This document shows positions 1 through 64,000 of a DNA stretch of 64,000 bases, piece after piece. Under the pieces are notes generated by a model. The model was not told where the DNA came from. It ran no database searches and saw nothing but the letters and a program-made list of their open reading frames with translations. The DNA comes from Synechococcus sp. WH 7805 (GTDB taxonomy: Bacteria; Cyanobacteriota; Cyanobacteriia; PCC-6307; Cyanobiaceae), in contig NZ_CH724168.1 of assembly GCF_000153285.1 (NCBI RefSeq), positions 355,823 to 419,822 of the forward strand. The letters are read 5' to 3'. The translations under genes and the position numbers were made by a program. Position 1 is the stretch's first letter; every line of letters starts with the position of its first letter.

Positions 1-1
1 C

Positions 2-154
2 TGCGCAGGATCCGCTCGGACCACCTCCGACGACGGCAACTCTCAGCATCTCAGCTCACTCCGCTGGATTGTTATTGAAAAGCTATCACCGATGAGTACC
101 GATCCGGGGGCCACCCTGGCGCCTCCCCTTACGATCGATACATCACTGCAATGA
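2..154 (+). CDS. Possible 3' end of a gene cut by the window edge
   Basis: The second forward frame is open for 50 codons from the window edge and stops with TGA at 152-154, four bases before the GTG of the next gene. The reading (SDDGNSQHLSSLRW..., ending DTSLQ) is compatible with a protein C-terminus, and the spacing would fit an operon. I do not recognise the family. The stretch is too short to exclude chance, and frame 1 is also open as far as 78. Confidence 0.35.
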   Translation, partial: CAGSARTTSDDGNSQHLSSLRWIVIEKLSPMSTDPGATLAPPLTIDTSLQ

Positions 155-158
155 AGTC

Positions 159-923
159 GTGTCTCCGGCTGTCGCCAGACGCAGCAGATCTCGCGATCAA
201 AGACGCGACGATATTCCTGTAGCTCGTCGTAGTCCCGCCGCCGCTCCGAAACGTCGTCGTCTTGGCTTACTGCTTGCCAGTGGGGTGGTGTTCGCATCGT
301 CCATTGCCGCGGTTCTGCTGATTCCGATGGTTCCAGAGTTGCTCAACGGGCCTGGAGAGCCTTCCCCAGAGCTTGTTGAAGGCATCGATGCCCAACCTTC
401 GCGTGATGGTCGTCTCCTCGGACATTTTCCTTATCCAGAGGTGAGCCTCGACGCTCTCGTGCCGGTGGAGGCTGGGATTGAGCTTCATCGTGATGCTGCT
501 CTGGCTCTGAATGCCATGCGTCGAGCGGCCGCCGCTGATGGCGTGGACCTGCGCCTTCTCAGCGGCTATCGATCTCACGATCTACAGAAAAACATCTTTT
601 TTGATGTCAAATCGGAGCGGAACCAAACCGCTGCCGAACGGGCCAAGGTTTCTGCACCACCGGGATATTCAGAACACAGCACTGGCTATGCCGTTGACTT
701 CGGGGACGGTGCTGATCCAGCCACGAATCTCTCGCAATCCTTCGAAAACACACGCGCATTTCGCTGGCTTCAGGACAACGCCGCCGTCTATCACTTCACG
801 CTGTCATTCCCAGTCGTCAATCCCCAGGGCGTGAGCTACGAGCCCTGGCACTGGCGATTTGAAGGGTCTTCACAGGCACTGCGCGCATTCGAACCGGCGC
901 GACGGTTGGCCGACGGTCTTTGA
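159..923 (+). CDS. M15B-family D,D- or L,D-carboxypeptidase (VanY/LdcB-like)
   Basis: Zinc peptidase that trims the terminal residue of peptidoglycan stem peptides in the periplasm. A basic N-terminus (about 1-34) is followed by one hydrophobic segment at about 35-56, so the protein is probably membrane-anchored with its catalytic domain outside. The M15 signature is complete: SGYRS at 135-139, H173 and D180 in EHSTGYAVD, and E228/H231 in YEPWHW, which are the zinc ligands and catalytic acid of the family. The 254-residue length is normal. The start is GTG. Its TGA overlaps the TTG start of the U32 gene, which suggests translational coupling. Whether it acts on D,D or L,D bonds cannot be told from sequence. 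Confidence 0.88.
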   Translation: MSPAVARRSRSRDQRRDDIPVARRSPAAAPKRRRLGLLLASGVVFASSIAAVLLIPMVPELLNGPGEPSPELVEGIDAQPSRDGRLLGHFPYPEVSLDALVPVEAGIELHRDAALALNAMRRAAAADGVDLRLLSGYRSHDLQKNIFFDVKSERNQTAAERAKVSAPPGYSEHSTGYAVDFGDGADPATNLSQSFENTRAFRWLQDNAAVYHFTLSFPVVNPQGVSYEPWHWRFEGSSQALRAFEPARRLADGL

Positions 924-3484
924 CAGTGAACATCTCTCCAGAGCTCCTGGCACCAGCTGGAGACTGGGAGGCACTCCGGGCCGCCGTTGCTGGAGGAGCC
1001 GATGCGGTGTACTTCGGAGTTGAGATCTTCAATGCCCGTCTGCGAGCTGAGAATTTCAATCGGCGTGATCTCCCGGAGATCATGGGTTGGTTGCACGCCC
1101 GAGGGGTCAAGGGCTTCCTCACCCTCAATGTGCTGATCTTCACCGAAGAGCTCGAGACGGTTTCTGAGCTCCTTGTGGACTGTTGGACGGCTGAGGTCGA
1201 TGCCCTGATTGTTCAGGACCTTGGTCTGTGCCTGCTCGCCAGAGAGCTTGTGCCTGATCTCGCTCTTCATGCATCCACCCAGATGTCGGTGACCAGTGCC
1301 GCTGGTGTGGCTCAGGCCGCCGCAGCTGGATGTGAGCGGGTTGTGATGGCCCGCGAACTCACCCTGAGAGACCTGGAACGGGTGCAACAACAGCTCAAGC
1401 AGCGCCACCTTGATGTGCCGCTCGAGGTGTTTGTACACGGTGCTCTTTGTGTGGCCTATTCGGGGCAGTGCCTGACCAGTGAATCGCTCGGTCAACGCAG
1501 CGCCAACCGTGGGGAATGCGCCCAGGCCTGTCGACTTCCCTACCAGCTCATCGTTGATGGTGAGGAGCGTGACCTAGGCGAGCAGCGTTATTTGTTGTCA
1601 CCCCAGGATCTTGCTGCATGGTCACTGATCCCGGAACTTGCCAGGATCGGCATCTGCAGCCTCAAGATTGAGGGGAGGCTGAAAAGTGCCGCCTACGTGG
1701 CCGCGGTGACTGATGTTTACCGCCGCGCTCTTGACGGTGTGGTCAGTGAACCTGCCGCCATCAGCAATCAGCTTGAACTTGGTTTTTCAAGGGGCCTGAC
1801 CACTGGTTGGCTTGAGGGCATTGACCATCCGGCCCTTGTTCACGGTCGTTGGAGCAAGAAACGTGGACCGTGCCTCGGTCGGCTCCTGTCGGTTCTATCC
1901 CGTGGTTGGCTCAAGATTCAGGCTGAGACTGAGCCTCAGTGCGGTCAGGGAGTGGTTCTTGAGGTCGCTTCATCCAAGGGTGGACCGTTTCAGATTCCCC
2001 GAGAAGTTGGCGGTCGAATCATGAGGGTGGAGCCGTTAGGCGATCAGTGCTGGCGACTGATGCTTGGACCAGGCCGCATTGATACGGCGGGTCTGTGCGC
2101 TGGAGCTCCTGTCTGGCTCACCAGTGATCCCCAGTGGCAATCAACCTGGAGCCGGCGAGCCAGTCGAGAGACTCCTCCCCTTGATCTTCCGCTGTCTCTG
2201 GCGGTCAGCGGTCGCGATGGTGAACCACTCGTGCTCGCATTGGAGTCACCACAATCGCTGGATGGCCAATCATTGACCGTCGTCAGTGATCGACCTCTAG
2301 AGCCTGCGAAAGACCACGGACTGAATCGGGAGCGTCTGATGGCTCAGCTGGGGCGTCTTGGAGGAACAGGCTGGCGACTTGATCACTTGCGTCTTGATCT
2401 CCCCGAGTCCCTTTTTCTGCCGATCGGCGAGCTCAACCGTCTGCGTCGGGCTTTGCTTCAGGTGATGGCGGACGCGGGCATTGTTCCTGGGAACCCTGGG
2501 ACAACACAACGCCAATGTTTTGAAGCATCCAACCGCGATGAGCGACGTCAGCTGATTCGCAGCTGCATCAACCGTCTACCGGCTGACACTGCCGATCAGA
2601 CCCCTCGACTCACTGTGCTGGTGAGAAGTCTCGATCAGCTCAAGGGCTTGATGGAACTCGGCGACGAGACCCCGATTCAAGGGGTCGTTGCTGACCTGGA
2701 GCAGCCCCGAGACCTCAAGGAGGCCGTTGCCATAGCCCGGGGTTGCTGGAGTGATGGCATCTGGTTGACTGGTCCCAGGGTGACGCGTCCCGATGAGGGA
2801 TGGACTCTGGAGCCGCTCCTGCGCGCCAAACCCGATGGCTTCCTGGTGCGCAATGCTGATCAGCTCGAACGTCTCAGCGACACGGGTCCCTGTCGGGGTG
2901 ATTTCAGCCTGAATGTGGCGAATCCCCTAACGCTGCTCTGGTTTCTTGAACACTGGGGACTTCAACGCGTCACAGCGAGTTGTGACCTCAACCTTCACCA
3001 GCTGCTGGAGCTCTCCGAGAACGTGCCTTCCGATCGTCTGGAGGTTGTGCTGCACCAGCACATGCCTCTGTTTCACATGGAGCATTGTCTCTTCTGCTCT
3101 CTGCTGTCTGATGGGCATGACCACACGGACTGCGGTAGACCCTGTGAGACCCACACCGTTCTGCTGAGGGATCGCAGCGGCATCGAACACCCTCTGCGGG
3201 CTGACCTCGGATGTCGGAACACGTTATTCAACGGAACCGCACAAACCGGTGTTGAGGCATTTCCAGCTATGCGCGCTCGGGGCCTGAGGCATTTCCGGCT
3301 TGATCTCCTCGATGAAGATGCTGAGGCCACCAAACGGCGTGTGCAGCTTTACGGCGACGCAATCCAAGGGCGCATGCCTTCTGCTGAGGTTTGGCGTCAC
3401 GAACAGATCGTGCATCGTCTCGGCGTCACCAGGGGCAGTCTTCGCGCAGATCGTGCGCAGGGAACCACATTGATCTCACGTTGA
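920..3484 (+). CDS. U32 peptidase family protein with DUF3656 (RlhA-like)
   Basis: Member of the 'collagenase-like' U32 family. Its characterised bacterial relatives (RlhA, TrhP) act in hydroxylation of 23S rRNA or tRNA rather than as proteases. The N-terminus opens with ELLAPAGDWEALRAA and ADAVYFG, typical of the TIM-barrel part. Four cysteines (C177, C184, C200, C204, in SGQC and GECAQAC) form the family cysteine cluster. At 854 residues it is the long form, with a DUF3656-like middle and a second barrel-like C-terminus that also carries cysteines (HCLFC, DCGRPC). The start is TTG at 920, overlapping the preceding stop as TTGA. A GTG at 926 is an alternative start. The substrate is inferred from the family. 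Confidence 0.85.
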   Translation: MTVNISPELLAPAGDWEALRAAVAGGADAVYFGVEIFNARLRAENFNRRDLPEIMGWLHARGVKGFLTLNVLIFTEELETVSELLVDCWTAEVDALIVQDLGLCLLARELVPDLALHASTQMSVTSAAGVAQAAAAGCERVVMARELTLRDLERVQQQLKQRHLDVPLEVFVHGALCVAYSGQCLTSESLGQRSANRGECAQACRLPYQLIVDGEERDLGEQRYLLSPQDLAAWSLIPELARIGICSLKIEGRLKSAAYVAAVTDVYRRALDGVVSEPAAISNQLELGFSRGLTTGWLEGIDHPALVHGRWSKKRGPCLGRLLSVLSRGWLKIQAETEPQCGQGVVLEVASSKGGPFQIPREVGGRIMRVEPLGDQCWRLMLGPGRIDTAGLCAGAPVWLTSDPQWQSTWSRRASRETPPLDLPLSLAVSGRDGEPLVLALESPQSLDGQSLTVVSDRPLEPAKDHGLNRERLMAQLGRLGGTGWRLDHLRLDLPESLFLPIGELNRLRRALLQVMADAGIVPGNPGTTQRQCFEASNRDERRQLIRSCINRLPADTADQTPRLTVLVRSLDQLKGLMELGDETPIQGVVADLEQPRDLKEAVAIARGCWSDGIWLTGPRVTRPDEGWTLEPLLRAKPDGFLVRNADQLERLSDTGPCRGDFSLNVANPLTLLWFLEHWGLQRVTASCDLNLHQLLELSENVPSDRLEVVLHQHMPLFHMEHCLFCSLLSDGHDHTDCGRPCETHTVLLRDRSGIEHPLRADLGCRNTLFNGTAQTGVEAFPAMRARGLRHFRLDLLDEDAEATKRRVQLYGDAIQGRMPSAEVWRHEQIVHRLGVTRGSLRADRAQGTTLISR

Positions 3485-3548
3485 GATAGTCTTCACCGGC
3501 TGCGCCTACGGGCGTCACAGCGACCCTTCGCCCCCTCCACGGACCCCC

Positions 3549-5351
3549 ATGAGTGCCCAGCAAAAGGCGATTCGCAATATCGCGATCATCGCCCACGTTG
3601 ACCATGGCAAGACGACCTTGGTCGACTCTCTGCTGGCCCAATCGGGCATCTTCCGCGACAACGAAGCCGTGCCCACCTGCGTGATGGACTCCAATGATCT
3701 GGAGCGTGAGCGCGGCATCACCATTCTCTCCAAGAACACTGCGGTCACTTACAACGAAACGCGCATCAACATTGTTGATACCCCTGGCCACGCCGACTTC
3801 GGTGGTGAGGTCGAGCGTGTCCTCGGCATGGTGGACGGCTGTCTGCTGATCGTTGATGCCAACGAGGGACCCATGCCCCAGACCCGTTTCGTGCTCAAGA
3901 AGGCGCTCGAACAGGGACTGCGGCCGATTGTTTTCGTCAACAAGATCGACCGGGCCCGCGTGGATCCCGAGACGGCTGTTGACAAGGTGCTGGATCTGTT
4001 TATCGAGCTGGGTGCTGACGATGATCAGTGCGACTTTCCTTATTTGTTCGGAAGTGGTTTGGGAGGATTTGCCAAACCCGATATGAAAACCGACAGCGAG
4101 AACATGCGTCCGCTGTTCGATGCGATCCTGCGTCATGTCCCGCCCCCGGTCGGTGATCCAGAGAAGCCTCTTCAGCTCCAGATCACGACCCTTGATTATT
4201 CCGATTTCCTGGGGAGAATCATTATCGGTCGCGTTCACAACGGCGTGATCAAGCAGGGGCAAAGCGCTTCACTCATCAAAGACGATGGCAGTGTCAAGAA
4301 GGGACGCATCAGCAAGCTTCTCGGTTTTGAAGGTCTGCAACGGGTTGAAATTGAGAACGCCGCTGCCGGCGATCTCGTTGCCGTTGCCGGTTTCGATGAT
4401 GTGAACATCGGGGAAACCATTGCCTGCCCCGATGAGCCGACGGCACTCCCACTGATCAAGGTGGATGAGCCCACCCTTCAGATGACTTTCGTTGTCAACG
4501 ACTCTCCCTTCGCGGGGAAGGAAGGCAAGTTCGTCACGAGTCGTCAGGTGCGGGACCGTCTGCAACGTGAACTTCTCACCAACGTGGCCCTGCGGGTGGA
4601 GGACACCGACTCTCCAGATCGCTTTGCTGTCAGTGGCCGGGGTGAACTTCACCTGGGAATCTTGATCGAAACCATGCGCCGCGAGGGTTATGAGTTTCAG
4701 GTATCCCAGCCTCAGGTGATCTTCAGAACAATTGATGGCACTCCTTGTGAGCCTGTGGAGACTCTCGTTATGGATGTGCCTGAAGAGGCGGTGGGCTCCT
4801 GTATCGAGAAACTCGGCACCCGAAAGGGCGAGATGCAAAACATGGAGACCGGTCAGGATGGACGCACGCAGTTGGAGTTTGTTGTGCCGTCCCGCGGTCT
4901 AATTGGTTTCAGAGGTGAATTCATTCGTGCCACACGGGGCGAAGGGATCATGAGCCATTCTTTCTTTGAATACCGGCCAATGATGGGTGACTTCGATACC
5001 CGCAGAAATGGTGTTCTGATTGCCTTTGAGGAAGGTACAGCCACGTTTTACGCCCTGAAGAATGCCGAAGATCGCGGTCAGTTCTTCATCTCGCCTGGCA
5101 CTAAGGTCTACAAGGGAATGATTATCGGTGAGAACAATCGCCCGCAGGATTTGGAAATCAATGTCTGCAAGGCCAAGCAACTCACCAACATGCGATCTGC
5201 TGGAGCGGAAGAACTCGATACGCTTCAGTCTCCCGTTCAGATGACTCTCGAGAGAGCTTTGGAATATATCGGCCCCGATGAAATGCTTGAGGTCACTCCG
5301 GAGTCCATCCGTCTCCGCAAGTTGCCTGCCAAGAGGATGGCCAAGCGTTGA
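3549..5351 (+). CDS. typA: Ribosome-binding GTPase TypA/BipA
   Basis: Translational GTPase of the EF-G group that binds the 70S ribosome and supports growth under stress and 50S assembly. G1 is AHVDHGKT at about 15-22, G3 is DTPGH near 77, and the NKID motif lies near 131. The elongation-factor beta barrel and EF-G-like domains follow, then the BipA-specific C-terminus. The 600-residue length is standard. The start is ATG, 64 bases after the U32 gene. The next gene starts inside its stop (TTGA), so the two are probably one transcript. Confidence 0.97.
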
Positions 5352-5722
5352 AGCTTGTCGACGATCCTCGTTTCGCTATGGCTCTTGAGCTCTTTAACTC
5401 AGGAGCCTGGTATGAAGCTCACGATGCCTTCGAGGAGCTTTGGCATGAGCAGGTCAATCCTGAGCGGCGCCTGCTTCAGGGAATCATTCAGATTGCTGTG
5501 GCGCATGTCCACCTTGAGAGAGGCAATGCACGCGGAGCCACCATCCTTCTCGGTGAGGGAATCGGCCGTCTGAAGGCATCACTTCCAACAGCGCTGGGGC
5601 TCGATCTCACACTCCTGCACGCTTTGGCGAGCGCTCGATTACTTGTTCTTCAAAACGATGGGGACCCAGAGCAGCTTCCGCCCCCATCCCTCTCCTCCTG
5701 TCATGATCCCGTGGGACCATGA
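5348..5722 (+). CDS. DUF309 domain protein
   Basis: Small 124-residue cytosolic protein with the DUF309 core: the family signature HDAFEELWH near residue 26 is followed by LLQGIIQIAVAHVHLERGN, and the fold is expected to be all-helical. The function of DUF309 is unknown. Translation most likely begins at a TTG whose last two bases are shared with the typA stop. The end of the gene lies inside a hairpin (5699-5724). Confidence 0.85.
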   Translation: MKLVDDPRFAMALELFNSGAWYEAHDAFEELWHEQVNPERRLLQGIIQIAVAHVHLERGNARGATILLGEGIGRLKASLPTALGLDLTLLHALASARLLVLQNDGDPEQLPPPSLSSCHDPVGP

Positions 5723-5724
5723 CA
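5699..5724 (+). terminator. Hairpin over the end of the DUF309 gene
   Basis: TGTCATG and CATGACA form a perfect 7-bp arm around a CCC/GGG core and cover the stop codon. Only a short T-poor stretch (TCTTGATTG) follows, so this is a weak terminator or an mRNA-stabilising element between the typA pair and the lpt genes. Confidence 0.35.
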
Positions 5725-5750
5725 TCTTGATTGTCTCTTGAGACGCTCCC

Positions 5751-6218
5751 TTGCTTTTCAAGTCGCGTACGAAGGCTCCGATGTCATGGCTCTCTGGACC
5801 ATTGGCCATTCTCCTGGCAATGGCATCGGTCGAACTGGTGCGTTCTCAGTCTTTGCCCGCACCCGTTGATGACGTCGAATCAGTTGAAGCTGGTCTGATC
5901 AGTATCGAGTCCGACAGCCAGAGCGCCGACAACCTCACCGGTGTCGTCACGGCCTCAGGCAACGTGAGAATTGTTTATCCAGCAAGGGGCATGGTTGCAA
6001 CATCCCGGCAGGCGCAATACTTCAGCCGAGAAGGGAGGTTGGTTTTGAGTGGCGACGTTGATCTGATTCAGGAGGATGGCAGCACACTGCGGGCGGAACG
6101 GGTGACGTACAGCCTTGACGATGAGCGGGCTGTGGCCCTACCCGCCGAGGGCAATCAGGTGAGATCCACGATGATGATCCGCGCCAAGCAGCCTGCACAG
6201 ACACCACTAACGCCATGA
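5751..6218 (+). CDS. lptA: LptA/OstA-like LPS transport bridge protein
   Basis: Periplasmic protein expected to carry lipopolysaccharide from the inner-membrane LptBFG complex to the outer membrane. A signal peptide covers roughly residues 1-32 (KSRTK n-region, hydrophobic PLAILLAMASVEL). The OstA-type beta-jellyroll repeats follow (LTGVVTASGNVRIVY, SREGRLVLSGDVDLIQ, LRAERVTYSLDDERAV). The length of 155 fits. The start used is TTG. An ATG at 5781 is possible but would drop the positive n-region. It overlaps lptB by four bases (ATGA), in an lptA-lptB-lptF operon. Confidence 0.88.
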   Translation: MLFKSRTKAPMSWLSGPLAILLAMASVELVRSQSLPAPVDDVESVEAGLISIESDSQSADNLTGVVTASGNVRIVYPARGMVATSRQAQYFSREGRLVLSGDVDLIQEDGSTLRAERVTYSLDDERAVALPAEGNQVRSTMMIRAKQPAQTPLTP

Positions 6219-6943
6219 GTTTGAGCCTCAATGGCGTTTCCCTCAGCCTGGGAGGTCGTCCACTGGTGAGAAATCTCACCCTCAGCCTGGAACCAGGTGA
6301 AGTGATTGGTCTACTTGGCCCCAATGGTGCCGGAAAAACGACCAGTTTCAATCTTGTGATCGGTCTCCTCCGGCCGGACAGTGGGGAGGTCCTACTGGAT
6401 GGTCATCCCGTCGCCAGCCTCTCCATGCCCAAGCGTGCTCGGCTTGGCATCGGTTATCTCCCCCAGGAACCCAGCGTCTTTCGCCAGCTCACGGTGCGGG
6501 AAAATTTGCAATTGGTGCTTGATCAAAGCGGACTCGCCCGATCCCAGTCCAGGGAGCGTCTTCAGCAGTTGATCCGTGACTTTCATCTTGAGCCGTTTCT
6601 TAATCGTCGCGGCTATCAACTGTCAGGAGGTGAGCGGCGCCGATGCGAGGTTGCTCGTGCTTTGGCCGTAGGTCTGGAAGGCCCCCGTTACCTGCTCCTC
6701 GATGAACCCTTCGCTGGAGTGGACCCTTTGGCCGTTGCCGACCTTCAGCAACTCATCCATTCGTTGCGGCAACGCGGCATGGGGATATTGATCACCGATC
6801 ACAACGTCCGTGAAACCCTGGCGATCACAGATCGTGCCTACATCCTCACTGATGGCAGCATCCTGGCTTCCGGTCTCTCTGAGCAGGTCGCTCATGACCC
6901 GTTGGTGCGGCGCCACTATCTCGGCGAGGGATTTCAACTGTGA
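6215..6943 (+). CDS. lptB: LPS export ABC transporter ATPase LptB
   Basis: ATPase that powers extraction of lipopolysaccharide from the inner membrane with an LptF/G-type permease. Walker A is GPNGAGKT at 35-42. The signature LSGGERRR lies near 137, Walker B with LLLDEPFAGVDP near 160, and the H-loop in ITDHNVRETL. The 242-residue length is normal. It overlaps both neighbours by four bases (ATGA before it, GTGA after it), a strongly coupled arrangement. Confidence 0.97.
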   Translation: MSLSLNGVSLSLGGRPLVRNLTLSLEPGEVIGLLGPNGAGKTTSFNLVIGLLRPDSGEVLLDGHPVASLSMPKRARLGIGYLPQEPSVFRQLTVRENLQLVLDQSGLARSQSRERLQQLIRDFHLEPFLNRRGYQLSGGERRRCEVARALAVGLEGPRYLLLDEPFAGVDPLAVADLQQLIHSLRQRGMGILITDHNVRETLAITDRAYILTDGSILASGLSEQVAHDPLVRRHYLGEGFQL

Positions 6944-8106
6944 TCGAATCCATGAAGTCCTCCATTCAACGTCTCATCCATCGGATTCCCTTGTTGGACC
7001 GTTGGTTGCTTGGTGAGCTGCTGGGTCCTCTGCTCTTCGCTGTCGCCGCTTTCACCGTTGTGTCCCTTTCCGTTGGGGTGATGTTCGAACTGGTGCGTCA
7101 GATTGTTGAATCTGGTCTGCCAGTGGGGATTGCAGTGCAGGTGCTTCTACAGCGCCTGCCCAGTTTTCTGGTGATTTCATTTCCGATGGCCACACTGATG
7201 GCTTCGTTGTTGGCTTACAGCCGATTGTCCGCCAACAGTGAGCTCACCGCTCTTCGCAGCGTGGGAGTGACTGCTACGCGAATGATCGTGCCTGCTCTGA
7301 TCTTGGCATTGGTGATGTCCGGATTAACTTTTATATTTAACGACGCACTCGTACCGAGAGCCAATCGCTCGGCTGAAACGACTCTCGCTCGAGCTTTAGG
7401 GAAGGCAATTGCAACAGAAAAGGGAACCAATATTGTCTATTCCCGTTTCGGTCGCCTTCAAGAAACTGATGGCACTTCTAATAAAGGCCTGGCGCAGTTG
7501 TTTTATGCCCGAAAGTTTCGAGATGGTGTGATGAACGAAGTGACCGTTCTTGATTTCACCCGCGCTGGTTTCACTCAGATGCTTGTTGCTGATCGAGCAG
7601 TCTGGAATGAGAGTCAGGCAAAGTGGCAGTTTTTCGATGGGCAGATCCTCACCCTGACTCCTTCAGGAAGTACCACTTCCGCTGATTTCGACCAATACCT
7701 CTATCCACTGAGCGCAGCACCGATCCGTATTGCCAAGTTGCCAAAGGATGCGAACAACATGACGGTGGTTGAAGCACTTCAAGCCAAGGACCTGCTGCAA
7801 CAAGCAGGAGATATCAAGGAAGCACGCAGGCTGGAGGTAAGGATTCAGGAAAAATTCACCTTGCCAATGGCCTGTTTGGTCTTCGGTCTGATCGGTGCGA
7901 GTCTCGGAGCCAAACCGAACAACCGCACGAGCCGTAGTCAGGGTTTCGGTATCAGCGTTGTGTTGATTCTCGTGTATTACGTACTCAGTTTCAGCTTCAG
8001 CTCGTTAGGAGTGAAGGGCACCCTGCCTCCGCTGCTCGCGGCCTGGTCGCCGGTGTTGATCTCTCTGGCAGGTGGCGGTTTCTTGCTTCGGCAGGCCAGC
8101 CGCTGA
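6940..8106 (+). CDS. lptF: LptF/LptG-family permease (YjgP/YjgQ)
   Basis: Inner-membrane permease subunit of the LPS exporter. Three hydrophobic helices lie in the first 130 residues (around LLFAVAAFTVVSLSVGV, FLVISFPMATLMASLLAY, MIVPALILALVMSGL). A periplasmic jellyroll-like middle follows, then three helices near 310-385, which is the YjgP/YjgQ layout. Only one permease gene is present here; one permease forming the dimer is inferred, since the partner could lie outside the window. GTG start overlapping lptB. The LptF versus LptG label is by convention. Confidence 0.92.
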   Translation: MIESMKSSIQRLIHRIPLLDRWLLGELLGPLLFAVAAFTVVSLSVGVMFELVRQIVESGLPVGIAVQVLLQRLPSFLVISFPMATLMASLLAYSRLSANSELTALRSVGVTATRMIVPALILALVMSGLTFIFNDALVPRANRSAETTLARALGKAIATEKGTNIVYSRFGRLQETDGTSNKGLAQLFYARKFRDGVMNEVTVLDFTRAGFTQMLVADRAVWNESQAKWQFFDGQILTLTPSGSTTSADFDQYLYPLSAAPIRIAKLPKDANNMTVVEALQAKDLLQQAGDIKEARRLEVRIQEKFTLPMACLVFGLIGASLGAKPNNRTSRSQGFGISVVLILVYYVLSFSFSSLGVKGTLPPLLAAWSPVLISLAGGGFLLRQASR

Positions 8107-8145
8107 TCCTTTCCGGCAGAATTTCATTTATCCATAGTTCGTCCG

Positions 8146-9114
8146 GTGTCTGTCTTGGGGAGTCTCGATCTTGAATCAATCGTCTCAGAACCTGTTCTGC
8201 TTCTTGGTTTGATTGCCTTCGCTCTTCTGCTCACAGCGCTGCCGTGGAGTTTCTGGGCTCTGTCGAATGGTCGCAGCTCCAGCGCTGTCCGCTCTCTTCT
8301 TGGAATGGCCAATCTTTTGTTAACAGCGCAGTTGGTGCTGCGTTGGTGGCAGTCCGGTCATTTCCCGATCAGCAATCTCTACGAATCTCTTTGTTTCCTC
8401 GCTTGGGCTTGCACACTCACCCAGCTGCTGGTGGAGCGTCAGTGGCCCTCACCGCTCGTGGCGGCATCGGCTACACCCATGGGCCTGGGGTGCATTGCCT
8501 TTGCCAGTTTTGCTCTCCCTGATCAGCTTCAGCAGGCCTCTCCTCTGGTTCCCGCTCTTCGCAGCAGCTGGCTGGTCATGCACGTGAGCGTGATCATGGT
8601 GAGTTATGCCGCTCTTCTGGTGGGATCGCTGCTTTCGGTAGCGGTTCTTTTCACGGACCGGGAGCAGCAGCTTGAGCTGAGAAGCAGTTCTATCGGAACG
8701 GGTGCCTTTCGCCGGGCGATACCAGCGCCAGTCGGTGATGGCTCTGTGGTTTTGCAAGCTTCACCGGATCTGCAGTTGTCTTCCTTGGATTTCAGTCGCA
8801 GTGAGCAGCTCGATAATCTCAGTTATCGAACGATCACAGTGGGATTCCTTCTCCTAACCGTAGGAATCATCAGTGGCGCCGTTTGGGCTAACGAAGCATG
8901 GGGAAGCTGGTGGAGCTGGGATCCTAAAGAAACCTGGGCGTTGATCTGTTGGCTTGTCTATGCGGCTTATCTCCATACCCGTCTCAGCCGCGGCTGGCAG
9001 GGACGACGTCCAGCTCTGGTCGCAGTCGCTGGTTTGTTTGTCATTGTTGTTTGCTATATCGGAGTGAATCTACTCGGCATCGGATTGCATAGTTATGGAT
9101 GGTTTTTTGGGTAA
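8146..9114 (+). CDS. ccsB: System II c-type cytochrome biogenesis protein CcsB (plastid CcsA)
   Basis: Membrane protein that exports haem and helps attach it to apocytochromes c on the lumen side, together with the Ccs1-type partner. It is needed for cytochromes f and c6. Several transmembrane segments flank the diagnostic tryptophan-rich motif [15 protein letters not shown] in the C-terminal third, with conserved histidines in the helices near it ([13 protein letters not shown]). The 322-residue length fits the cyanobacterial form. GTG start, 39 bases after lptF. A long AT-rich gap follows. Confidence 0.95.
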
Positions 9115-9244
9115 CAACAATCTCTGAGGTTTTGGTTGATGGCACGAAAGTTGTAAACGATTAGATTCGTTATAACCCTTGTCTGTGACACGCCTCTCCT
9201 GCAGAGCTTAACGTTGGTCTCTTTGATTTTGAGGACTTTCTCTA

Positions 9245-9454
9245 TTACCACAGTGTGTTCAGATAGGTCTGAACATCCTCGTAAGACCATCCGGGAATGC
9301 GTACTCCTTCTGATGTGAACTGGCGCATCCTCCATAGCGTGTCATAGCCTTTGTCGAAGATGATGGTCTGGCTGTTCATCCCACAGCCTGTCACTGTGAT
9401 TGTGTTGTCAGTTTTGTTGACTTGCATGGCTTTATTGGCACATTGATTGGACAT
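9245..9454 (-). CDS. Small hypothetical protein (69 aa)
   Basis: A 69-residue frame with two cysteines (NQC, TGCG) and a compact C-terminus (GYDTLWRMRQFTSEGVRIPGWSYEDVQTYL). There is no signal peptide or membrane segment, and I do not recognise it. The aromatic-rich, charge-balanced composition looks more like protein than chance, although it lies in the AT-rich gap. An AGGAGG sits at 9471-9476 on the coding strand, about 16 bases before the ATG, which is farther than usual. Confidence 0.5.
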   Translation of the reverse strand: MSNQCANKAMQVNKTDNTITVTGCGMNSQTIIFDKGYDTLWRMRQFTSEGVRIPGWSYEDVQTYLNTLW

Positions 9455-10219
9455 TGGAGCGTGAAAATTCCCTCCTGTCTTAACTATATTTTAAGTGCTC
9501 TGCTTTGTATGAGAGTATTCTGTGATTGCTCTTAGAGGGGTCTATATTTGTCTTGGATATTGAGGATATGGTTTTGCCTAGAACTTTTAGTACAATCTGA
9601 GTAAATTTCCGACTTGCTGGTTGTTGGCAAGTTGCATGAAATTCATGGGTGGTTGCATTTTGCTTTTAAATCACTCGTCGACAAAAATTATGACTGTCCT
9701 AGCGTTAATCGCTGCACTGCTGCCAGGGCTCTGGTTCTGCCGTCGGCCGATAGGATCTTGTTTTCTCAGTTTTGAGCTAACGCTGTCTTTCTTGAGAGTG
9801 TCTGTATTTGTGCCCTCTTGTGAAGATGCTTGCAATTGATGCTATTCAGGAAAAGTGAAGCAAGTTTTGGTCTCAAGGACTGATTGAGAATATCGCATCG
9901 TCAATCTAGATGTTTGCTCGGCCAGCCAAGAATGAGGGACAATTCTACAGTTGTGATCGTTGTCACAAACATAGTAATCGACTGCGTAGGTCCGGTTGGT
10001 AAATGAACTTTTTGCCGATGAGGAAATTGGTGACTGCTTTGAAGTCATTGATCCTTGACTAGCTGAATTCAAGCTAATGGTTTCCAGTCGTTCGCAATTG
10101 TGCTTGATGTGACGGATGCGTGTGAACTTTAATGATGAATAAAATGGACGTCTCCCAGGAAAATCAATATGTTCCTTGAAAGGTATTGACTACTGCAGTT
10201 CCTGTCGAGAAATCACCCC
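9455..10219. other. AT-rich gap with no supported gene
   Basis: About 760 bases with clearly higher AT than the surroundings and stops in most frames. Short frames at 9621-9839 (+) and 9842-10072 (-) have no recognisable content. One short inverted repeat is visible (ACTTGC at 9612-9617 with GCAAGT at 9627-9632). I could not identify a known RNA here. Small RNAs, a decayed gene or regulatory DNA are all possible. Confidence 0.5.
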
Positions 10220-10348
10220 ATGCTTGGTTTTCCAAGAAACCTCTTCATGGAAATTTTTGTTGGTCTTGCAATTCTTTTGCCTCTGTCTGCACTAGCCATC
10301 CAAGCCAGGGAAGCAGACAGCGACGACGATCATTGCGATTTCCTTTGA
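10220..10348 (+). CDS. Candidate 42-aa secreted or membrane peptide
   Basis: A short frame reading MLGFPRNLFMEIFVGLAILL followed by PLSALA and a very acidic tail (READSDDDHCDFL). This is a textbook signal-peptide shape: basic start, hydrophobic core, small residues at a likely cleavage point after SALA. The mature part would be only about 16 residues with one cysteine. An internal ATG at 10247 could be the start instead. No strong ribosome site is visible and there is no family match that I know. Confidence 0.35.
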   Translation: MLGFPRNLFMEIFVGLAILLPLSALAIQAREADSDDDHCDFL

Positions 10349-10357
10349 TTCAGGGGT

Positions 10358-10399
10358 TCCCACTGATGACTCACCGAGCAAGGTGAACCATCAGTGGGA
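10358..10399 (-). terminator. Strong hairpin downstream of rpe
   Basis: An 11-bp perfect arm (TCCCACTGATG with CATCAGTGGGA), a 2x2 internal loop and a further 5-bp arm (TCACC/GGTGA) close on the six-base loop GAGCAA. It begins 17 bases after the rpe stop. It lacks a T-run, so it is either a factor-assisted terminator or a 3'-end stabiliser for rpe mRNA. Confidence 0.5.
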
Positions 10400-10415
10400 C
10401 CAGCTCACGACGGCG

Positions 10416-11099
10416 TCAGACCAGAACAGCTTCCGGTCGCTTGCTGTCACGAATGCCCTGGATGGCAGCGGCGTAATCAGGCTGATTGAACACTCCAGAA
10501 CCGCTCACGATGGCGTTGGCACCAGCTTCTATCACTTTCCAGGCATTTCCGCCTTTCACGCCACCATCCACTTCGATCCAGGGATCTACACCTTTTTCCT
10601 CACACATCCGTCGCAGGTCACGAATCTTCTGAACCTGATTGTCGATGAAGCTCTGGCCACCGAAACCAGGGTTGACGCTCATGATCAGCACGAGATCGCA
10701 CAGTTCGAGGCAGTATTCAAGGGTGCTGAGCGGTGTGCTGGGGTTGAGAACAGCACCAGCCATCTTGCCGAGATCCTTGATCTGAGCAAGATTTCGATGC
10801 AGGTGAGGGCAGGCCTCAACCTGAACAGAAATGATATCGGCGCCGGCTTTGGCGAAATCTGCTACGTACTTCTCAGGCTCGACGATCATCAAGTGCACGT
10901 CTAAAGGCTTGGCCGTGACCGGTCGAAGTGCGTCAACGATCAGGGGACCGATCGTGATGTTCGGCACAAAGCGGCCGTCCATTACGTCAACGTGAATCCA
11001 GTCCGCACCGGCTTGGTCAACAGCTTTGACCTCCTCGCCGAGTCGTGAGAAATCCGCTGAAAGAATGGATGGGGAGACCACCAGGGACTTGGTGCTCAT
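10416..11099 (-). CDS. rpe: Ribulose-phosphate 3-epimerase
   Basis: Interconverts ribulose-5-phosphate and xylulose-5-phosphate in the Calvin and pentose phosphate cycles. A TIM barrel with the family motifs: [15 protein letters not shown] (metal-binding His/Asp) near residue 35, HLMI with the second metal ligand, [10 protein letters not shown] for phosphate binding, and WIEVDGGV with the catalytic aspartate. The 227-residue length is normal. It is divergent from glpX with 143 bases between the starts. Confidence 0.97.
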
Positions 11100-11242
11100 G
11101 ACGAGAAGACTGCTGAGACCCAGTGATTGTAAGGAGTGCGGAAGTCGCTGATACAGTTAGCCGCGCTTTTGAGTGATGAGCCCAGTGGCACCAAGCCCAG
11201 TGAGCTGACACTCTTCGCATCCAGTTCCCCCGCCGCACTCCC
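11100..11242. promoter_or_regulatory. Shared divergent region between rpe and glpX
   Basis: 143 bases between two Calvin-cycle genes transcribed in opposite directions, so promoters for both must lie here or inside the neighbouring 5' ends. On the plus strand a TTGTAA followed about 19 bases later by TACAGT is a weak sigma-70-like pair. I see no convincing operator. Confidence 0.4.
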
Positions 11243-12247
11243 GTGGATCGCACTCTCATCCAGGAAATTCTCGAGGTCGTTGAGCAGGCGGCTATCGCCT
11301 CCGCCCGCCTCACTGGTCTCGGCAAAAAGGATGAAGCCGATGCTGCTGCCGTTGAGGCCATGCGACAGCGCATGGGAACAATCCAAATGCAGGGCCGCAT
11401 CGTGATCGGTGAGGGCGAGCGTGATGAGGCTCCCATGCTCTACATCGGCGAAGAGGTCGGCAGCGGCACTGGTCCTGGTGTCGACTTCGCTGTTGACCCC
11501 TGTGAAGGTACGAATCTGTGCGCCAACAATCAGAGGGGCTCGATGGCCGTCCTGGCTGCTTCTGATCGTGGTGGCCTTTTCAACGCTCCAGACTTCTATA
11601 TGAAGAAGCTCGCTGCACCTCCGGCTGCGAAAGGCAAGGTGGATATCCGCAAATCGGCCACTGAAAACATCAAAATCCTCAGCGAATGCCTGGGGATGGC
11701 GGCCAGTGAGCTCACCATCGTGGTGATGGATCGTGCTCGCCACAAAGATCTGATTGCTGAGATCCGCGCCACCGGCGCCCGTGTTCAGCCCATTTCAGAC
11801 GGTGATGTTCAGGCTGCGATCGCCTGTGGATTTGCTGGCACAGGAACCCATTGCCTGATGGGCATCGGTGCTGCTCCTGAGGGCGTGATTTCTGCGGCGG
11901 CCATGCGCGCCCTTGGCGGCCACTTCCAGGGTCAGCTCGTTTACGACCCCGCGGTTGCTCAGACCAAGGAGTGGGCGGATCTCACCAAGGAAGGCAACCT
12001 CGCCCGCTTGGCTGAAATGGGCATCGCCGATCCCGATAAAATTTATGAGGCTGAGGAATTGGCCTCTGGTGAGCATGTGGTGTTTGCCGGCAGTGGCATC
12101 ACTGATGGCCTCCTATTCCATGGCGTTAAGTTCGAGTCGGACTGCACCCGAACGAGCAGCTTGGTGATCAGCAACCTGGACAACACCTGCCGCTTCACCA
12201 ACACGGTGCACATCAAGGACGGCGCCCAGAGCATCGCGCTGAGCTGA
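11243..12247 (+). CDS. glpX: Class II fructose-1,6-/sedoheptulose-1,7-bisphosphatase (GlpX)
   Basis: Dephosphorylates fructose-1,6- and sedoheptulose-1,7-bisphosphate, an irreversible step of carbon fixation that this GlpX-type enzyme carries out for both substrates in cyanobacteria. Motifs seen include [23 protein letters not shown] for metal and phosphate binding, and [15 protein letters not shown]. The 334-residue length matches the cyanobacterial enzyme. GTG start. It is followed 30 bases later by hemA on the same strand. Confidence 0.96.
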
Positions 12248-12277
12248 CCTCTTTTTCACGCAACAAGGGATTTCTCC

Positions 12278-13591
12278 ATGCACATCGCCGTTGTCGGCCT
12301 CAGTCATCGAACGGCACCGGTTGAAGTGCGCGAAAAGCTCAGCATTCCTGAGCAGACCATGGAGGAATCCCTTCAGAACCTGCGCGGTCATGACCAGGTG
12401 CTGGAAGCTTCGATTCTCAGCACCTGCAACCGTCTCGAGATCTACACACTGGTGCGCAATCCCGAGTTGGGAATTAGTGCCGTTAGGGAGTTTCTCAGTG
12501 GACACTCCGGTCTGGAGACCAGGGATCTAAAACCCCATCTCTTCGCTTACCACCACGAGGATGCTGTCGCGCATCTGCTGCGTGTGGCTGCTGGACTCGA
12601 CAGTCTGGTGCTCGGCGAAGGCCAGATCCTCTCCCAGGTCAAAAAAATGATGCGTCTGGGCCAGGAGCACAAGTCCCTTGGCCCAATTTTGAATCGGCTT
12701 CTTACCCAGGCCGTCAGTACCGGTAAACGCGTCCGCTCGGAAACAAATCTCGGCACAGGAGCCGTGTCGATCAGTTCCGCTGCTGTTGAATTGGCCCAGC
12801 TCAAGCTTGGTCAGACCCGCGGTCTCGACGAGCTTGTCACGCTTGAGGATGAGCAGGTCGCCGTCGTCGGTGCAGGCCGGATGAGCCGCCTGCTACTGCA
12901 ACATCTCCAGGCCAAAGGCGCTACCGGTGTTGTCCTGCTGAATCGAACGGTCGCGAGAGCCGAGGCCCTTGCTGCAGATTTTCCGAGCCTTCCCGTCCAG
13001 TGCAGACCGCTGAAGGATCTTGATCTTTGCTTGAGCACTTGTTCTCTGGTCTTCACAAGTACAGCCGCTGACGATCCGATCATCGATGCCCAGCGTCTAT
13101 CCACCTTGAACCGGAGGAGCTTACTTCGTTTAATCGACATCGGAGTGCCACGCAATATCGCAGCGGATGTGGTGGGACTCGGGGGCGTTGAAGCCCATGA
13201 CGTCGACGACCTCAAAGAGGTGGTGGAACGCAACCAAGAGGCCCGACAGCAGGTGGCTCGTGAAGCCCAGGGGCTTCTGGACGAGGAAAGTCGGATGTTC
13301 CTTGAATGGTGGGACTCGTTGGAAGCCGTCCCAACGATTAACCGTCTGCGCTCATCGCTGGAGTCCATCCGTTCTGAGGAATTGATGAAGGCTCTCAGCC
13401 GTATGGGTCCGGATTTCTCAGCGCGGGAACGCAAAGTGGTCGAAGCCCTTAGCAAAGGGATCATCAACAAAATTCTGCATGCCCCTGTCACGGCTCTGAG
13501 AAGCCCACAGCCACGCTCGGACCGACAAAATGCACTCTCTGTTGTTGAGCGTCTGTTCGCTCTACAGCCGGAGGAGGACAGCGACCGTTGA
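12278..13591 (+). CDS. hemA: Glutamyl-tRNA reductase
   Basis: Reduces glutamyl-tRNA(Glu) to glutamate-1-semialdehyde with NADPH, the first committed step to chlorophyll, haem and bilins. The catalytic cysteine C50 lies in STCNRLEIY. The N-terminus (VVGLSHRTAPVEVRE), LVLGEGQILSQVK, and the NADPH-binding VAVVGAGRMS and LLNRTVARAE follow. A helical dimerisation domain ends the protein near RLFAL. The length of 437 is typical. ATG start with an AAGGGA-like ribosome site upstream. Confidence 0.98.
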   Translation: MHIAVVGLSHRTAPVEVREKLSIPEQTMEESLQNLRGHDQVLEASILSTCNRLEIYTLVRNPELGISAVREFLSGHSGLETRDLKPHLFAYHHEDAVAHLLRVAAGLDSLVLGEGQILSQVKKMMRLGQEHKSLGPILNRLLTQAVSTGKRVRSETNLGTGAVSISSAAVELAQLKLGQTRGLDELVTLEDEQVAVVGAGRMSRLLLQHLQAKGATGVVLLNRTVARAEALAADFPSLPVQCRPLKDLDLCLSTCSLVFTSTAADDPIIDAQRLSTLNRRSLLRLIDIGVPRNIAADVVGLGGVEAHDVDDLKEVVERNQEARQQVAREAQGLLDEESRMFLEWWDSLEAVPTINRLRSSLESIRSEELMKALSRMGPDFSARERKVVEALSKGIINKILHAPVTALRSPQPRSDRQNALSVVERLFALQPEEDSDR

Positions 13592-13723
13592 GGTCGTCAA
13601 TCCTTGCTTTTGGCGCTGTCCAGAAGTGATTCGCACCAATCTTGGTGGATCTTCCCCTTTCCCCGGTTGAGAGAGCGAAAAGTCCGGTAAGTTTGCACCG
13701 CAACGCCGATCTGCGGGGGCGGC

Positions 13724-15019
13724 ATGAAGCGCGTTCTGGCCATCATTCTCGGGGGAGGCGCTGGTACGCGCCTCTATCCCCTCACAAAAATGCGGGCGAA
13801 GCCTGCAGTGCCACTCGCCGGTAAATACCGACTGATTGATATTCCAATCAGTAATTGCATCAACTCAAACATCAACAAGATGTATGTGTTGACGCAATTC
13901 AACAGCGCCTCTCTCAACAGGCACCTCAGTCAGACCTACAACCTGTCAGCCGGCTTCGGTCAGGGTTTCGTGGAGGTGCTGGCTGCTCAGCAGACTCCCG
14001 AAAGTCCTTCCTGGTTTGAAGGAACAGCTGATGCTGTTCGCAAATACCAGTGGTTGTTTCAGGAGTGGGACGTTGATGAATATCTGATTCTCTCGGGTGA
14101 TCAGCTGTATCGAATGGACTACAGCCTGTTCATCAATCATCACCGCAGTACCGGAGCGGACCTGACCGTTGCGGCTCTCCCCGTTGACGCCAAGCAAGCT
14201 GAAGCCTTCGGTCTGATGCGCACCGATCAGGATGGTCGCATCTTGGAATTCAGAGAGAAGCCCAAAGGTGATTCCCTCCTGGAAATGGCCGTCGATACCT
14301 CCAGATTCGGACTGAGTGCCGATTCAGCGAAGGAGCGCCCCTACCTTGCCTCGATGGGGATTTACGTCTTCAGCCGCGATACCTTGTTTGATCTGCTTCA
14401 CCAGAATCCAACGCACAAGGATTTCGGCAAAGAAATTATCCCTGAAGCACTAGCACGTGGCGATCGTCTTAAGAGCTACGTCTTTGATGATTATTGGGAA
14501 GACATCGGCACAATCGGCGCGTTCTACGAAGCCAACCTGGCCTTAACGCAGCAACCAACTCCGCCGTTCAGTTTTTACGACGCTGAGTTTCCGATTTACA
14601 CACGACCGCGCTACCTGCCACCCAGCAAACTGGTGGACTCTCAGATCACAGATTCAATCATCGGTGAAGGGTCCATTCTCAAATCCTGCAGCATCCACCA
14701 CTCTGTACTCGGTGTAAGAAGCCGCGTTGAGGACGACGTGGTCTTACAGGATTCCTTGCTGATGGGATCAGATTTCTTCGAGTCTTCCAGCGAACGGGCT
14801 GTACTGAAGGAACGGGGGGGCATCCCGCTGGGTGTCGGAAAGGGAACAACCGTGAAACGGGCGATTCTCGACAAGAACGCGCGCATCGGTAGCAACGTCA
14901 CCATCGTCAACAAGGATCACGTCGAAGAGGCGGATCGCCCTGAGCATGGTTTCTACATTCGAAACGGCATTGTCGTGGTAGTGAAGAACGCGTCCATTCC
15001 AGATGGAACGGTGATCTGA
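13724..15019 (+). CDS. glgC: Glucose-1-phosphate adenylyltransferase
   Basis: Makes ADP-glucose from glucose-1-phosphate and ATP, the committed and allosterically controlled step of glycogen synthesis. The nucleotide-binding start [21 protein letters not shown] is intact, followed by [11 protein letters not shown], the substrate motif EFREKPKGD, and a C-terminal left-handed beta helix ([25 protein letters not shown]). The length of 431 matches the cyanobacterial enzyme, which is activated by 3-phosphoglycerate. A 132-base leader separates it from hemA. Confidence 0.98.
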
Positions 15020-15107
15020 TCACTCATTCCTGACAGAGGTTGTCCAGGTTGCAGCCGAACCCCGGTGGCATGGTCACACTGACGCCAGTGAATGGTTTGA
15101 TCTGACC

Positions 15108-16526
15108 ATGTCCAAGGCACACTTCGGTCTGATCGGTCTCGGTGTGATGGGTGAAAACCTCGTCCTCAATGCCGAGAGCAACGGTTTCTCAAGCGTTGTC
15201 TACAACCGCACCTACTCCAAAACCGAGGAGTTCCTGTCAGGCCGTGGTGCCGGCAAGAACATTCAAGGTGCTACAGACCTGCAGGACTTTGTCAGCAAAC
15301 TGGAGCGTCCTCGTCGCATCCTGATGATGGTGAAGGCGGGTGGTCCGGTTGATGCGGTGATTGAGCAGATCTCTCCATATCTCGAAGAGGGAGATCTCCT
15401 CATCGACGGTGGAAATTCTGAGTATCACGACACCGAGCGTCGTGTTGCTGAGCTGGAGAGCAAGAGTTTCGGTTTCATCGGTATGGGCGTTTCGGGTGGC
15501 GCCAAGGGTGCTCTTGAAGGGCCAAGCATGATGCCTGGAGGCACCAAAGCGTCCTACGACGCCATTGAAAGCCTGGTTCAAAAAATGGCCGCACAGGTGG
15601 AAGACGGCCCCTGCGTGACTTACATCGGTCCCGGTGGCTCAGGTCACTTCGTCAAAACCGTTCATAACGGCATCGAATACGGAATCGAGCAGATTCTCGC
15701 TGAGGGCTACGACCTCATGAAGCGCGTGGGAGGCATGAACGGCACCCAGATGGCCGATGTGTTCGCGCACTGGAACAGCACTGAAGAGCTGTGCTCTTAT
15801 CTCGTTGAGATCACCGAGGTGTGTCTGCGCACGAAAGATCCTGATGACGGATCTGATCTGGTTGAGAAAATCCAGGACAAGGCCGGGCAGAAGGGAACAG
15901 GTCTATGGACCGTGGTGAGTGCTCTCCAAATGGGTGCTTCCGTTCCCACCATCTACGCCTCCTTGAACGGAAGGGTGATGAGTTCCATGAAGGAACAGCG
16001 GATCAAGGCAGAGCCGATTCTCAAGGGCCCAGCGATCAAGCCCTTCGACATGGGCACCCCCGCCGATGGCATGGCTCCACTGATGGATGCGATGGTTCTG
16101 GCCTGCATGGCCAGCTACGCCCAGGGGATGGAGCTGATGCGCATTGCCTCTGCTGAGCACAACTACAACCTGCACATGCCTGCGATCGCTCAGATCTGGA
16201 AGGGTGGCTGCATCATTCGTTCCCGGCTGCTGAAACGCATTCAGGATGCATTCAATGCTGATCCTCAGTTGGCCAACCTGCTGATCGATCCTTGGTTCGC
16301 GGACCAGGTCAACCGCCGACTGCCTGGGCTGGCCAAGGTGGTGGCCGGTGCTGCCGAAGCTGGTATACCCGTTCCCTGCCTAAGCAGCACTCTCGATTAC
16401 ATCAACAGCTACCGCACCTCCCGTTTGCCTCAGAACCTGGTGCAAGCCATGCGCGATTGCTTTGGCTCCCACACCTATGCGCGTGTTGATAAGGACGGAG
16501 TCTTCCACACTGAGTGGTTGAACTGA
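15108..16526 (+). CDS. gnd: 6-phosphogluconate dehydrogenase (NADP+)
   Basis: Oxidative decarboxylation of 6-phosphogluconate to ribulose-5-phosphate, giving NADPH in the dark. The Rossmann motif GLGVMGENLVLN starts at residue 9. IGMGVSGGAKGALEGPS and the catalytic-lysine region GSGHFVKTVHNGIEYG follow, and the C-terminal part ends with SHTYARVDKDGVFH. The 472-residue length is standard. pgl, which makes its substrate, follows after 10 bases. Confidence 0.98.
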   Translation: MSKAHFGLIGLGVMGENLVLNAESNGFSSVVYNRTYSKTEEFLSGRGAGKNIQGATDLQDFVSKLERPRRILMMVKAGGPVDAVIEQISPYLEEGDLLIDGGNSEYHDTERRVAELESKSFGFIGMGVSGGAKGALEGPSMMPGGTKASYDAIESLVQKMAAQVEDGPCVTYIGPGGSGHFVKTVHNGIEYGIEQILAEGYDLMKRVGGMNGTQMADVFAHWNSTEELCSYLVEITEVCLRTKDPDDGSDLVEKIQDKAGQKGTGLWTVVSALQMGASVPTIYASLNGRVMSSMKEQRIKAEPILKGPAIKPFDMGTPADGMAPLMDAMVLACMASYAQGMELMRIASAEHNYNLHMPAIAQIWKGGCIIRSRLLKRIQDAFNADPQLANLLIDPWFADQVNRRLPGLAKVVAGAAEAGIPVPCLSSTLDYINSYRTSRLPQNLVQAMRDCFGSHTYARVDKDGVFHTEWLN

Positions 16527-16536
16527 ACGCAGACTG

Positions 16537-17253
16537 ATGAACTCTTATCGCATCGAGCGGGCTTCAGATCCTCAGGATCTGGCCCGCAGCGCCGCTGAGC
16601 ACATTGGTGCTGCCATCGATTTGGCTCTGGATCAGCGCGATCGTGCTCAGATTGCTCTTTCTGGCGGCAGCACTCCAGCACGTGCTTACGACATTCTTGG
16701 TCAAGCGCATCTGCCGTGGGACCGTGTGGATGTTTTTCTTGGAGATGAACGCTGGGTCGCCGCTGATGATGAATCCAGCAATGCTCGGATGTTGCGCAAC
16801 ACGCTTCTGAAAGCTGGTTACCCGGGTTCACGCGCCTGCTTTCATCCAGTACCCACCGTGGAGCTGCCCACGGCAGAAGCCAGTGCGGAGGCTTTTGCTT
16901 CCTTGGTGACCAAGGTCTGTGCGGGAGATCCGCCGGTGTTTGATCTCATGCTTCTCGGACTTGGTGATGACGGCCACACCGCTTCGCTGTTTCCAGGGAC
17001 GGAAGCGCCGAAGGTGCTTGATCAATGGACCACGATCGGTCGAGGCAAGGGACTCGATCGGATCACACTCACTGCGCCGGTGTTGAGTGCAGCAAGACAA
17101 GTTCTGTTCCTCGTCAGTGGAGAAGGCAAACATCAGGCACTGTCTCGCCTGATTGATCCTTCGGAATCTGCCGAACGGACTCCTGCCAAACTGGTGTCTC
17201 CGAGCACAGAGATTCTTGTGCTCGCTGATCAGGCTGCATCTCAAGGTCTTTGA
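16537..17253 (+). CDS. pgl: 6-phosphogluconolactonase
   Basis: Hydrolyses 6-phosphogluconolactone in the oxidative pentose phosphate path. It has the NagB/DevB-type fold motifs: IALSGGSTPARAYD, FLGDERWVAADDESSNARM and the LLGLGDDGHTASLFPG signature of 6PGL. Length 238. It is directly downstream of gnd. Its stop overlaps the TTG of the CIA30 gene. Confidence 0.96.
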   Translation: MNSYRIERASDPQDLARSAAEHIGAAIDLALDQRDRAQIALSGGSTPARAYDILGQAHLPWDRVDVFLGDERWVAADDESSNARMLRNTLLKAGYPGSRACFHPVPTVELPTAEASAEAFASLVTKVCAGDPPVFDLMLLGLGDDGHTASLFPGTEAPKVLDQWTTIGRGKGLDRITLTAPVLSAARQVLFLVSGEGKHQALSRLIDPSESAERTPAKLVSPSTEILVLADQAASQGL

Positions 17254-17822
17254 CAACCCCACCGCCCCAGCCCGCTCCCCAGATTCGAGTGATTGCATCT
17301 GGGGCGGCCTTTAACGCTTGGTCCAGTTTGAACGACACGATCATGGGTGGCTCAAGCCGAGCCGGCTGTCGAATCACCGATGACGGACTGCTGCTGGAAG
17401 GCGACGTGGTGAGCGAAGGCGGTGGATTCGTCAGTTGCCGTTCTCCGGTCTTCAAGCCGCCGTTGGATCTGACGGCTTACCGCGGTCTTCGCCTGTCCCT
17501 GGATGGTCAGGGGCGGAGTTTCAAGTTTGCGGTGGCCTGCCGCGATGGTGTTCTTGGTTTGACTGAGCTCATTCCTGGCGGGTTGCGATGGGTGTCCACC
17601 GTGCCGACCCAGCCGAATGGACTAACCGTGGTGGAGATTCCCTTTGCTCAGCTCAAGCCTGTGGTGAGGGCAAGCCCTATCAAATTGCCACTCCGGTTTG
17701 ATTCTTCCTGCATCACGCGCCTTCAGCTGCTCCATTCCCGATTCGGTGACGACGGCGAGGCCAACCCCGGCTACCGATCTGGATCCATCCAGCTCTTGAT
17801 CCGTTCGATTGAAGCCTTCTGA
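17250..17822 (+). CDS. CIA30-family protein (NDUFAF1-like)
   Basis: Beta-sandwich protein of the Complex I intermediate-associated protein 30 family. Mitochondrial relatives assist assembly of respiratory complex I, so an NDH-1 role is conceivable but only an inference. The CIA30 core is clear: WSSLNDTIMGGSSRAG near residue 25, then GDVVSEGGGFVSCRSP and FKFAVACRDG. TTG start at 17250 sharing bases with the pgl stop. GTG at 17289 is an alternative. Its place behind gnd and pgl hints at a redox or dark-metabolism role. Confidence 0.82.
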   Translation: MTTPPPQPAPQIRVIASGAAFNAWSSLNDTIMGGSSRAGCRITDDGLLLEGDVVSEGGGFVSCRSPVFKPPLDLTAYRGLRLSLDGQGRSFKFAVACRDGVLGLTELIPGGLRWVSTVPTQPNGLTVVEIPFAQLKPVVRASPIKLPLRFDSSCITRLQLLHSRFGDDGEANPGYRSGSIQLLIRSIEAF

Positions 17823-17826
17823 GATC

Positions 17827-18186
17827 GTGTCCTGTGCGCCGCTTGAAACACTGATCGCAGCAGCGGCTGATCTCTGTCGCAAGCCGTTGCTTCATGCTGT
17901 TGTTTCAGCGGACAGTGCAACCATTGAGGATTACTGCGGCAGGATCGAATGCCGCGATGCCCATGGGATTCGTCTCGTGGACAATGATCTCGAGCTTGAG
18001 CTTTACCGCAGCGGGTCCGATCTCAATCTCACCCTTTCTTGGTTCGATCAGCCCGCACGACCGATCCTTTGGCACGGACAGCACCCGGTCTGGATGAACG
18101 GGGAGACCGGTGAACGGTGCTCAGCCCCGACTGATGGTGCTCCTCTCGAGGCATTGGCACGACGTCTCCGGGCCTTGCTGGCCTGA
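17827..18186 (+). CDS. Conserved-looking hypothetical protein (about 119 aa)
   Basis: Small cytosolic protein with no recognised domain. It starts with a helical stretch (LETLIAAAADLCRKPL) and continues with a beta-rich, acidic middle. I chose the GTG at 17827, five bases after the CIA30 stop. A TTG at 17809 would add six residues and overlap CIA30. It ends the glgC-gnd-pgl run and converges on the RNase II gene with an 8-base gap. Confidence 0.65.
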   Translation: MSCAPLETLIAAAADLCRKPLLHAVVSADSATIEDYCGRIECRDAHGIRLVDNDLELELYRSGSDLNLTLSWFDQPARPILWHGQHPVWMNGETGERCSAPTDGAPLEALARRLRALLA

Positions 18187-18194
18187 TTCTGTGT

Positions 18195-20252
18195 TCAGAC
18201 AGTCCCGTTGACGTCCGCGACCAGATGCAACTGATCGCGGATGGAATCAACTCCTGCCACCTTCAGCACCAACGCATCACCGGGTTCACAGCCAGTCGGA
18301 CAGCTTGCAGCGATATCAAGAGCCAGGTCTTCGATACGCACCAGTCCCAAACGATCCTGGGGACGCAACCAGCGCAGAAAATCAACCGGCCAGCGCTCAC
18401 TGGAGTGATGCTCGAACCAAACCTGTTGCCAGTGTCGTTGATCTTCGCGGGTCACGGCGATTCCCTCGCGAACCGCTGTTTCTATCTGTTGGAGAAGAGT
18501 CTGCAATGACTCCGTATCCAGAGGGTCGTCATGTCCATCTGGTGAGAGCATGGCGGCGAACTGCCGCTGCACCACCAGATCGCCATAGCGTCTGATCGGT
18601 GATGTGGCCTGGGTATAGGCAGGAACACCAAGGCTGAAATGAGCTGCCGGTGTGGTTCCCATCAATCCACGACTGAGGCAGCGCTTGATGGCGGCGAACC
18701 GAACGGCACCGTCAGCAAGTTCCTCGAGTTGAGCCGCCGATGGAAGCTCTGCAGGCAGCTGACTTCGGAAAGGGAGCGCCAATGCATTCTCAATGCCCTT
18801 TGTGGCGGCAACGGTGCCGCAAAGAATCATGGCTTCGGCGACCATCTCTCGGGACGGGCTGGGCTCGGTGATTTCAACGGTTGGCTGCCCATCGCGACAG
18901 CGAATCCGACCTTCCGGTAGATCCATCAACAACGCTCCGCGTTCGAGGCGCCAACGACGTCTGGTGGCCAGCAGTGCATGAAGATTGGAGAGATCGGCTT
19001 CTTCCGGTGGCGCGAAATCAATCAATTCGTCTGCATCCTCGTAGGTGAGTCGGTAACGAGGGGTCACCCAGCTACGACACATCCCGCTCGTTTTGACGTC
19101 TCCCGTGTGATCAAGATCCACCCAAGTGCTCCAGGCAGCGTTTCGCTGACCTGCTTTGAGGCTGAACACCTCGGTTGACAGGTTCGAGGGGAACATCGGC
19201 AAGATTCCCCTGGCCAGGTACAAACTGCTCCCCCTGCGGCGAGCTTCGAGATCCAGAGGAGAGCCGGTTGTGATCAGACGACCAGGATCTGCGATGTGAA
19301 TCCAAATCCGGAGTTGGTCATCAGCCAGTCGCTCAAGCCCCAGGGCATCGTCAATATCCCTGGTTTCGGCATCGTCGATGGTGACGCAAGTCTGATGGGT
19401 CAGATCAATGCGCTCTGAATCCCCGGGGTGATCGTCCAGGCAGCCATTGAGCACACGCTCGGCTTCAGCGATGAGCTCGGCGCTGAAGCCGTTGGTCCAG
19501 GCCGTTCCCGCGATCGAGGAGAGCTGGTGAGGATCGAGTTGGCCAAGGGTCACGAGGCGCTCGCGAACGTCCCCCCGGTTCTGATCCAGGCGCAAACTCG
19601 TCAAAGACTGACGAAGCTCTGTCGACAGGTCGTCCAGGTTGATGCTTCCAGCGGAGAAACGGATGAGCTGTTCAATCCACTCCTTGTGAAGTGGATCCAG
19701 CTCCTTGTCTCCTTCACCCTGTTTGCTGAGGAAGGCCATCCAGCGCTTGAACCGGATCTGCGCAAGGTGTTGTCGCCGGCGATCGTGACGTCGGTTTCGA
19801 ATTTCTTGAAGCGACCGTGGGCAAATCCGCTCTTGCTTGATTCGAAATAAATCTTGCTCTTCAGCCTTTAGCGCTAACCAGGTTGCTGCGCAGTGCAGTG
19901 CATCACTGGTTCCGTAAACAAGATCAGCGAATTCCTCAAGCTCAGAAGTCTCACCTGATTCAGCAAGTAAGACCCATGCCTGGCCCCAGTCGCGACGCTT
20001 GAGACTTGCGAGTGCTAGGTCTTTCTCGGTGAATTCCCATGGAAAAGCCCCCAGTCTTCCTGCCACATCAGAGGAGGAAGCATTGGAGGCAATCAGAGTG
20101 ATCTGTCGGGCCGGGAGCAGCTGCTCTTTGGCTTTGAAACCCACGCTCAAGCGACGCTTGCTGCCCTGTACAGAGAGAACAACAGCGAGTTGAGGAGATT
20201 TCAGTTCGCTGATCCCGACGAGGTCACCGGGTTGGAAGTTGGCGGTCGCCAG
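18195..20252 (-). CDS. rnb: RNase II/R family exoribonuclease; start codon unusual
   Basis: Processive 3'-to-5' exoribonuclease for mRNA and structured RNA decay. The catalytic aspartate cluster TIDDAETRDIDDAL lies in the RNB domain, with HIADPGR, AYTQATSPIRRYGDL and a short S1-like C-terminus. The first ATG/GTG/TTG in frame is the TTG at 20150, but the reading upstream is clearly coding (FQPGDLVGI, PQLAVVLSVQGSKRRLS) and matches the usual N-terminal barrel. No canonical start occurs between it and the rpsR stop, which is in the same frame. CTG at 20252-20250, seven bases after GAGGG, is the best candidate and is used here. The start is inferred; the rest is secure. Confidence 0.9.
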   Translation of the reverse strand: MATANFQPGDLVGISELKSPQLAVVLSVQGSKRRLSVGFKAKEQLLPARQITLIASNASSSDVAGRLGAFPWEFTEKDLALASLKRRDWGQAWVLLAESGETSELEEFADLVYGTSDALHCAATWLALKAEEQDLFRIKQERICPRSLQEIRNRRHDRRRQHLAQIRFKRWMAFLSKQGEGDKELDPLHKEWIEQLIRFSAGSINLDDLSTELRQSLTSLRLDQNRGDVRERLVTLGQLDPHQLSSIAGTAWTNGFSAELIAEAERVLNGCLDDHPGDSERIDLTHQTCVTIDDAETRDIDDALGLERLADDQLRIWIHIADPGRLITTGSPLDLEARRRGSSLYLARGILPMFPSNLSTEVFSLKAGQRNAAWSTWVDLDHTGDVKTSGMCRSWVTPRYRLTYEDADELIDFAPPEEADLSNLHALLATRRRWRLERGALLMDLPEGRIRCRDGQPTVEITEPSPSREMVAEAMILCGTVAATKGIENALALPFRSQLPAELPSAAQLEELADGAVRFAAIKRCLSRGLMGTTPAAHFSLGVPAYTQATSPIRRYGDLVVQRQFAAMLSPDGHDDPLDTESLQTLLQQIETAVREGIAVTREDQRHWQQVWFEHHSSERWPVDFLRWLRPQDRLGLVRIEDLALDIAASCPTGCEPGDALVLKVAGVDSIRDQLHLVADVNGTV

Positions 20253-20255
20253 AAA

Positions 20256-20477
20256 TCAGCCCTCGGGATTCACAAATGGCAGAAGAGCCACGATGCGAGC
20301 ACGTTTCACTGCATTGGTGAGGTCACGTTGCTGTTTTGCTGTGAGACCGGTCAGACGGCGGGGCAGAATCTTGCCGCGCTCTGTGATGAATTTCTTGAGC
20401 AGATCCACATCTTTGTAATCGATGGGATCACCGGGCTTGATCGGTGAAAGACGCTTCTTGAAAAAGGAGCTGGACAT
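20256..20477 (-). CDS. rpsR: 30S ribosomal protein S18
   Basis: Small-subunit protein of the platform near the mRNA exit. The 73-residue sequence carries the family core [19 protein letters not shown] and [16 protein letters not shown], then the basic [13 protein letters not shown]. It lies 50 bases downstream of rpmG, the common cyanobacterial pair. Its TGA is in frame with the RNase II reading that begins right after it. Confidence 0.98.
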
Positions 20478-20527
20478 TGGAATGGATTTGGAGGCGAAGT
20501 TGGTACAGAAATTTCAGATTCGAAAGA

Positions 20528-20722
20528 TCACTTGATCTCTTTGTGAATCGTCATTTTGTTGTCATGAGGACAAAACTTCTTGATCTCCAACCGCTCGGTG
20601 GTGTTCCGACGGTTTTTTTCAGTGGTGTATCGAGACACACCCTGGGAACGTTTTTCGGTGCTGGACCGGCATTCGGTGCACTCAAGAGTGACAACGATCC
20701 GGACGCCCTTGTTCTTGGCCAT
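20528..20722 (-). CDS. rpmG: 50S ribosomal protein L33
   Basis: The 64-residue protein starts at [18 protein letters not shown]; a longer upstream frame is not needed. Two CxxC-like pairs are expected for zinc-type L33: CTEC is present near residue 15, but the second site has only one cysteine (KFCPHDNK), so zinc binding may be lost or partial. First gene of rpmG-rpsR-rnb. Divergent from pheT. Confidence 0.97.
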
Positions 20723-20849
20723 AAGGACGTTACGCCGCGCTTGCGAAGCGAGTGACAAACGACAACTCTACAGGGCGGCCATTCACTGATGGATCACCTT
20801 CTCAGCACGAAAGAGTTCGTAGGATCCCCCACCGACGACACGTTTCCCC

Positions 20850-23306
20850 ATGCGGGTTTCCCTCTCCTGGCTGAAGGATCTGGTTCAGGTGAATGAACCT
20901 GCCCTTGAGCTGGGGGATCGGCTGTCCATGGCGGGATTTGAGGTGGAGGAGCTTGAGGATCTCAGCCTCTTTGCGCAAGGCGTGGTTGTCGGTCACGTGC
21001 TGGAGAAGAACAAACATCCCAATGCCGACAAGTTGAGTGTTTGTTCGGTGGACGTGGGGGCTGAATCTCCACTTCAGATCGTTTGCGGGGCCTCCAATGT
21101 GCGCGCAGGGATTCATGTGCCGGTGGCCATGGTCGGTGCCATCCTTCCGGCTGTGAATCTGACCATCAAGGCCGGTGAGCTGAGAGGGGTGAGCAGCCAG
21201 GGAATGATCTGTTCCCTCGCAGAGCTTGGGCAAACCAGTGATGTTGACGGAATTGCCATCCTCGAGGAACTCGTCCCTGAGGTTCCAGCACCGGGTGCAT
21301 CGATCGCCCCAGTGCTTGGGCTCGACGACACCGTTCTTGAACTGGCCATCACAGCGAATCGACCCGATGGACTGTCAATGACGGGCATCGCCCGTGAAGT
21401 CGCTGCCCTCACAGGCGCTGCACTGTCTCTTCCTGAGACATCAGCACCCACAACAGTTGATGCACTGAATCCCAGCCCACCATCGGCCGAAGCCATGCAA
21501 ACAGGTGGCATTTATGCCGTCACTGAGGTTAAGCAACTCGATGGCTCAAGCTGCTCCCCTCAATGGATTCAGCAGCGTCTTCAACGCGCTGGTGTGAAGC
21601 CGGTGAATGCGGTAGTGGATATCGGCAATCTGGTGATGCTTGAACAGGGTCAGCCTCTGCATGCATTCGACGCTGATGCTCTCGAGTCCATCTGCGGACA
21701 ACCCATCACAGCATCCGATTTCGGCCTGCGTCAGGCTCGCGAGAAAGAAGCGTTCCGTGGTTTGGATGGTCGGGATTTGTCCCTGGATTCCCGTGTGCAG
21801 GTGGTGACGTGCTGCGATCGAGCTGTTGCGATTGCTGGCGTGATGGGCAGTGAGGAGAGCGGGGTCACCGATCAAACACGGCGCATCTGGTTGGAATCTG
21901 CTCTCTTCACTCCGTCCTCCGTGCGCATCAGTAGCCGAACTACGGGACAACGCACTGATTCCAGCAGTCGTTATGAGAAAGGGGTGCCACGGGAAATCAC
22001 TCTGTTGGCTGCCGGCCGCGCTCTTTCACTCCTGGAATCGTTACTGGGAGCCGAAATCGGACGCACGTGGCAGTGTGCGTCCGAGCCAGGTCCAGCGCCC
22101 GTAGTTGGTCTACGTCGGAGCGCTCTGCATCAGTTATTAGGACCACTGGCGCCTACAGATCCTGATTCAGCGGCTCAGGATCTGAGTGATGGTCAAGTTG
22201 AAGTATGCCTGAAGTCTCTTGGCTGCTCGCTGACGTCAACAGAGGACGGATGGGATGTGGTTGTCCCTCCGTCGCGTCGCCTTGACCTCCTGCGTGAAGT
22301 TGACCTCATCGAAGAGGTGGCCCGCCTTGTTGGATTTGATCGTTTTGAATCCCACCTGCCCGATCCTCTAAGCCCAGGCCGGCTTTCTCTAGGTCAACAG
22401 GCTGAACGTCGCCTGCGTCAGCGTTTGTGTTCGTTCGGCCTTCAGGAGGTCACAACGCTCTCGCTGACTCGAGCGGATGACACAGATGAGGCCAGGATTG
22501 CCATCAGCAACCCCCTCCTCGCCGAAACAAGTCACCTGCGTACGGCCCTCTGGCAGGAGCATCTGGAAATCTGCCAGCGCAATCTGCAATCGTCCCAACC
22601 CGGTTGTTGGCTGTTTGAGATCGGCAACGTGTTCTTCCCCGATGCCAGCGGGGTTCGCCAGACATCCCGCCTCGGTGGTGTGATCTGTGGTGAGCGACGG
22701 CTCTCCCGGTGGCTCAACAGTGGCAAACCTTCGCCTCTGAGTTACTACGAAGCACGTGGGCTGCTCACGTCTCTCTTTGCCTCCCTGGGACTTGAGAGCA
22801 TGGATCGTCGTCTCGTAGACGACGATCGTCTCCATCCAGGCCGTGCCGCCACGGTTGTCGTGGAAGGAAAACCTCTGGGATGTTTCGGGCAGCTGCACCC
22901 ATCGCTTTGCGAACACTTCGAGTTGCCATCGGAGACCTACCTCTTTGATTTCGATATGGCACTTCTTCTCAGTGCCGCCACCCGAAGCAACCGCTGGACC
23001 CCACAGTTCAAGCCTTTTTCCACCCTTCCAGCGTCGGAGCGAGATCTGGCAATGGTGGTTTCCAAATCCCTCCCGTCCGCTGATCTGTTGCAGGCCATCC
23101 GCAAGGCTGGCAAACCCTTACTGGAGTCGGTCGAACTCATTGATCGCTTTGAGGCCAAGCAGTTGGGTGACGACCGTTGCAGTCAGGCGTTCCGGCTGCG
23201 CTACCGCGGCAAGGACAGCACTCTCACCGATGATCAGATACAGCCGGTGCATGAGAAGGTGCGTCAGGCCCTGATCAAGCAGTTCGAGGTGGAACTGCGG
23301 AGCTGA
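20850..23306 (+). CDS. pheT: Phenylalanyl-tRNA synthetase beta chain
   Basis: Large subunit of the heterotetrameric enzyme that charges tRNA(Phe). Domain order is complete over 818 residues: MRVSLSWLKDLV start, EMAP/tRNA-binding domain (about 40-150, HPNADKLSVCSVDVG), B3/B4 editing domain (TGQRTDSSSRYEKGV), B5 domain (LIEEVARLVGFDRF), the catalytic-like core, and the FDX-ACB anticodon domain at the end (FSTLPASERDLAMVV). pheS is not in the window. The 3' end overlaps the opposite-strand methyltransferase by 32 bases. Confidence 0.98.
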   Translation: MRVSLSWLKDLVQVNEPALELGDRLSMAGFEVEELEDLSLFAQGVVVGHVLEKNKHPNADKLSVCSVDVGAESPLQIVCGASNVRAGIHVPVAMVGAILPAVNLTIKAGELRGVSSQGMICSLAELGQTSDVDGIAILEELVPEVPAPGASIAPVLGLDDTVLELAITANRPDGLSMTGIAREVAALTGAALSLPETSAPTTVDALNPSPPSAEAMQTGGIYAVTEVKQLDGSSCSPQWIQQRLQRAGVKPVNAVVDIGNLVMLEQGQPLHAFDADALESICGQPITASDFGLRQAREKEAFRGLDGRDLSLDSRVQVVTCCDRAVAIAGVMGSEESGVTDQTRRIWLESALFTPSSVRISSRTTGQRTDSSSRYEKGVPREITLLAAGRALSLLESLLGAEIGRTWQCASEPGPAPVVGLRRSALHQLLGPLAPTDPDSAAQDLSDGQVEVCLKSLGCSLTSTEDGWDVVVPPSRRLDLLREVDLIEEVARLVGFDRFESHLPDPLSPGRLSLGQQAERRLRQRLCSFGLQEVTTLSLTRADDTDEARIAISNPLLAETSHLRTALWQEHLEICQRNLQSSQPGCWLFEIGNVFFPDASGVRQTSRLGGVICGERRLSRWLNSGKPSPLSYYEARGLLTSLFASLGLESMDRRLVDDDRLHPGRAATVVVEGKPLGCFGQLHPSLCEHFELPSETYLFDFDMALLLSAATRSNRWTPQFKPFSTLPASERDLAMVVSKSLPSADLLQAIRKAGKPLLESVELIDRFEAKQLGDDRCSQAFRLRYRGKDSTLTDDQIQPVHEKVRQALIKQFEVELRS

Positions 23307-24675
23307 CGCGAATCATCATCACCAGACACTCGAGATGGGAGGTCTGGGGGAAGAAATCCACAGGCTTGATCTGTTCAATCCGATAAGGCCCATCAGGTCC
23401 TGCAAGTTGTTGCAGATCCCTCGCCAGGGTCGCGGGATCACAGCTCAGGTAGATCAGGAAAGCGGGAGGGATCGCAAGAATCATCTGTAACACCGCCGGT
23501 GCCAGCCCCTTGCGGGGAGGGTCGACGACGAGAGCCTGGTGGTGTGGCAGGAGTTGCTCAAGATGTTCAGCGACGTCGCCATCGAGAAAGCAAACCTTTT
23601 CAAGCCCATTGCGTTGCGCATTCTCTTGGGCCTGGATCACGGAGTCTCGATTGATTTCCAGTCCGACCACGTTCAAGCCTGAGGCTGCCAGCGGCAAGGC
23701 AATGGTTCCGATGCCGCAGTACGCATCGATCACGTTGGCTGATGGTGCTGACGCATGGATCCAGTCGCAAATCATCGTGACAACCTGCTCTGCTCGTGTG
23801 GTGTTCACCTGAAAGAACGTGGTGGTTCCGAGCTGTAGCGACAGGCCGCAGAAGTTCTCTTCAATCACGTCATCGCCCTGAATGCAGAGGGTCTGCTCGC
23901 CGATCACGGTGTTACTGCGCTTGGGTTGCACATTCAGGGTGACTCCCTTCAGCTGCGGCCAACGCTGCATCCACTCCGCAGTGAGTCGGTCCAGCCCTGG
24001 AAGATGATCCGTTGCCGCAACGAGTGAAATCAGAATCTGACCGGTTCGCACGCCGATCCGCAGCCCGAGGTGTCGGAGACCCGGTTCACCTCGCAAATCA
24101 GAATCCATCGGCCAGTCGGTCAAGGCCAGATCGTTCTTGATGGGCTCGATCAAGGCGTCCAGTCGCGGGTCGAGCACCGGACAATGATTGAGATTGACGA
24201 TGCGGTGACTTCCTCGGCGGTAATAGCCGAGCCGAAGTCCTCCTTCACCGCGTTGAATGGGAATCAGCGCTCGATTTCGATACCCAAGGGATTCATCCTC
24301 GGGGCTGATCAAGGGCCCAGCCAAGGTCGTGACACCTCCGATCCGCAGCAGGGTGGCTTTGAGGTGTTCCTGTTTCCATTGGTTCTGCGCATTCACGCTG
24401 ATGTGCTGGAGCGTGCATCCACCGCACGCATGCGCAAGGATGCATGGTGGTCGCCTGGCATCGGGTGAGGGCTTGATGCTCTTGATCTTCTTGCCATGCC
24501 ATAGCCGCCTCTGCCGTTGCAGCAGCTGAACGCTGGCGTCCTCTCCGGGAATCAGTTCCGGGACCGTGATCACCCAGCCATTCCAGCGTGCGATCCCCCG
24601 TCCCTGCTGGTCGAGATCCTCTCCCTGAACCGAGATGGTCAGGCCTGGCTTGGGTGAATCAACGCGTGATGTCAT
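23275..24675 (-). CDS. rlmD: RlmD/RumA-type 23S rRNA (uracil-5-)-methyltransferase
   Basis: SAM-dependent m5U methyltransferase. An N-terminal TRAM domain (VQGEDLDQQGRGIARWNG) is followed by the iron-sulfur motif C-x5-C-x2-C (CILAHACGGC) and a fourth cysteine in LNHCPVL, as in RumA. The methyltransferase part has VIDAYCGIGTIALPLA, VDPPRKGLAP and the catalytic cysteine in LSCDPATLARDL. I start at ATG 24675 (MTSRVDS); a longer frame begins at 24696. The exact target uridine cannot be told from sequence. Divergent from apcD. Confidence 0.9.
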   Translation of the reverse strand: MTSRVDSPKPGLTISVQGEDLDQQGRGIARWNGWVITVPELIPGEDASVQLLQRQRRLWHGKKIKSIKPSPDARRPPCILAHACGGCTLQHISVNAQNQWKQEHLKATLLRIGGVTTLAGPLISPEDESLGYRNRALIPIQRGEGGLRLGYYRRGSHRIVNLNHCPVLDPRLDALIEPIKNDLALTDWPMDSDLRGEPGLRHLGLRIGVRTGQILISLVAATDHLPGLDRLTAEWMQRWPQLKGVTLNVQPKRSNTVIGEQTLCIQGDDVIEENFCGLSLQLGTTTFFQVNTTRAEQVVTMICDWIHASAPSANVIDAYCGIGTIALPLAASGLNVVGLEINRDSVIQAQENAQRNGLEKVCFLDGDVAEHLEQLLPHHQALVVDPPRKGLAPAVLQMILAIPPAFLIYLSCDPATLARDLQQLAGPDGPYRIEQIKPVDFFPQTSHLECLVMMIRVSSAVPPRTA

Positions 24676-24755
24676 TGCAAAGGCGTAACACCCCACACCT
24701 CACATCCATGGCTGGGGTTCAGGAGCTTTAAACTTTTCCCAGCATGCCAGCCGTC

Positions 24756-25250
24756 ATGAGCGTTGTAAGGGATCTGATCCTCAAAGCGGATGACGATCTG
24801 CGCTATCCCAGCAGCGGTGAACTGAATTCGATTGTCGAGTTTCTCAGCCAAGGCTCCGTGCGCCTTTCAGTGGTGCGAATCCTCTCTGATAACGAGAAGA
24901 AGATTGTTGATGAGTCCGCACGCCAATTATTCAGTCTTCGTCCGGAGTATGTCGCTCCTGGTGGTAACGCCTACGGACAAAAACAGCGTGCCCAATGCTT
25001 GAGGGATTACAGCTGGTATTTGCGCCTTGTCACGTACGGTGTTTTGGCTGGTAGTACCGAGATGATCGAGCAGATCGGCTTGGTTGGTGCGCGTGAGATG
25101 TACAACAGCCTTGGCGTTCCCATGCCAGGAATGGTGGATGCCATGCGAGCAATGCGTGAGGCTGCCTTGGTTCTTCTCTCTGATGATCAACAGAGGCTTG
25201 CAGGGCCCTACTTCGATTTCCTGATTCAGGGCATGCAGACCAGCACCTGA
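24756..25250 (+). CDS. apcD: Allophycocyanin-B alpha subunit (ApcD)
   Basis: Terminal-emitter phycobiliprotein of the phycobilisome core, passing energy to the photosystems. It starts MSVVRDLILKADDDLRYPSS, the ApcD form rather than ApcF or ApcA. The chromophore cysteine is C81 in QCLRDYSWYLRLVTYG, and GGNAYGQ and MYNSLGVPMPGMV are conserved. The length of 164 is normal. The ATG four codons upstream (24744) is less likely. It is a single-gene unit closed by the terminator at 25275. It indicates a phycobilisome-bearing cyanobacterium. Confidence 0.96.
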   Translation: MSVVRDLILKADDDLRYPSSGELNSIVEFLSQGSVRLSVVRILSDNEKKIVDESARQLFSLRPEYVAPGGNAYGQKQRAQCLRDYSWYLRLVTYGVLAGSTEMIEQIGLVGAREMYNSLGVPMPGMVDAMRAMREAALVLLSDDQQRLAGPYFDFLIQGMQTST

Positions 25251-25274
25251 TTGCTTCCTTTCATCCGTTGACTC

Positions 25275-25302
25275 AAGGTCCTCTAACGAGGGCCTTTTTT
25301 AT
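25275..25302 (+). terminator. Intrinsic terminator of apcD
   Basis: AAGGTCCTC pairs with GAGGGCCTT (one G-T wobble) around the loop TAAC, followed by a run of six T then ATT. It lies 25 bases after the apcD stop and is the clearest Rho-independent terminator in the window. Confidence 0.9.
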
Positions 25303-25349
25303 TGTTCAACACGAACACACCACAATCAACCAAATTGTATGTCTGATAT

Positions 25350-25380
25350 GAGACGCATCACGCGTCGCATCATGCGTCTC
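25350..25380. repeat. Perfect 9-bp inverted repeat with GAGAC ends
   Basis: GAGACGCAT at 25350-25358 and ATGCGTCTC at 25372-25380 flank a 13-base centre that itself repeats the CGC/GCG pattern (CACGCGTCGCATC). It sits between the apcD terminator and a small unknown gene. It could be an RNA hairpin or a protein site. Confidence 0.6.
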
Positions 25381-25420
25381 AGAAGCGTATTGCAAGACTT
25401 CTCTGTGAGCGCGGCAGGGA

Positions 25421-25684
25421 GTGCTGGATTGGGCCATCAGGACTGCGTCACTGTGTCTACAGCAGGTACGCAAAGTGATTGGACTCCTGTTTGCAATGGG
25501 TTTGAAAGCTTGGTTGTCTGTTGGACGAGGTGTTGATCTGGTTGGACAAACAGCGGCTTTGCTATTCGGCGAATCGCTCAATCCGGCATCGGAGGCCGGC
25601 TATGTGCGTCACTGCATGGATAAAAACAGACAAAAAAACATTGTTAATAAGAATGTCTCGGGAGAACTAAATGAGACGCTTTAA
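25421..25684 (+). CDS. Small hypothetical protein (87 aa)
   Basis: Frame of 87 residues from a GTG with GGCAGGGA just upstream, right after an in-frame TGA. A moderately hydrophobic N-terminal half (VIGLLFAMGLKAWLSVG, AALLFGESL) is followed by a polar lysine/asparagine-rich tail. Not recognised. No other frame in this stretch reads better. The end of the gene runs into an inverted repeat (ACTAAAT at 25666, ATTTAGT at 25692). Confidence 0.42.
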   Translation: MLDWAIRTASLCLQQVRKVIGLLFAMGLKAWLSVGRGVDLVGQTAALLFGESLNPASEAGYVRHCMDKNRQKNIVNKNVSGELNETL

Positions 25685-25703
25685 AAGACTTATTTAGTGT
25701 CTC
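25666..25703. repeat. Inverted repeat ACTAAAT-GAGAC / ATTTAGT-GTCTC
   Basis: A 7-bp perfect inverted pair (25666-25672 with 25692-25698) is followed on each side by GAGAC (25673-25677) and its complement GTCTC (25699-25703). The GAGAC module also ends the repeat at 25350-25380. It overlaps the stop of the small gene before it. Confidence 0.5.
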
Positions 25704-25754
25704 GTCTGTGCCGTGTGAGACTTGCCTGCTCACGTCTTGGTTGGTGTTGTTCGG

Positions 25755-26777
25755 TTATTCAGTTTGATCTTTTTGGCGATAGAGCTCTTTCAGCATCTGA
25801 TAGGCCTCATTCAAGCGACGCATCGCTTCGGTCGATCCACCTGAGTCAGGATGCACCTCCACAGCTTTGCGTTTATAGGCATCGCGGATCGTGCGCAAGG
25901 TCAACGAGTGCCCGGCCTGGGTTGGCAGTTCAAGTTGCCGTAGTGCGCCATGCAACGTCATGGTGGATTCAAGAGTCTCAAAGGAGGTGACCTTTCGGCT
26001 GCGTTTGAACCGGTTCACAAACCGACGAATCAACGTTGGGATCCGATCAGTCACCGTTGCTGTGGCAAACGGATCTTCCAACACCGCTGCTGCAACGATC
26101 ACCTGTTCAAATCGTGGTGTCTGCACAGGCCAGCTTCCACAGATCTGATCCATTGAATGCTTCACCTGAGACCAGGTGAAGGTTCGTCCCTCGCTGCCAT
26201 CAATCTGCGGCCAGATATCCCTGGCCATCCAAAGCATCACAGCTTCCATCACGGTTTCACCTGGTGATGAGCCGTAAAGGTTCATCCAGTGCTGGAGTGC
26301 TGCATCACACCAAGCTTTGATCTGGATTTCGCTGATCGATGGCACCAGTGGGGCATCGACAGGAGTGTCTGTGACATCCAGGCTGGATCGAATCGCGGCT
26401 GTCCGTTTTCTGACAAACCCTGGAAGATCGATCCCACTTGCGTTGGATCCTGCAGTGCGTCGCGACGGTGATGGTTCGACGTCGATGTCATCATCACGCT
26501 CCTCTGTGGATCTGTTGCGCTGGGAACCAACCAGCACAATGGCTCTGTCTTCGTCGTAGACAGGGTCGCTGCTCTCCGAGTTGATGACCTTGCTCGTGAT
26601 TGAGTCCCCATCGGACTGGGGTTCAGCCGAGGTGGTCTCACTTTCGGATTCAAAAATCTCCTCCAGCAATCGCTCCAGGCAGGCCCCCCTTGATCGGGCA
26701 TGCCACTCCTTTCGCAGCTGATCGAGCCGGTCAACAAGATGTTGAGGGAGTTCGAGGCTGATCCGTTTACTTGGCAT
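25755..26777 (-). CDS. J-domain protein with ribbon-helix-helix-like N-terminus
   Basis: A 340-residue protein. The N-terminus (KRISLELPQHLVDRLDQLRK) resembles a ribbon-helix-helix or CopG-type DNA-binding segment. A long acidic, low-complexity stretch follows (about 45-140), then a mixed helical middle. The C-terminus is a J domain with HPD at 309-311 (AYKRKAVEVHPDSGGS, LNEAYQMLKELY), the site that stimulates Hsp70. A J domain at the C-terminus joined to a putative DNA-binding N-terminus is unusual. Function unknown; a DnaK link to a DNA-bound complex is only an inference. Confidence 0.85.
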   Translation of the reverse strand: MPSKRISLELPQHLVDRLDQLRKEWHARSRGACLERLLEEIFESESETTSAEPQSDGDSITSKVINSESSDPVYDEDRAIVLVGSQRNRSTEERDDDIDVEPSPSRRTAGSNASGIDLPGFVRKRTAAIRSSLDVTDTPVDAPLVPSISEIQIKAWCDAALQHWMNLYGSSPGETVMEAVMLWMARDIWPQIDGSEGRTFTWSQVKHSMDQICGSWPVQTPRFEQVIVAAAVLEDPFATATVTDRIPTLIRRFVNRFKRSRKVTSFETLESTMTLHGALRQLELPTQAGHSLTLRTIRDAYKRKAVEVHPDSGGSTEAMRRLNEAYQMLKELYRQKDQTE

Positions 26778-26812
26778 ATCTACGAAACGATCTGGCCCTC
26801 AGGCCTGGAAGC

Positions 26813-28444
26813 CTATCGACCCTGGAGACGACGCAGCCATTCCTGCTGGGCTTTGATCGCTTCGCGATAACGCTGTTCCAGGGTGCTGTTGACGCGTTGG
26901 GGCATGATCATCGCCGGTGGCATCGGATTGAGTCCTCCACGAGGCGCAATGATGAGCGGGGGTGGCGGTGGCGGCGTGAACGTGTTGGGCTTCTGAGTGT
27001 TTTGCTTTGAGGCAGTTTTGGGTTCCGGTGTCGTCGTTGGTGTCGGTTTCGGTTTTGCTGTGATTGTCGGTGGTGGTGTCGCAGGACGAATCTTGCGCTC
27101 TTTGGCAGCAGCCTGGGCCTTGCGAGCTGCTTCCTGCGTTTCTTCCCGTTGTCTGAGCATGGCGAGCTGGGTATCAGGAACGACGCTCAGCAGGTGCCCA
27201 GGGGTTGCATCCGCTGGATACACAACACTCACTGTGACTTTGTTTAGAGACTTGCGTTTGAGATTGAGTTTGGCAATGGAAAGGCTCTGTCCTGAGCGCA
27301 TTCCAACGTGAACTTCTTGATACCCCTCGTCAGTTTTGATGCCGATCGACCCTCGAAACGCAGTGAATGGTGGACGCCCTGATGCCACAGGATGGCTGAG
27401 GACTAAATCGTGCGTCCCTTCACCAGAAAGATTCAAATCGATATCGAATCTAACGCCGTATGTACCGACATTATTCACTGCAGAATCCACCATTTTGGTG
27501 GTTAATGGATTGACTTGAATGTCACGAGTTCCAAAGTGATGCTTTCGGGTACTTGTGAACGGAACATGCAAAGGTCCTTGATCAAGGTCGTGTCTGATGG
27601 ATGCCTTGTATTCATCACCTAGAGCGACGCCAGCAACACGAGAAAAGACTGTTCCTGCTTGAATCTCCCTCAGGCGATTGAGATAAATACGTCCGGGAGC
27701 GAGGCGTCCACGATTGAGAACTGCAATCAATTCATTCTCATCTTTCGTTTCTTCTGCTGCGACTACAGCCATCTGGAAGGGTCCATCGCTTTTTCCGTGA
27801 AGCAGTCCGTTCATGATTCCCCGAGCAGGGAGAACGCTGCTCACAATCACCTTCTTGCTGTTTGGTGGAATCACCACTGATTCGGGAAGTCGGCGATCGA
27901 GCTCACCTCGGAGAATCTGCACGGCCGTTGCATCACCTGGGCCTGTGTTCCAGGGCCTTCGACCCAGAGGCTTTACCCCCATCAGATTATTGGCTTGATA
28001 AGGGGCTTCAAAACTGTTTTTGACTGAACCCTGCTGAAAGCGAAGCGTAATCGGTGTTGATCCAGGATTGATGGCTATTGCGGCCACAGTTAGAAGTCCT
28101 CTGGCCCTACGTCCTCCCAACTTGTTGGAGTCTTCCGGGTAGTACTTATGGTGCATATGCAGGCCAAATTCACCATTGAACGTATAAGTCGCGTTCTGGA
28201 GCGGCCGATTCGTTTCTGCAGCTATGGCTTGTCCAGGTGCTGTATTGACCAGAATTCCCGGTCCCTTAACAATCTCGGGCTGGTTGGAATGCAGAACCGG
28301 AACATTATTGAACGTTCCATTCAATGGTCTGGCTCGCTGGCCTGCCATCAGCGGCACAAACGCCTGAACGGGGCGTATTTCAACAGCCGCGCCAATCCCA
28401 ACCGAGACGCCAATTAGGACCAGTTGTGGAATTCGGTGAGACAC
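26813..28444 (-). CDS. DUF3370 exported protein with proline-rich tail
   Basis: Cyanobacterial DUF3370 protein of unknown role, probably outside the cytoplasm. I chose GTG at 28444 because it gives a compact signal peptide (HRIPQLVLIGVSVGIGAAV, RPVQA) with GAGGA upstream; a TTG at 28492 would add 16 residues. The DUF3370 body includes ARPLNGTFNNVPVLHSNQPE and FNGEFGLHMHHKY. From about residue 430 the protein becomes low-complexity: alanine/lysine/glutamate, then proline/threonine repeats and a run of six prolines, as in cell-wall-spanning linkers. Confidence 0.85.
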   Translation of the reverse strand: MSHRIPQLVLIGVSVGIGAAVEIRPVQAFVPLMAGQRARPLNGTFNNVPVLHSNQPEIVKGPGILVNTAPGQAIAAETNRPLQNATYTFNGEFGLHMHHKYYPEDSNKLGGRRARGLLTVAAIAINPGSTPITLRFQQGSVKNSFEAPYQANNLMGVKPLGRRPWNTGPGDATAVQILRGELDRRLPESVVIPPNSKKVIVSSVLPARGIMNGLLHGKSDGPFQMAVVAAEETKDENELIAVLNRGRLAPGRIYLNRLREIQAGTVFSRVAGVALGDEYKASIRHDLDQGPLHVPFTSTRKHHFGTRDIQVNPLTTKMVDSAVNNVGTYGVRFDIDLNLSGEGTHDLVLSHPVASGRPPFTAFRGSIGIKTDEGYQEVHVGMRSGQSLSIAKLNLKRKSLNKVTVSVVYPADATPGHLLSVVPDTQLAMLRQREETQEAARKAQAAAKERKIRPATPPPTITAKPKPTPTTTPEPKTASKQNTQKPNTFTPPPPPPLIIAPRGGLNPMPPAMIMPQRVNSTLEQRYREAIKAQQEWLRRLQGR

Positions 28445-28583
28445 GCGAGACTGGATCCTCGGGAAGGTCGCCCGCAAGGGCTCAAGCTCCAAACTTAAGC
28501 CTCAGATCTAAAACCGCCAAGTCGCCTACGACCCCGCGACTCGGATTTTCTCTCGGCAGGATGGTGTCACCAGCAGTTCATCC

Positions 28584-28766
28584 ATGTTCCCTCCTTTTGA
28601 TTGCATGCCCTGTGCCGATGCTGAGTGGCAGCACAAGCAGAAATCTCGGAAGTTGCGCATGCTCCGCTTCTGGCGCGATGGTCTTGAGCGCCAGCTTGCA
28701 GCGGTTTCTGCTGCCATTTCAACACTTGAACAGCAGATCGAACGCGATCAGTCGGCCCAAAGCTGA
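28584..28766 (+). CDS. Small coiled-coil hypothetical protein (60 aa)
   Basis: Starts MFPPFDCMPCADAEWQHKQK, with a C-x2-C pair, followed by a basic helix and an amphipathic C-terminal helix (QLAAVSAAISTLEQQIERD). ATG start preceded by a purine-poor leader. It runs convergently into the sigma-factor gene with a 19-base overlap. Not recognised, but the composition is protein-like. Confidence 0.55.
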   Translation: MFPPFDCMPCADAEWQHKQKSRKLRMLRFWRDGLERQLAAVSAAISTLEQQIERDQSAQS

Positions 28767-29344
28767 GGCTCGAGCTTCAACCGAAGCCTCGAAAGCCCGC
28801 GCTTGACGCGCCGCTGCATGGTCATTGCGCTAACCCCTGCCACTCTCCCCGCGGCTCTGAGGCTTCTGCCATCGAGGACAACTTCCTGGATGGCCGATCG
28901 TTCAGGGCTACGCAACGACTTCAAAGCCTCTTGAATCAGTCTTGAGCGTTCCATCTGATCGATCTCCTCGATGGTTTCGCTTTTGGTGTCTGCAACGGTC
29001 TCATCGCCGCAGTAAACCCTTCGCAGCAAGAGTCCATGGCACTGTTTTCCAGACTCGTTCATCTCCTTGTCTGACTGCAGGCGTCTTGGGAAGCGCACGA
29101 CGGATGCGTTGTCTCTCAGGTAATGGAGGATGGCTCCACGGATATGCGGTCTGGCGAATGCTTTGAACGGTGTACAGCGTTCCGTGTTGAAGTTCTCCGC
29201 CGCTCGGAGCAGACCCATGAGTCCTACTTGTCTCAGATCGTCGGCATCGATTCCGCAACGTTGGGCGTAGTGCCTAGCGATCGGAGTCACCAGCTGCAAA
29301 TGGTCTTTCACCCTTTGATTTCGCTGGGTTGTTTGTTTCTGCAT
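28748..29344 (-). CDS. Group 3 (alternative) sigma-70 family factor
   Basis: RNA polymerase sigma factor of about 198 residues. Region 2 is clear (DDLRQVGLMGLLRAAENF, PFKAFARPHIRGAILHYLRD, VVRFPRRLQ). There is a short region 3 and a C-terminal helix-turn-helix (LRAAGRVAGVSAMTMQRRV) for the -35 box. It resembles the SigF/SigG-type minor factors of cyanobacteria; the regulon is unknown. I start at ATG 29344 (MQKQTTQ). An in-frame start at 29383 adds 13 poor residues. No anti-sigma gene is next to it. Confidence 0.88.
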   Translation of the reverse strand: MQKQTTQRNQRVKDHLQLVTPIARHYAQRCGIDADDLRQVGLMGLLRAAENFNTERCTPFKAFARPHIRGAILHYLRDNASVVRFPRRLQSDKEMNESGKQCHGLLLRRVYCGDETVADTKSETIEEIDQMERSRLIQEALKSLRSPERSAIQEVVLDGRSLRAAGRVAGVSAMTMQRRVKRGLSRLRLKLEPQLWAD

Positions 29345-29399
29345 GGACTGGTTTCGTGATCCCCTGTCTTGGCAGGGACTCATCTCATCCAGTCCTCAT

Positions 29400-30296
29400 T
29401 CAGGACTTGCCGTCATCCGTGGCATCACTGATCGCGCTCACAACCTCTTGGAGCAGGCCTTCACCACCGTTGTGCTCTAACCAGCTCAAGTCCGAGTTCT
29501 CAGTGGCCAGTAGGTAGCCGGCGAAACCGAGAGCGTTCAGGCTGAATCCTGATGCACGCTCCTGCTTGCGCCGAATCAAGGCCAACCAATCTGGTGTGAG
29601 CAGAAGGTTGTAGGGAGCGAGTGGAGGTCGCTCTGCATCGGCATCTCCAAGGGCCAACCTCATGGCGAGGGTGCGGTAAAGGGTATGCAAGGCACGGGCC
29701 TCCTGCTCTGGGTCTGAGCAGCTCGGACGCTTCACCAAGGCGCAACTATCGATCAGCGGGTCGCTACTTTCTGATGGCCGTTTTGTGTCACCTCCTTCGA
29801 GGATGCGGCGAAACCAGCTCTCGCGCGGGCAAGCTGTTTCGCTGCTTTGGCGTCGCAGCAACTGCAGATGGCGGTGCGGTTGGCTTGCTCCAGCCTTCGG
29901 CCCACTGTTGAAGAACCACAATCCGCTTGTGTCACGGTCAACCTCCACAAGCGCAGTCCAATCGGGTTGGGTCAGCCAATGCACCTGCGGCGCCCATTGC
30001 CTAGTGATCAGGAGCATGTGCCCAGTCTGAACAGGGTATTTGTTGAGGATCAGCACATGATCTGTCCCGATCACATCAATTTCGAGTTCTCGATCCCATG
30101 GGCTGAATGGATTCGGTTTGGGTCCCTCTGGTCGATGGTGTCTCGGAAGCTGCGCATTGAGTCGACGCAGTTCGAATCGTTCGCCACCAGGGCCTGGACA
30201 TTGCAGTCGGGAGGTTGTTAGAGGAATCAGAGCTCCACTCTCCAGCGCCTTGCTGGATTGACTCAGCGCTGATGTCCAGAAACGTTCATTTCTCAT
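29400..30296 (-). CDS. ATP adenylyltransferase (Ap4A phosphorylase)
   Basis: Phosphorolyses diadenosine tetraphosphate to ATP and ADP. It belongs to the HIT/GalT-like superfamily. The active-site histidine motif appears as GASQPHRHLQLL. NPFSPWDRELEIDVIGTDHVLILNKYP is split in the usual way before HMLLITR, and a C-terminal ATP adenylyltransferase domain (YNLLLTPDWLALI) follows. I start at ATG 30296 (MRNERFW). It overlaps the stop of the SpoIID gene upstream by 11 bases, so the two are likely co-transcribed. Confidence 0.9.
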   Translation of the reverse strand: MRNERFWTSALSQSSKALESGALIPLTTSRLQCPGPGGERFELRRLNAQLPRHHRPEGPKPNPFSPWDRELEIDVIGTDHVLILNKYPVQTGHMLLITRQWAPQVHWLTQPDWTALVEVDRDTSGLWFFNSGPKAGASQPHRHLQLLRRQSSETACPRESWFRRILEGGDTKRPSESSDPLIDSCALVKRPSCSDPEQEARALHTLYRTLAMRLALGDADAERPPLAPYNLLLTPDWLALIRRKQERASGFSLNALGFAGYLLATENSDLSWLEHNGGEGLLQEVVSAISDATDDGKS

Positions 30297-31185
30297 CCGT
30301 TCTGATCCTCGCCAGTGATGCTCCGACGTAGTACTTGCCGAGGATTTCGTTGTACTGCAAGCCCTCCTCTGCCAGTCTCTGTGCACCATGCTGGCTCATG
30401 CTGGCGCCCAGGTGGCCATGGGCTTCTGCTGAGATTTCACGGGTTGCTGCATACAGGGATTCGACAAGCCCCCCCTCAAAGCTGAGCACGATCCCCCTGG
30501 TCTCAGTCGTGGCCTGGCGAGTGGATGCTGTCTTACTGGTCAGGCCTGCGTAGGCCTGCCAACGCGTTGTATCCCCCAGATTCCAGTCGGCTGTTGCTGG
30601 ACGGATCACATGCACAAGGGCATAGGAGCGTGCAGCCACTGCCTGCGCCTTCAGCGCCTCACTGTTCCAGTGCGAGGGCATTTCGGCACCAACCACTGAG
30701 GCAACGTAACGCTCAAGACTGATCTGATTGATTGCAGTCCATCCCTTTCCACGGTTCAAAAGATGGATGGTTCCCTCATAGGACCTGTCATTCACTCCAA
30801 CGCGTCCGCGATCGCCGCCACAGCTGATAACACCTTGCCTCTGGACGGCCAACAGTTCCATCAGCGTCCCTTTTGGGATCACCTCCCCAGAAGCACGACG
30901 GCAACGAGCTCCGTTTTGAAGCGAGATGCTGCGGGGCGGCGACTGACTCAAGAGAGCAACCTTGACCTGAGGATCAGCTGACCGGCCTGCTTCAGGACTG
31001 GCCGGAACAGTGATAGCGCTCGGTTTTGAGATCTCCTTCTCATCGGAACCATCCAGCAAGCTTTGCAGCAAGGTTTCGGTGGCTGTTGGGTCCGGCAGTG
31101 AGGAGCGGCTTGCAAACACCCACCAGAGAACCAGTGCAAGGACACTGGTGAAGGTGGCCAGTAACAGTGAAGGAGAGAACTTCAT
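30286..31185 (-). CDS. SpoIID/LytB-domain protein
   Basis: Exported protein with an N-terminal hydrophobic anchor (SLLLATFTSVLALVLWWVF) and a SpoIID domain: ISLERYVASVVGAEMP, EALKAQAVAARSYAL, and SMSQHGAQRLAEEGLQYNEIL at the end. In Bacillus the domain is a lytic transglycosylase acting on denuded glycans. In cyanobacteria it is widespread and probably acts in cell-wall remodelling at division. Length 299. It is upstream of the Ap4A phosphorylase and divergent from the SDR gene. Confidence 0.9.
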   Translation of the reverse strand: MKFSPSLLLATFTSVLALVLWWVFASRSSLPDPTATETLLQSLLDGSDEKEISKPSAITVPASPEAGRSADPQVKVALLSQSPPRSISLQNGARCRRASGEVIPKGTLMELLAVQRQGVISCGGDRGRVGVNDRSYEGTIHLLNRGKGWTAINQISLERYVASVVGAEMPSHWNSEALKAQAVAARSYALVHVIRPATADWNLGDTTRWQAYAGLTSKTASTRQATTETRGIVLSFEGGLVESLYAATREISAEAHGHLGASMSQHGAQRLAEEGLQYNEILGKYYVGASLARIRTDEK

Positions 31186-31209
31186 ATCCGCGATAGCGGC
31201 GGCTGAATC

Positions 31210-31938
31210 ATGCCTGAATCAAGCCAAAAAAGTTGGTCGGGCCGCGCCCTGATTGTGGGAGCCGGTGGCATCGGTGAAGTGCTGGCGTCCCAGCTGGCCG
31301 ATCGCTGCCCCCACTTAACGGTCACGCTCTGTCGACGCCAACCGAAAGATGCATCGGACTGGCCTCTTGACCTGGAGAATTCCGAGAGCCTCTCCTGGCT
31401 CACCCAAACGCTCTCGAATGACCACTCCCCCCTGCGACTGGTCTTCAACGCCACTGGTCGCCTGCACGGTCCCTCTCTGCAGCCTGAGAAACGTCTTCAG
31501 CATGTCCAGCCAGACGCACTGATCGAATCCTTCAAAATCAACGCAGCCGCTCCATTGCTTCTGGCTAAGGCCATTGAGCCGTCGCTGCGCCGCAACCAAC
31601 CGTTTCATTACGCAAGTCTCAGTGCCAGGGTCGGAAGCATCGGCGACAACCGCAGTGGTGGTTGGTACGCCTATCGCGCCGCCAAGGCTGCCCAGAACAT
31701 GATGCTTCGGACACTCAGCGTGGAGTGGGCTCGCCGCTTTCCCGAAGCCACGGTGACGTTGCTGCATCCAGGAACAACCGATACAGCTTTATCGAAACCC
31801 TTTCAGAGCTTCGTCCCGGCGGAGAAGCTCTTCAGTCCGAAGCGGGCAGCGGGTCACCTATTGGATGTCTTGCTCCAGCAGACCCCTGCGCAATCCGGTG
31901 CATTTCTGGCCTGGGATGGTCAGTCCATCCCCTGGTGA
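31210..31938 (+). CDS. Short-chain dehydrogenase/reductase
   Basis: NAD(P)-dependent oxidoreductase with Rossmann start ALIVGAGGIGEVLASQL, NATG in the middle, a catalytic serine in YASLSARVGSIGDN and the YxxxK pair in WYAYRAAKAAQNMM. The C-terminal LLHPGTTDTALSKPF resembles the CsgA-like or YciK-like SDR group. Length 242. The substrate is not known. Its 3' end overlaps the DUF2237 gene by 19 bases. Confidence 0.9.
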   Translation: MPESSQKSWSGRALIVGAGGIGEVLASQLADRCPHLTVTLCRRQPKDASDWPLDLENSESLSWLTQTLSNDHSPLRLVFNATGRLHGPSLQPEKRLQHVQPDALIESFKINAAAPLLLAKAIEPSLRRNQPFHYASLSARVGSIGDNRSGGWYAYRAAKAAQNMMLRTLSVEWARRFPEATVTLLHPGTTDTALSKPFQSFVPAEKLFSPKRAAGHLLDVLLQQTPAQSGAFLAWDGQSIPW

Positions 31939-32327
31939 GCGTGTTCACGGAGGGTTTCAAGCGGGATCACTGCCAGAGATCCCTGTTCGGTCGCTTCAAG
32001 GCGCACAGGGGGTGCCATGCCGTCCTCCATGGCTTGTTTCCAGCGTGGTGCGCAGACACACCAGTGATCGCCAGGTTTGAGCCCTGGAAACCCGTAGGCG
32101 GGCATCGGAGTGCTCAGATCATTTCCCTGCGCTTTGCTGTAGCTGAGAAAGCTTTCCGTCATCACACAACACACGGTGTGCTGTCCGTGGTCTGAGGGAT
32201 CGGTCTTGCAATGACCATCGCGGAACCATCCAGTTAAAGGTTCACAACTGCAGAGCTCGAGCACTGATCCAAGAACGTTGAGATCCGTTCTCTGATCTTC
32301 GATTTGAGCATTGCTAAGGCTGGTCAT
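31920..32327 (-). CDS. DUF2237 protein
   Basis: A 135-residue cytosolic protein with the full DUF2237 pattern: NVLGSVLELCSCEPLTGWFRD, HTVCCVMTESFL, FPGLKPGDHWCVCA. It carries several conserved cysteine pairs (CSC, CC, CVC) that look suited to metal or redox chemistry. The family has no assigned role that I know. It converges with the SDR gene. Confidence 0.9.
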   Translation of the reverse strand: MTSLSNAQIEDQRTDLNVLGSVLELCSCEPLTGWFRDGHCKTDPSDHGQHTVCCVMTESFLSYSKAQGNDLSTPMPAYGFPGLKPGDHWCVCAPRWKQAMEDGMAPPVRLEATEQGSLAVIPLETLREHAHQGMD

Positions 32328-32438
32328 TTGGGCCCCTCAAGCCCCTCAATTCTGACGAAGGAGTGCCACATTGCGCGACCAAGTGGTTGACGGATCCCGG
32401 GGGCGAGGCGTTAAAGGTCATTCAGTTATGCCTCCTCG

Positions 32439-32669
32439 ATGGATTGGGAGTTCACTGAAGACGCGGCGTTCCTCGCCCTCTGCGATGCCTTTCGCGAAAG
32501 TGGGGAATCGTCTGCGATTGAATTTTTGGCCAATGGTGAGGGTGCCTTTCACTTTCAAGACCTTGCCCAGAACGCTGCAGGTGAAGGAATTGATCTGAGT
32601 GAGTCGAATGCTCTCGATGCCTTTCAGCAGGAAGTGATCGACACCATGGAAAAGCTCTGCCAAGACTGA
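32439..32669 (+). CDS. Small acidic hypothetical protein (76 aa)
   Basis: Starts MDWEFTEDAAFLALCDAFRE. It is very acidic, mostly helical in appearance and cytosolic (EGAFHFQDLAQNAAGEGIDL, FQQEVIDTMEKL). ATG start. Not recognised. The composition and the clean frame support a real gene. It converges with the next small gene. Confidence 0.68.
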   Translation: MDWEFTEDAAFLALCDAFRESGESSAIEFLANGEGAFHFQDLAQNAAGEGIDLSESNALDAFQQEVIDTMEKLCQD

Positions 32670-32696
32670 ACGGCAGAGCCACGCTGTCGGTTCGGG

Positions 32697-32969
32697 TCAG
32701 CCGAAGAAGAAGGCAATCTCCTTGGCCTTCAGACCCTCCCAGCCCGCTTCGAGCAAGCGCTTGTTGAGCGTGTCCTGGTCGAAGTGCTTGGCACCTGTCC
32801 GGACGACGCGATTGCGCATGGACTTCCGAACACCGCTGCGCTTGCGTTGACCTTCGAGGGTCATGACCTCGCGGTAGAGCGAGAGCATTGCATCAGGCAG
32901 AGGGGATCCATCGAGATCAACCCCTGCATCTATGGCCTTGTCGATGGCGTCAGGCCCGCTGAGATCCAT
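32697..32969 (-). CDS. Small hypothetical protein downstream of metH
   Basis: About 90 residues from ATG 32969 (MDLSGPDAIDKAIDAGVDLD); a TTG at 33005 would add 12. A basic middle (GQRKRSGVRKSMRNRVVR) is followed by an end with several aromatics (EIAFFFG). Same strand as metH and 45 bases after it, so likely co-transcribed. No recognised domain; RNA or nucleic-acid binding is only suggested by the basic segment. Confidence 0.7.
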   Translation of the reverse strand: MDLSGPDAIDKAIDAGVDLDGSPLPDAMLSLYREVMTLEGQRKRSGVRKSMRNRVVRTGAKHFDQDTLNKRLLEAGWEGLKAKEIAFFFG

Positions 32970-33014
32970 GGTCTGAAGGAAAAGGGCCGCTGCAGTCTGC
33001 AGCAACCCGCAGCC

Positions 33015-36000
33015 TCAGGCGCTGAAATACCTGGCAACACTATGGAGCGCCACGAGAGCCGTGGTGCTCTGCTCGGGATGGAGTTGATCGCTCTCGTCCA
33101 TGCTCAGGCCGATTCGTTCAGCACCAAGCCAGAGCAATTGTTGGCGGGAATCGGCCACATTCGGGCAGGCGGGATAGCCGAAGGAATAGCGGCTGCCGCG
33201 GTAGCGCTGAGCCAACACATCCCTGAGAGGCATGCCATCGGGATCTGCGAAACCACATTCCCGACGGATCCGGGCATGGGTCCACTCCGCCAAAGCCTCA
33301 GCCATCTGAACAGCCAGTCCATGGAAGAACAGATAGTCGCTGTAGGAATCTGCTTCAAAAAGCTTCTGAGCGAAGACGGAGGCCTTTTCGCCCATGGTGA
33401 CGGCCTGCATTGGCAACACATCAGTGGGGTGCCCACTGGAGAGATCGCGATAAAAATCTGCAATGCAGTAGCGATTGCCGCTGCGCTGCCGAGGAAGCGC
33501 AAATCGCCCTAGTTCATCGTTTGAATCGGGATCAAAGACAGCAACGGCATTGCCGTCACGGCCACACGGGAAGTAGCCGTAGGCCACAGCTGGTTGCAAC
33601 AGATCCTCATTCAGCGATCGCTCCAGCCAGGTCTGCAGGATTGGCTCAGCTTTTGCTTTCAGATCTGCTTCGTAGTCTTCCCTCGACTGATCCTTGGCTT
33701 TACGCATTTGCCATTGGCCGGCAAACAGCGCTTGACGATCGAGATAGGCAATGACTTCCCTCAAAGGGATCTGTTCAGCACCCTGCAGCACCTTGGAGCC
33801 AAGAAATTCAGGACGCAAAGGAGGTTCTTCAGGAACGACATCCGAACGTTCATCTGTTACTGACAGTGCGGCTGCTTCTTCACTGGCTGATGCAGGGCCT
33901 CCTTCATTTGAACTCTCCTCGGATGATGGTTCGTTCTCACCTCCGAGGCTGATCCCCTCGGGTGTGCCGTTGAGGAATCCCTTGAGATTGTCCCAGTGCC
34001 CCTGCTTGCGCGCATCCACGAAGGCATCCATAAAACGAAGATCAGTGAATGCATCACGCCCGTAAATCACTTTTCCGTTGTAAACATCGCTGCAGTCCTT
34101 ATTGACAAACCGTGGCGTGAGGGCAGCACCCCCTAAAACCACAGGGACGTCAATCCCAGCATCATTGAAGGCCTGCAAATTATCCTTCATGAAAGCAGTA
34201 GATTTCACAAGAAGACCACTCATTGCGATGCAGTCAGCTCCATGCTTCTGTTGAGCTGAAATAATCGCGCCAACATCTTGCTTGATTCCTAAGTTGATGA
34301 CCTCATAACCGTTATTCGTAAGAATGATGTCAACAAGATTTTTGCCGATGTCGTGAACATCTCCTTTGACTGTGGCGATTAAGAATTTCGCTTTAGCGCT
34401 GCGCTTGCCTTCACTTTTTTCCATGTGAGGCTCGAGGAAAGCAACAGCAGCTTTCATCGTTTCAGCAGACTGCAGTACAAATGGAAGTTGCATCTGGCCT
34501 GAGCCAAAGAGCTCTCCCACCACCTTCATGCCGTCAAGCAAGAACGTGTTCACAATGTCGAGAGGTGGGTAGGTTTGGAGCCCTTCGTTGAGCGCATCCT
34601 CGAGGCCAATCCTCTCTCCATCGATGATGTGTTGCTTGAGCCTTTCTTCAACAGGGAGATCAGCAAGTGAAGGGCCTGAGGCCCTTGCATCCTTTGCGCT
34701 GACGCCTTCGAACAACGTCGTGAGCTTGGTCAGCGGATCATAAATGCAGGCGTCGCCGTCAAAGCGACGCGTGTCATTGATCAAATCGCGGCACACCTGC
34801 TGATGATCGGCGTCAATTTTGACAAGCGGGAGAATTTTCGCTGGTGAAACGATGGCAGCGTCCATGCCCGCCTCACAGCAGTCGTGAAGAAACACTGAAT
34901 TGAGGGTGATTCGGGCAGCTGGAGACAGACCGAAACTCACATTGGAGACACCGAGAACGACATGAACTCCAGGAAGTTCACTACGAATACGACGTATTGC
35001 AGCGATGGTCTCTGCACCGTTGCGACGATCCTCCTCGATTCCGGTTGAAATAGGGAGTGCAAGAGGGTCGTAAAAAATCTCTCTTGCGGGGATTCCGAAT
35101 TCAACGGCATCGCGATAAGCACGCTTGGCAATGGCAACCTTCTTTTCAGCAGTTCGAGCCATTCCGTCTTCATCGATCGTACCGATTACCACACCGGCTC
35201 CATACCGCCTTGCCAGCTCGAGCACCTTGAAGAAGCGTTCATCGCCATCTTCGTAATTTGTTGAGTTGAGAATGCATTTTCCACCGGCCACCTTCAAGCC
35301 AGCTTCCATCTTCTGCCACTCGGTTGAATCGAGCATGAGTGGGAGATTCACATTGGTGACAACTCGCGTCACCAGCTCATGCATGTCTTTCTCTCCGTCC
35401 CGTCCCACGTAGTCCACATTCACATCAAGAACATGGGCGTTCTCTTTCACCTGACCACGCGCTACTGCAATGAGACCATCCCAATCTTCTTCGTTGAGGA
35501 GTTCGCGGACCTTCTTCGAACCACTCGCATTCAGTCGCTCACCGATGATCAGAAAGGAGTTGTCCTGGAAATAGGGTGTTGCTCCGTAGATCGATGACGC
35601 CGCCGGTTCATAACGCAGTTGCTGACGTTCAAGATGACGAGTGCGCACATCGCGCTGTGCGGGTTTGAGTTCTTCCGAGATTTCAGATAGTGCCTTGATA
35701 TGAGCCGGCGTTGTGCCGCAACAACCACCGATTACTTGAACCCCTAGGTCTTCCACGAAATGCATCAACTGCATCTTCAGCTCCAGGGGTGTAAGCCGGT
35801 AATGGGCCACACCACCGATGTTTTCGGGCAGCCCTGCATTGGGGATGCAACTGACCACAAAGGGTGAGTACTCCGAGAGGTATTTGATGTGTTCTTTCAT
35901 CTGCTCCGGGCCCGTGGCGCAGTTCAGACCCAGAACATCAATAGGGAAGGGCTCGAGAATCGACACCACAGCTGCAATGTCGGAACCAACCAGCATGGTG

Positions 36001-36632
36001 CCGGTGGTCTCCATGGTCACCGACACCATCAGGGGGCGGCGTTGGCCGCTGGCATGGAAGGCCGCTTCCACCCCCTGCAGGGCCGCTTTGATCTGCAAAA
36101 CGTCCTGACAGGTTTCAATGATGAACAGATCCACATCACCGGCGAGCAATCCTGCGGCTTGTTCCTTGAACGAGTCACGCAGCGTGTCGAAGTCGATGTG
36201 CCCCAAGGTCGGCAGCTTTGTTGTCGGTCCCATCGAACCGGCCACGAACCTGGGCTTTCTCTCGCTGCTGTATTGATCCGCCATCTCACGCGCCAGCTCC
36301 GCGGCACGGCGATTCAGCTCAAAGGCTTGATTCTCCAGTCCGTATTCCGCGAGAACCACCGAGGCGGCCCCGAACGTGTCTGTCTCGATCACGTCGCATC
36401 CTGCGTCGAGGAACAGACGGTGAACGGCCTGCACCGCATCTGGACGAGTAATCACAAGATTCTCATTGCACCCTTCAAGGGCTTCCCCCCCGAAGTCGTC
36501 GGCGGTTAGGTCCATCTGCTGCAGCGATGTCCCAGTCGCACCGTCAAACACCAGAACAGGTTTGGAGGGATCGTGAAGACGCTGTAGGAAGCGGGAGGTT
36601 GCAGTACCGGGTTTGCTCTGAACTGCCTGCAT
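33015..36632 (-). CDS. metH: Cobalamin-dependent methionine synthase
   Basis: Transfers the methyl group of 5-methyltetrahydrofolate to homocysteine via methylcobalamin. All four modules are present over 1205 residues: the homocysteine domain ([15 protein letters not shown] start and the zinc-ligand [12 protein letters not shown]), the pterin domain ([15 protein letters not shown]), the B12 domain with [11 protein letters not shown] as the DxHxxG cobalt-ligand motif, and the reactivation domain ([17 protein letters not shown]). A roughly 60-residue serine/glutamate-rich linker lies between the B12 and activation domains. No B12 riboswitch is visible in the short 82-base leader. Confidence 0.98.
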
Positions 36633-36714
36633 CTCACCAAAACCGTTGAGATCATCCTAAGAACCGCAGCGCGCTTCCTCGGTCAGCCCCCGTTCCTGCC
36701 ACTGAGAGAAACGG

Positions 36715-37632
36715 TCAGGAATCCAGCTCGATGCGTGTCACCCAGTGACGGAATTCCTCATCCCGGCCTTCGGTGATGGCGATCAGCCGTTGACGCAAGG
36801 CATCCATGACGGGACGTTGATTGGAGAGAACCGTGGATTCCAACTGACGGATCGGCGTGATCTTGGCAGCCGTTCCGGTCAGGAACACTTCATCAGCGAT
36901 AAAGAGCTCTGTCTTGTCGACCGGTCGCTCGATCACGTTCAGTCCCATCGATTTCGCCAGTTCGATCACGCTGGCGCGGGTGATCCCCTCAAGGATGTCC
37001 TGATCCACTCCAGGTGTGATCAGATCGCCATCCCTGACGATGAACAGATTCATCCCGCTGGCTTCACTCACCTTGCCACGGGTGTTCATCAGCAGTGCTT
37101 CGTCGAATCCGCTGCTCACGGCCTCCGTCTTGGCGAGTGAGCTGGTGATGTAGGCACCGCTGATTTTTCCCCTCAGTGGCAGGGACCGGTCTTCCTGCCG
37201 TGTCCAGCTGCTGATCCTGCAGCTCACACCCTCTGGTGACAGATAGTCGCCGAGTTCGAGGCCATAGATCAGGAAATCGGTCTCGATGTCGTGAAGCCTG
37301 GGAGCGATCCCGAGATCGCTGGTGTAAACGAAGGGTCGTAGATAAATCGGTGTTGCGGGTCGATTGGCTCTCAACATCGTCACCAGTGCATCCATCACCG
37401 TGGCCTCACTCAGATCCGCCAGCAGGAGACGGGCGCTTTGAGACAGCCGACGTGCATGCCGTTCTGGTCGGAACAGCAGCATGCCTCCGGGCTTGGAGGG
37501 ATCTGGAATCGCTCGCATCCCTCCGAAAGCTCCAGTCCCGTAGTGCAGAGCATGGGTCGCCACCGAGACCTTGGCTTCCTCGAACGGAACGCAGCGTCCC
37601 TGGAACCAGGCATAGGGAAGGAACTGATGCAT
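36715..37632 (-). CDS. ilvE: Branched-chain amino acid aminotransferase
   Basis: PLP enzyme of class IV that makes leucine, isoleucine and valine from their 2-oxo acids. Motifs: ATHALHYGTGAFGGMRA, RLSQSARLL, RGKISGAYITSSLAK around the PLP lysine, and ALLMNTRGKVSEASGMNLF. DEVFLTGTAAKITPI is near the end. Length 305. Same strand as metH, with 82 bases between. Divergent from cobN with a 72-base gap. Confidence 0.96.
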   Translation of the reverse strand: MHQFLPYAWFQGRCVPFEEAKVSVATHALHYGTGAFGGMRAIPDPSKPGGMLLFRPERHARRLSQSARLLLADLSEATVMDALVTMLRANRPATPIYLRPFVYTSDLGIAPRLHDIETDFLIYGLELGDYLSPEGVSCRISSWTRQEDRSLPLRGKISGAYITSSLAKTEAVSSGFDEALLMNTRGKVSEASGMNLFIVRDGDLITPGVDQDILEGITRASVIELAKSMGLNVIERPVDKTELFIADEVFLTGTAAKITPIRQLESTVLSNQRPVMDALRQRLIAITEGRDEEFRHWVTRIELDS

Positions 37633-37704
37633 CGATGACGATCCGATGATCAGATCTTCTCACTTGCGCGCACCGGGGAGTCGATCACTCGGGACAATGG
37701 GCTG

Positions 37705-40700
37705 ATGCATCGTTTAACCAGTCTCCCCGGAGGCGATACCGACGATCCGGTTGCTTATGTCGAGCAGCCGAGCGCTGAAGTGCTTTTTCTCAGCAGTGCC
37801 AGTACGGATCTGTCTGCTCTGGCAGGATTTTTGGAGGGTTCTCCCTCGAAGGAATGGGATGGCCGGATTCGTGCACTCCCGCTCGATGCCCTGAACCATC
37901 CTGCACAGATCGATCACTACCTCTCAAATTGCACATCGCTCACACGCCTGATCGTTGTGCGCCTCCTCGGAGGACGGGGGCATTGGTCCTACGGATTGGA
38001 CCAGTGCTCTCTCTGGGAATCCGCCAGAACTGAGCGGAGACTTCTCGTTCTTGCTGGAACCGCCGATCAGGATCGCGAGCTTCACAGCCTCGGATCACTT
38101 CCTGAAGGTTTCTGCGACGCCATGGCTCTTCTGCTCCGAGAGGGTGGAGCAGACAATCTGGACATCTGGCTGTCGGGTCTCCGTTGGATTCTCGAGAGCG
38201 ATCCCGACCGATCGGGATCCCAGGCACCACCGTTGCTCACGGCAGTTCCCACTCCTGATCCTGATCCCTATGACTGGCAGGAGGAGTCGGGCACACGGGT
38301 CGGCGTGCTCCTCTACAGAGCGCATCGCCAGTCTGGTGATCTGCTCTGGTGCGATGCACTGCTGAACGTTCTTCGCCAGCGCGGACTCTCTCCCCGAGCT
38401 CTCTGGGTGAGCAGCCTCCGTGACGCCGCTGTGCAGGAGGCCGTCCAACGGATGTTCAGCCATCAGCAGGTTGCCCTGGTGATCACCACGACATCCTTCG
38501 CATCGGTTCAGTTTTCGGAAGCTGGTCTGGGCGCTCCGCTCTGGGACGGTCTCGATTGTCCAGTCCTTCAGCTCCTGAGTTCATCGCGTCCACGCAGTTC
38601 CTGGTTGTCGTCGTTTCAGGGTCTTGATCCCATCGATCTCTCTCTGCAGGTTGTTCTTCCTGAACTGGATGGGCGGATCACGACAAGAATCGGCGCTTTC
38701 CGTGAAGTGCTCAAAGCCGACGATCGGCTTTGCACGGCCGTGAAGCGACTCGAACCCGACAGCGCAGGGATCAACTGGATCGCTGACCATGCCCTCGCCT
38801 GGGTCGATCTTCAGACGACCGGTGCAAGTGAACGGCGCCTGACGCTCCTTTTGGCCAACTATCCAGTCCGCAATGGACGTTTGGCGAACGGTGTGGGGCT
38901 CGATACCCCAGCCAGTTGCCTGAACATCCTTCGCTGGCTGCAGGACGAGGGATTCGATCTTGGACGTCAGCCCTTGCCCCAGGATTCCGATGCTCTGATG
39001 GCGATGATTCTTGCCGGGCGGACCAACGATCCGGAGAGTCATCTCAGGCCTCCCCTGACCCACCTCCCGCTCGAGACCTATCTGAGCTGGTGGTCAACGC
39101 TTCCGCAATCGGCCCGTGACGTGATTGAACGCCGCTGGGGGCAGCCCCGTAGTGCTGAAGATCTCGATGCCGACGGATTCGCCATCCACGGAATCCGATT
39201 CGGAAAGGTCACCGTGCTGGTGCAACCGAGTCGTGGGTATGACCCGGAGCAGCTCAGTGATCTCCATTCACCGGATCTTCCTCCTCCCCATCGCTATTTG
39301 GCCCAATACCTCTGGTTGCGCCTTGTGGAGCGCTGTCAGCTGATGATCCATGTGGGCAAACATGGAAGTGCCGAGTGGTTACCGGGTAAGTCCGTCGGAC
39401 TCAGCGCGTCGTGTGCCCCTTCCCTGGCCCTTGGTCCAATCCCCCATCTCTATCCCTTCATCGTCAACGACCCGGGTGAAGGATCCCAGGCCAAACGTCG
39501 CGGCCATGCCGTGATCATTGATCATCTGACGCCTCCGCTTGGCAGGGCTGGATTACACGGATCCCTGCTCTCTCTTGAATCACTGCTGGATGAGTACATC
39601 GAGGCGCGTCAGCTCGGCGCGTCCCGCTGCCGCGCTCTGGAACAACAACTCAGTGCACTGCTCGTTGAATTGGATTGGCCTGGTCGTCCTGAAACACTCG
39701 ATGCGGTCTCCGAGTTCTCACACTGGAGCGCAACCCTTGAGCAGGTCGAAACCTATCTCTGCGAGCTGAAGGAAGCCCAGATCCGCACCGGATTGCATCG
39801 ACTGGGTGAACTGCCCTCATCAACATCGCTTCTCGAACTGCTAATCGCTATTGCCCGAGCTCCTGTTGCAGACCGACCGGGTCTCACCCAATGGATTGCT
39901 CGCGAGTGCAAGCTCAGTGTTGATCCTTGGGGCGATGAGGACGGACTGCTCCTGGTTGATCACGACAGAACCGTTCTGCGTGCCCTGGGTGCGCCAGCCT
40001 GCCGTCGGGTCAGTGATGCGGTTGAGTGGTTTGAGGGGCAAGCGCAACGGCTGTTGCAACGGTTGTTGGGTCTAGAGCTCGAAGCTTCAGGCGATGCTTC
40101 GTTCGCGCTGGCTGATCCGCTGATCCGCGTTTTCGAGGGACCATCGCTTCCTGCACCGCTTGAGTTCATCAGGACGGACCTTTGGCCTCGACTTCAGCAC
40201 TGTGGGACGCGGGAACGAGATGCCTTACTGGCGGGGATTTCAGGGCGACGCGTATCGAGCGGTCCGTCCGGAGCACCCACCCGGGGACGGGATGACGTGC
40301 TTCCAACAGGACGTAACTTCTACTCCGTTGATCTGCGTGGACTGCCCACGGAGGCAGCCTGGGATCTTGGTCGGCGCAGTGCCGAACAGCTGGTGGAGCT
40401 CTACGAGCTGGAGCACGGTGAACCGTTACGCCACCTTGCCTTGTCGGTGTGGGGGACAGCGACCATGCGTAATGGTGGGGAAGACATCGCCCAGATGTTC
40501 GCCTTGCTCGGCGTCCGCCCTGTCTGGGACGGCCCGACCCGACGGATGGTGGATCTCGAGCTGATACCTCTCACCTTGCTTGAACGGCCGCGGGTGGATG
40601 TGACTCTGCGCATGTCCGGTTTGTTTCGGGATGCCTTTCCCCAGCTTCTGGGCTGGGTGAATCGTGCGCTCACCCTGGTTGCTGGACTGAATGAGCCGGA

Positions 40701-41481
40701 CTCGGAGAATCCTCTGGCTCATCTCACCCGATCGGAAGGACCACAGTCCAGGCTGTTCGGTTCAGCACCGGGAGCCTATGGAGCCGGTCTTCAGGCCCTG
40801 ATCGATTCAGGTCAGTGGGAGCGGCGGTCTGACCTGGGCGAGGCTTATCTCGCCTGGAGCTCCTGGCGTTACGACGGCGATGCCGTGGGCCATGCGGACC
40901 GAATTGGTCTTGAACAGGCTCTTCGCTCGGTGCAGGTGGTGATCCACAACCAGGACAACCGTGAACACGACCTCCTGGATTCCGACGATTACTACCAGTT
41001 CCAGGGAGGTCTGGCCGCCGCTGTCGAGCAGGCCGGTGGTCAGACACCCAGCCTTCTGTTCGCAGATCACTCTCGTCGCGAACGTCTGCGCATCCATGGC
41101 CTTGAACGGGAGATCGACAAGGTTGTCCGCAGTCGTCTGCTCAACCCCCGTTGGATCGAGGGGATGCAACGGCATGGGTATAAAGGGGCCTTCGAAATGG
41201 CTGCCAGCCTCGACTATCTCTTTGCCTACGACGCCACAACAGGAGCTGTTCCCGATTGGTGCTACGCCCAAATTGCGGAACATTGGCTGCTGGATGACGA
41301 CGTTCAGGCGTTTTTGCAGAGAGTGAATCCCTGGGCTCTACGGGACATGGCTGAACGGCTGCTCGAGGCATCCCATCGCAAGCTGTGGAGCAATGCAGAT
41401 GATTCCCTCCTCAAAGGGATCAAAGCATTGCTTCTGGCGGCTGAACGAAGGGTCGAATGCGGTGGTGGCTTGTACGAATGA
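37705..41481 (+). CDS. cobN: Cobaltochelatase subunit CobN
   Basis: Large subunit of the ATP-dependent enzyme that inserts cobalt into hydrogenobyrinate diamide for cobalamin. The 1258-residue protein has the CobN/ChlH core: QLMIHVGKHGSAEWLPGKSV, HLYPFIVNDPGEGSQAKRR, and GLPTEAAWDLGRRSAEQL in the C-terminal half. HGSAEWLPGK and the length fit CobN better than the magnesium chelatase ChlH. It lies two genes from metH, the main B12 user here. Confidence 0.93.
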   Translation: MHRLTSLPGGDTDDPVAYVEQPSAEVLFLSSASTDLSALAGFLEGSPSKEWDGRIRALPLDALNHPAQIDHYLSNCTSLTRLIVVRLLGGRGHWSYGLDQCSLWESARTERRLLVLAGTADQDRELHSLGSLPEGFCDAMALLLREGGADNLDIWLSGLRWILESDPDRSGSQAPPLLTAVPTPDPDPYDWQEESGTRVGVLLYRAHRQSGDLLWCDALLNVLRQRGLSPRALWVSSLRDAAVQEAVQRMFSHQQVALVITTTSFASVQFSEAGLGAPLWDGLDCPVLQLLSSSRPRSSWLSSFQGLDPIDLSLQVVLPELDGRITTRIGAFREVLKADDRLCTAVKRLEPDSAGINWIADHALAWVDLQTTGASERRLTLLLANYPVRNGRLANGVGLDTPASCLNILRWLQDEGFDLGRQPLPQDSDALMAMILAGRTNDPESHLRPPLTHLPLETYLSWWSTLPQSARDVIERRWGQPRSAEDLDADGFAIHGIRFGKVTVLVQPSRGYDPEQLSDLHSPDLPPPHRYLAQYLWLRLVERCQLMIHVGKHGSAEWLPGKSVGLSASCAPSLALGPIPHLYPFIVNDPGEGSQAKRRGHAVIIDHLTPPLGRAGLHGSLLSLESLLDEYIEARQLGASRCRALEQQLSALLVELDWPGRPETLDAVSEFSHWSATLEQVETYLCELKEAQIRTGLHRLGELPSSTSLLELLIAIARAPVADRPGLTQWIARECKLSVDPWGDEDGLLLVDHDRTVLRALGAPACRRVSDAVEWFEGQAQRLLQRLLGLELEASGDASFALADPLIRVFEGPSLPAPLEFIRTDLWPRLQHCGTRERDALLAGISGRRVSSGPSGAPTRGRDDVLPTGRNFYSVDLRGLPTEAAWDLGRRSAEQLVELYELEHGEPLRHLALSVWGTATMRNGGEDIAQMFALLGVRPVWDGPTRRMVDLELIPLTLLERPRVDVTLRMSGLFRDAFPQLLGWVNRALTLVAGLNEPDSENPLAHLTRSEGPQSRLFGSAPGAYGAGLQALIDSGQWERRSDLGEAYLAWSSWRYDGDAVGHADRIGLEQALRSVQVVIHNQDNREHDLLDSDDYYQFQGGLAAAVEQAGGQTPSLLFADHSRRERLRIHGLEREIDKVVRSRLLNPRWIEGMQRHGYKGAFEMAASLDYLFAYDATTGAVPDWCYAQIAEHWLLDDDVQAFLQRVNPWALRDMAERLLEASHRKLWSNADDSLLKGIKALLLAAERRVECGGGLYE

Positions 41482-41489
41482 CGTACTGG

Positions 41490-42059
41490 TCAGTTGTTGA
41501 GGTCGCGGACCATTGCACGGAACGGATCGATTGAGCCGGGCTTGCTGCTTGGAGCGGCGCCACCACGAGTCGGGACTGGTTCTTCCTGAGGCTTGAGTTC
41601 TTCCTTGCGTGCAACGGGCGCGGAATCAGGCGCACTGGGAGTATTGACTCCAGATGCCTTCAGAGCACTGCCTTTGAGCTTTTGATCCAGCTCCGTCTTG
41701 GTCATGGTCTCGGCGAACGTCTTTTTCACCGGCTTGGGAATCCCGTCCTTGATCAAACTTTCCATGGGCTTTTCAGCCTTCCGATCCCCGAGACCATCGC
41801 TGCGTTTGTCCACCTTGAGATCGAGGGCGTCCACCTCAGTGACGAGTTCTTTGCCGCCAGGGTTATCAAGCGTGCCAGGGAAGGTACGACGGATGGTCTT
41901 GGCTTCCCGCATGTAATCCCTGTTCCCAAGGGTCGAGGAACTGTCACTATCGAGGTAATAGGCCTCGGGCTTGGGTTTTGCCTGCTTGGGTCCGGTGGCC
42001 TCACGGGTCCGATCGGAATCGGAGGAACCGGAATTGAGCAGACGGTCGAAGAAACCCAT
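41490..42059 (-). CDS. Hypothetical low-complexity protein (189 aa)
   Basis: Starts MGFFDRLLNSGSSDSDRTRE and is hydrophilic throughout. Lysine/proline/alanine-rich stretches surround a more ordered centre (YMREAKTIRRTFPGTLDN, LVTEVDALDLKVDKR). No signal or membrane segment, and probably largely disordered. It ends with SIDPFRAMVRDLNN, a possible short binding motif. I do not recognise it. First of a run of minus-strand genes with PHP and hemJ. Confidence 0.75.
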   Translation of the reverse strand: MGFFDRLLNSGSSDSDRTREATGPKQAKPKPEAYYLDSDSSSTLGNRDYMREAKTIRRTFPGTLDNPGGKELVTEVDALDLKVDKRSDGLGDRKAEKPMESLIKDGIPKPVKKTFAETMTKTELDQKLKGSALKASGVNTPSAPDSAPVARKEELKPQEEPVPTRGGAAPSSKPGSIDPFRAMVRDLNN

Positions 42060-42086
42060 ACCCGAGATCAGGGACGTTGGTTGAAC

Positions 42087-42743
42087 TTAGCGACCTCTTA
42101 GGTCAACTCCGTGGCTGTCGGTTCCACACGTACGCAAAAGGCCAAGGTTCTTCAACTGATCATCGATCTGTTCACAGACCATCGGAGTCCACTGCCACTG
42201 CGTTTGCATGTCGTAGTCGTACCAGGCTTCGCCACCATCGATTCCCAGATCGGCAGCGGCATTGATCAGGTCACGGAATCCCAGCCTGTAACGCGCTGGA
42301 TGAGCCAATACGGCCAGTCCACCAGCCTCGTGAATCGCTTTAACAACGGTGTCGGCACGCAACGCTTCACCGACGGCTGCATCCCCGTGGTTATAAACCG
42401 CCAGAGCTCGATGCCTCGGCTCGAAGCCGAGGGCCAGGACGTGCACCAAGCAACCGCGCAGAGTGCAGCTGATTTCCATTCCAGTCCAGAGCGTTGGTGC
42501 TGGATGGTCCAGCTCTGTTTGGGCCTCTAGCCAACTCTGCATGGGCAGGTAGGCAGCAGAGGAATGGTGATCTGTCACTGCGAGGTGACGCAGTCCATGA
42601 CTGCTCGCTTGTTGGATCAAATCCTCTGGTCGAAGACTCCCATCACTGCAGATGGTGTGACAGTGAAAATTGAGCTCGTCAGGACAGCTCAAAGGGCCGA
42701 CTGTCTCTAAGACCGCGCGGAGAGGATGCTGCTCAGCTGGCAT
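42087..42743 (-). CDS. PHP-domain phosphoesterase
   Basis: Metal-dependent phosphoesterase of the polymerase-and-histidinol-phosphatase family. The metal motifs are in order: NFHCHTICSDGSL, LAVTDHHS, VLAHPARYR and CGTDSHGVD. Length 218. RNase AM/YciV-type members degrade RNA or pAp, but the substrate here is not determinable. It starts inside the end of hemJ (11-base overlap). Confidence 0.88.
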   Translation of the reverse strand: MPAEQHPLRAVLETVGPLSCPDELNFHCHTICSDGSLRPEDLIQQASSHGLRHLAVTDHHSSAAYLPMQSWLEAQTELDHPAPTLWTGMEISCTLRGCLVHVLALGFEPRHRALAVYNHGDAAVGEALRADTVVKAIHEAGGLAVLAHPARYRLGFRDLINAAADLGIDGGEAWYDYDMQTQWQWTPMVCEQIDDQLKNLGLLRTCGTDSHGVDLRGR

Positions 42744-43320
42744 GACCAGACTCCGCAGCGATGGATTCAGCTTTCAGCCGGCGCCACCGGGCATAGAACT
42801 GAATGGAAGCAGCCATGAAGACCACCAGACCCACGATGAACCAGGTGGCTGCACTGGTTGGGAATTGTGATTTGAAGACCACAAGCATCACCACGATCAC
42901 CAAAAGCAGCGTTGGCAGTTCATTCAGGGCGCGTAACTGTTTTCCGCTCCACTGACAGTGACCTGCCTGGAGTTGTCCCATCAGCCGGTAACAGAACCAG
43001 TGATAAACAAGCAAAGCGGCAACGAACGCAAGCTTGACGTGCATCCAACCCTGTTGCAGCCAGGTCGGTTGAGCCACCAGCAATCCGATCGCCATCGTGA
43101 CCGCCACGATCATCCCCGGGGTTGTGATGATGTTCGCCAGTCGCTTTTCCATCAGCCCGTACTGGCTTTTGAAGGCCAAGCTCAGGTCTGGATCCATCTC
43201 ATCGGCCTCCACGTGATAGATGAAGAGACGCACGAGATAGAAGAGGCCTGCAAACCAGACCACGACACCAACGATGTGAAGGGTCTTGAACCAGAGATAG
43301 GCCTCGGGAGGAAGCGTCAT
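42733..43320 (-). CDS. hemJ: HemJ-type protoporphyrinogen IX oxidase
   Basis: Membrane enzyme oxidising protoporphyrinogen IX before the haem/chlorophyll branch point; HemJ is the usual form in cyanobacteria. It begins LPPEAYLWFKTLHIVGVVVW with the conserved histidine near residue 15, then MEKRLANIITTPGM, WMHVKLAFVAALLVYHWF, and LNELPTLLLVIVVMLVV. Four to five membrane helices. I start at ATG 43320; the frame extends to 43347. Confidence 0.92.
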   Translation of the reverse strand: MTLPPEAYLWFKTLHIVGVVVWFAGLFYLVRLFIYHVEADEMDPDLSLAFKSQYGLMEKRLANIITTPGMIVAVTMAIGLLVAQPTWLQQGWMHVKLAFVAALLVYHWFCYRLMGQLQAGHCQWSGKQLRALNELPTLLLVIVVMLVVFKSQFPTSAATWFIVGLVVFMAASIQFYARWRRLKAESIAAESGHAS

Positions 43321-43356
43321 CGCTAGGGAAGGACTGAAAGGGACCATAAGCAGGCT

Positions 43357-44844
43357 TCAGGCCAGCCCGTCAAGAAACTCGGACGCGCATCGCTGGTGAG
43401 CCAGGAGAGTTTCTGGATCCATGCGATCAAGGTTCCTTGCCATCATCGCCAGTCGGTATTGCTTTCGGAAAAAGTCTTCGTGGCGCTTGATGAAACTCCA
43501 GAACAGTCCGTCCCAGACGTCACACCAGGCACCCTTCTTGTAGTCGGACATCTTGCGGACATAATTCGAGCCTGAGAGATAGGGCTTGGTGGTGAAGAGT
43601 CCTCCGTCAGCGAATTGGCTCATCCCGAAGACGTTGGGAACCATCACCCAGTCGTAGGCGTCCACAAACAGCTCCATGAACCATTGGTACACCCGTTGGG
43701 GGTGAAAGCCGCAGAGAAGCATGACGTTTCCAAGCAGCATCAACCGTTCGATGTGATGGCAGTAGCCACTGCTCAGGGCGTGGCCGATGGCGTCATCAAT
43801 TGGAGGGAGTCCCGTTGTCGCGGTGTAGAAAGCATCTGGGATTGGTCTGTCCTCAAACTTCCAGAAATTGCTGTTGCGCATGGCCACACCATGCCTGCGA
43901 TACATCACGGCCATGAATTCCCTCCATCCCACGATCTGACGGATGAATCCCTCCAGGGAATTGAGGGGAATGTCACCGTCCGCAGCTCGTTCCAATGTGC
44001 GATCCAGAATCTGCTGCGGCGTTAGAAGGCCGATGTTCAGCATGGGTGTGAGCACGCTGTGCCACATCACCCGATGCTGGGTGCTGATTGCATCCTCATA
44101 CGCACCGAAATCCCGCAGGCGATACTCGAGAAACGTTTGCAGCCACCGATCCGCGTCCTCATGCCGAATTGGGTAGCTGAAGGCCTCCCAGCTGCCGATG
44201 AAGGGCAGCGCCTCAGACTCGAGTTCTTTGCGGGCTTGTTCGACTTCGGCACCGTTGCGGTGCGAGGGTTCAGCTGGAACGCTGATCCCTTTCGGAAGCT
44301 TCTTGCGATTGTCGGCATCGAAACTCCAATGGCCACCGAGCGGTCCTCCGTCGTCTTCTAGAAGCAAGCCCATCCGCCGGCGCTGTTGCTCGTAGAACTT
44401 GGCCATGAAGGGTTTGCGTCCGCTGGCGAAGTGCTCCTCAACCATCGACGCTGGTGTGAGGAACATCGGTGAGGCCAGGATCCGTAGCTCTCCCCCCGTG
44501 CGATCCACGAACCGACGCAGGCGCTTCTCGAGCAAATCGTCGAGCGGATCAGCAAGGTGGTAACTGACGAACCCTGATGAACGAAGAGCTTGAAGGTGAT
44601 CCTCGGTTGTGCTCGCTTCGTGATGTCGGCGGTAGAAAACTGTGTAACCCCGATGTCGCAATGTCTCGGCATAGACCGTCATCGTGGCTCTGTGCAGCAG
44701 AAGACGTTGCCTATGAACCCGGATCGGCCAGTGAGGATCGGTGCCGAAAAGGAGCGGGTCTTCGATCAGGGCTACGGGACGACCTTTGGTGATCGCCGGA
44801 TGGTCCGCGAACAACTGATGGGGATAAACAAGAGCGATCTCCAT
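43357..44844 (-). CDS. FeS-BCP-family photolyase/cryptochrome
   Basis: Flavoprotein of the bacterial cryptochrome/(6-4) photolyase (PhrB-like) family, expected to use light for DNA repair or signalling. The N-terminus is the DPRP-type domain (ALVYPHQLFADHPAI). The FAD domain has LNSLEGFIRQIVGWREFM, YCHHIERLMLLGNVMLL, VPNVFGMSQFADGG and MSDYKKGAWCDVWDGLFW. Length 495. In PhrB four cysteines hold a 4Fe-4S cluster. Here the CxxC pair expected after MSDY is KK-GA, and only C362, C378, C441 and C486 exist in the whole protein. It is followed upstream by a small exported protein and uvrC. Confidence 0.9.
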   Translation of the reverse strand: MEIALVYPHQLFADHPAITKGRPVALIEDPLLFGTDPHWPIRVHRQRLLLHRATMTVYAETLRHRGYTVFYRRHHEASTTEDHLQALRSSGFVSYHLADPLDDLLEKRLRRFVDRTGGELRILASPMFLTPASMVEEHFASGRKPFMAKFYEQQRRRMGLLLEDDGGPLGGHWSFDADNRKKLPKGISVPAEPSHRNGAEVEQARKELESEALPFIGSWEAFSYPIRHEDADRWLQTFLEYRLRDFGAYEDAISTQHRVMWHSVLTPMLNIGLLTPQQILDRTLERAADGDIPLNSLEGFIRQIVGWREFMAVMYRRHGVAMRNSNFWKFEDRPIPDAFYTATTGLPPIDDAIGHALSSGYCHHIERLMLLGNVMLLCGFHPQRVYQWFMELFVDAYDWVMVPNVFGMSQFADGGLFTTKPYLSGSNYVRKMSDYKKGAWCDVWDGLFWSFIKRHEDFFRKQYRLAMMARNLDRMDPETLLAHQRCASEFLDGLA

Positions 44845-44846
44845 CG

Positions 44847-45149
44847 TCAGCGGCCCTCACCCGCTAAACGGCAGGCCCTGCGGCCAACGGCGGTTGCATA
44901 AGCACGGTCTACGGGTCCAGAGCTTGGGCTTAGCTGCCCTGCCAGGCAGTTCATCACCACTTTTTCCCGATGACCCTGCTGGTCATTCAGTTTCAGCACC
45001 AGTTGCCAGTGGTTCTTCGCACTGCGCGTGATGTCATCAGCGCAGACCGGCCCCGTACAGAGTCCTGGTGAGGCGTTCGCTGCTCTAGGACACCAGAGAC
45101 TTGACAGCATGCCAATCAGGCAGAGGATCAACGGCAGAACGCGGATCAT
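44847..45149 (-). CDS. Small exported cysteine-containing protein (100 aa)
   Basis: Clear signal peptide ([20 protein letters not shown], cleavage likely after ANA), then a short mature domain with four cysteines (LCTGPVC, NCLAG, RACRL) that could form two disulfides. The middle reads as beta-rich (WQLVLKLNDQQGH). Not recognised. Its ATG overlaps the uvrC stop (TGATG), and the photolyase follows two bases after its own stop, so it lies inside a repair operon. Confidence 0.75.
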   Translation of the reverse strand: MIRVLPLILCLIGMLSSLWCPRAANASPGLCTGPVCADDITRSAKNHWQLVLKLNDQQGHREKVVMNCLAGQLSPSSGPVDRAYATAVGRRACRLAGEGR

Positions 45150-47104
45150 CAGCTGATCGACTCCGAGACTTGAACCGCACCATCCTGCTGTGTGTCCTCC
45201 TCAGGGTGAAAGAAACAGCGAATATCGCGCGCTAGAGCGAGCCCCACACCTGGGGCTTTGACGAGGGTCTCAACAGAGGCCAATTGAATGGCATCGATCG
45301 AATGAAAATGCGCAAGCAGGTCTTTCACCCGCTTCGGTCCCACTCCTGGGATATCTGATAGACGCGACCGTTTCATGCGTTCCCCACGCTGCTGACGATG
45401 AAAGCTGACGGCAAAACGGTGGGCTTCATCGCGGAGTCTGCGCAGCAGGGCAACGCCCAGCTGGTCCATATCACTTTCGAGGGGCTGAGTCTCCCCCGGT
45501 AGAAACACCTCTTCCCTTTGTTTGGCAAGAGAGCAGATGGTGAGGTCTTCGTGCAGATCAAGTTCCCGTAACGCTTCCATCACTGCCGATAACTGACCTT
45601 TTCCACCATCGATCATCACCACATCAGGCCAGTCGTTCAGTCCATCGGTCTGCAAAGCACTGCCACCTTTCTGTCGCAGTGCTCCGACATCCACACCCTC
45701 TTTCTTGGCCAGGGCCCATCGCCGGAAGCGCCTGCGCATGATCTCTGCCATGGCCATGAAATCATCGCTGTGACCAGCTCGGATGCTGCTGCTGCGAATC
45801 TTGTATTTGCGGTAATGCTGCCTGGCAGGCAGGCCATCAATAAACACAACCTGGGACGCAACGGCATCGCTCCCCTGGATATGACTGATGTCGTAGCCCT
45901 CGATTCGTCGCGGCGGTATGGGCAGCTCGAGCAGCTGGGCCAGATCCTCCGTTGCCAAAGCCTGCTGTTCTTGTCCTTGTTTGGCGCGCTGCAGTTCGTA
46001 GTCAGCATTGCGCTGAACAAGCTCAATCAGATCAGCCTTCTGGCGCTGCTTCGGACAGTGAATCTGAACCTTGCGTTCCCGTTGCTCAGAAAGCCATTCT
46101 TCAATCAGTGGCTGCTGCGGCAGCTGATGCTGAACTAGCAGTTCGGGAGGAATTTCAACGGAATCCACCTGGCTGTAGTGCTCTTCGATCACTTTCTGCA
46201 GCGTCAGTCCAGACGGTTGGTTGGATGCGTCCGCGAGATAGCCCAGGCGACCGACAAGCTTGCCAGCCCGCATCTGGAACAACTGCACTGCTGCCAAACG
46301 ATCATCACCGGCCATAGCGATCACATCGCGACTCACCGAGGCGTCAGGCAGGCTCATCTTCTGATCAGCGGTTAGTTGATCCAAACCCTGCAGCTGATCC
46401 CTGATCTTTGCTGCAGATTCGTAATCCATCCGTTCCGAATAGCGCTCCATCTGCTGATGGAGCAACATCTGCAATTCATCACTGCGCCCTTGAAACACCA
46501 TCGCCACCTTGCGCAGCGTCCGGTGGTAGTCCTCAGAGCTGATTTTTTCCTGACAGACCCCAGGGCAACGACCAATGCTGTAATTCAGGCAGGTCCTGTC
46601 GGCATGAAGAGGTCGGGGCCGTTGCCGCAGCGGGAACACTCGCTTCACAAGAAAGAGAGTTCGTCTGAGTAGACCCACATCCACGTAAGGGCCGTAGAAG
46701 CGATCGAGCGGGCTGCGAAAGCGGCGGCGTCGAGTGATGAAAATGCGCGGATAGGGTTCACTCCAGGTGATGCATAGGTAGGGATATTTCTTGTCGTCTT
46801 TGAGCAGCACATTGAAATGCGGCTGTTGGTTCTTGATCAAGTTCGACTCGAGAGCCAGGGCCTCGGCCTCGCTGTCGGTCACGATGAATTCAATCTCACA
46901 GATCTGACGCACCATCAGCCTGATTCGAGGGCTGAGGTCGTGTCTGCTGCGGAAATAGCTGCGTACGCGACTGCGCAAGCTCTTGGACTTCCCTACGTAG
47001 AGAAGTCGGTCCTCACCATCCCGCATCAGATAGCAGCCGGGTTCAGAGGGGATCTCCTTCAGGCGCTGTTCGAGCCGATCCGGTTGTTCGATCAGGGTAG
47101 GCAT
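45149..47104 (-). CDS. uvrC: Excinuclease ABC subunit C
   Basis: Makes both incisions in nucleotide excision repair. The N-terminal GIY-YIG nuclease ([20 protein letters not shown]), a UVR motif ([17 protein letters not shown]), the RNase H-like endonuclease ([19 protein letters not shown]) and C-terminal helix-hairpin-helix repeats ([19 protein letters not shown]) are all present. I start at ATG 47104 (MPTLIEQ); the frame runs on to 47146. Length about 651. Confidence 0.97.
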
Positions 47105-47163
47105 GGCTCGAATCCTAGGAATTGTGAGTGCATAGGATCCGTCCAAACCGCCATCGAGATTGG

Positions 47164-47661
47164 ATGAAAGCGCTGTATCCAGGCAGCTTCGACCCTCTCA
47201 CCCTCGGGCATCTCGATCTCATTGAGAGGGGTGCTTCTCTAGTGGATGAACTGGTCGTTGCTGTTCTGAAGAACCCTGGCAAGTCGCCAGCGTTTTCCCT
47301 TGATCAGCGTCTTGCTCAGATCAACGCTGCCACGAAGCACCTCAGCAATGTGTCCGTGACCAGTTTTGACGGGTTGACCGTGGCCTGTGCCAGAGCACAG
47401 GGAACTCGCCTGATCCTGCGTGGACTCAGGGCAATGAGCGATTTCGAATACGAGCTGCAGATTGCACACACGAATCGATCGCTCGATCCGGAATTTGAAA
47501 CCATATTTCTCACGACGGCAGCCCACTACAGCTTTCTCAGCAGCTCAGTCGTGAAAGAAGTGGCCCGTTTCGGTGGTGCAGTTGACCACATGGTACCCAG
47601 AGAGGTGGCGGAAGACCTCGAGAGGTTCTTTAATTCGGCTTTCATACCCCCTTCACGATGA
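47164..47661 (+). CDS. coaD: Phosphopantetheine adenylyltransferase
   Basis: Penultimate step of coenzyme A synthesis. The nucleotidyltransferase motif is at the start ([20 protein letters not shown]), with [19 protein letters not shown] and [13 protein letters not shown] following. 165 residues from ATG 47164; the frame begins earlier at 47128. It overlaps the next gene by four bases (ATGA). Divergent from uvrC. Confidence 0.97.
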
Positions 47662-48593
47662 GCGAGATCCGGCTTTCCGTACTCGACCAGCTTGATCTGC
47701 TCGAGGAGATCATGCTCGAGGGAAGTCGTATCCCCTTCAGCGGAGGGAGGCTCGTCAATGAGCAGGACGCCGTCGAGCTACTGGATGCAGTCCGTGACGC
47801 GATGCCCTCCCAGGTGTCTCAGGCCGAACAGTTGTTGCTGAAGCGCGATGAATTCATCGCCACAGCGCGTTCCCAGGCTGATGAGATCGTCTCGAATGCT
47901 CAACAACAGCGCGAACTCCTTGTTGCCCAGGCGTCCATACGACAGGAAGCTGAGCGACAGGTGAATGAGATGCGTGATCAGGTTCGTCAACAGTGCGAGC
48001 AGCTCCTGCACTCGGCTCGGGGTCAGGCTGCTCAGATGGAACAGGAGATGCAGTCGAAACAGGCTCAGCTGGAACAGCAGTACGCGTCCCGCAGGCAGCA
48101 GCTTGAGCAGGAAGCTTTACAGCGACGTCAGCAGCTTGATCAGGAAGCCACCGAATTGAAGCGTCAGCTCACGGAACAGCATGAACGGAGCCGTCAGCAG
48201 TCACTGCAGGAGCTCGATCAGATCCGTCAGGAAGGCTTGAGGATTCAGAAGGAAGCTCAGAGTGAAGCCGAACGCCTTCATCAGGATTCGCTGCAATTCC
48301 GTCAGCAGACCCAACAGCAATGCGAGTCCTTGATTCAACGGAGTCGCCAGGAGGCTGCCTCTGTTCAGGACGGTGCCAATCGTTATGCAGAACAGACTCT
48401 TGGTGAACTCGAACAGCGCCTGAAGGAGATGTCTCAGGTGGTGTTGGCTGGCCGACAGGAACTGGTGAAAATTCAAACAGGTCGGAGTGAAACCCCGACT
48501 CCTGTCAATGAAATGAATGAGTCAAAGGCTGTTCCAATCAGCCGGGCACGCCGTTCTTCAGCGCGGATGAGGCAGATGAAGGGCACGGGCTGA
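47658..48593 (+). CDS. Glutamine-rich coiled-coil protein
   Basis: A 311-residue protein. A short ordered start ([39 protein letters not shown]) resembles the N-terminal part of DivIVA-like or SepIVA-like proteins. It is followed by about 200 residues of almost unbroken coiled coil rich in glutamine and arginine. It ends with a basic tail ([17 protein letters not shown]). A role in cell division or cell shape is inferred from the layout only. Translationally coupled to coaD. Its 3' end overlaps dacB on the other strand by 56 bases. Confidence 0.82.
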
Positions 48594-49845
48594 GTTTCAG
48601 TACAGAACGCAGAATTTGGCCGATCACCGTGTTCGGCCGAACGGAACCGTTGGAAATCATGCTCACGTAGCGTGGTCCATCAGCGGTTTGCAGAATTCCT
48701 GAAATGCTGCGAACCCCGCTGATTGTTCCGGTTTTGCCGCGAAAGCGTCCATCGATTGGAGTTCCTCTGTAGAGATTTCTGAGCGTTCCCCGGCGACCAG
48801 CAATGGCCATGGATGCTTGGTAATAAGCGGCATAGGGATGCTGATCCATACGCATCAGCAGAGCGGCAACGGTCTGGCTGGTCACCCTGTTGTTCCTGGA
48901 CAGCCCGCTTCCATCAGCAACCCTCAGTCCTTGGATGGGAAGACCCTGTTCCCACATCCAGCGCTCTGTCGCTCTGGATGCAGCCTTCACGTCCCACAAG
49001 TCGGCCGCCTGACGCATCAACACCTCTGCTGTGAAGTTATGGCTCTCAGTGTTGGCGAGACTGAGCAGAGCATGCATGGGGGCTGAAGTCTCTTCATGCA
49101 GAACCACCATTTCCTCCCGATCCCCCAAATCAGAGATCTCAGCCATGCTCAGAGGTTGGACCTGCTGAATGCGCACTGCTCCGCCCCGCCGTTGCACCTC
49201 TTTCTGAAACAAACGCTGCAGTCGGTTGTAGGGATCACTGACGGCACCGCCAACAGCGTTGCTGGTGAGAGCAAGTCGCGTGATAGGTGCCCCGTAGGCA
49301 TAGCCACGGTCCGCCGGATGCCAGTCACTCGGCCACCAGTTGCGACGTGGTTCCTCACGCACCATGAGATTGACAGGTCCTGACGTCACCCCTCGAGATC
49401 CACCTTGACGAAGAGCAGCGAGAGCAAAGCGCTGCAGCCCGGCAATACTGAGATCGGGATCACCCTCTCCATTCAGTTCCATAGAGCCATCCGGTCGCTG
49501 AATCAGGCGCGTCTTCAGTCGGAAATCCGGTCCGAGACGATCGAGGGCGTAGGCAGTACTGATCAGCTTCTGATTGGAAGCAGGAATACGGGCGACCGAA
49601 CCATTGATATCCCCCAGTACATCCCCATCACTATTCAGAACTGTGACTGACCAGACTCTTGATTCGGAACCGAGATTGGCCTGAATAGCCGTCTGAAGCG
49701 ATGGGCAGGAGCGGGGTTCCTGCAGCTCAGGGAGTGGTTGTTGTGTCTCTGGAGGAGGAGGCGAAATCAAGGGGATGATTTCAGCTCTGACCCCTTCCTG
49801 GAGTGTTCCCAGCAAGAGAAGGACAGGAATGATTGGTGTCTTCAT
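48538..49845 (-). CDS. dacB: D-alanyl-D-alanine carboxypeptidase/endopeptidase (S13, PBP4)
   Basis: Periplasmic penicillin-binding protein that cleaves the terminal D-Ala or cross-links. Signal sequence at the start (IPVLLLLGTLQEGVRA), then a proline-rich linker. The three active-site motifs are intact: SNQK in PASNQKLISTAY, SRN in DGSGLSRNNRV, and KTG in RGKTGTISGVRS. Length 435. The start overlaps the DUF4330 stop (ATGA). Confidence 0.95.
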   Translation of the reverse strand: MKTPIIPVLLLLGTLQEGVRAEIIPLISPPPPETQQPLPELQEPRSCPSLQTAIQANLGSESRVWSVTVLNSDGDVLGDINGSVARIPASNQKLISTAYALDRLGPDFRLKTRLIQRPDGSMELNGEGDPDLSIAGLQRFALAALRQGGSRGVTSGPVNLMVREEPRRNWWPSDWHPADRGYAYGAPITRLALTSNAVGGAVSDPYNRLQRLFQKEVQRRGGAVRIQQVQPLSMAEISDLGDREEMVVLHEETSAPMHALLSLANTESHNFTAEVLMRQAADLWDVKAASRATERWMWEQGLPIQGLRVADGSGLSRNNRVTSQTVAALLMRMDQHPYAAYYQASMAIAGRRGTLRNLYRGTPIDGRFRGKTGTISGVRSISGILQTADGPRYVSMISNGSVRPNTVIGQILRSVLKLSPCPSSASSALKNGVPG

Positions 49846-50357
49846 TGCAAGTCAATCCCGCTGACGATCCCATTCAGCCGATAAAGGCGGCCATCCAGTT
49901 CGACAGGAGTGCCGACTTTGAGTTTGGTCCCTGCAACAACAACTCCTGAAGGAGTGATGGTGGCATTGCTTCGCAGGATGAATCGGGCATCGATGATGCC
50001 TTGAATCTGCTGATTGGGATCATCAGCAAAAACCACTTGACCATCGGGTTGCACAGCCACGAGTTTCCTGCGGATGTCATCCACACGGATAAGTTCAGCG
50101 CTGCCAGCTGGTTGGTTGCGAATGATCAGATTGGTGCTTCCGTTTCCAAGAGCTTCCTTGATCAGACGTTCAGGGTCTGCAGCTCTCGAATTGCGGACAT
50201 CAACACTCACCAACACCGGTTTCACGGATCCTGTCGCCCTGGCAACCGTGTTGCTGAGCTTCGGGCTCCAGAGCACGCCAGCAACTGCGACCATCGCCAC
50301 AAGAGCGGCAGCGGTATCAACGACCGACAGGGAGCGGAAACGATCCTTGATGCCCAT
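49842..50357 (-). CDS. DUF4330 membrane protein
   Basis: Starts MGIKDRFRSLSVVDTAAALV at 50357, with one transmembrane helix (AAALVAMVAVAGVLW) and an exported domain of about 135 residues that contains the DUF4330 pattern (VLVSVDVRNSRAADPERLI, GTKLKVGTPVELDGRLYRL). Function unknown. Coupled to dacB by a four-base overlap, which suggests an envelope role. The frame extends to 50381. Confidence 0.87.
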   Translation of the reverse strand: MGIKDRFRSLSVVDTAAALVAMVAVAGVLWSPKLSNTVARATGSVKPVLVSVDVRNSRAADPERLIKEALGNGSTNLIIRNQPAGSAELIRVDDIRRKLVAVQPDGQVVFADDPNQQIQGIIDARFILRSNATITPSGVVVAGTKLKVGTPVELDGRLYRLNGIVSGIDLQ

Positions 50358-50402
50358 GACGCTCCGAGGGAGACCGCACACTAAAAGTGTTGCGGCCAGG
50401 GA

Positions 50403-51098
50403 TCAACCTCTCAAATCATCGATCAACCGATCGACAGCACCCAATGTCTGTTTCAATCCATCCGCTGATGGGTTGATTGCTGCGTCGATCTGCTCACGCT
50501 CAGGTCGTTGTTCAAACCGCTGAATCCATCGGTACCCATCGGGATCACAGCGGAAAAGGTCCCATTCCTTCTCTCTTTCCATCAGCAGTGCGCCCTGAGG
50601 GAGCGGCTCCAGATGGAATGCGACGGTCCAGGTGGACAAAAAACCGCGACGTCTGGAACGAGCCACACTGCCGATGCCGACGCCGGCATCTTCAAGCCGT
50701 CCGTTGACGAGCACCACGGGTTCTTTCCAGAGGTTGCAGATCGCCTCAACGGTTTCATAATCGCTGGGTTGGGCACCAACGAGCAACAGCAGTTCGCCTC
50801 GATCCGCCCAGGCAGGATCCCTCTGCAGCTGCATGAAATCAACGCAACAGTCGGCGAGATCGGTCGCGTCTCGTTTGGCTAGAGCCGCTGCGCCAGCATC
50901 GGGAAAAGCCACGAGCAGAGGACAGCCTTGTTCCCGAAGCGTTCTGGCCAAACGCAGTGCCGGACCCATGACTCTCAGACCTTCGAATCGCCAGGTCACC
51001 AACCATCGTCCTCGCCGGGCCCCACCGAGAACAGACTCCAACGCTGAAACCGTGCGCTTCTCTGCCTCGAGAAGATCAGCGGGAAGGACAGCGCTCAC
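50403..51098 (-). CDS. DUF1995 protein
   Basis: A 231-residue cytosolic protein of the DUF1995 family, which in plants includes LPA3, a photosystem II assembly factor. Characteristic pieces: GRWLVTWRFEGLRVMGPAL, LLVAFPDAGAAALA, and FLSTWTVAFHLEPLPQGAL. Role in this organism unknown. It lies between a cysteine desulfurase and DUF4330, all on the minus strand. Confidence 0.87.
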   Translation of the reverse strand: MSAVLPADLLEAEKRTVSALESVLGGARRGRWLVTWRFEGLRVMGPALRLARTLREQGCPLLVAFPDAGAAALAKRDATDLADCCVDFMQLQRDPAWADRGELLLLVGAQPSDYETVEAICNLWKEPVVLVNGRLEDAGVGIGSVARSRRRGFLSTWTVAFHLEPLPQGALLMEREKEWDLFRCDPDGYRWIQRFEQRPEREQIDAAINPSADGLKQTLGAVDRLIDDLRG

Positions 51099-51145
51099 AG
51101 TTCACTATTGCGTCTTGGGCGGAGCGTACAGCGATCGATCCGCAC

Positions 51146-52324
51146 TCATTCACTACAGACCTGCATTGCTCGTTCAAAACGTTCAACAATGCTTCCGATC
51201 TGGTTTGAGCTGTTCCAGAACCCGAGGCTGAGCCTCAGACCTGAGCGTCTCATCTCCTTTGGCATGCGCATTGCTGAGAGCACGCTGCTGTCGGTGTCTC
51301 GTCCTGAAGAGCAAGCACTGCCGCTGCTCACGGCCAACCCTTCTTGATCGAGTACTCGCACCATGCGTCGTCCTGAAAGCGGCTTGCCTGAACGATCGCG
51401 AAGCATCAAGGCGAGATGATGAGGCAGGCGTTGTTGAGGTTGACCGAGCGTTGCGACACCAACTGTCCGGCAGAGCTGCAGCTCCAATTCATCCCTGATT
51501 CGCCGGATGCCATCGCCACTGTCAGGCAAGCCATCCACGTCACATCGTTGAATCTGCGCGAGCGCCTCAGCCATTCCCGCCACCAACACGACAGATTCAG
51601 TTCCACTGCGCAAGTTGTTCTCCTGCCCGCCGCCCGTCAGCAGGGCGGTGAGTTGCTGTTTCCAGGCTCGACGAATCAGCAGCAGGCCAACACCTCTTGG
51701 CCCACCGCATTTGTGGGCAGACGCGCTGAGTAAATCCACCGGCAGGGTGTTCCAGTCGGGCAGGGCCTGGCTGATCACCTGGGTTGCATCCGTGTGGAAG
51801 GGAATTCCGTATCGACGGCAAAGAGCGCCGATCGTCTGAAGAGGTTGCAGCGTGCCCACCTCACTCTGCCCCCAAATCACGGACACCAACCGCGTGGGTG
51901 GGTGCAGTAGCTCCTCAAATCGATCCAGTTGCAGGATGCCCTCAGAATCCACCGGGGCCGTGGCCACCTGCCAGCCCAAGGGGGTGAGTGCATGAGCGGC
52001 CGCCGTGACGGCTGGATGCTCAACAGCGGAGATCACGATCCGTCCTGGCGCGAAGGACGACGCCAAGCCCCGGATTCCGAGATGTATGGATTCAGTGGCT
52101 CCTGATGTGATCAGAACGTCATTGGCATCGGCGCCGAGCAGTGCACCGATCTCAACCCTTTTGCGTTCCAGGGCTTCCGCTGCGGCAATCCCAAAGGAGT
52201 GCAGGCTGGAAGGATTGCCCCAGGCCTGGTTCTGTACATCCAGCATCCTCTGCTGCACACCCGGACGCAGAGGTGTCGTGGCACAAGCATCGAGGTAAAT
52301 GGGCCCCGAGTCAGCTCTGACCAT
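51146..52324 (-). CDS. Cysteine desulfurase (NifS/IscS type)
   Basis: PLP enzyme that mobilises sulfur from cysteine for Fe-S clusters and tRNA thiolation. IYLDACATTPLRP at the start, the PLP lysine in SASAHKCGGPRGVGLLL, and the catalytic cysteine in SSGSACSSGRD. About 392 residues. I use ATG 52324; a GTG directly before it (52327) is equally close. It overlaps the end of dapF by about 14 bases, so it is expressed with dapF. Confidence 0.93.
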   Translation of the reverse strand: MVRADSGPIYLDACATTPLRPGVQQRMLDVQNQAWGNPSSLHSFGIAAAEALERKRVEIGALLGADANDVLITSGATESIHLGIRGLASSFAPGRIVISAVEHPAVTAAAHALTPLGWQVATAPVDSEGILQLDRFEELLHPPTRLVSVIWGQSEVGTLQPLQTIGALCRRYGIPFHTDATQVISQALPDWNTLPVDLLSASAHKCGGPRGVGLLLIRRAWKQQLTALLTGGGQENNLRSGTESVVLVAGMAEALAQIQRCDVDGLPDSGDGIRRIRDELELQLCRTVGVATLGQPQQRLPHHLALMLRDRSGKPLSGRRMVRVLDQEGLAVSSGSACSSGRDTDSSVLSAMRMPKEMRRSGLRLSLGFWNSSNQIGSIVERFERAMQVCSE

Positions 52325-53417
52325 CACGCTGAATGCGGGACAGAGTGCGTTGTTCGAGGGACTCTCCGGCCAGGTTGATCATCGAGTCCAGCGATGTGGA
52401 TGCCAGGAACGCCTGAACCTTCGCCTGAGCCTCCTCGCGCAGACAACGTTTAGGTTGCCTGCAACCCTCCTTGCAGTCATTGGCACAGTCCAGAGCTGGA
52501 GGTGTTGAAGCCACTGCAGGTTTCAGTTCAGCAGCCATCTCTTCGGAACGCCCCCCAGGCATCAGGTCTGGATTCATCACGCCATCGAAGACGGCCACTG
52601 CTGGACCAGTCATGAAAACCGACCCCTGTTGATCAGGCCAGCTGATGCTCAGCGGTCCGCCTGGAAGCACGACGGTTGCCTCGCTGTCGCTGAGCCCGAG
52701 CAGAAATGCAGCCACCAGCGTGGCGCAGGCACCGGTCCCGCAAGCCAGTGTTGGACCCGCTCCCCGTTCCCAGACGCGAATCTCGAGATGCTGCCGACTG
52801 AGAACCTTGAGAAAGTGAACGTTGGTTTTAGCTGGAAAGATTGGATCACACTCCAGCTGGGCGCCGAGTGCTTCAAAAGGGATCGTCTCCAGATCGTCCA
52901 CAGGAACCACCACATGGGGGTTGCCCATACCCACCGCGGCCAAGGAGAGGGTGAGACCTTCGCGGGTGACTTCGCCACGTGGCAGACCGTTTTCATCTGG
53001 GCTTAAAAGCGTCGGAACCGCCTCTGGTTTCAAGAAGGGAGCGCCCATATCGACGCGGATCTGTCCGTCCTGTTGAAGTTCGGGAATGATTTGACCAGCT
53101 GGTGTTTCGATCCTCCAGCTCCGTCCAGGTAAATCACCATCACTATCGGCAAGGAAGCGGGCAAGGCAGCGGATTCCGTTGCCGCACATTTCAGCCTCCG
53201 AACCATCGGCGTTGAAAATCCGCATGCGCAGATCTCCTTGGCCCTGCGGGGGCAGGGCAAGGATCAAGCCATCGCCTCCGAGGCCAAAGCGACGGTCACA
53301 GACCTTACGGACCCAGTCAGCATTGGGAGAGGTGATGCTCTCAGGAAGCCGACCATCCCGACCCTCCACCAAGATGAAGTCGTTGCCGAGACCTTGGTAT
53401 TTGCTGAACTGCAGCAT
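52311..53417 (-). CDS. dapF: Diaminopimelate epimerase with cysteine-rich C-terminal extension
   Basis: Converts LL- to meso-diaminopimelate for lysine and peptidoglycan. The two catalytic cysteines are C78 in MCGNGIRC and C226 in LACGTGAC. The fold ends near residue 283 (GSVFMTGPAVAVFDG), the usual end of the family. About 85 more residues follow, including C311, C315, C319 and C325 (C-x3-C-x3-C-x5-C) and a helical tail. Such a cluster could bind metal or iron-sulfur. It overlaps the cysteine desulfurase and is divergent from hfq with only 27 bases between. Confidence 0.95.
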   Translation of the reverse strand: MLQFSKYQGLGNDFILVEGRDGRLPESITSPNADWVRKVCDRRFGLGGDGLILALPPQGQGDLRMRIFNADGSEAEMCGNGIRCLARFLADSDGDLPGRSWRIETPAGQIIPELQQDGQIRVDMGAPFLKPEAVPTLLSPDENGLPRGEVTREGLTLSLAAVGMGNPHVVVPVDDLETIPFEALGAQLECDPIFPAKTNVHFLKVLSRQHLEIRVWERGAGPTLACGTGACATLVAAFLLGLSDSEATVVLPGGPLSISWPDQQGSVFMTGPAVAVFDGVMNPDLMPGGRSEEMAAELKPAVASTPPALDCANDCKEGCRQPKRCLREEAQAKVQAFLASTSLDSMINLAGESLEQRTLSRIQRDGQS

Positions 53418-53444
53418 GGCGCTTCGTTACCCCTGAGTGATCCT

Positions 53445-53666
53445 ATGGAGCCGACAAGCTTTGATCCCAGTCTTCCCGGAATCCGTCTTCTTCAATCCTG
53501 GATCCGCGACCAGCGCACTCTGAGTGTTGAACTGAGCGACGGAAAACGCATCGACGGCCGACTTTCATGGCAGGACCCCCTTTATCTGGCCGTTCAACGT
53601 GATGACGCGTCCGATCCGATCTTGATCAATCGTCAGTCCGTGCTCACCATCCGAACCTTGATCTGA
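53445..53666 (+). CDS. hfq: Hfq-like RNA chaperone
   Basis: Sm-fold protein of 73 residues (MEPTSFDPSLPGIRLLQSWI start, then TLSVELSDGKRIDGRLSWQD and DPILINRQSVLTI). This is the short, divergent cyanobacterial Hfq that acts with type IV pili rather than as a classical sRNA chaperone in the strains studied. A longer open frame reaching to 53238 is antisense to dapF and is not used. The start lies 27 bases from the dapF start. leuS follows after 54 bases. Confidence 0.85.
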   Translation: MEPTSFDPSLPGIRLLQSWIRDQRTLSVELSDGKRIDGRLSWQDPLYLAVQRDDASDPILINRQSVLTIRTLI

Positions 53667-53720
53667 ACCACCGGGTTCGATCCCTGGTTATGTCACGATC
53701 GCCCCAGGTGTTTTCGTGCC

Positions 53721-56357
53721 GTGACGGCCTCCAAGTCCTCCTCCGCCACCGCGACGGCCTCTGAACGACCGGATCGGTACGATCCCATCGCGCTCGAGCA
53801 GCGCTGGCAGAGCCAGTGGCAACACGACGATCTCTATGCAACCCGTTCACCGGAGCCCGGTCAGAACGCGTTCTATGCCCTTTCGATGTTCCCCTATCCG
53901 TCGGGAACCCTGCACATGGGACATGTGCGCAATTACGTCATTACCGATGTGATTGCCCGGGCTCAACGCATGCGGGGCGATGCCGTTCTTCATCCCATGG
54001 GGTGGGATGCGTTCGGACTCCCCGCTGAGAATGCAGCGATTGAGCGTCAGATCGATCCAGGGATCTGGACCGATCGCAACATTGAACAGATGAAAGCTCA
54101 GCTCGATCGGTTAGGCCTGTCAATCGATTGGTCAAGGGAGCAAGCCACCTGTCATGCCGATTACTACCGGTGGACCCAGTGGCTGTTTTTGGAGCTGCTC
54201 GACCAGGGGTTGGCATACCAGAAAGATGCCACGGTCAATTGGGATCCTGTCGACCAAACCGTTCTCGCCAATGAGCAGGTTGACAGTGAGGGACGTTCCT
54301 GGCGTTCTGGCGCTCTTGTGGAGCAGAAAAATCTCAGGCAGTGGTTCCTGCGGATCACCCACTACGCCGACGCCTTGCTGGATGATCTTGACCTGCTGAA
54401 TGGATGGCCCGAGAGGGTTCGCACAATGCAGGCCAACTGGATCGGTCGATCCATCGGAGCAGAGATTGATTTCCGTGTCAGCGGTCATGACGACGCGTTG
54501 ATCACAGTCTTCACCACACGAGCCGACACGCTGCATGGCGTCAGCTATGTCGTGCTGGCTCCTGAGCATCCGCTGGTTGACGCTCTCACATCGGACAAAC
54601 AGCGCGAGTCCGTCGCCGCTTTTAGAGATCTGGTAAGTGAGCTGAGTGCTGATGAACGCACGGCGGATGACCGTCCCAAGCGAGGTGTGCCCATCGGTGC
54701 CACAGCAGTGAACCCGGTCAACGGTGAATCAATCCCAATTTGGATCGCCGATTACGTTCTCGCCGGCTACGGCACCGGAGCCGTGATGGGTGTCCCAGCC
54801 CATGACGAACGCGATTTTCTGTTTGCACGCACCTACGAACTTCCGGTGAAACGGGTGATCCTGGCCGCCGGTGCCAACGAACATCTCAGTGATGGTGAGG
54901 CATGGACAGGACCGGGGATTCTGTTGAACAGCGGCCGCTTCGATGGCCAGTCAAGTGACGATGCCAGGCAGGCGATCACGGCTCACGGTCACGATCTGGG
55001 ATGGGCCCGACCCAAACGCCAATTCAGGCTGAGGGACTGGCTGATATCGCGCCAGCGCTATTGGGGGTGTCCGATTCCGGTCATTCACTGCGACCACTGT
55101 GGCGCCGTACCCGTTCCAGCGGATCAGCTTCCGGTGACCTTGCCCAAGGATGTGGATCTGCAAGGCAAAGGGGGATCACCCCTGGCCTCCCTGGAATCCT
55201 GGGTGGCCGTGGATTGCCCGACATGCGGGCGACCCGCCCGACGGGAATCGGACACCATGGACACCTTCATGTGCTCATCGTGGTACTTCCTTCGTTTTGC
55301 CGATCCGCACAACATGGAGCGTCCTTTCGATCCTGATGCTGTGGAGCGTTGGCTGCCCGTGCAGCAATACGTCGGCGGTATCGAACACGCGATCCTCCAT
55401 CTTCTCTATTCCCGTTTCTTCACCAAAGCGCTGCGTGATCGTGGCTTATTGAACATCCGCGAACCCTTTGAGCGACTGCTCACGCAGGGGATGGTCCAAG
55501 GTGTGACCTACCGCAATCCCCGCACGGGTCGGTATGTGGCGCCCTCGGAAGTGAGTGACGAGAGCGCACCCAAAGACCCGTTGGACGGCGGCGATCTGGA
55601 GGTGCTGTTCGAGAAGATGTCGAAGTCGAAATACAACGGTGTAGATCCCGCCGCCGTCATCGACCGCTATGGCGCAGACACGGCTCGGATGTTCATTCTG
55701 TTCAAGGCACCCCCTGAAAAAGATCTGGAATGGGATGATGCAGACGTTGAAGGGCAGTTCCGTTTCCTGCAACGGCTCTGGCGCCTGATCGAGAGCGTGC
55801 GCTCAGATCACCAGGATCAGCTTCTCAGCGAGCCTACCGTTGTACCTGAAGGTTCTGTCCTGTCCGAACAGGAGTCTGGGATCCGCCGAGCAGTGCACAC
55901 CGCGATCGAAGCCGTGAGTGACGACCTGAGGGGGGAGTACCAATTCAATACGGCGATTTCGGAGTTGATGAAACTCTCCAATGCCCTTTCAGGATCGCTC
56001 GCTGAAGCATCAAGGAGTGTTCAGGCTGAAGCGATCTCAGCGCTGATCCGCCTTCTCGCTCCGTTTGCCCCCCACTTGGCTGAGGAATTCTGGTTCAGCC
56101 TCGGCGGACAGGGCAGCGTTCATAACCAACCATGGCCGGTGCATGACCCCGCTGCATTAAGACGAGACACCGTGGATCTTGTGATCCAGGTGAAAGGCAA
56201 GGTGCGCGGATCAATCAGCGTTCCGGCTGACTGCAGCAAAGAGAAACTGGAGGAATTGGCTTTGGCCAGTGAAGTGGCGGAGCGATGGTTGGAGGGCAAG
56301 CCACCCCGGCGCGTGATCGTGGTGCCGGGGAAGCTTGTCAATCTGGTGCCGTCCTGA
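53721..56357 (+). CDS. leuS: Leucyl-tRNA synthetase
   Basis: Class I synthetase charging tRNA(Leu). The HIGH-type motif is HMGH at 65-68 in [24 protein letters not shown] carries KMSKS near 633. The CP1 editing domain is present ([31 protein letters not shown]), and the anticodon and C-terminal domains end normally ([13 protein letters not shown]). GTG start. 878 residues. Its stop is six bases from that of pgi on the other strand. Confidence 0.98.
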
Positions 56358-56363
56358 CCCTGC

Positions 56364-57962
56364 TTATCCCTTAACGAAGCGCAGAGATGCCGGGCTGTCC
56401 CAAGTTCCCTGAGCCTGGTATCCACGGTTGTTTCCAGTCAAATGACGCAGGATCCAGAAGATCGCTTCATCGGATCCCTCCCCGATCGCCTGCTGAATCT
56501 CCAGAACGGAACGGGATGTTCCATCACTGAGCACGTCCTCCACTTGTTTCTGAAGTTTCAGAATCGCAGCGGCTGCTTTCTTCCCTGCCTCAACTCCTGG
56601 CTGGTGATACGCATTGATGTTGACAAGCTCGCCGTAGAAGCCAACAGCACGTTCGAACAGGGCGATGAGCGCCCCGAGTCTGCGGGCATCGAATGTCCGC
56701 ATGCTGATGCTCAAACTTTGACGCCCGCCTTCGGTGAGGGCAGAACGTGTTCCCTGGACAAAACCATCAAGGAAGTCACCAGGACGCTCACCCTTGATTT
56801 CAGGGATGTCTTCAACATCACGCAGAACTTCGATGAAGGTGACGAAGAAGTTATCGACGCCATCGCGAAGCTGCTGAACATAGGCATGCTGATCTGTAGA
56901 ACCTTTGTTTCCATACACAGCGATGCCCTGGTGCGCAATGGCTCCACTGCGATCAAGGCGCTTACCCAGGGACTCCATCACCAACTGCTGCAGATAGCGG
57001 CTGAAGACTTCCAGACGGTCGCGGTAAGGCAGCACCACCATGTCGCGCTTGCCCTTCCCTTCACCTGCGAAGTACCAAGCAGCTGCCATCAGAGCCGCAG
57101 GGTTGCGACGTACATCGGCGAGGCGGGTGGCCTCATCCATCTGAGCAGCTCCGGCCAGAAAATCTCGGATGTCGGTGCCGATCAGCGCACCTGGCAAAAG
57201 ACCGACGGCGCTGGTGATGCTTGTACGCCCACCAACCCAGTCGAACATGTCAAAGCGTTTGAGCCACTTCTCTTTCGAAGCCTGTTGATCAAGAAGGCTT
57301 TGAGACATTGTGATCGCTACAGCCTGAGCCGCCCATTGGCCCCCTAGCGACTCCAAACGGTGTCGCGCTTGTTCCATCCCCAGATGGGGTTCGGGCGTTC
57401 CGCCAGACTTGCTGACGGTGACCACAAGTGTCGTGAGCAGGTTATTTCCCAGTTCGCCGAGCACCCGGCTCATGCCGTTCGGATCGACATTGTCGAAAAA
57501 GTGAAATGGCAGCCCTTGTCCGTTGTCCTGCAAGGCACGGACCATCAGCAGGGGGCCAAGACCGCTACCACCGATGCCAATCCAGAGAATGTCGGTGAAG
57601 GGTTGACCAGTGGGCGACTTGATCTCGCCACTGATGACAGCCTTGCCGAACTGCTCAATATCGTTGACCTCTGAGGCAATGTGCTGGCTGACCTCTGGAT
57701 CGGGTGACAATCGAGGATCGCGAAGCCAGTAGTGGCCTACTTGGCGGTTTTCATCAACATTGGCGATGGCTCCACCCTCGAGCTTCTTCATCGCATCGAA
57801 GGCCTTCTCCAGCGGGGGAGTGAGCTCGTCCAATGCTGCGGAGTTGAGATGCATGCGGCTGACATCCAGCCAAATCCCGAGATCGTCGTGGTACCAGAGG
57901 AGATCGCAGAAGCGTTGCCATTGAATCTGTGTATCAGTGGCGCTGAAATCCGGGAAGCTCAT
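56364..57962 (-). CDS. pgi: Glucose-6-phosphate isomerase
   Basis: Interconverts glucose- and fructose-6-phosphate. Motifs: WIGIGGSGLGPLLMVRALQD, VTVSKSGGTPEPHLG, FDWVGGRTSITSAVGLLP, and KGSTDQHAYVQQLRDG near the active site. I start at ATG 57962 (MSFPDFS), giving 532 residues, the usual cyanobacterial length; an extra frame runs to 57995. It feeds the glgC and oxidative pentose phosphate genes elsewhere in the window. Confidence 0.97.
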   Translation of the reverse strand: MSFPDFSATDTQIQWQRFCDLLWYHDDLGIWLDVSRMHLNSAALDELTPPLEKAFDAMKKLEGGAIANVDENRQVGHYWLRDPRLSPDPEVSQHIASEVNDIEQFGKAVISGEIKSPTGQPFTDILWIGIGGSGLGPLLMVRALQDNGQGLPFHFFDNVDPNGMSRVLGELGNNLLTTLVVTVSKSGGTPEPHLGMEQARHRLESLGGQWAAQAVAITMSQSLLDQQASKEKWLKRFDMFDWVGGRTSITSAVGLLPGALIGTDIRDFLAGAAQMDEATRLADVRRNPAALMAAAWYFAGEGKGKRDMVVLPYRDRLEVFSRYLQQLVMESLGKRLDRSGAIAHQGIAVYGNKGSTDQHAYVQQLRDGVDNFFVTFIEVLRDVEDIPEIKGERPGDFLDGFVQGTRSALTEGGRQSLSISMRTFDARRLGALIALFERAVGFYGELVNINAYHQPGVEAGKKAAAAILKLQKQVEDVLSDGTSRSVLEIQQAIGEGSDEAIFWILRHLTGNNRGYQAQGTWDSPASLRFVKG

Positions 57963-58044
57963 CACGAGGTGCATGCACGCTCTGAAGGTATCCACAATCC
58001 GCTTGGCTGCCCATCAAATGGAACACCGGCGCTAATCTCCGAAC

Positions 58045-58869
58045 ATGTCCACAGACAGGTCTCCGGTTCGGGTTGTCTCCATCCGTGGAGTTCTCTGCGG
58101 TGCCGCTGCGCTGGCAGCAACTTGCCTGGCATTTCATTCGTCGTTGCGTCCGATCTCTCTTTCGGATCTCTCTTCGCGTTCATCGAAGCAAGCTCGAGAT
58201 CAGTCCTCACCCGGTGAACTCAATCCGGACCCAACTGATTTCAGTGTGGAGGAACTGGAGCTCCTGCAGCGCCGTTTTGGTGTACATGGTCCCCAGACCC
58301 CTCTGGCTCAGCTCTTCACCCGAGGAGTAGATCAGTTACAGCCACTTCGCGCCAACACACTCTCCAGGTTGAGGAGTTTGAAACCTGTGATTCAGCGGGA
58401 GGCTTCCCGCCATCGCATCAACCCGATGTTGATCACAGCCATACTCTTTGATGAAATTCAGCACTCAAAGCCTGGAGAAGATCTTCCTTTCGTAGTGCAT
58501 TCCGGGTTGGTTGATACCCATGGACCAGCTCAACTTGGGATCAGTGAACTGATTCACCAGGGCCGCTTACCTGCAGAACCCACCCCCAAACAGATCAGCG
58601 AAGCCCGAGATCTGCTGATGAATCCTGATGCCAACATCGAGCTCCTGGCAGCGAAATTGTCGAGAATCAAAAATGAGCTTGGTCTCAACCAAGGATCGAT
58701 CTTGATCGCTAGTCGCTCCTATGTGGATGCGAAGGCCATTGCCACCCTGGCCTATTTGCACAATGGAAAACTTGATTATCCGGCCAGGATTTTGCGCTAC
58801 ATGCAAGATCCTGCTCTGCATGGCCTCATTTACAGCGTTCGCCAACCGGCGAAGCCTTACCTCATCTAA
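58045..58869 (+). CDS. Exported lysozyme-fold-like hypothetical protein
   Basis: Signal or anchor sequence near the start (GVLCGAAALAATCLAFHSS), a serine-rich linker, then a helical domain. The pattern REASRHRINPMLITAILFDE, the later GPAQLGISELIHQG, and ATLAYLHNGKLDYPARILRY resembles the E-x(n)-GPxQ layout of lysozyme-like transglycosylases. I infer a peptidoglycan-related role. It faces an amidase gene across the stop codons. No specific family is assigned. Confidence 0.75.
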   Translation: MSTDRSPVRVVSIRGVLCGAAALAATCLAFHSSLRPISLSDLSSRSSKQARDQSSPGELNPDPTDFSVEELELLQRRFGVHGPQTPLAQLFTRGVDQLQPLRANTLSRLRSLKPVIQREASRHRINPMLITAILFDEIQHSKPGEDLPFVVHSGLVDTHGPAQLGISELIHQGRLPAEPTPKQISEARDLLMNPDANIELLAAKLSRIKNELGLNQGSILIASRSYVDAKAIATLAYLHNGKLDYPARILRYMQDPALHGLIYSVRQPAKPYLI

Positions 58870-58894
58870 TGGTCATCCCTAATAGATGATTGTT
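58868..58894. terminator. Possible bidirectional hairpin between convergent genes
   Basis: AATGGTCATC can pair with GATGATTGTT (ten pairs, three of them wobble) around CCTAATA. It spans the two stop codons of the facing genes. There is no T-run, so this is tentative. Confidence 0.3.
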
Positions 58895-59801
58895 AAGTGC
58901 AAAGCTTTCCAAGAGCTGCCAATCGAATTTGAAGGTCACTCCAGGAGAAACTACGTGGGTCCCCACGCTCTCCGCCAAGGTCCACATGCTGATGCGTGGT
59001 GATGGCTGCGGGCTGAAACCCAAAGCGTTCCATCCATTCGTCGAGAACAAGAGCCATGGCGTCATATTGCGCCTGGGTATAACCACTGTGACGTCTATCA
59101 TTATCATGACCATCGTTGGGTGTTTCCAGACTCAAATGAAGCGCGAAGTTATTCACTGAACCTTGGAATTTTGCATTGGTGACAGCCCATTCGCCAAGGA
59201 ACGACGAGTAACCAGCACCGAAGGCCCGCTGAAGGGGATCAACGAGATCCACAATTGAGCCATCTAAACCAATCAAGGTGTGATAGCTGACCTGATCCTC
59301 ATCACGGGGATGGGGCGTCAGGAACGTGTTAATGGCGGACCCAAGTGAATAAACAGTTTCATGCAACACCACCACCCTCGGATCGGGGTTGAGTGGTTGC
59401 CCCCATGGATTGCGTCGATAGCGGCTTCCGAAGTTGCTCGGATCGGCGGGGATGTTCTTCCGCTCTTCAGCAAGAGAGAGCTTGCGTTTCAGCAAACGCT
59501 CTCTCACGTTTGGATCAATTCCGGAACACTGGCGGGCCAATGGAGAGGCCCAGGCCAGAGCCTTCGGAGGAACGGGTGGCTCACCCTTGATGGTTCGGCC
59601 GGAATCCTTGTCCTTGCCAACCTCATTGAGAAGGTCAAGCAGAGAAGGGCGCCTCGCTCCTCTGTCTTTTTCCGCTGTGACACCAACCAGAGCCACGACC
59701 ACAAGCAGTGTGGCCGTACTGACCAGGACGATCCCCACACCGGGACGATGCAACCGCTTCAACACGGCTGCCAGGTTCTTTCTCAGAGAAAGGCGAACCA
59801 T
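58893..59801 (-). CDS. N-acetylmuramoyl-L-alanine amidase (Amidase_2 family)
   Basis: Zinc amidase cleaving the bond between muramic acid and the peptide. N-terminal membrane anchor (GIVLVSTATLLVVVALVGVTA), linker, then the catalytic domain: VVLHETVYS, SYHTLIGLDGSIVDLVD, ALHLSLETPNDGHDND and TTHQHVDLGGERGDP, which place the zinc histidines. Length 302. Its start overlaps the end of the M61 peptidase gene by 19 bases. Confidence 0.9.
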   Translation of the reverse strand: MVRLSLRKNLAAVLKRLHRPGVGIVLVSTATLLVVVALVGVTAEKDRGARRPSLLDLLNEVGKDKDSGRTIKGEPPVPPKALAWASPLARQCSGIDPNVRERLLKRKLSLAEERKNIPADPSNFGSRYRRNPWGQPLNPDPRVVVLHETVYSLGSAINTFLTPHPRDEDQVSYHTLIGLDGSIVDLVDPLQRAFGAGYSSFLGEWAVTNAKFQGSVNNFALHLSLETPNDGHDNDRRHSGYTQAQYDAMALVLDEWMERFGFQPAAITTHQHVDLGGERGDPRSFSWSDLQIRLAALGKLCT

Positions 59802-61486
59802 TGATCGCGGAGAGAACGTGCAGCCAGTGATGCACCAGGATCCCAGGCCAGTTCATGTCGGTCCACCCCTGGATCGTCGAGTGAGAGTTCCGTGGTTCTG
59901 AGGAGACCCCTACGGCTGTAGGTCACCTTGAGGGTTGAGTTGCCATGCAAAAGCTCTGAACAGCGTTGAACCGAGCTGCATCGCCAGTCACGCAGTGCGA
60001 TCAGTTCATCTCCCGCCACCAACCCTCCCCTTTGAGCCGGACCATCGACTTCGGTGCGATCAATCCAGACACGCCCCTGACGTTCACGAATCAGCCAGCC
60101 AGCTGAGGGTGTTTGGTCACGCACAGGATTGAGTGATAAGCCAATCATCTGGAGGCTCGCCTCGATCGGCAGTGCCGAGTGACCATCCAGCCAAACCGGC
60201 AGCAGTGTCTCAAGATCCTTGGAATACTCGCTCAAACAGTTGATTAGATCAGTGCGTCGGTAACCCCGTCCATGGACACCGAAGCGCTTCCAGAGACATC
60301 GCAACACCTTTGCAAGTGAGTGCTGCGATTGACGCAGATGAACATCAAGGCAAAAGGCCAACGCTGTTCCCAGTCGGTAGTAACTGATCTGACTGTGAGC
60401 ATTCGCTGGTGTCTGCTTGTAGAGCCTCACCCACGCTTCCCTGGAACTGTCGGCGAGCGATTGAATGGCGTAACCAGGATTCAGCAGCACATGGGAGAGA
60501 TCGGCGCCTAAGTCCTTGAGAAGATCAAGGCGAGAGGAGAGTCCAGCAAGCAGTGGAAGGGCAAGATCGAAGTAACTCGTGACTCCTTCTGCGAACCAGA
60601 GGCCATCACTGATGATGGGCCTGTCGTAGCGATAAGGAATGAACTCGCTGGGACGGAGTCTGCGCACATTCCACTGGTGCAGATATTCATGGCCGACAAG
60701 TTGAAGAAGCTTGCGATAACCGCCTGGCTCCTGAAGGGTCGGCCAGGGAAACTGCATCACAGAGGAATTGTCATGTTCTAGGCCTCCATAACCTTGTTCC
60801 AAAGACTGGATCACGATCTGATACTCCTGATCAGCCGGCGGTTCTGAATCAACGAGATCGCAGACGGCCGTGCAAACAGCCTCGAGATCGTGCTTGAACC
60901 CAGACGGCCAGCCGAATGGCGGGGATCCGATCAGGATCAGTTGATGATCGTGCCCGCGAACGCTGAGCCTCTCGGGATGAAAGGTGCCGGCATGAACCGG
61001 AGCATCCACAAGCTGATCAAAATCCTTGGCCAAAAACACCGAGCCGATCGAATCCTGCGGCAGCGGAACCGCCACAGACCAATGCTCTGGTACTGACACC
61101 TGAAGGCGATGTTCATTCCAACGTTCACCTTCAACCAACATCACCACAGCGGGGAGACTGAGAGACGCGAAATCGGGGTCTAAGTGATTGGTGCGCACCG
61201 TGAGCTGCCTGGCCTCAAGCCGGTAGCGAATGCACAACGGCTCGCCTGGATGACACGTGAATTCCCAGCGTTCTGGTGAACGCTGTTCCAAATGCAGAAC
61301 TCGATCCCCCTGGATTGCTGAGAGGCTGTGGAGGTGTTGGGAAGGATCACGAACTGTGTAAGAGCCTGGCGTCCAGACAGGGAGCGACAGGGTCTGCAAG
61401 GACAGTTGTGGCGTCCAATGCAACGCAACATCGAACGTCTGAGTGGCCGGATTGGTGAGATCCAGTTGGATGTTGACGCCTGCCAT
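59783..61486 (-). CDS. M61-family (glycyl aminopeptidase-like) metallopeptidase with PDZ domain
   Basis: Zinc peptidase. The HExxH motif is HEYLH at 266-270, and the third ligand is probably E300 in FAEGVTSYFDL. N-terminal beta domain (PVWTPGSYTVRDPSQHL), catalytic gluzincin domain, then a PDZ domain near 455-545 (AGWLIRERQGRVWI, QRGGLVAGDELIAL). 567 residues, no clear signal peptide. It starts one base inside the DUF1257 stop (TGATG). Confidence 0.93.
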   Translation of the reverse strand: MAGVNIQLDLTNPATQTFDVALHWTPQLSLQTLSLPVWTPGSYTVRDPSQHLHSLSAIQGDRVLHLEQRSPERWEFTCHPGEPLCIRYRLEARQLTVRTNHLDPDFASLSLPAVVMLVEGERWNEHRLQVSVPEHWSVAVPLPQDSIGSVFLAKDFDQLVDAPVHAGTFHPERLSVRGHDHQLILIGSPPFGWPSGFKHDLEAVCTAVCDLVDSEPPADQEYQIVIQSLEQGYGGLEHDNSSVMQFPWPTLQEPGGYRKLLQLVGHEYLHQWNVRRLRPSEFIPYRYDRPIISDGLWFAEGVTSYFDLALPLLAGLSSRLDLLKDLGADLSHVLLNPGYAIQSLADSSREAWVRLYKQTPANAHSQISYYRLGTALAFCLDVHLRQSQHSLAKVLRCLWKRFGVHGRGYRRTDLINCLSEYSKDLETLLPVWLDGHSALPIEASLQMIGLSLNPVRDQTPSAGWLIRERQGRVWIDRTEVDGPAQRGGLVAGDELIALRDWRCSSVQRCSELLHGNSTLKVTYSRRGLLRTTELSLDDPGVDRHELAWDPGASLAARSLRDQWFAFL

Positions 61487-61863
61487 CAGCTCCTGACGGA
61501 TGCTGGCGTTAGGAACCTGATCTGTTCATCAACACTGGCCACGGCAAGGTTCTGATGGTCGGCATTACGTAGCGCCTGCTGCAAGGCATAGCGACGCAGA
61601 ACCAGGCTCAGGATCCGCTCCGCAGAAACGGCCGGCAACGGGCTGCCGAGATCCACCACAACATCGAGGGAGTCGTGATTTCGGTTCCAGGTCCAGCCAA
61701 GGGCCAATCCCATGGAATGCGTGGCCGCAAGAGCCATGTTGTGGGGCGTTCCGAACGAACAGATCTGTCCTTCGAGCTCCACGTCGAAACCTTCAGCACG
61801 CAATGCTGAGGCCAGCAGATCGAGATCGTTGATCAGTGTGGGCAGGATGGAGAGATGGGACAT
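61486..61863 (-). CDS. ycf35: DUF1257 (Ycf35-like) protein
   Basis: A 125-residue cytosolic protein of the DUF1257 family found in cyanobacteria and red-algal plastids. It reads MSHLSILPTLINDLDLLASA, then FGTPHNMALAATHSMGLALGW and ILSLVLRRYALQQAL. The function is not known. First gene of a minus-strand set with the M61 peptidase and the amidase. Its start lies only 10 bases from the purN start on the opposite strand. Confidence 0.88.
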   Translation of the reverse strand: MSHLSILPTLINDLDLLASALRAEGFDVELEGQICSFGTPHNMALAATHSMGLALGWTWNRNHDSLDVVVDLGSPLPAVSAERILSLVLRRYALQQALRNADHQNLAVASVDEQIRFLTPASVRS

Positions 61864-61872
61864 GAAATCCGA

Positions 61873-62565
61873 ATGCCCGCTTTTTTAGACACTAGCCAGG
61901 TCCATGAAGAAGATCCCACTGAATTCATTGTTCCGGCACTCGGATCCTGGCCACGGTTTACGCCGCCGCTCCGAATCGGCGTCATGGCATCCGGCTCTGG
62001 CAGCAATTTCGAAGCTCTTTACAAGGCGACGACACAGGGACGCCTCGATGCATCGTTGCGATTGCTGATTGTGAACAACCCGAACTGCGGAGCCAAGGAA
62101 CGGGCTGCTCGTCTTCAGATTCCCTGCCAGCTCATTGATCACCGACTTCACAGCACCCGTGAATCCCTGGACCTCGCCCTGGTGTCTGCGTTCCAGGCTG
62201 CCGATGTCGAAGCCGTGGTGATGGCTGGTTGGATGCGAATCGTCACGCCGACGTTGATTGACGCCTATCCCGGCAGGCTGATCAATCTCCACCCTTCTCT
62301 CCTTCCCTCGTTCAAAGGATTGGATGCCGTTGGTCAAGCCCTCGCCGCAGGGGTCAGGATCAGCGGATGCAGCGTCCATCACGTTCAGGCCGATGTGGAC
62401 TCAGGAACAGTGATTGCTCAGGCAGCAGTCCCTGTCTACGCAAGCGATGATAAAAATGCTCTCTCCAGGCGCATTCAGAGGCAAGAGCATCGGCTCCTTC
62501 CCTGGGCCACAGCGTTAGCGGGCTTGCAATGGAGAGACGAGGGAGATGCAGAGGTTCAGGGATAG
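61873..62565 (+). CDS. purN: Phosphoribosylglycinamide formyltransferase
   Basis: Third step of purine synthesis, using 10-formyltetrahydrofolate. Motifs: GVMASGSGSNFEAL, IVNNPNCGAKERA, AGWMRIVTPTLI, the active-site INLHPSLLPSFKG, and SGCSVHHVQADVDSGTVI. It has a 30-residue N-terminal lead-in. I start at ATG 61873; an earlier in-frame ATG (61855) lies inside the DUF1257 start. Convergent with argC, overlapping by 10 bases. Confidence 0.95.
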   Translation: MPAFLDTSQVHEEDPTEFIVPALGSWPRFTPPLRIGVMASGSGSNFEALYKATTQGRLDASLRLLIVNNPNCGAKERAARLQIPCQLIDHRLHSTRESLDLALVSAFQAADVEAVVMAGWMRIVTPTLIDAYPGRLINLHPSLLPSFKGLDAVGQALAAGVRISGCSVHHVQADVDSGTVIAQAAVPVYASDDKNALSRRIQRQEHRLLPWATALAGLQWRDEGDAEVQG

Positions 62566-63620
62566 AACGGTGTCAGTGGAAGCCCTTCGGTGGATTTCAG
62601 ACCGGCCATCAGGTTTAGGCACTGAAGGCCTTGGCCGGCCTGGCCCTTAAGAAGATTGTCAACAGCGCTCATCAGCACGAGACGACCAGTTCTTGTATCC
62701 ACCTGTACCGAAAGCATGGCTCGGTTGGTGTGTTTGGCCCATTTGGTCGCTGGATAGGTTCCTACGGGAAGAACCTCCACGCAGGGATGCTGCTGGTAAA
62801 CGGTCTCCAGCACAGTTGTGCAGTCCTCTGCTGTTAGTCCCGGATCTCTCAACCTGGCGTAGACGGTTGAAAGAAGCCCTCGCACCATCGGTACAAGATG
62901 GGGCGTGAACTGAAGTTGGATGGGGCAGCCTGCAACGTTGCTAGCCAACTGTTCGATTTCAGAGGTGTGGCGGTGACCGATCACGCCATAAGGGGCAATC
63001 GATTCAGACGCCTCGGCAAGAAGAAGGTGTTCCTTCGCGGCTCGCCCTCCACCTGACGTCCCTGTTTTTGCATCGATAATTAAGCCATCACTCTCGATCA
63101 ATCCCTGCTTGAGGAAAGGGAGTAGTGGCAAGAGACTTGCTGTCGGGAAACAGCCCGGCGCAGCAACCAACCGAGCATTGGCAATGTCCTGGTGATGCCA
63201 TTCGGGCAGACCGTAGATGGCCTCCTCGCAGAGATCATGGTCTGTTCTTGCTGCGCTCCTGGCCTCCTGCACATACACGGAGGACCAGTGGTCAAGCGAT
63301 TTGTAGCGATAGTCCGCGGACAGATCGACCACCCTCACACCTCGCTCCAGCAAAGGTGGAACCAACTTGCTGGCCAGTCCGTTGGGCAAGCTCAGCACAG
63401 CGAAATCTGACGTTGAAGCGATGCGATCCGGGTCCGCAGCTTCAACGATCGGATCACCATCCAGTGGGAGAAATGGGCAGATCTCCTTCCAGGGACGGCC
63501 AGCAGAGCGCTCGCCAGCCAGAAAGCTCACCTGAAATGAGGGGTGCTCTTTGAGAAGGCGCAAGGTCTGGAGCCCTCCATATCCCGAGGCACCCACCACG
63601 GCAACCCGTTGATTCACCAT
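62556..63620 (-). CDS. argC: N-acetyl-gamma-glutamyl-phosphate reductase
   Basis: Third step of arginine synthesis. Rossmann start VAVVGASGYGGLQTLRLL, catalytic cysteine in VAAPGCFPTASLLPL, and the downstream GTSGGGRAAKEHLLLAEASE. 354 residues, normal. Divergent from ribBA with a 40-base gap. Confidence 0.97.
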   Translation of the reverse strand: MVNQRVAVVGASGYGGLQTLRLLKEHPSFQVSFLAGERSAGRPWKEICPFLPLDGDPIVEAADPDRIASTSDFAVLSLPNGLASKLVPPLLERGVRVVDLSADYRYKSLDHWSSVYVQEARSAARTDHDLCEEAIYGLPEWHHQDIANARLVAAPGCFPTASLLPLLPFLKQGLIESDGLIIDAKTGTSGGGRAAKEHLLLAEASESIAPYGVIGHRHTSEIEQLASNVAGCPIQLQFTPHLVPMVRGLLSTVYARLRDPGLTAEDCTTVLETVYQQHPCVEVLPVGTYPATKWAKHTNRAMLSVQVDTRTGRLVLMSAVDNLLKGQAGQGLQCLNLMAGLKSTEGLPLTPFYP

Positions 63621-63660
63621 CCCTGCGCCAACACATCAACTGATCGTACCGGCGTCGATA

Positions 63661-64000
63661 ATGGAGTTTGAACTCAGGACATCGAGAGCTCTGCCCGAAT
63701 CTGTCGATCAATCAACGCAATCTCAAACCCTGTTTGACACCATTCCTGATGCGCTCAAAGCCATTCGCAACGGTGAATGCGTTGTTGTCGTCGACGATGA
63801 GCGTCGGGAGAACGAAGGAGACCTGATCTGCGCAGCCCAGTTCGCCACACCCGAACAGATCAATTTCATGGCGACCGAAGCCAGGGGGTTGATCTGTCTG
63901 GCGATGCAAGGTGATCGCCTCGATTCCCTGGATCTTCCTTTGATGGTGGACCGCAACACCGATGCGAACCAGACGGCCTTTACGGTCAGCATTGACGCGG
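63661..64000 (+). CDS. ribBA: RibBA, N-terminal part (cut by window edge)
   Basis: The window ends inside this gene. The first 113 codons contain the 3,4-dihydroxy-2-butanone-4-phosphate synthase (RibB) domain: GECVVVVDDERRENEGDL, FMATEARGLICLAM and a segment up to TAFTVSIDA. The enzyme makes a riboflavin precursor. In cyanobacteria a GTP cyclohydrolase II (RibA) domain usually follows; it is not visible here, so a RibB-only form cannot be excluded. Confidence 0.9.
   Translation, partial: MEFELRTSRALPESVDQSTQSQTLFDTIPDALKAIRNGECVVVVDDERRENEGDLICAAQFATPEQINFMATEARGLICLAMQGDRLDSLDLPLMVDRNTDANQTAFTVSIDA

Follow-up and report, generated by a model that had tools for sequence, protein, structure and literature searches.

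A conserved CTG codon as the probable start of the RNase II gene rnb behind rpsR in Synechococcus sp. WH 7805 and its relatives

Weak start codons and the rnb locus

Non-canonical start codons are known to limit the expression of bacterial genes of RNA and translation metabolism. For example, infC of E. coli, which encodes IF3, starts with AUU, and pcnB of E. coli, likewise a gene of RNA metabolism, is also limited by an AUU start. CUG is a weaker choice than the usual codons: in binding of the initiator tRNA, it stands behind AUG, GUG, and UUG (PMC11497404). Annotated CUG starts amount to 20 genes in 69 model genomes, or 0.024% (PMC9845219), and 2 switches to CUG were counted among 61,358 ancestral AUG starts (PMC5622118). 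Translational coupling drops steeply with distance (PMC10666635), and the coupled pairs galT/galK and rplK/rplA have a stop-to-start spacing of +3 (PMC12548453). In cyanobacteria, the Rnb protein of Synechocystis PCC 6803 acts as RNase II and was reported to be essential (PMC3293843); the main text of that paper does not mention rpsR, rps18, an operon, or a start codon.

In this study, we believe that the rnb gene of Synechococcus sp. WH 7805 starts with CTG. Like infC and pcnB, it would be a gene of RNA metabolism limited by a non-canonical start, but it uses CUG, encodes an exoribonuclease directly behind rpsR, and has no known autocontrol. Its stop-to-start distance of +3 nt is that of galT/galK and rplK/rplA, one of which also has a ribosomal protein upstream, whereas the downstream start of rnb is CUG and coupling is inferred here. 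The likeness to Rnb of Synechocystis PCC 6803 lies at the family level, both being cyanobacterial RNB-family RNases. Among literature titles and abstracts, subscription papers and preprints aside, we found no report of a CUG start of a cyanobacterial RNase II. While non-canonical starts that limit expression are known from infC, the literature searched had no example of so widely held a CUG in the gene of a housekeeping RNase. A CUG retained over a large part of a family would be a natural setting in which to test how bacteria use such a weak start, and for what reason.

The window, which is the whole stretch of 64,000 nucleotides that was analyzed, carries the following features at this locus:

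20528..20722, minus strand: rpmG, ribosomal protein L33 (Pfam PF00471 and NCBIfam L33 models), first gene of the cluster
20256..20477, minus strand: rpsR, ribosomal protein S18 (Pfam PF01084, TIGR00165), with the stop TGA at 20258-20256
20260..20264, minus strand: GAGGG, Shine-Dalgarno-like, inside the last two sense codons of rpsR (GAG GGC), 7 nt upstream of the CTG
20250..20252, minus strand: CTG, proposed start codon of rnb, 3 nt past the rpsR stop and conserved in relatives
18195..20252, minus strand: rnb, RNase II-family exoribonuclease (PF00773), 685 aa counted from the CTG; the coordinates include the stop
20148..20150, minus strand: TTG, codon 35 from the CTG, the first canonical start codon in the rnb frame, rejected as start

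The divergent neighbor of rpmG is pheT, which encodes the phenylalanyl-tRNA synthetase beta chain (20850-23306, plus strand). The rpsR TGA is followed in frame by TTT (20255-20253), CTG, and GCG ACC GCC AAC TTC CAA; the rnb frame continues with CCC GGT GAC CTC GTC GGG, which contains the codons of the conserved GDLVG motif, and ends at the stop at 18195. A sequence-only reading of this DNA had stated that the rnb frame runs back in phase to the rpsR TGA, that ATG, GTG, and TTG are all absent between this TGA and the TTG at 20150, and that GAGGG lies seven bases ahead of the CTG, and direct reading of every codon confirmed all three points. It had also described the TTG at 20150 as the only canonical codon of the frame; this TTG is indeed the first one, but a GTG lies two codons past it (locus L213). 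The first ATC of the frame is downstream of the GDLVG motif.

The rnb frame was compared with the other long frames of the window, for which 40 stop-to-stop frames of at least 600 nt with a mutual overlap below 150 nt were taken. Among these 40 frames, rnb had the longest run before the first ATG, GTG, or TTG (35 codons), and this run had the top coding score (3.2; runner-up 2.74). The claim that the 34 codons ahead of the TTG are coding is borne out by this score and by protein-like conservation in relatives. The scan for further CTG-start genes covered the 64-kb window, and its second-longest pre-start run, at 15015-16523 on the plus strand, was discarded, being 6-phosphogluconate dehydrogenase with an evident ATG.

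The product of rnb is, judged from its sequence, an RNB-family RNase II-type exoribonuclease with predicted 3'-5' activity. The RNB catalytic domain matched PF00773 with an E value of 7.4e-72 and 242.8 bits, against a cut-off of 29.3, and the NCBIfam models of RNase II and RNase R matched below their cut-offs. Apart from RNB, the Pfam search returned a sub-threshold match to the RNase II winged helix and nothing else; the cold-shock and S1 matches that are given for Zam were absent. D293, D294, D301, and D302 (numbered from the CTG) were invariant in 36 proteins, while D299 was invariant in 12 proteins and fell below 90% in the 36. We take this cluster to correspond to the catalytic Asp residues of E. 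coli RNase II. The best PDB relative was the Deinococcus RNase II-family protein 2r7d, followed by RNase R, Dis3L2, Rrp44, and E. coli RNase II.

The CTG codon across relatives

Loci from three sources were pooled: those of a family search, in which 233 of 300 genomes matched and the loci among the matches listed were used, 60 places that we selected, and 80 of 114 named relatives kept in a separate scan, including Synechococcus WH7803 (L104). The junction counts were made on 182 loci (L001-L182), of which 180 had a recognized rpsR-rnb junction, 137 of them distinct. The two others were L114, read by eye as a CTG at +4 at a contig edge, and L141, which had no call. Within the genus, 29 of 31 genomes matched the first 327 residues of rnb; 20 had rnb in phase with rpsR and a CTG 3 bases past the stop, and 9 had the rnb frame shifted by one and a CTG 4 bases past the stop.

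The first possible start past the rpsR stop was CTG in 81, TTG in 51, GTG in 5, and ATG in 0 of the 137 distinct junctions, which come from related genomes, so these counts are not independent events; a CTG overlapping the rpsR stop (CTGA, spacing -4) was left out. The sequence-only reading had proposed to look for a conserved CTG or ATG at this place, and it is the CTG that is found. In 60 of the 137 junctions, no ATG, GTG, or TTG occurred from the preceding in-frame stop to the GD motif, and all 60 had the CTG, with rnb in phase with rpsR in 24, at +1 in 27, and at +2 in 9. In a further 12 CTG junctions, canonical codons occurred only upstream, where the open frame reaches into rpsR, and another 9 had one downstream of the CTG (ATG in one, L079), so the CTG start is not forced in these two groups.

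The distance from the CTG to the GD motif was 8 codons in 77 of the 81 CTG junctions, whereas its distance to the rpsR stop was 2-10 nt in 80 of them and 85 nt in L093, and all three frames occurred. The CTG is thus fixed relative to the protein and variable relative to rpsR, and it behaves as a start codon should. The 104 of the 137 genes with at least 550 residues past the GD motif were placed on a FastTree tree, which is unrooted with local support only, and the change counts on it are minimum numbers on one tree. On this tree, the CTG rows needed at least 5 frame changes and at least 6 spacing changes.

Codon usage separated this position from ordinary leucine codons. In the 46 full-length genes of the group without canonical codons, the start column was CTG in 46 of 46 and was the sole always-CTG column of 24 invariant Leu columns; in the other 23, the CTG fraction had a mean of 0.44 and a maximum of 0.76. 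Because this set excludes TTG at the start by definition, all 104 full-length genes make the fairer test. Their start codon was CTG in 65 and TTG in 39, and one change on the tree suffices for this distribution, whereas 25 invariant downstream Leu columns needed 12-37 codon changes and 3-17 first-base changes.

Alanine, glycine, serine, threonine, and valine are the type of second residue expected after removal of the initiator Met. In the 65 CTG rows, residue 2 was Ala in 50, Gly in 6, Ser in 6, Thr in 2, and Val in 1. Compared with WH7803, the stretch ahead of the TTG had a pS of 0.58 and a pN of 0.07. The pN of this stretch ranged from 0.04 to 0.29 over eight pairs, and in the farther pairs it was mostly similar to that of the rest of the gene. 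The N-terminal peptide predicted from the CUG in Synechococcus WH7803 (L104/L005, same arrangement) is AIADFQPGDLVGVSDLK.

These results suggest that a start other than ATG, GTG, or TTG is conserved over wide divergence, among Synechococcus relatives from marine and fresh water, and we consider the CTG at 20252-20250 to be the start of rnb with a probability of roughly 0.9. This agrees with one of the two alternatives offered by the sequence-only reading, as the CTG is conserved and keeps its place in the protein whatever the frame between rpsR and rnb. In frame-2 relatives, an overlapping CTGA at the rpsR stop could serve as the start instead of the downstream CTG; among 13 frame-2 junctions that also have the downstream CTG, 12 had it. 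A gene finder restricted to ATG, GTG, and TTG would cut 34 residues from the rnb product here.

Possible role of the weak start

We propose that rnb would be translated from an rpmG-rpsR-rnb message, with fMet placed by the initiator tRNA at the CUG at 20252-20250. The GAGGG is S18 coding sequence that may double as a Shine-Dalgarno sequence and would recruit new subunits, while ribosomes that terminate on rpsR three bases upstream would probably supply or ease initiation on rnb by translational coupling. The weak CUG would keep the output of RNase II low on a message that must yield much S18; the need for much S18 and less RNase, from which the use of a weak start follows, is itself inferred. 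Given the CTG start, we lean toward this account of one message for the three genes, coupled translation, low output, and selection for a weak start, with a confidence somewhat above even.

The short distance between the two genes, +3 nt in the window and similarly small in nearly all CTG junctions, is consistent with coupling. The last six bases ahead of the rpsR stop were GAGGGY or GAAGGY in 137 of 137 distinct junctions, and the Glu-Gly end of S18 also occurred in nine distant cyanobacterial loci. Because S18 ends with Glu-Gly in both groups, the Shine-Dalgarno-like sequence appears older than the shrinkage of the spacer and was probably present before it. The 27 frame-0 sequences had a small helix in common over the Shine-Dalgarno region (energy -5.75). 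A sigma-70-like site was absent from 17900-21000, in a weak scan with a chance expectation of just 0.8.

The strongest alternative disputes the purpose rather than the start: expression from the CTG may simply suffice, and the gene order and the Shine-Dalgarno-like motif may have been inherited as the spacer shrank. A TTG clade does exist, in which the stronger start is tolerated and part of which is similarly compact, as would be expected if the choice of start had no regulatory meaning. However, CTG becomes TTG by a single transition, yet one change suffices for the start codon on the 104-gene tree, while the 25 invariant Leu columns changed at the first base many times over, and ATG was never the first start in any junction. 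RNA structure was rejected as the cause of the fixed C of the CTG. In the window, 20190-20310 folded somewhat more stably than shuffled sequences (z of -1.74, with 12 of 200 shuffles at least as good), and the CTG was mostly paired. In the 81 relatives, the mean unpaired probability of the CTG was close to 0.5 whatever the frame class, and the consensus fold of the alignment had no base pairs over the CTG. Because the relatives have no common pairs over the CTG, its fixed C is unexplained by pairing. The single start change on the tree and the lack of ATG are easier to reconcile with selection against a stronger start than with indifference. Together with the long retention of CUG in this tight arrangement, they point to selection for low RNase II output. 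We regard the account without a purpose as possible but clearly the less probable one.

A link between RNase levels and ribosome synthesis, as raised in the sequence-only reading, is plausible from the gene order. By analogy with the AUU of infC, the CUG start might even be a sensor, through which RNase II output follows the state of the translation apparatus and RNA decay is tied to ribosome synthesis, since starting at CUG would hinge on the fidelity of the initiation factors and on the stream of ribosomes coming off rpsR. We hold this extension to be doubtful. If it were true, a CUG selected for its weakness would be held across much of a bacterial family.

Other start sites and divergent loci

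The other alternative of the sequence-only reading was that some ribosomes read through the rpsR TGA to give an S18-RNase II fusion, in which the CTG would be an internal Leu codon. In its favor, rpsR and rnb lie in one continuous frame in the window, and they do so too in relatives of identical spacing (27 junctions with the CTG at +3). The downstream frame is, however, not in phase throughout the group: other relatives retain the CTG with an rnb frame that is offset from that of rpsR by +1 or +2, and at three junctions rpsR ends in TAA, followed by CTG in one (L072) and TTG in two. Moreover, the codon between TGA and CTG in the 27 junctions varies (TCC 11, TTT 8, TTC 6, TCT 1, GTC 1) and alternates among Ser, Phe, and Val codons, and an internal Leu would drift between Leu codons like the other Leu columns. 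Because the distance from rpsR to the CTG varies and all three frames occur, readthrough is not the general route, and we consider the fusion very improbable.

It is equally improbable that translation starts at the TTG at 20150 and that the conserved stretch upstream is untranslated or an accidental open frame. This TTG is the first ATG, GTG, or TTG in the frame, but its column in the 46 genes was TTG in just 11, with GTG in 2, CTG in 13, CTC in 7, TTA in 4, CTT in 4, ATT in 4, and GTC in 1, and the codons upstream of it evolve as protein. The AlphaFold2 model (36 sequences) had a mean pLDDT of 91.2 and a pTM of 0.76, with strands at residues 11-14, 21-29, 32-37, 42-47, and 51-55. These five consecutive N-terminal strands are read as a small barrel in the model. 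Residue 35 lies inside the third strand, so the codons upstream of the TTG encode strands one and two and a portion of strand three in this confident model. The TTG was rejected as a start, with an unconserved column and a position that would cut the predicted five-strand N-terminus (residues 11 to 55). A sequencing error in the window was excluded, because many independent genomes have the same arrangement. A canonical ATG in homologues, which the sequence-only reading had named as a refutation, was looked for and was the first start in none of the junctions.

Some loci depart from the common pattern. L093 (G052) keeps the CTG despite its 85-nt spacer from rpsR, which is ill-suited to tight coupling. 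Fifteen divergent family loci, of which L183-L187 belong to one genus and L221 coincides with L102, one of the 137, were read separately and had TTG in nine, GTG in three, a CTG at +8 in one (L194), and neither in two. In the last two, L190 (G284) and L195 (G054), none of ATG, GTG, TTG, and CTG occurred between the rpsR stop and the conserved motif, so other non-canonical starts may exist. The candidates left in these two loci are ATC codons or a CTGA in which CTG overlaps the stop, and L190 has a run of nine A.

Among 16 distant cyanobacterial loci (L223-L238), seven were clean, six had no S18 match in the stretch, and L234-L236 were not clean. The seven clean loci (L223, L226, L227, L230, L231, L233, and L237) had an upstream S18, and L33 also matched within the stretch. 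Their spacer was roughly 80-210 nt past rpsR, and their starts were ATG in four and GTG in three, at or close to M/V-EKGTLVEF. Compared with them, most members of the family of the window have a short spacer, and in most the weak start of the protein lies some codons further upstream. In L227, L230, and L237, a CTG lies immediately ahead of the GTG taken as the start, and a CTG start there is possible.

A last group of 16 relatives (L196-L212 minus the fragment L203), with genomes of 1.7-2.2 Mb, has an RNase of about 400-470 residues without the first ~250 residues, that is, the N-terminal strands and the helical region. An ATG lies near the start of this shortened RNase in 9 of the 16.
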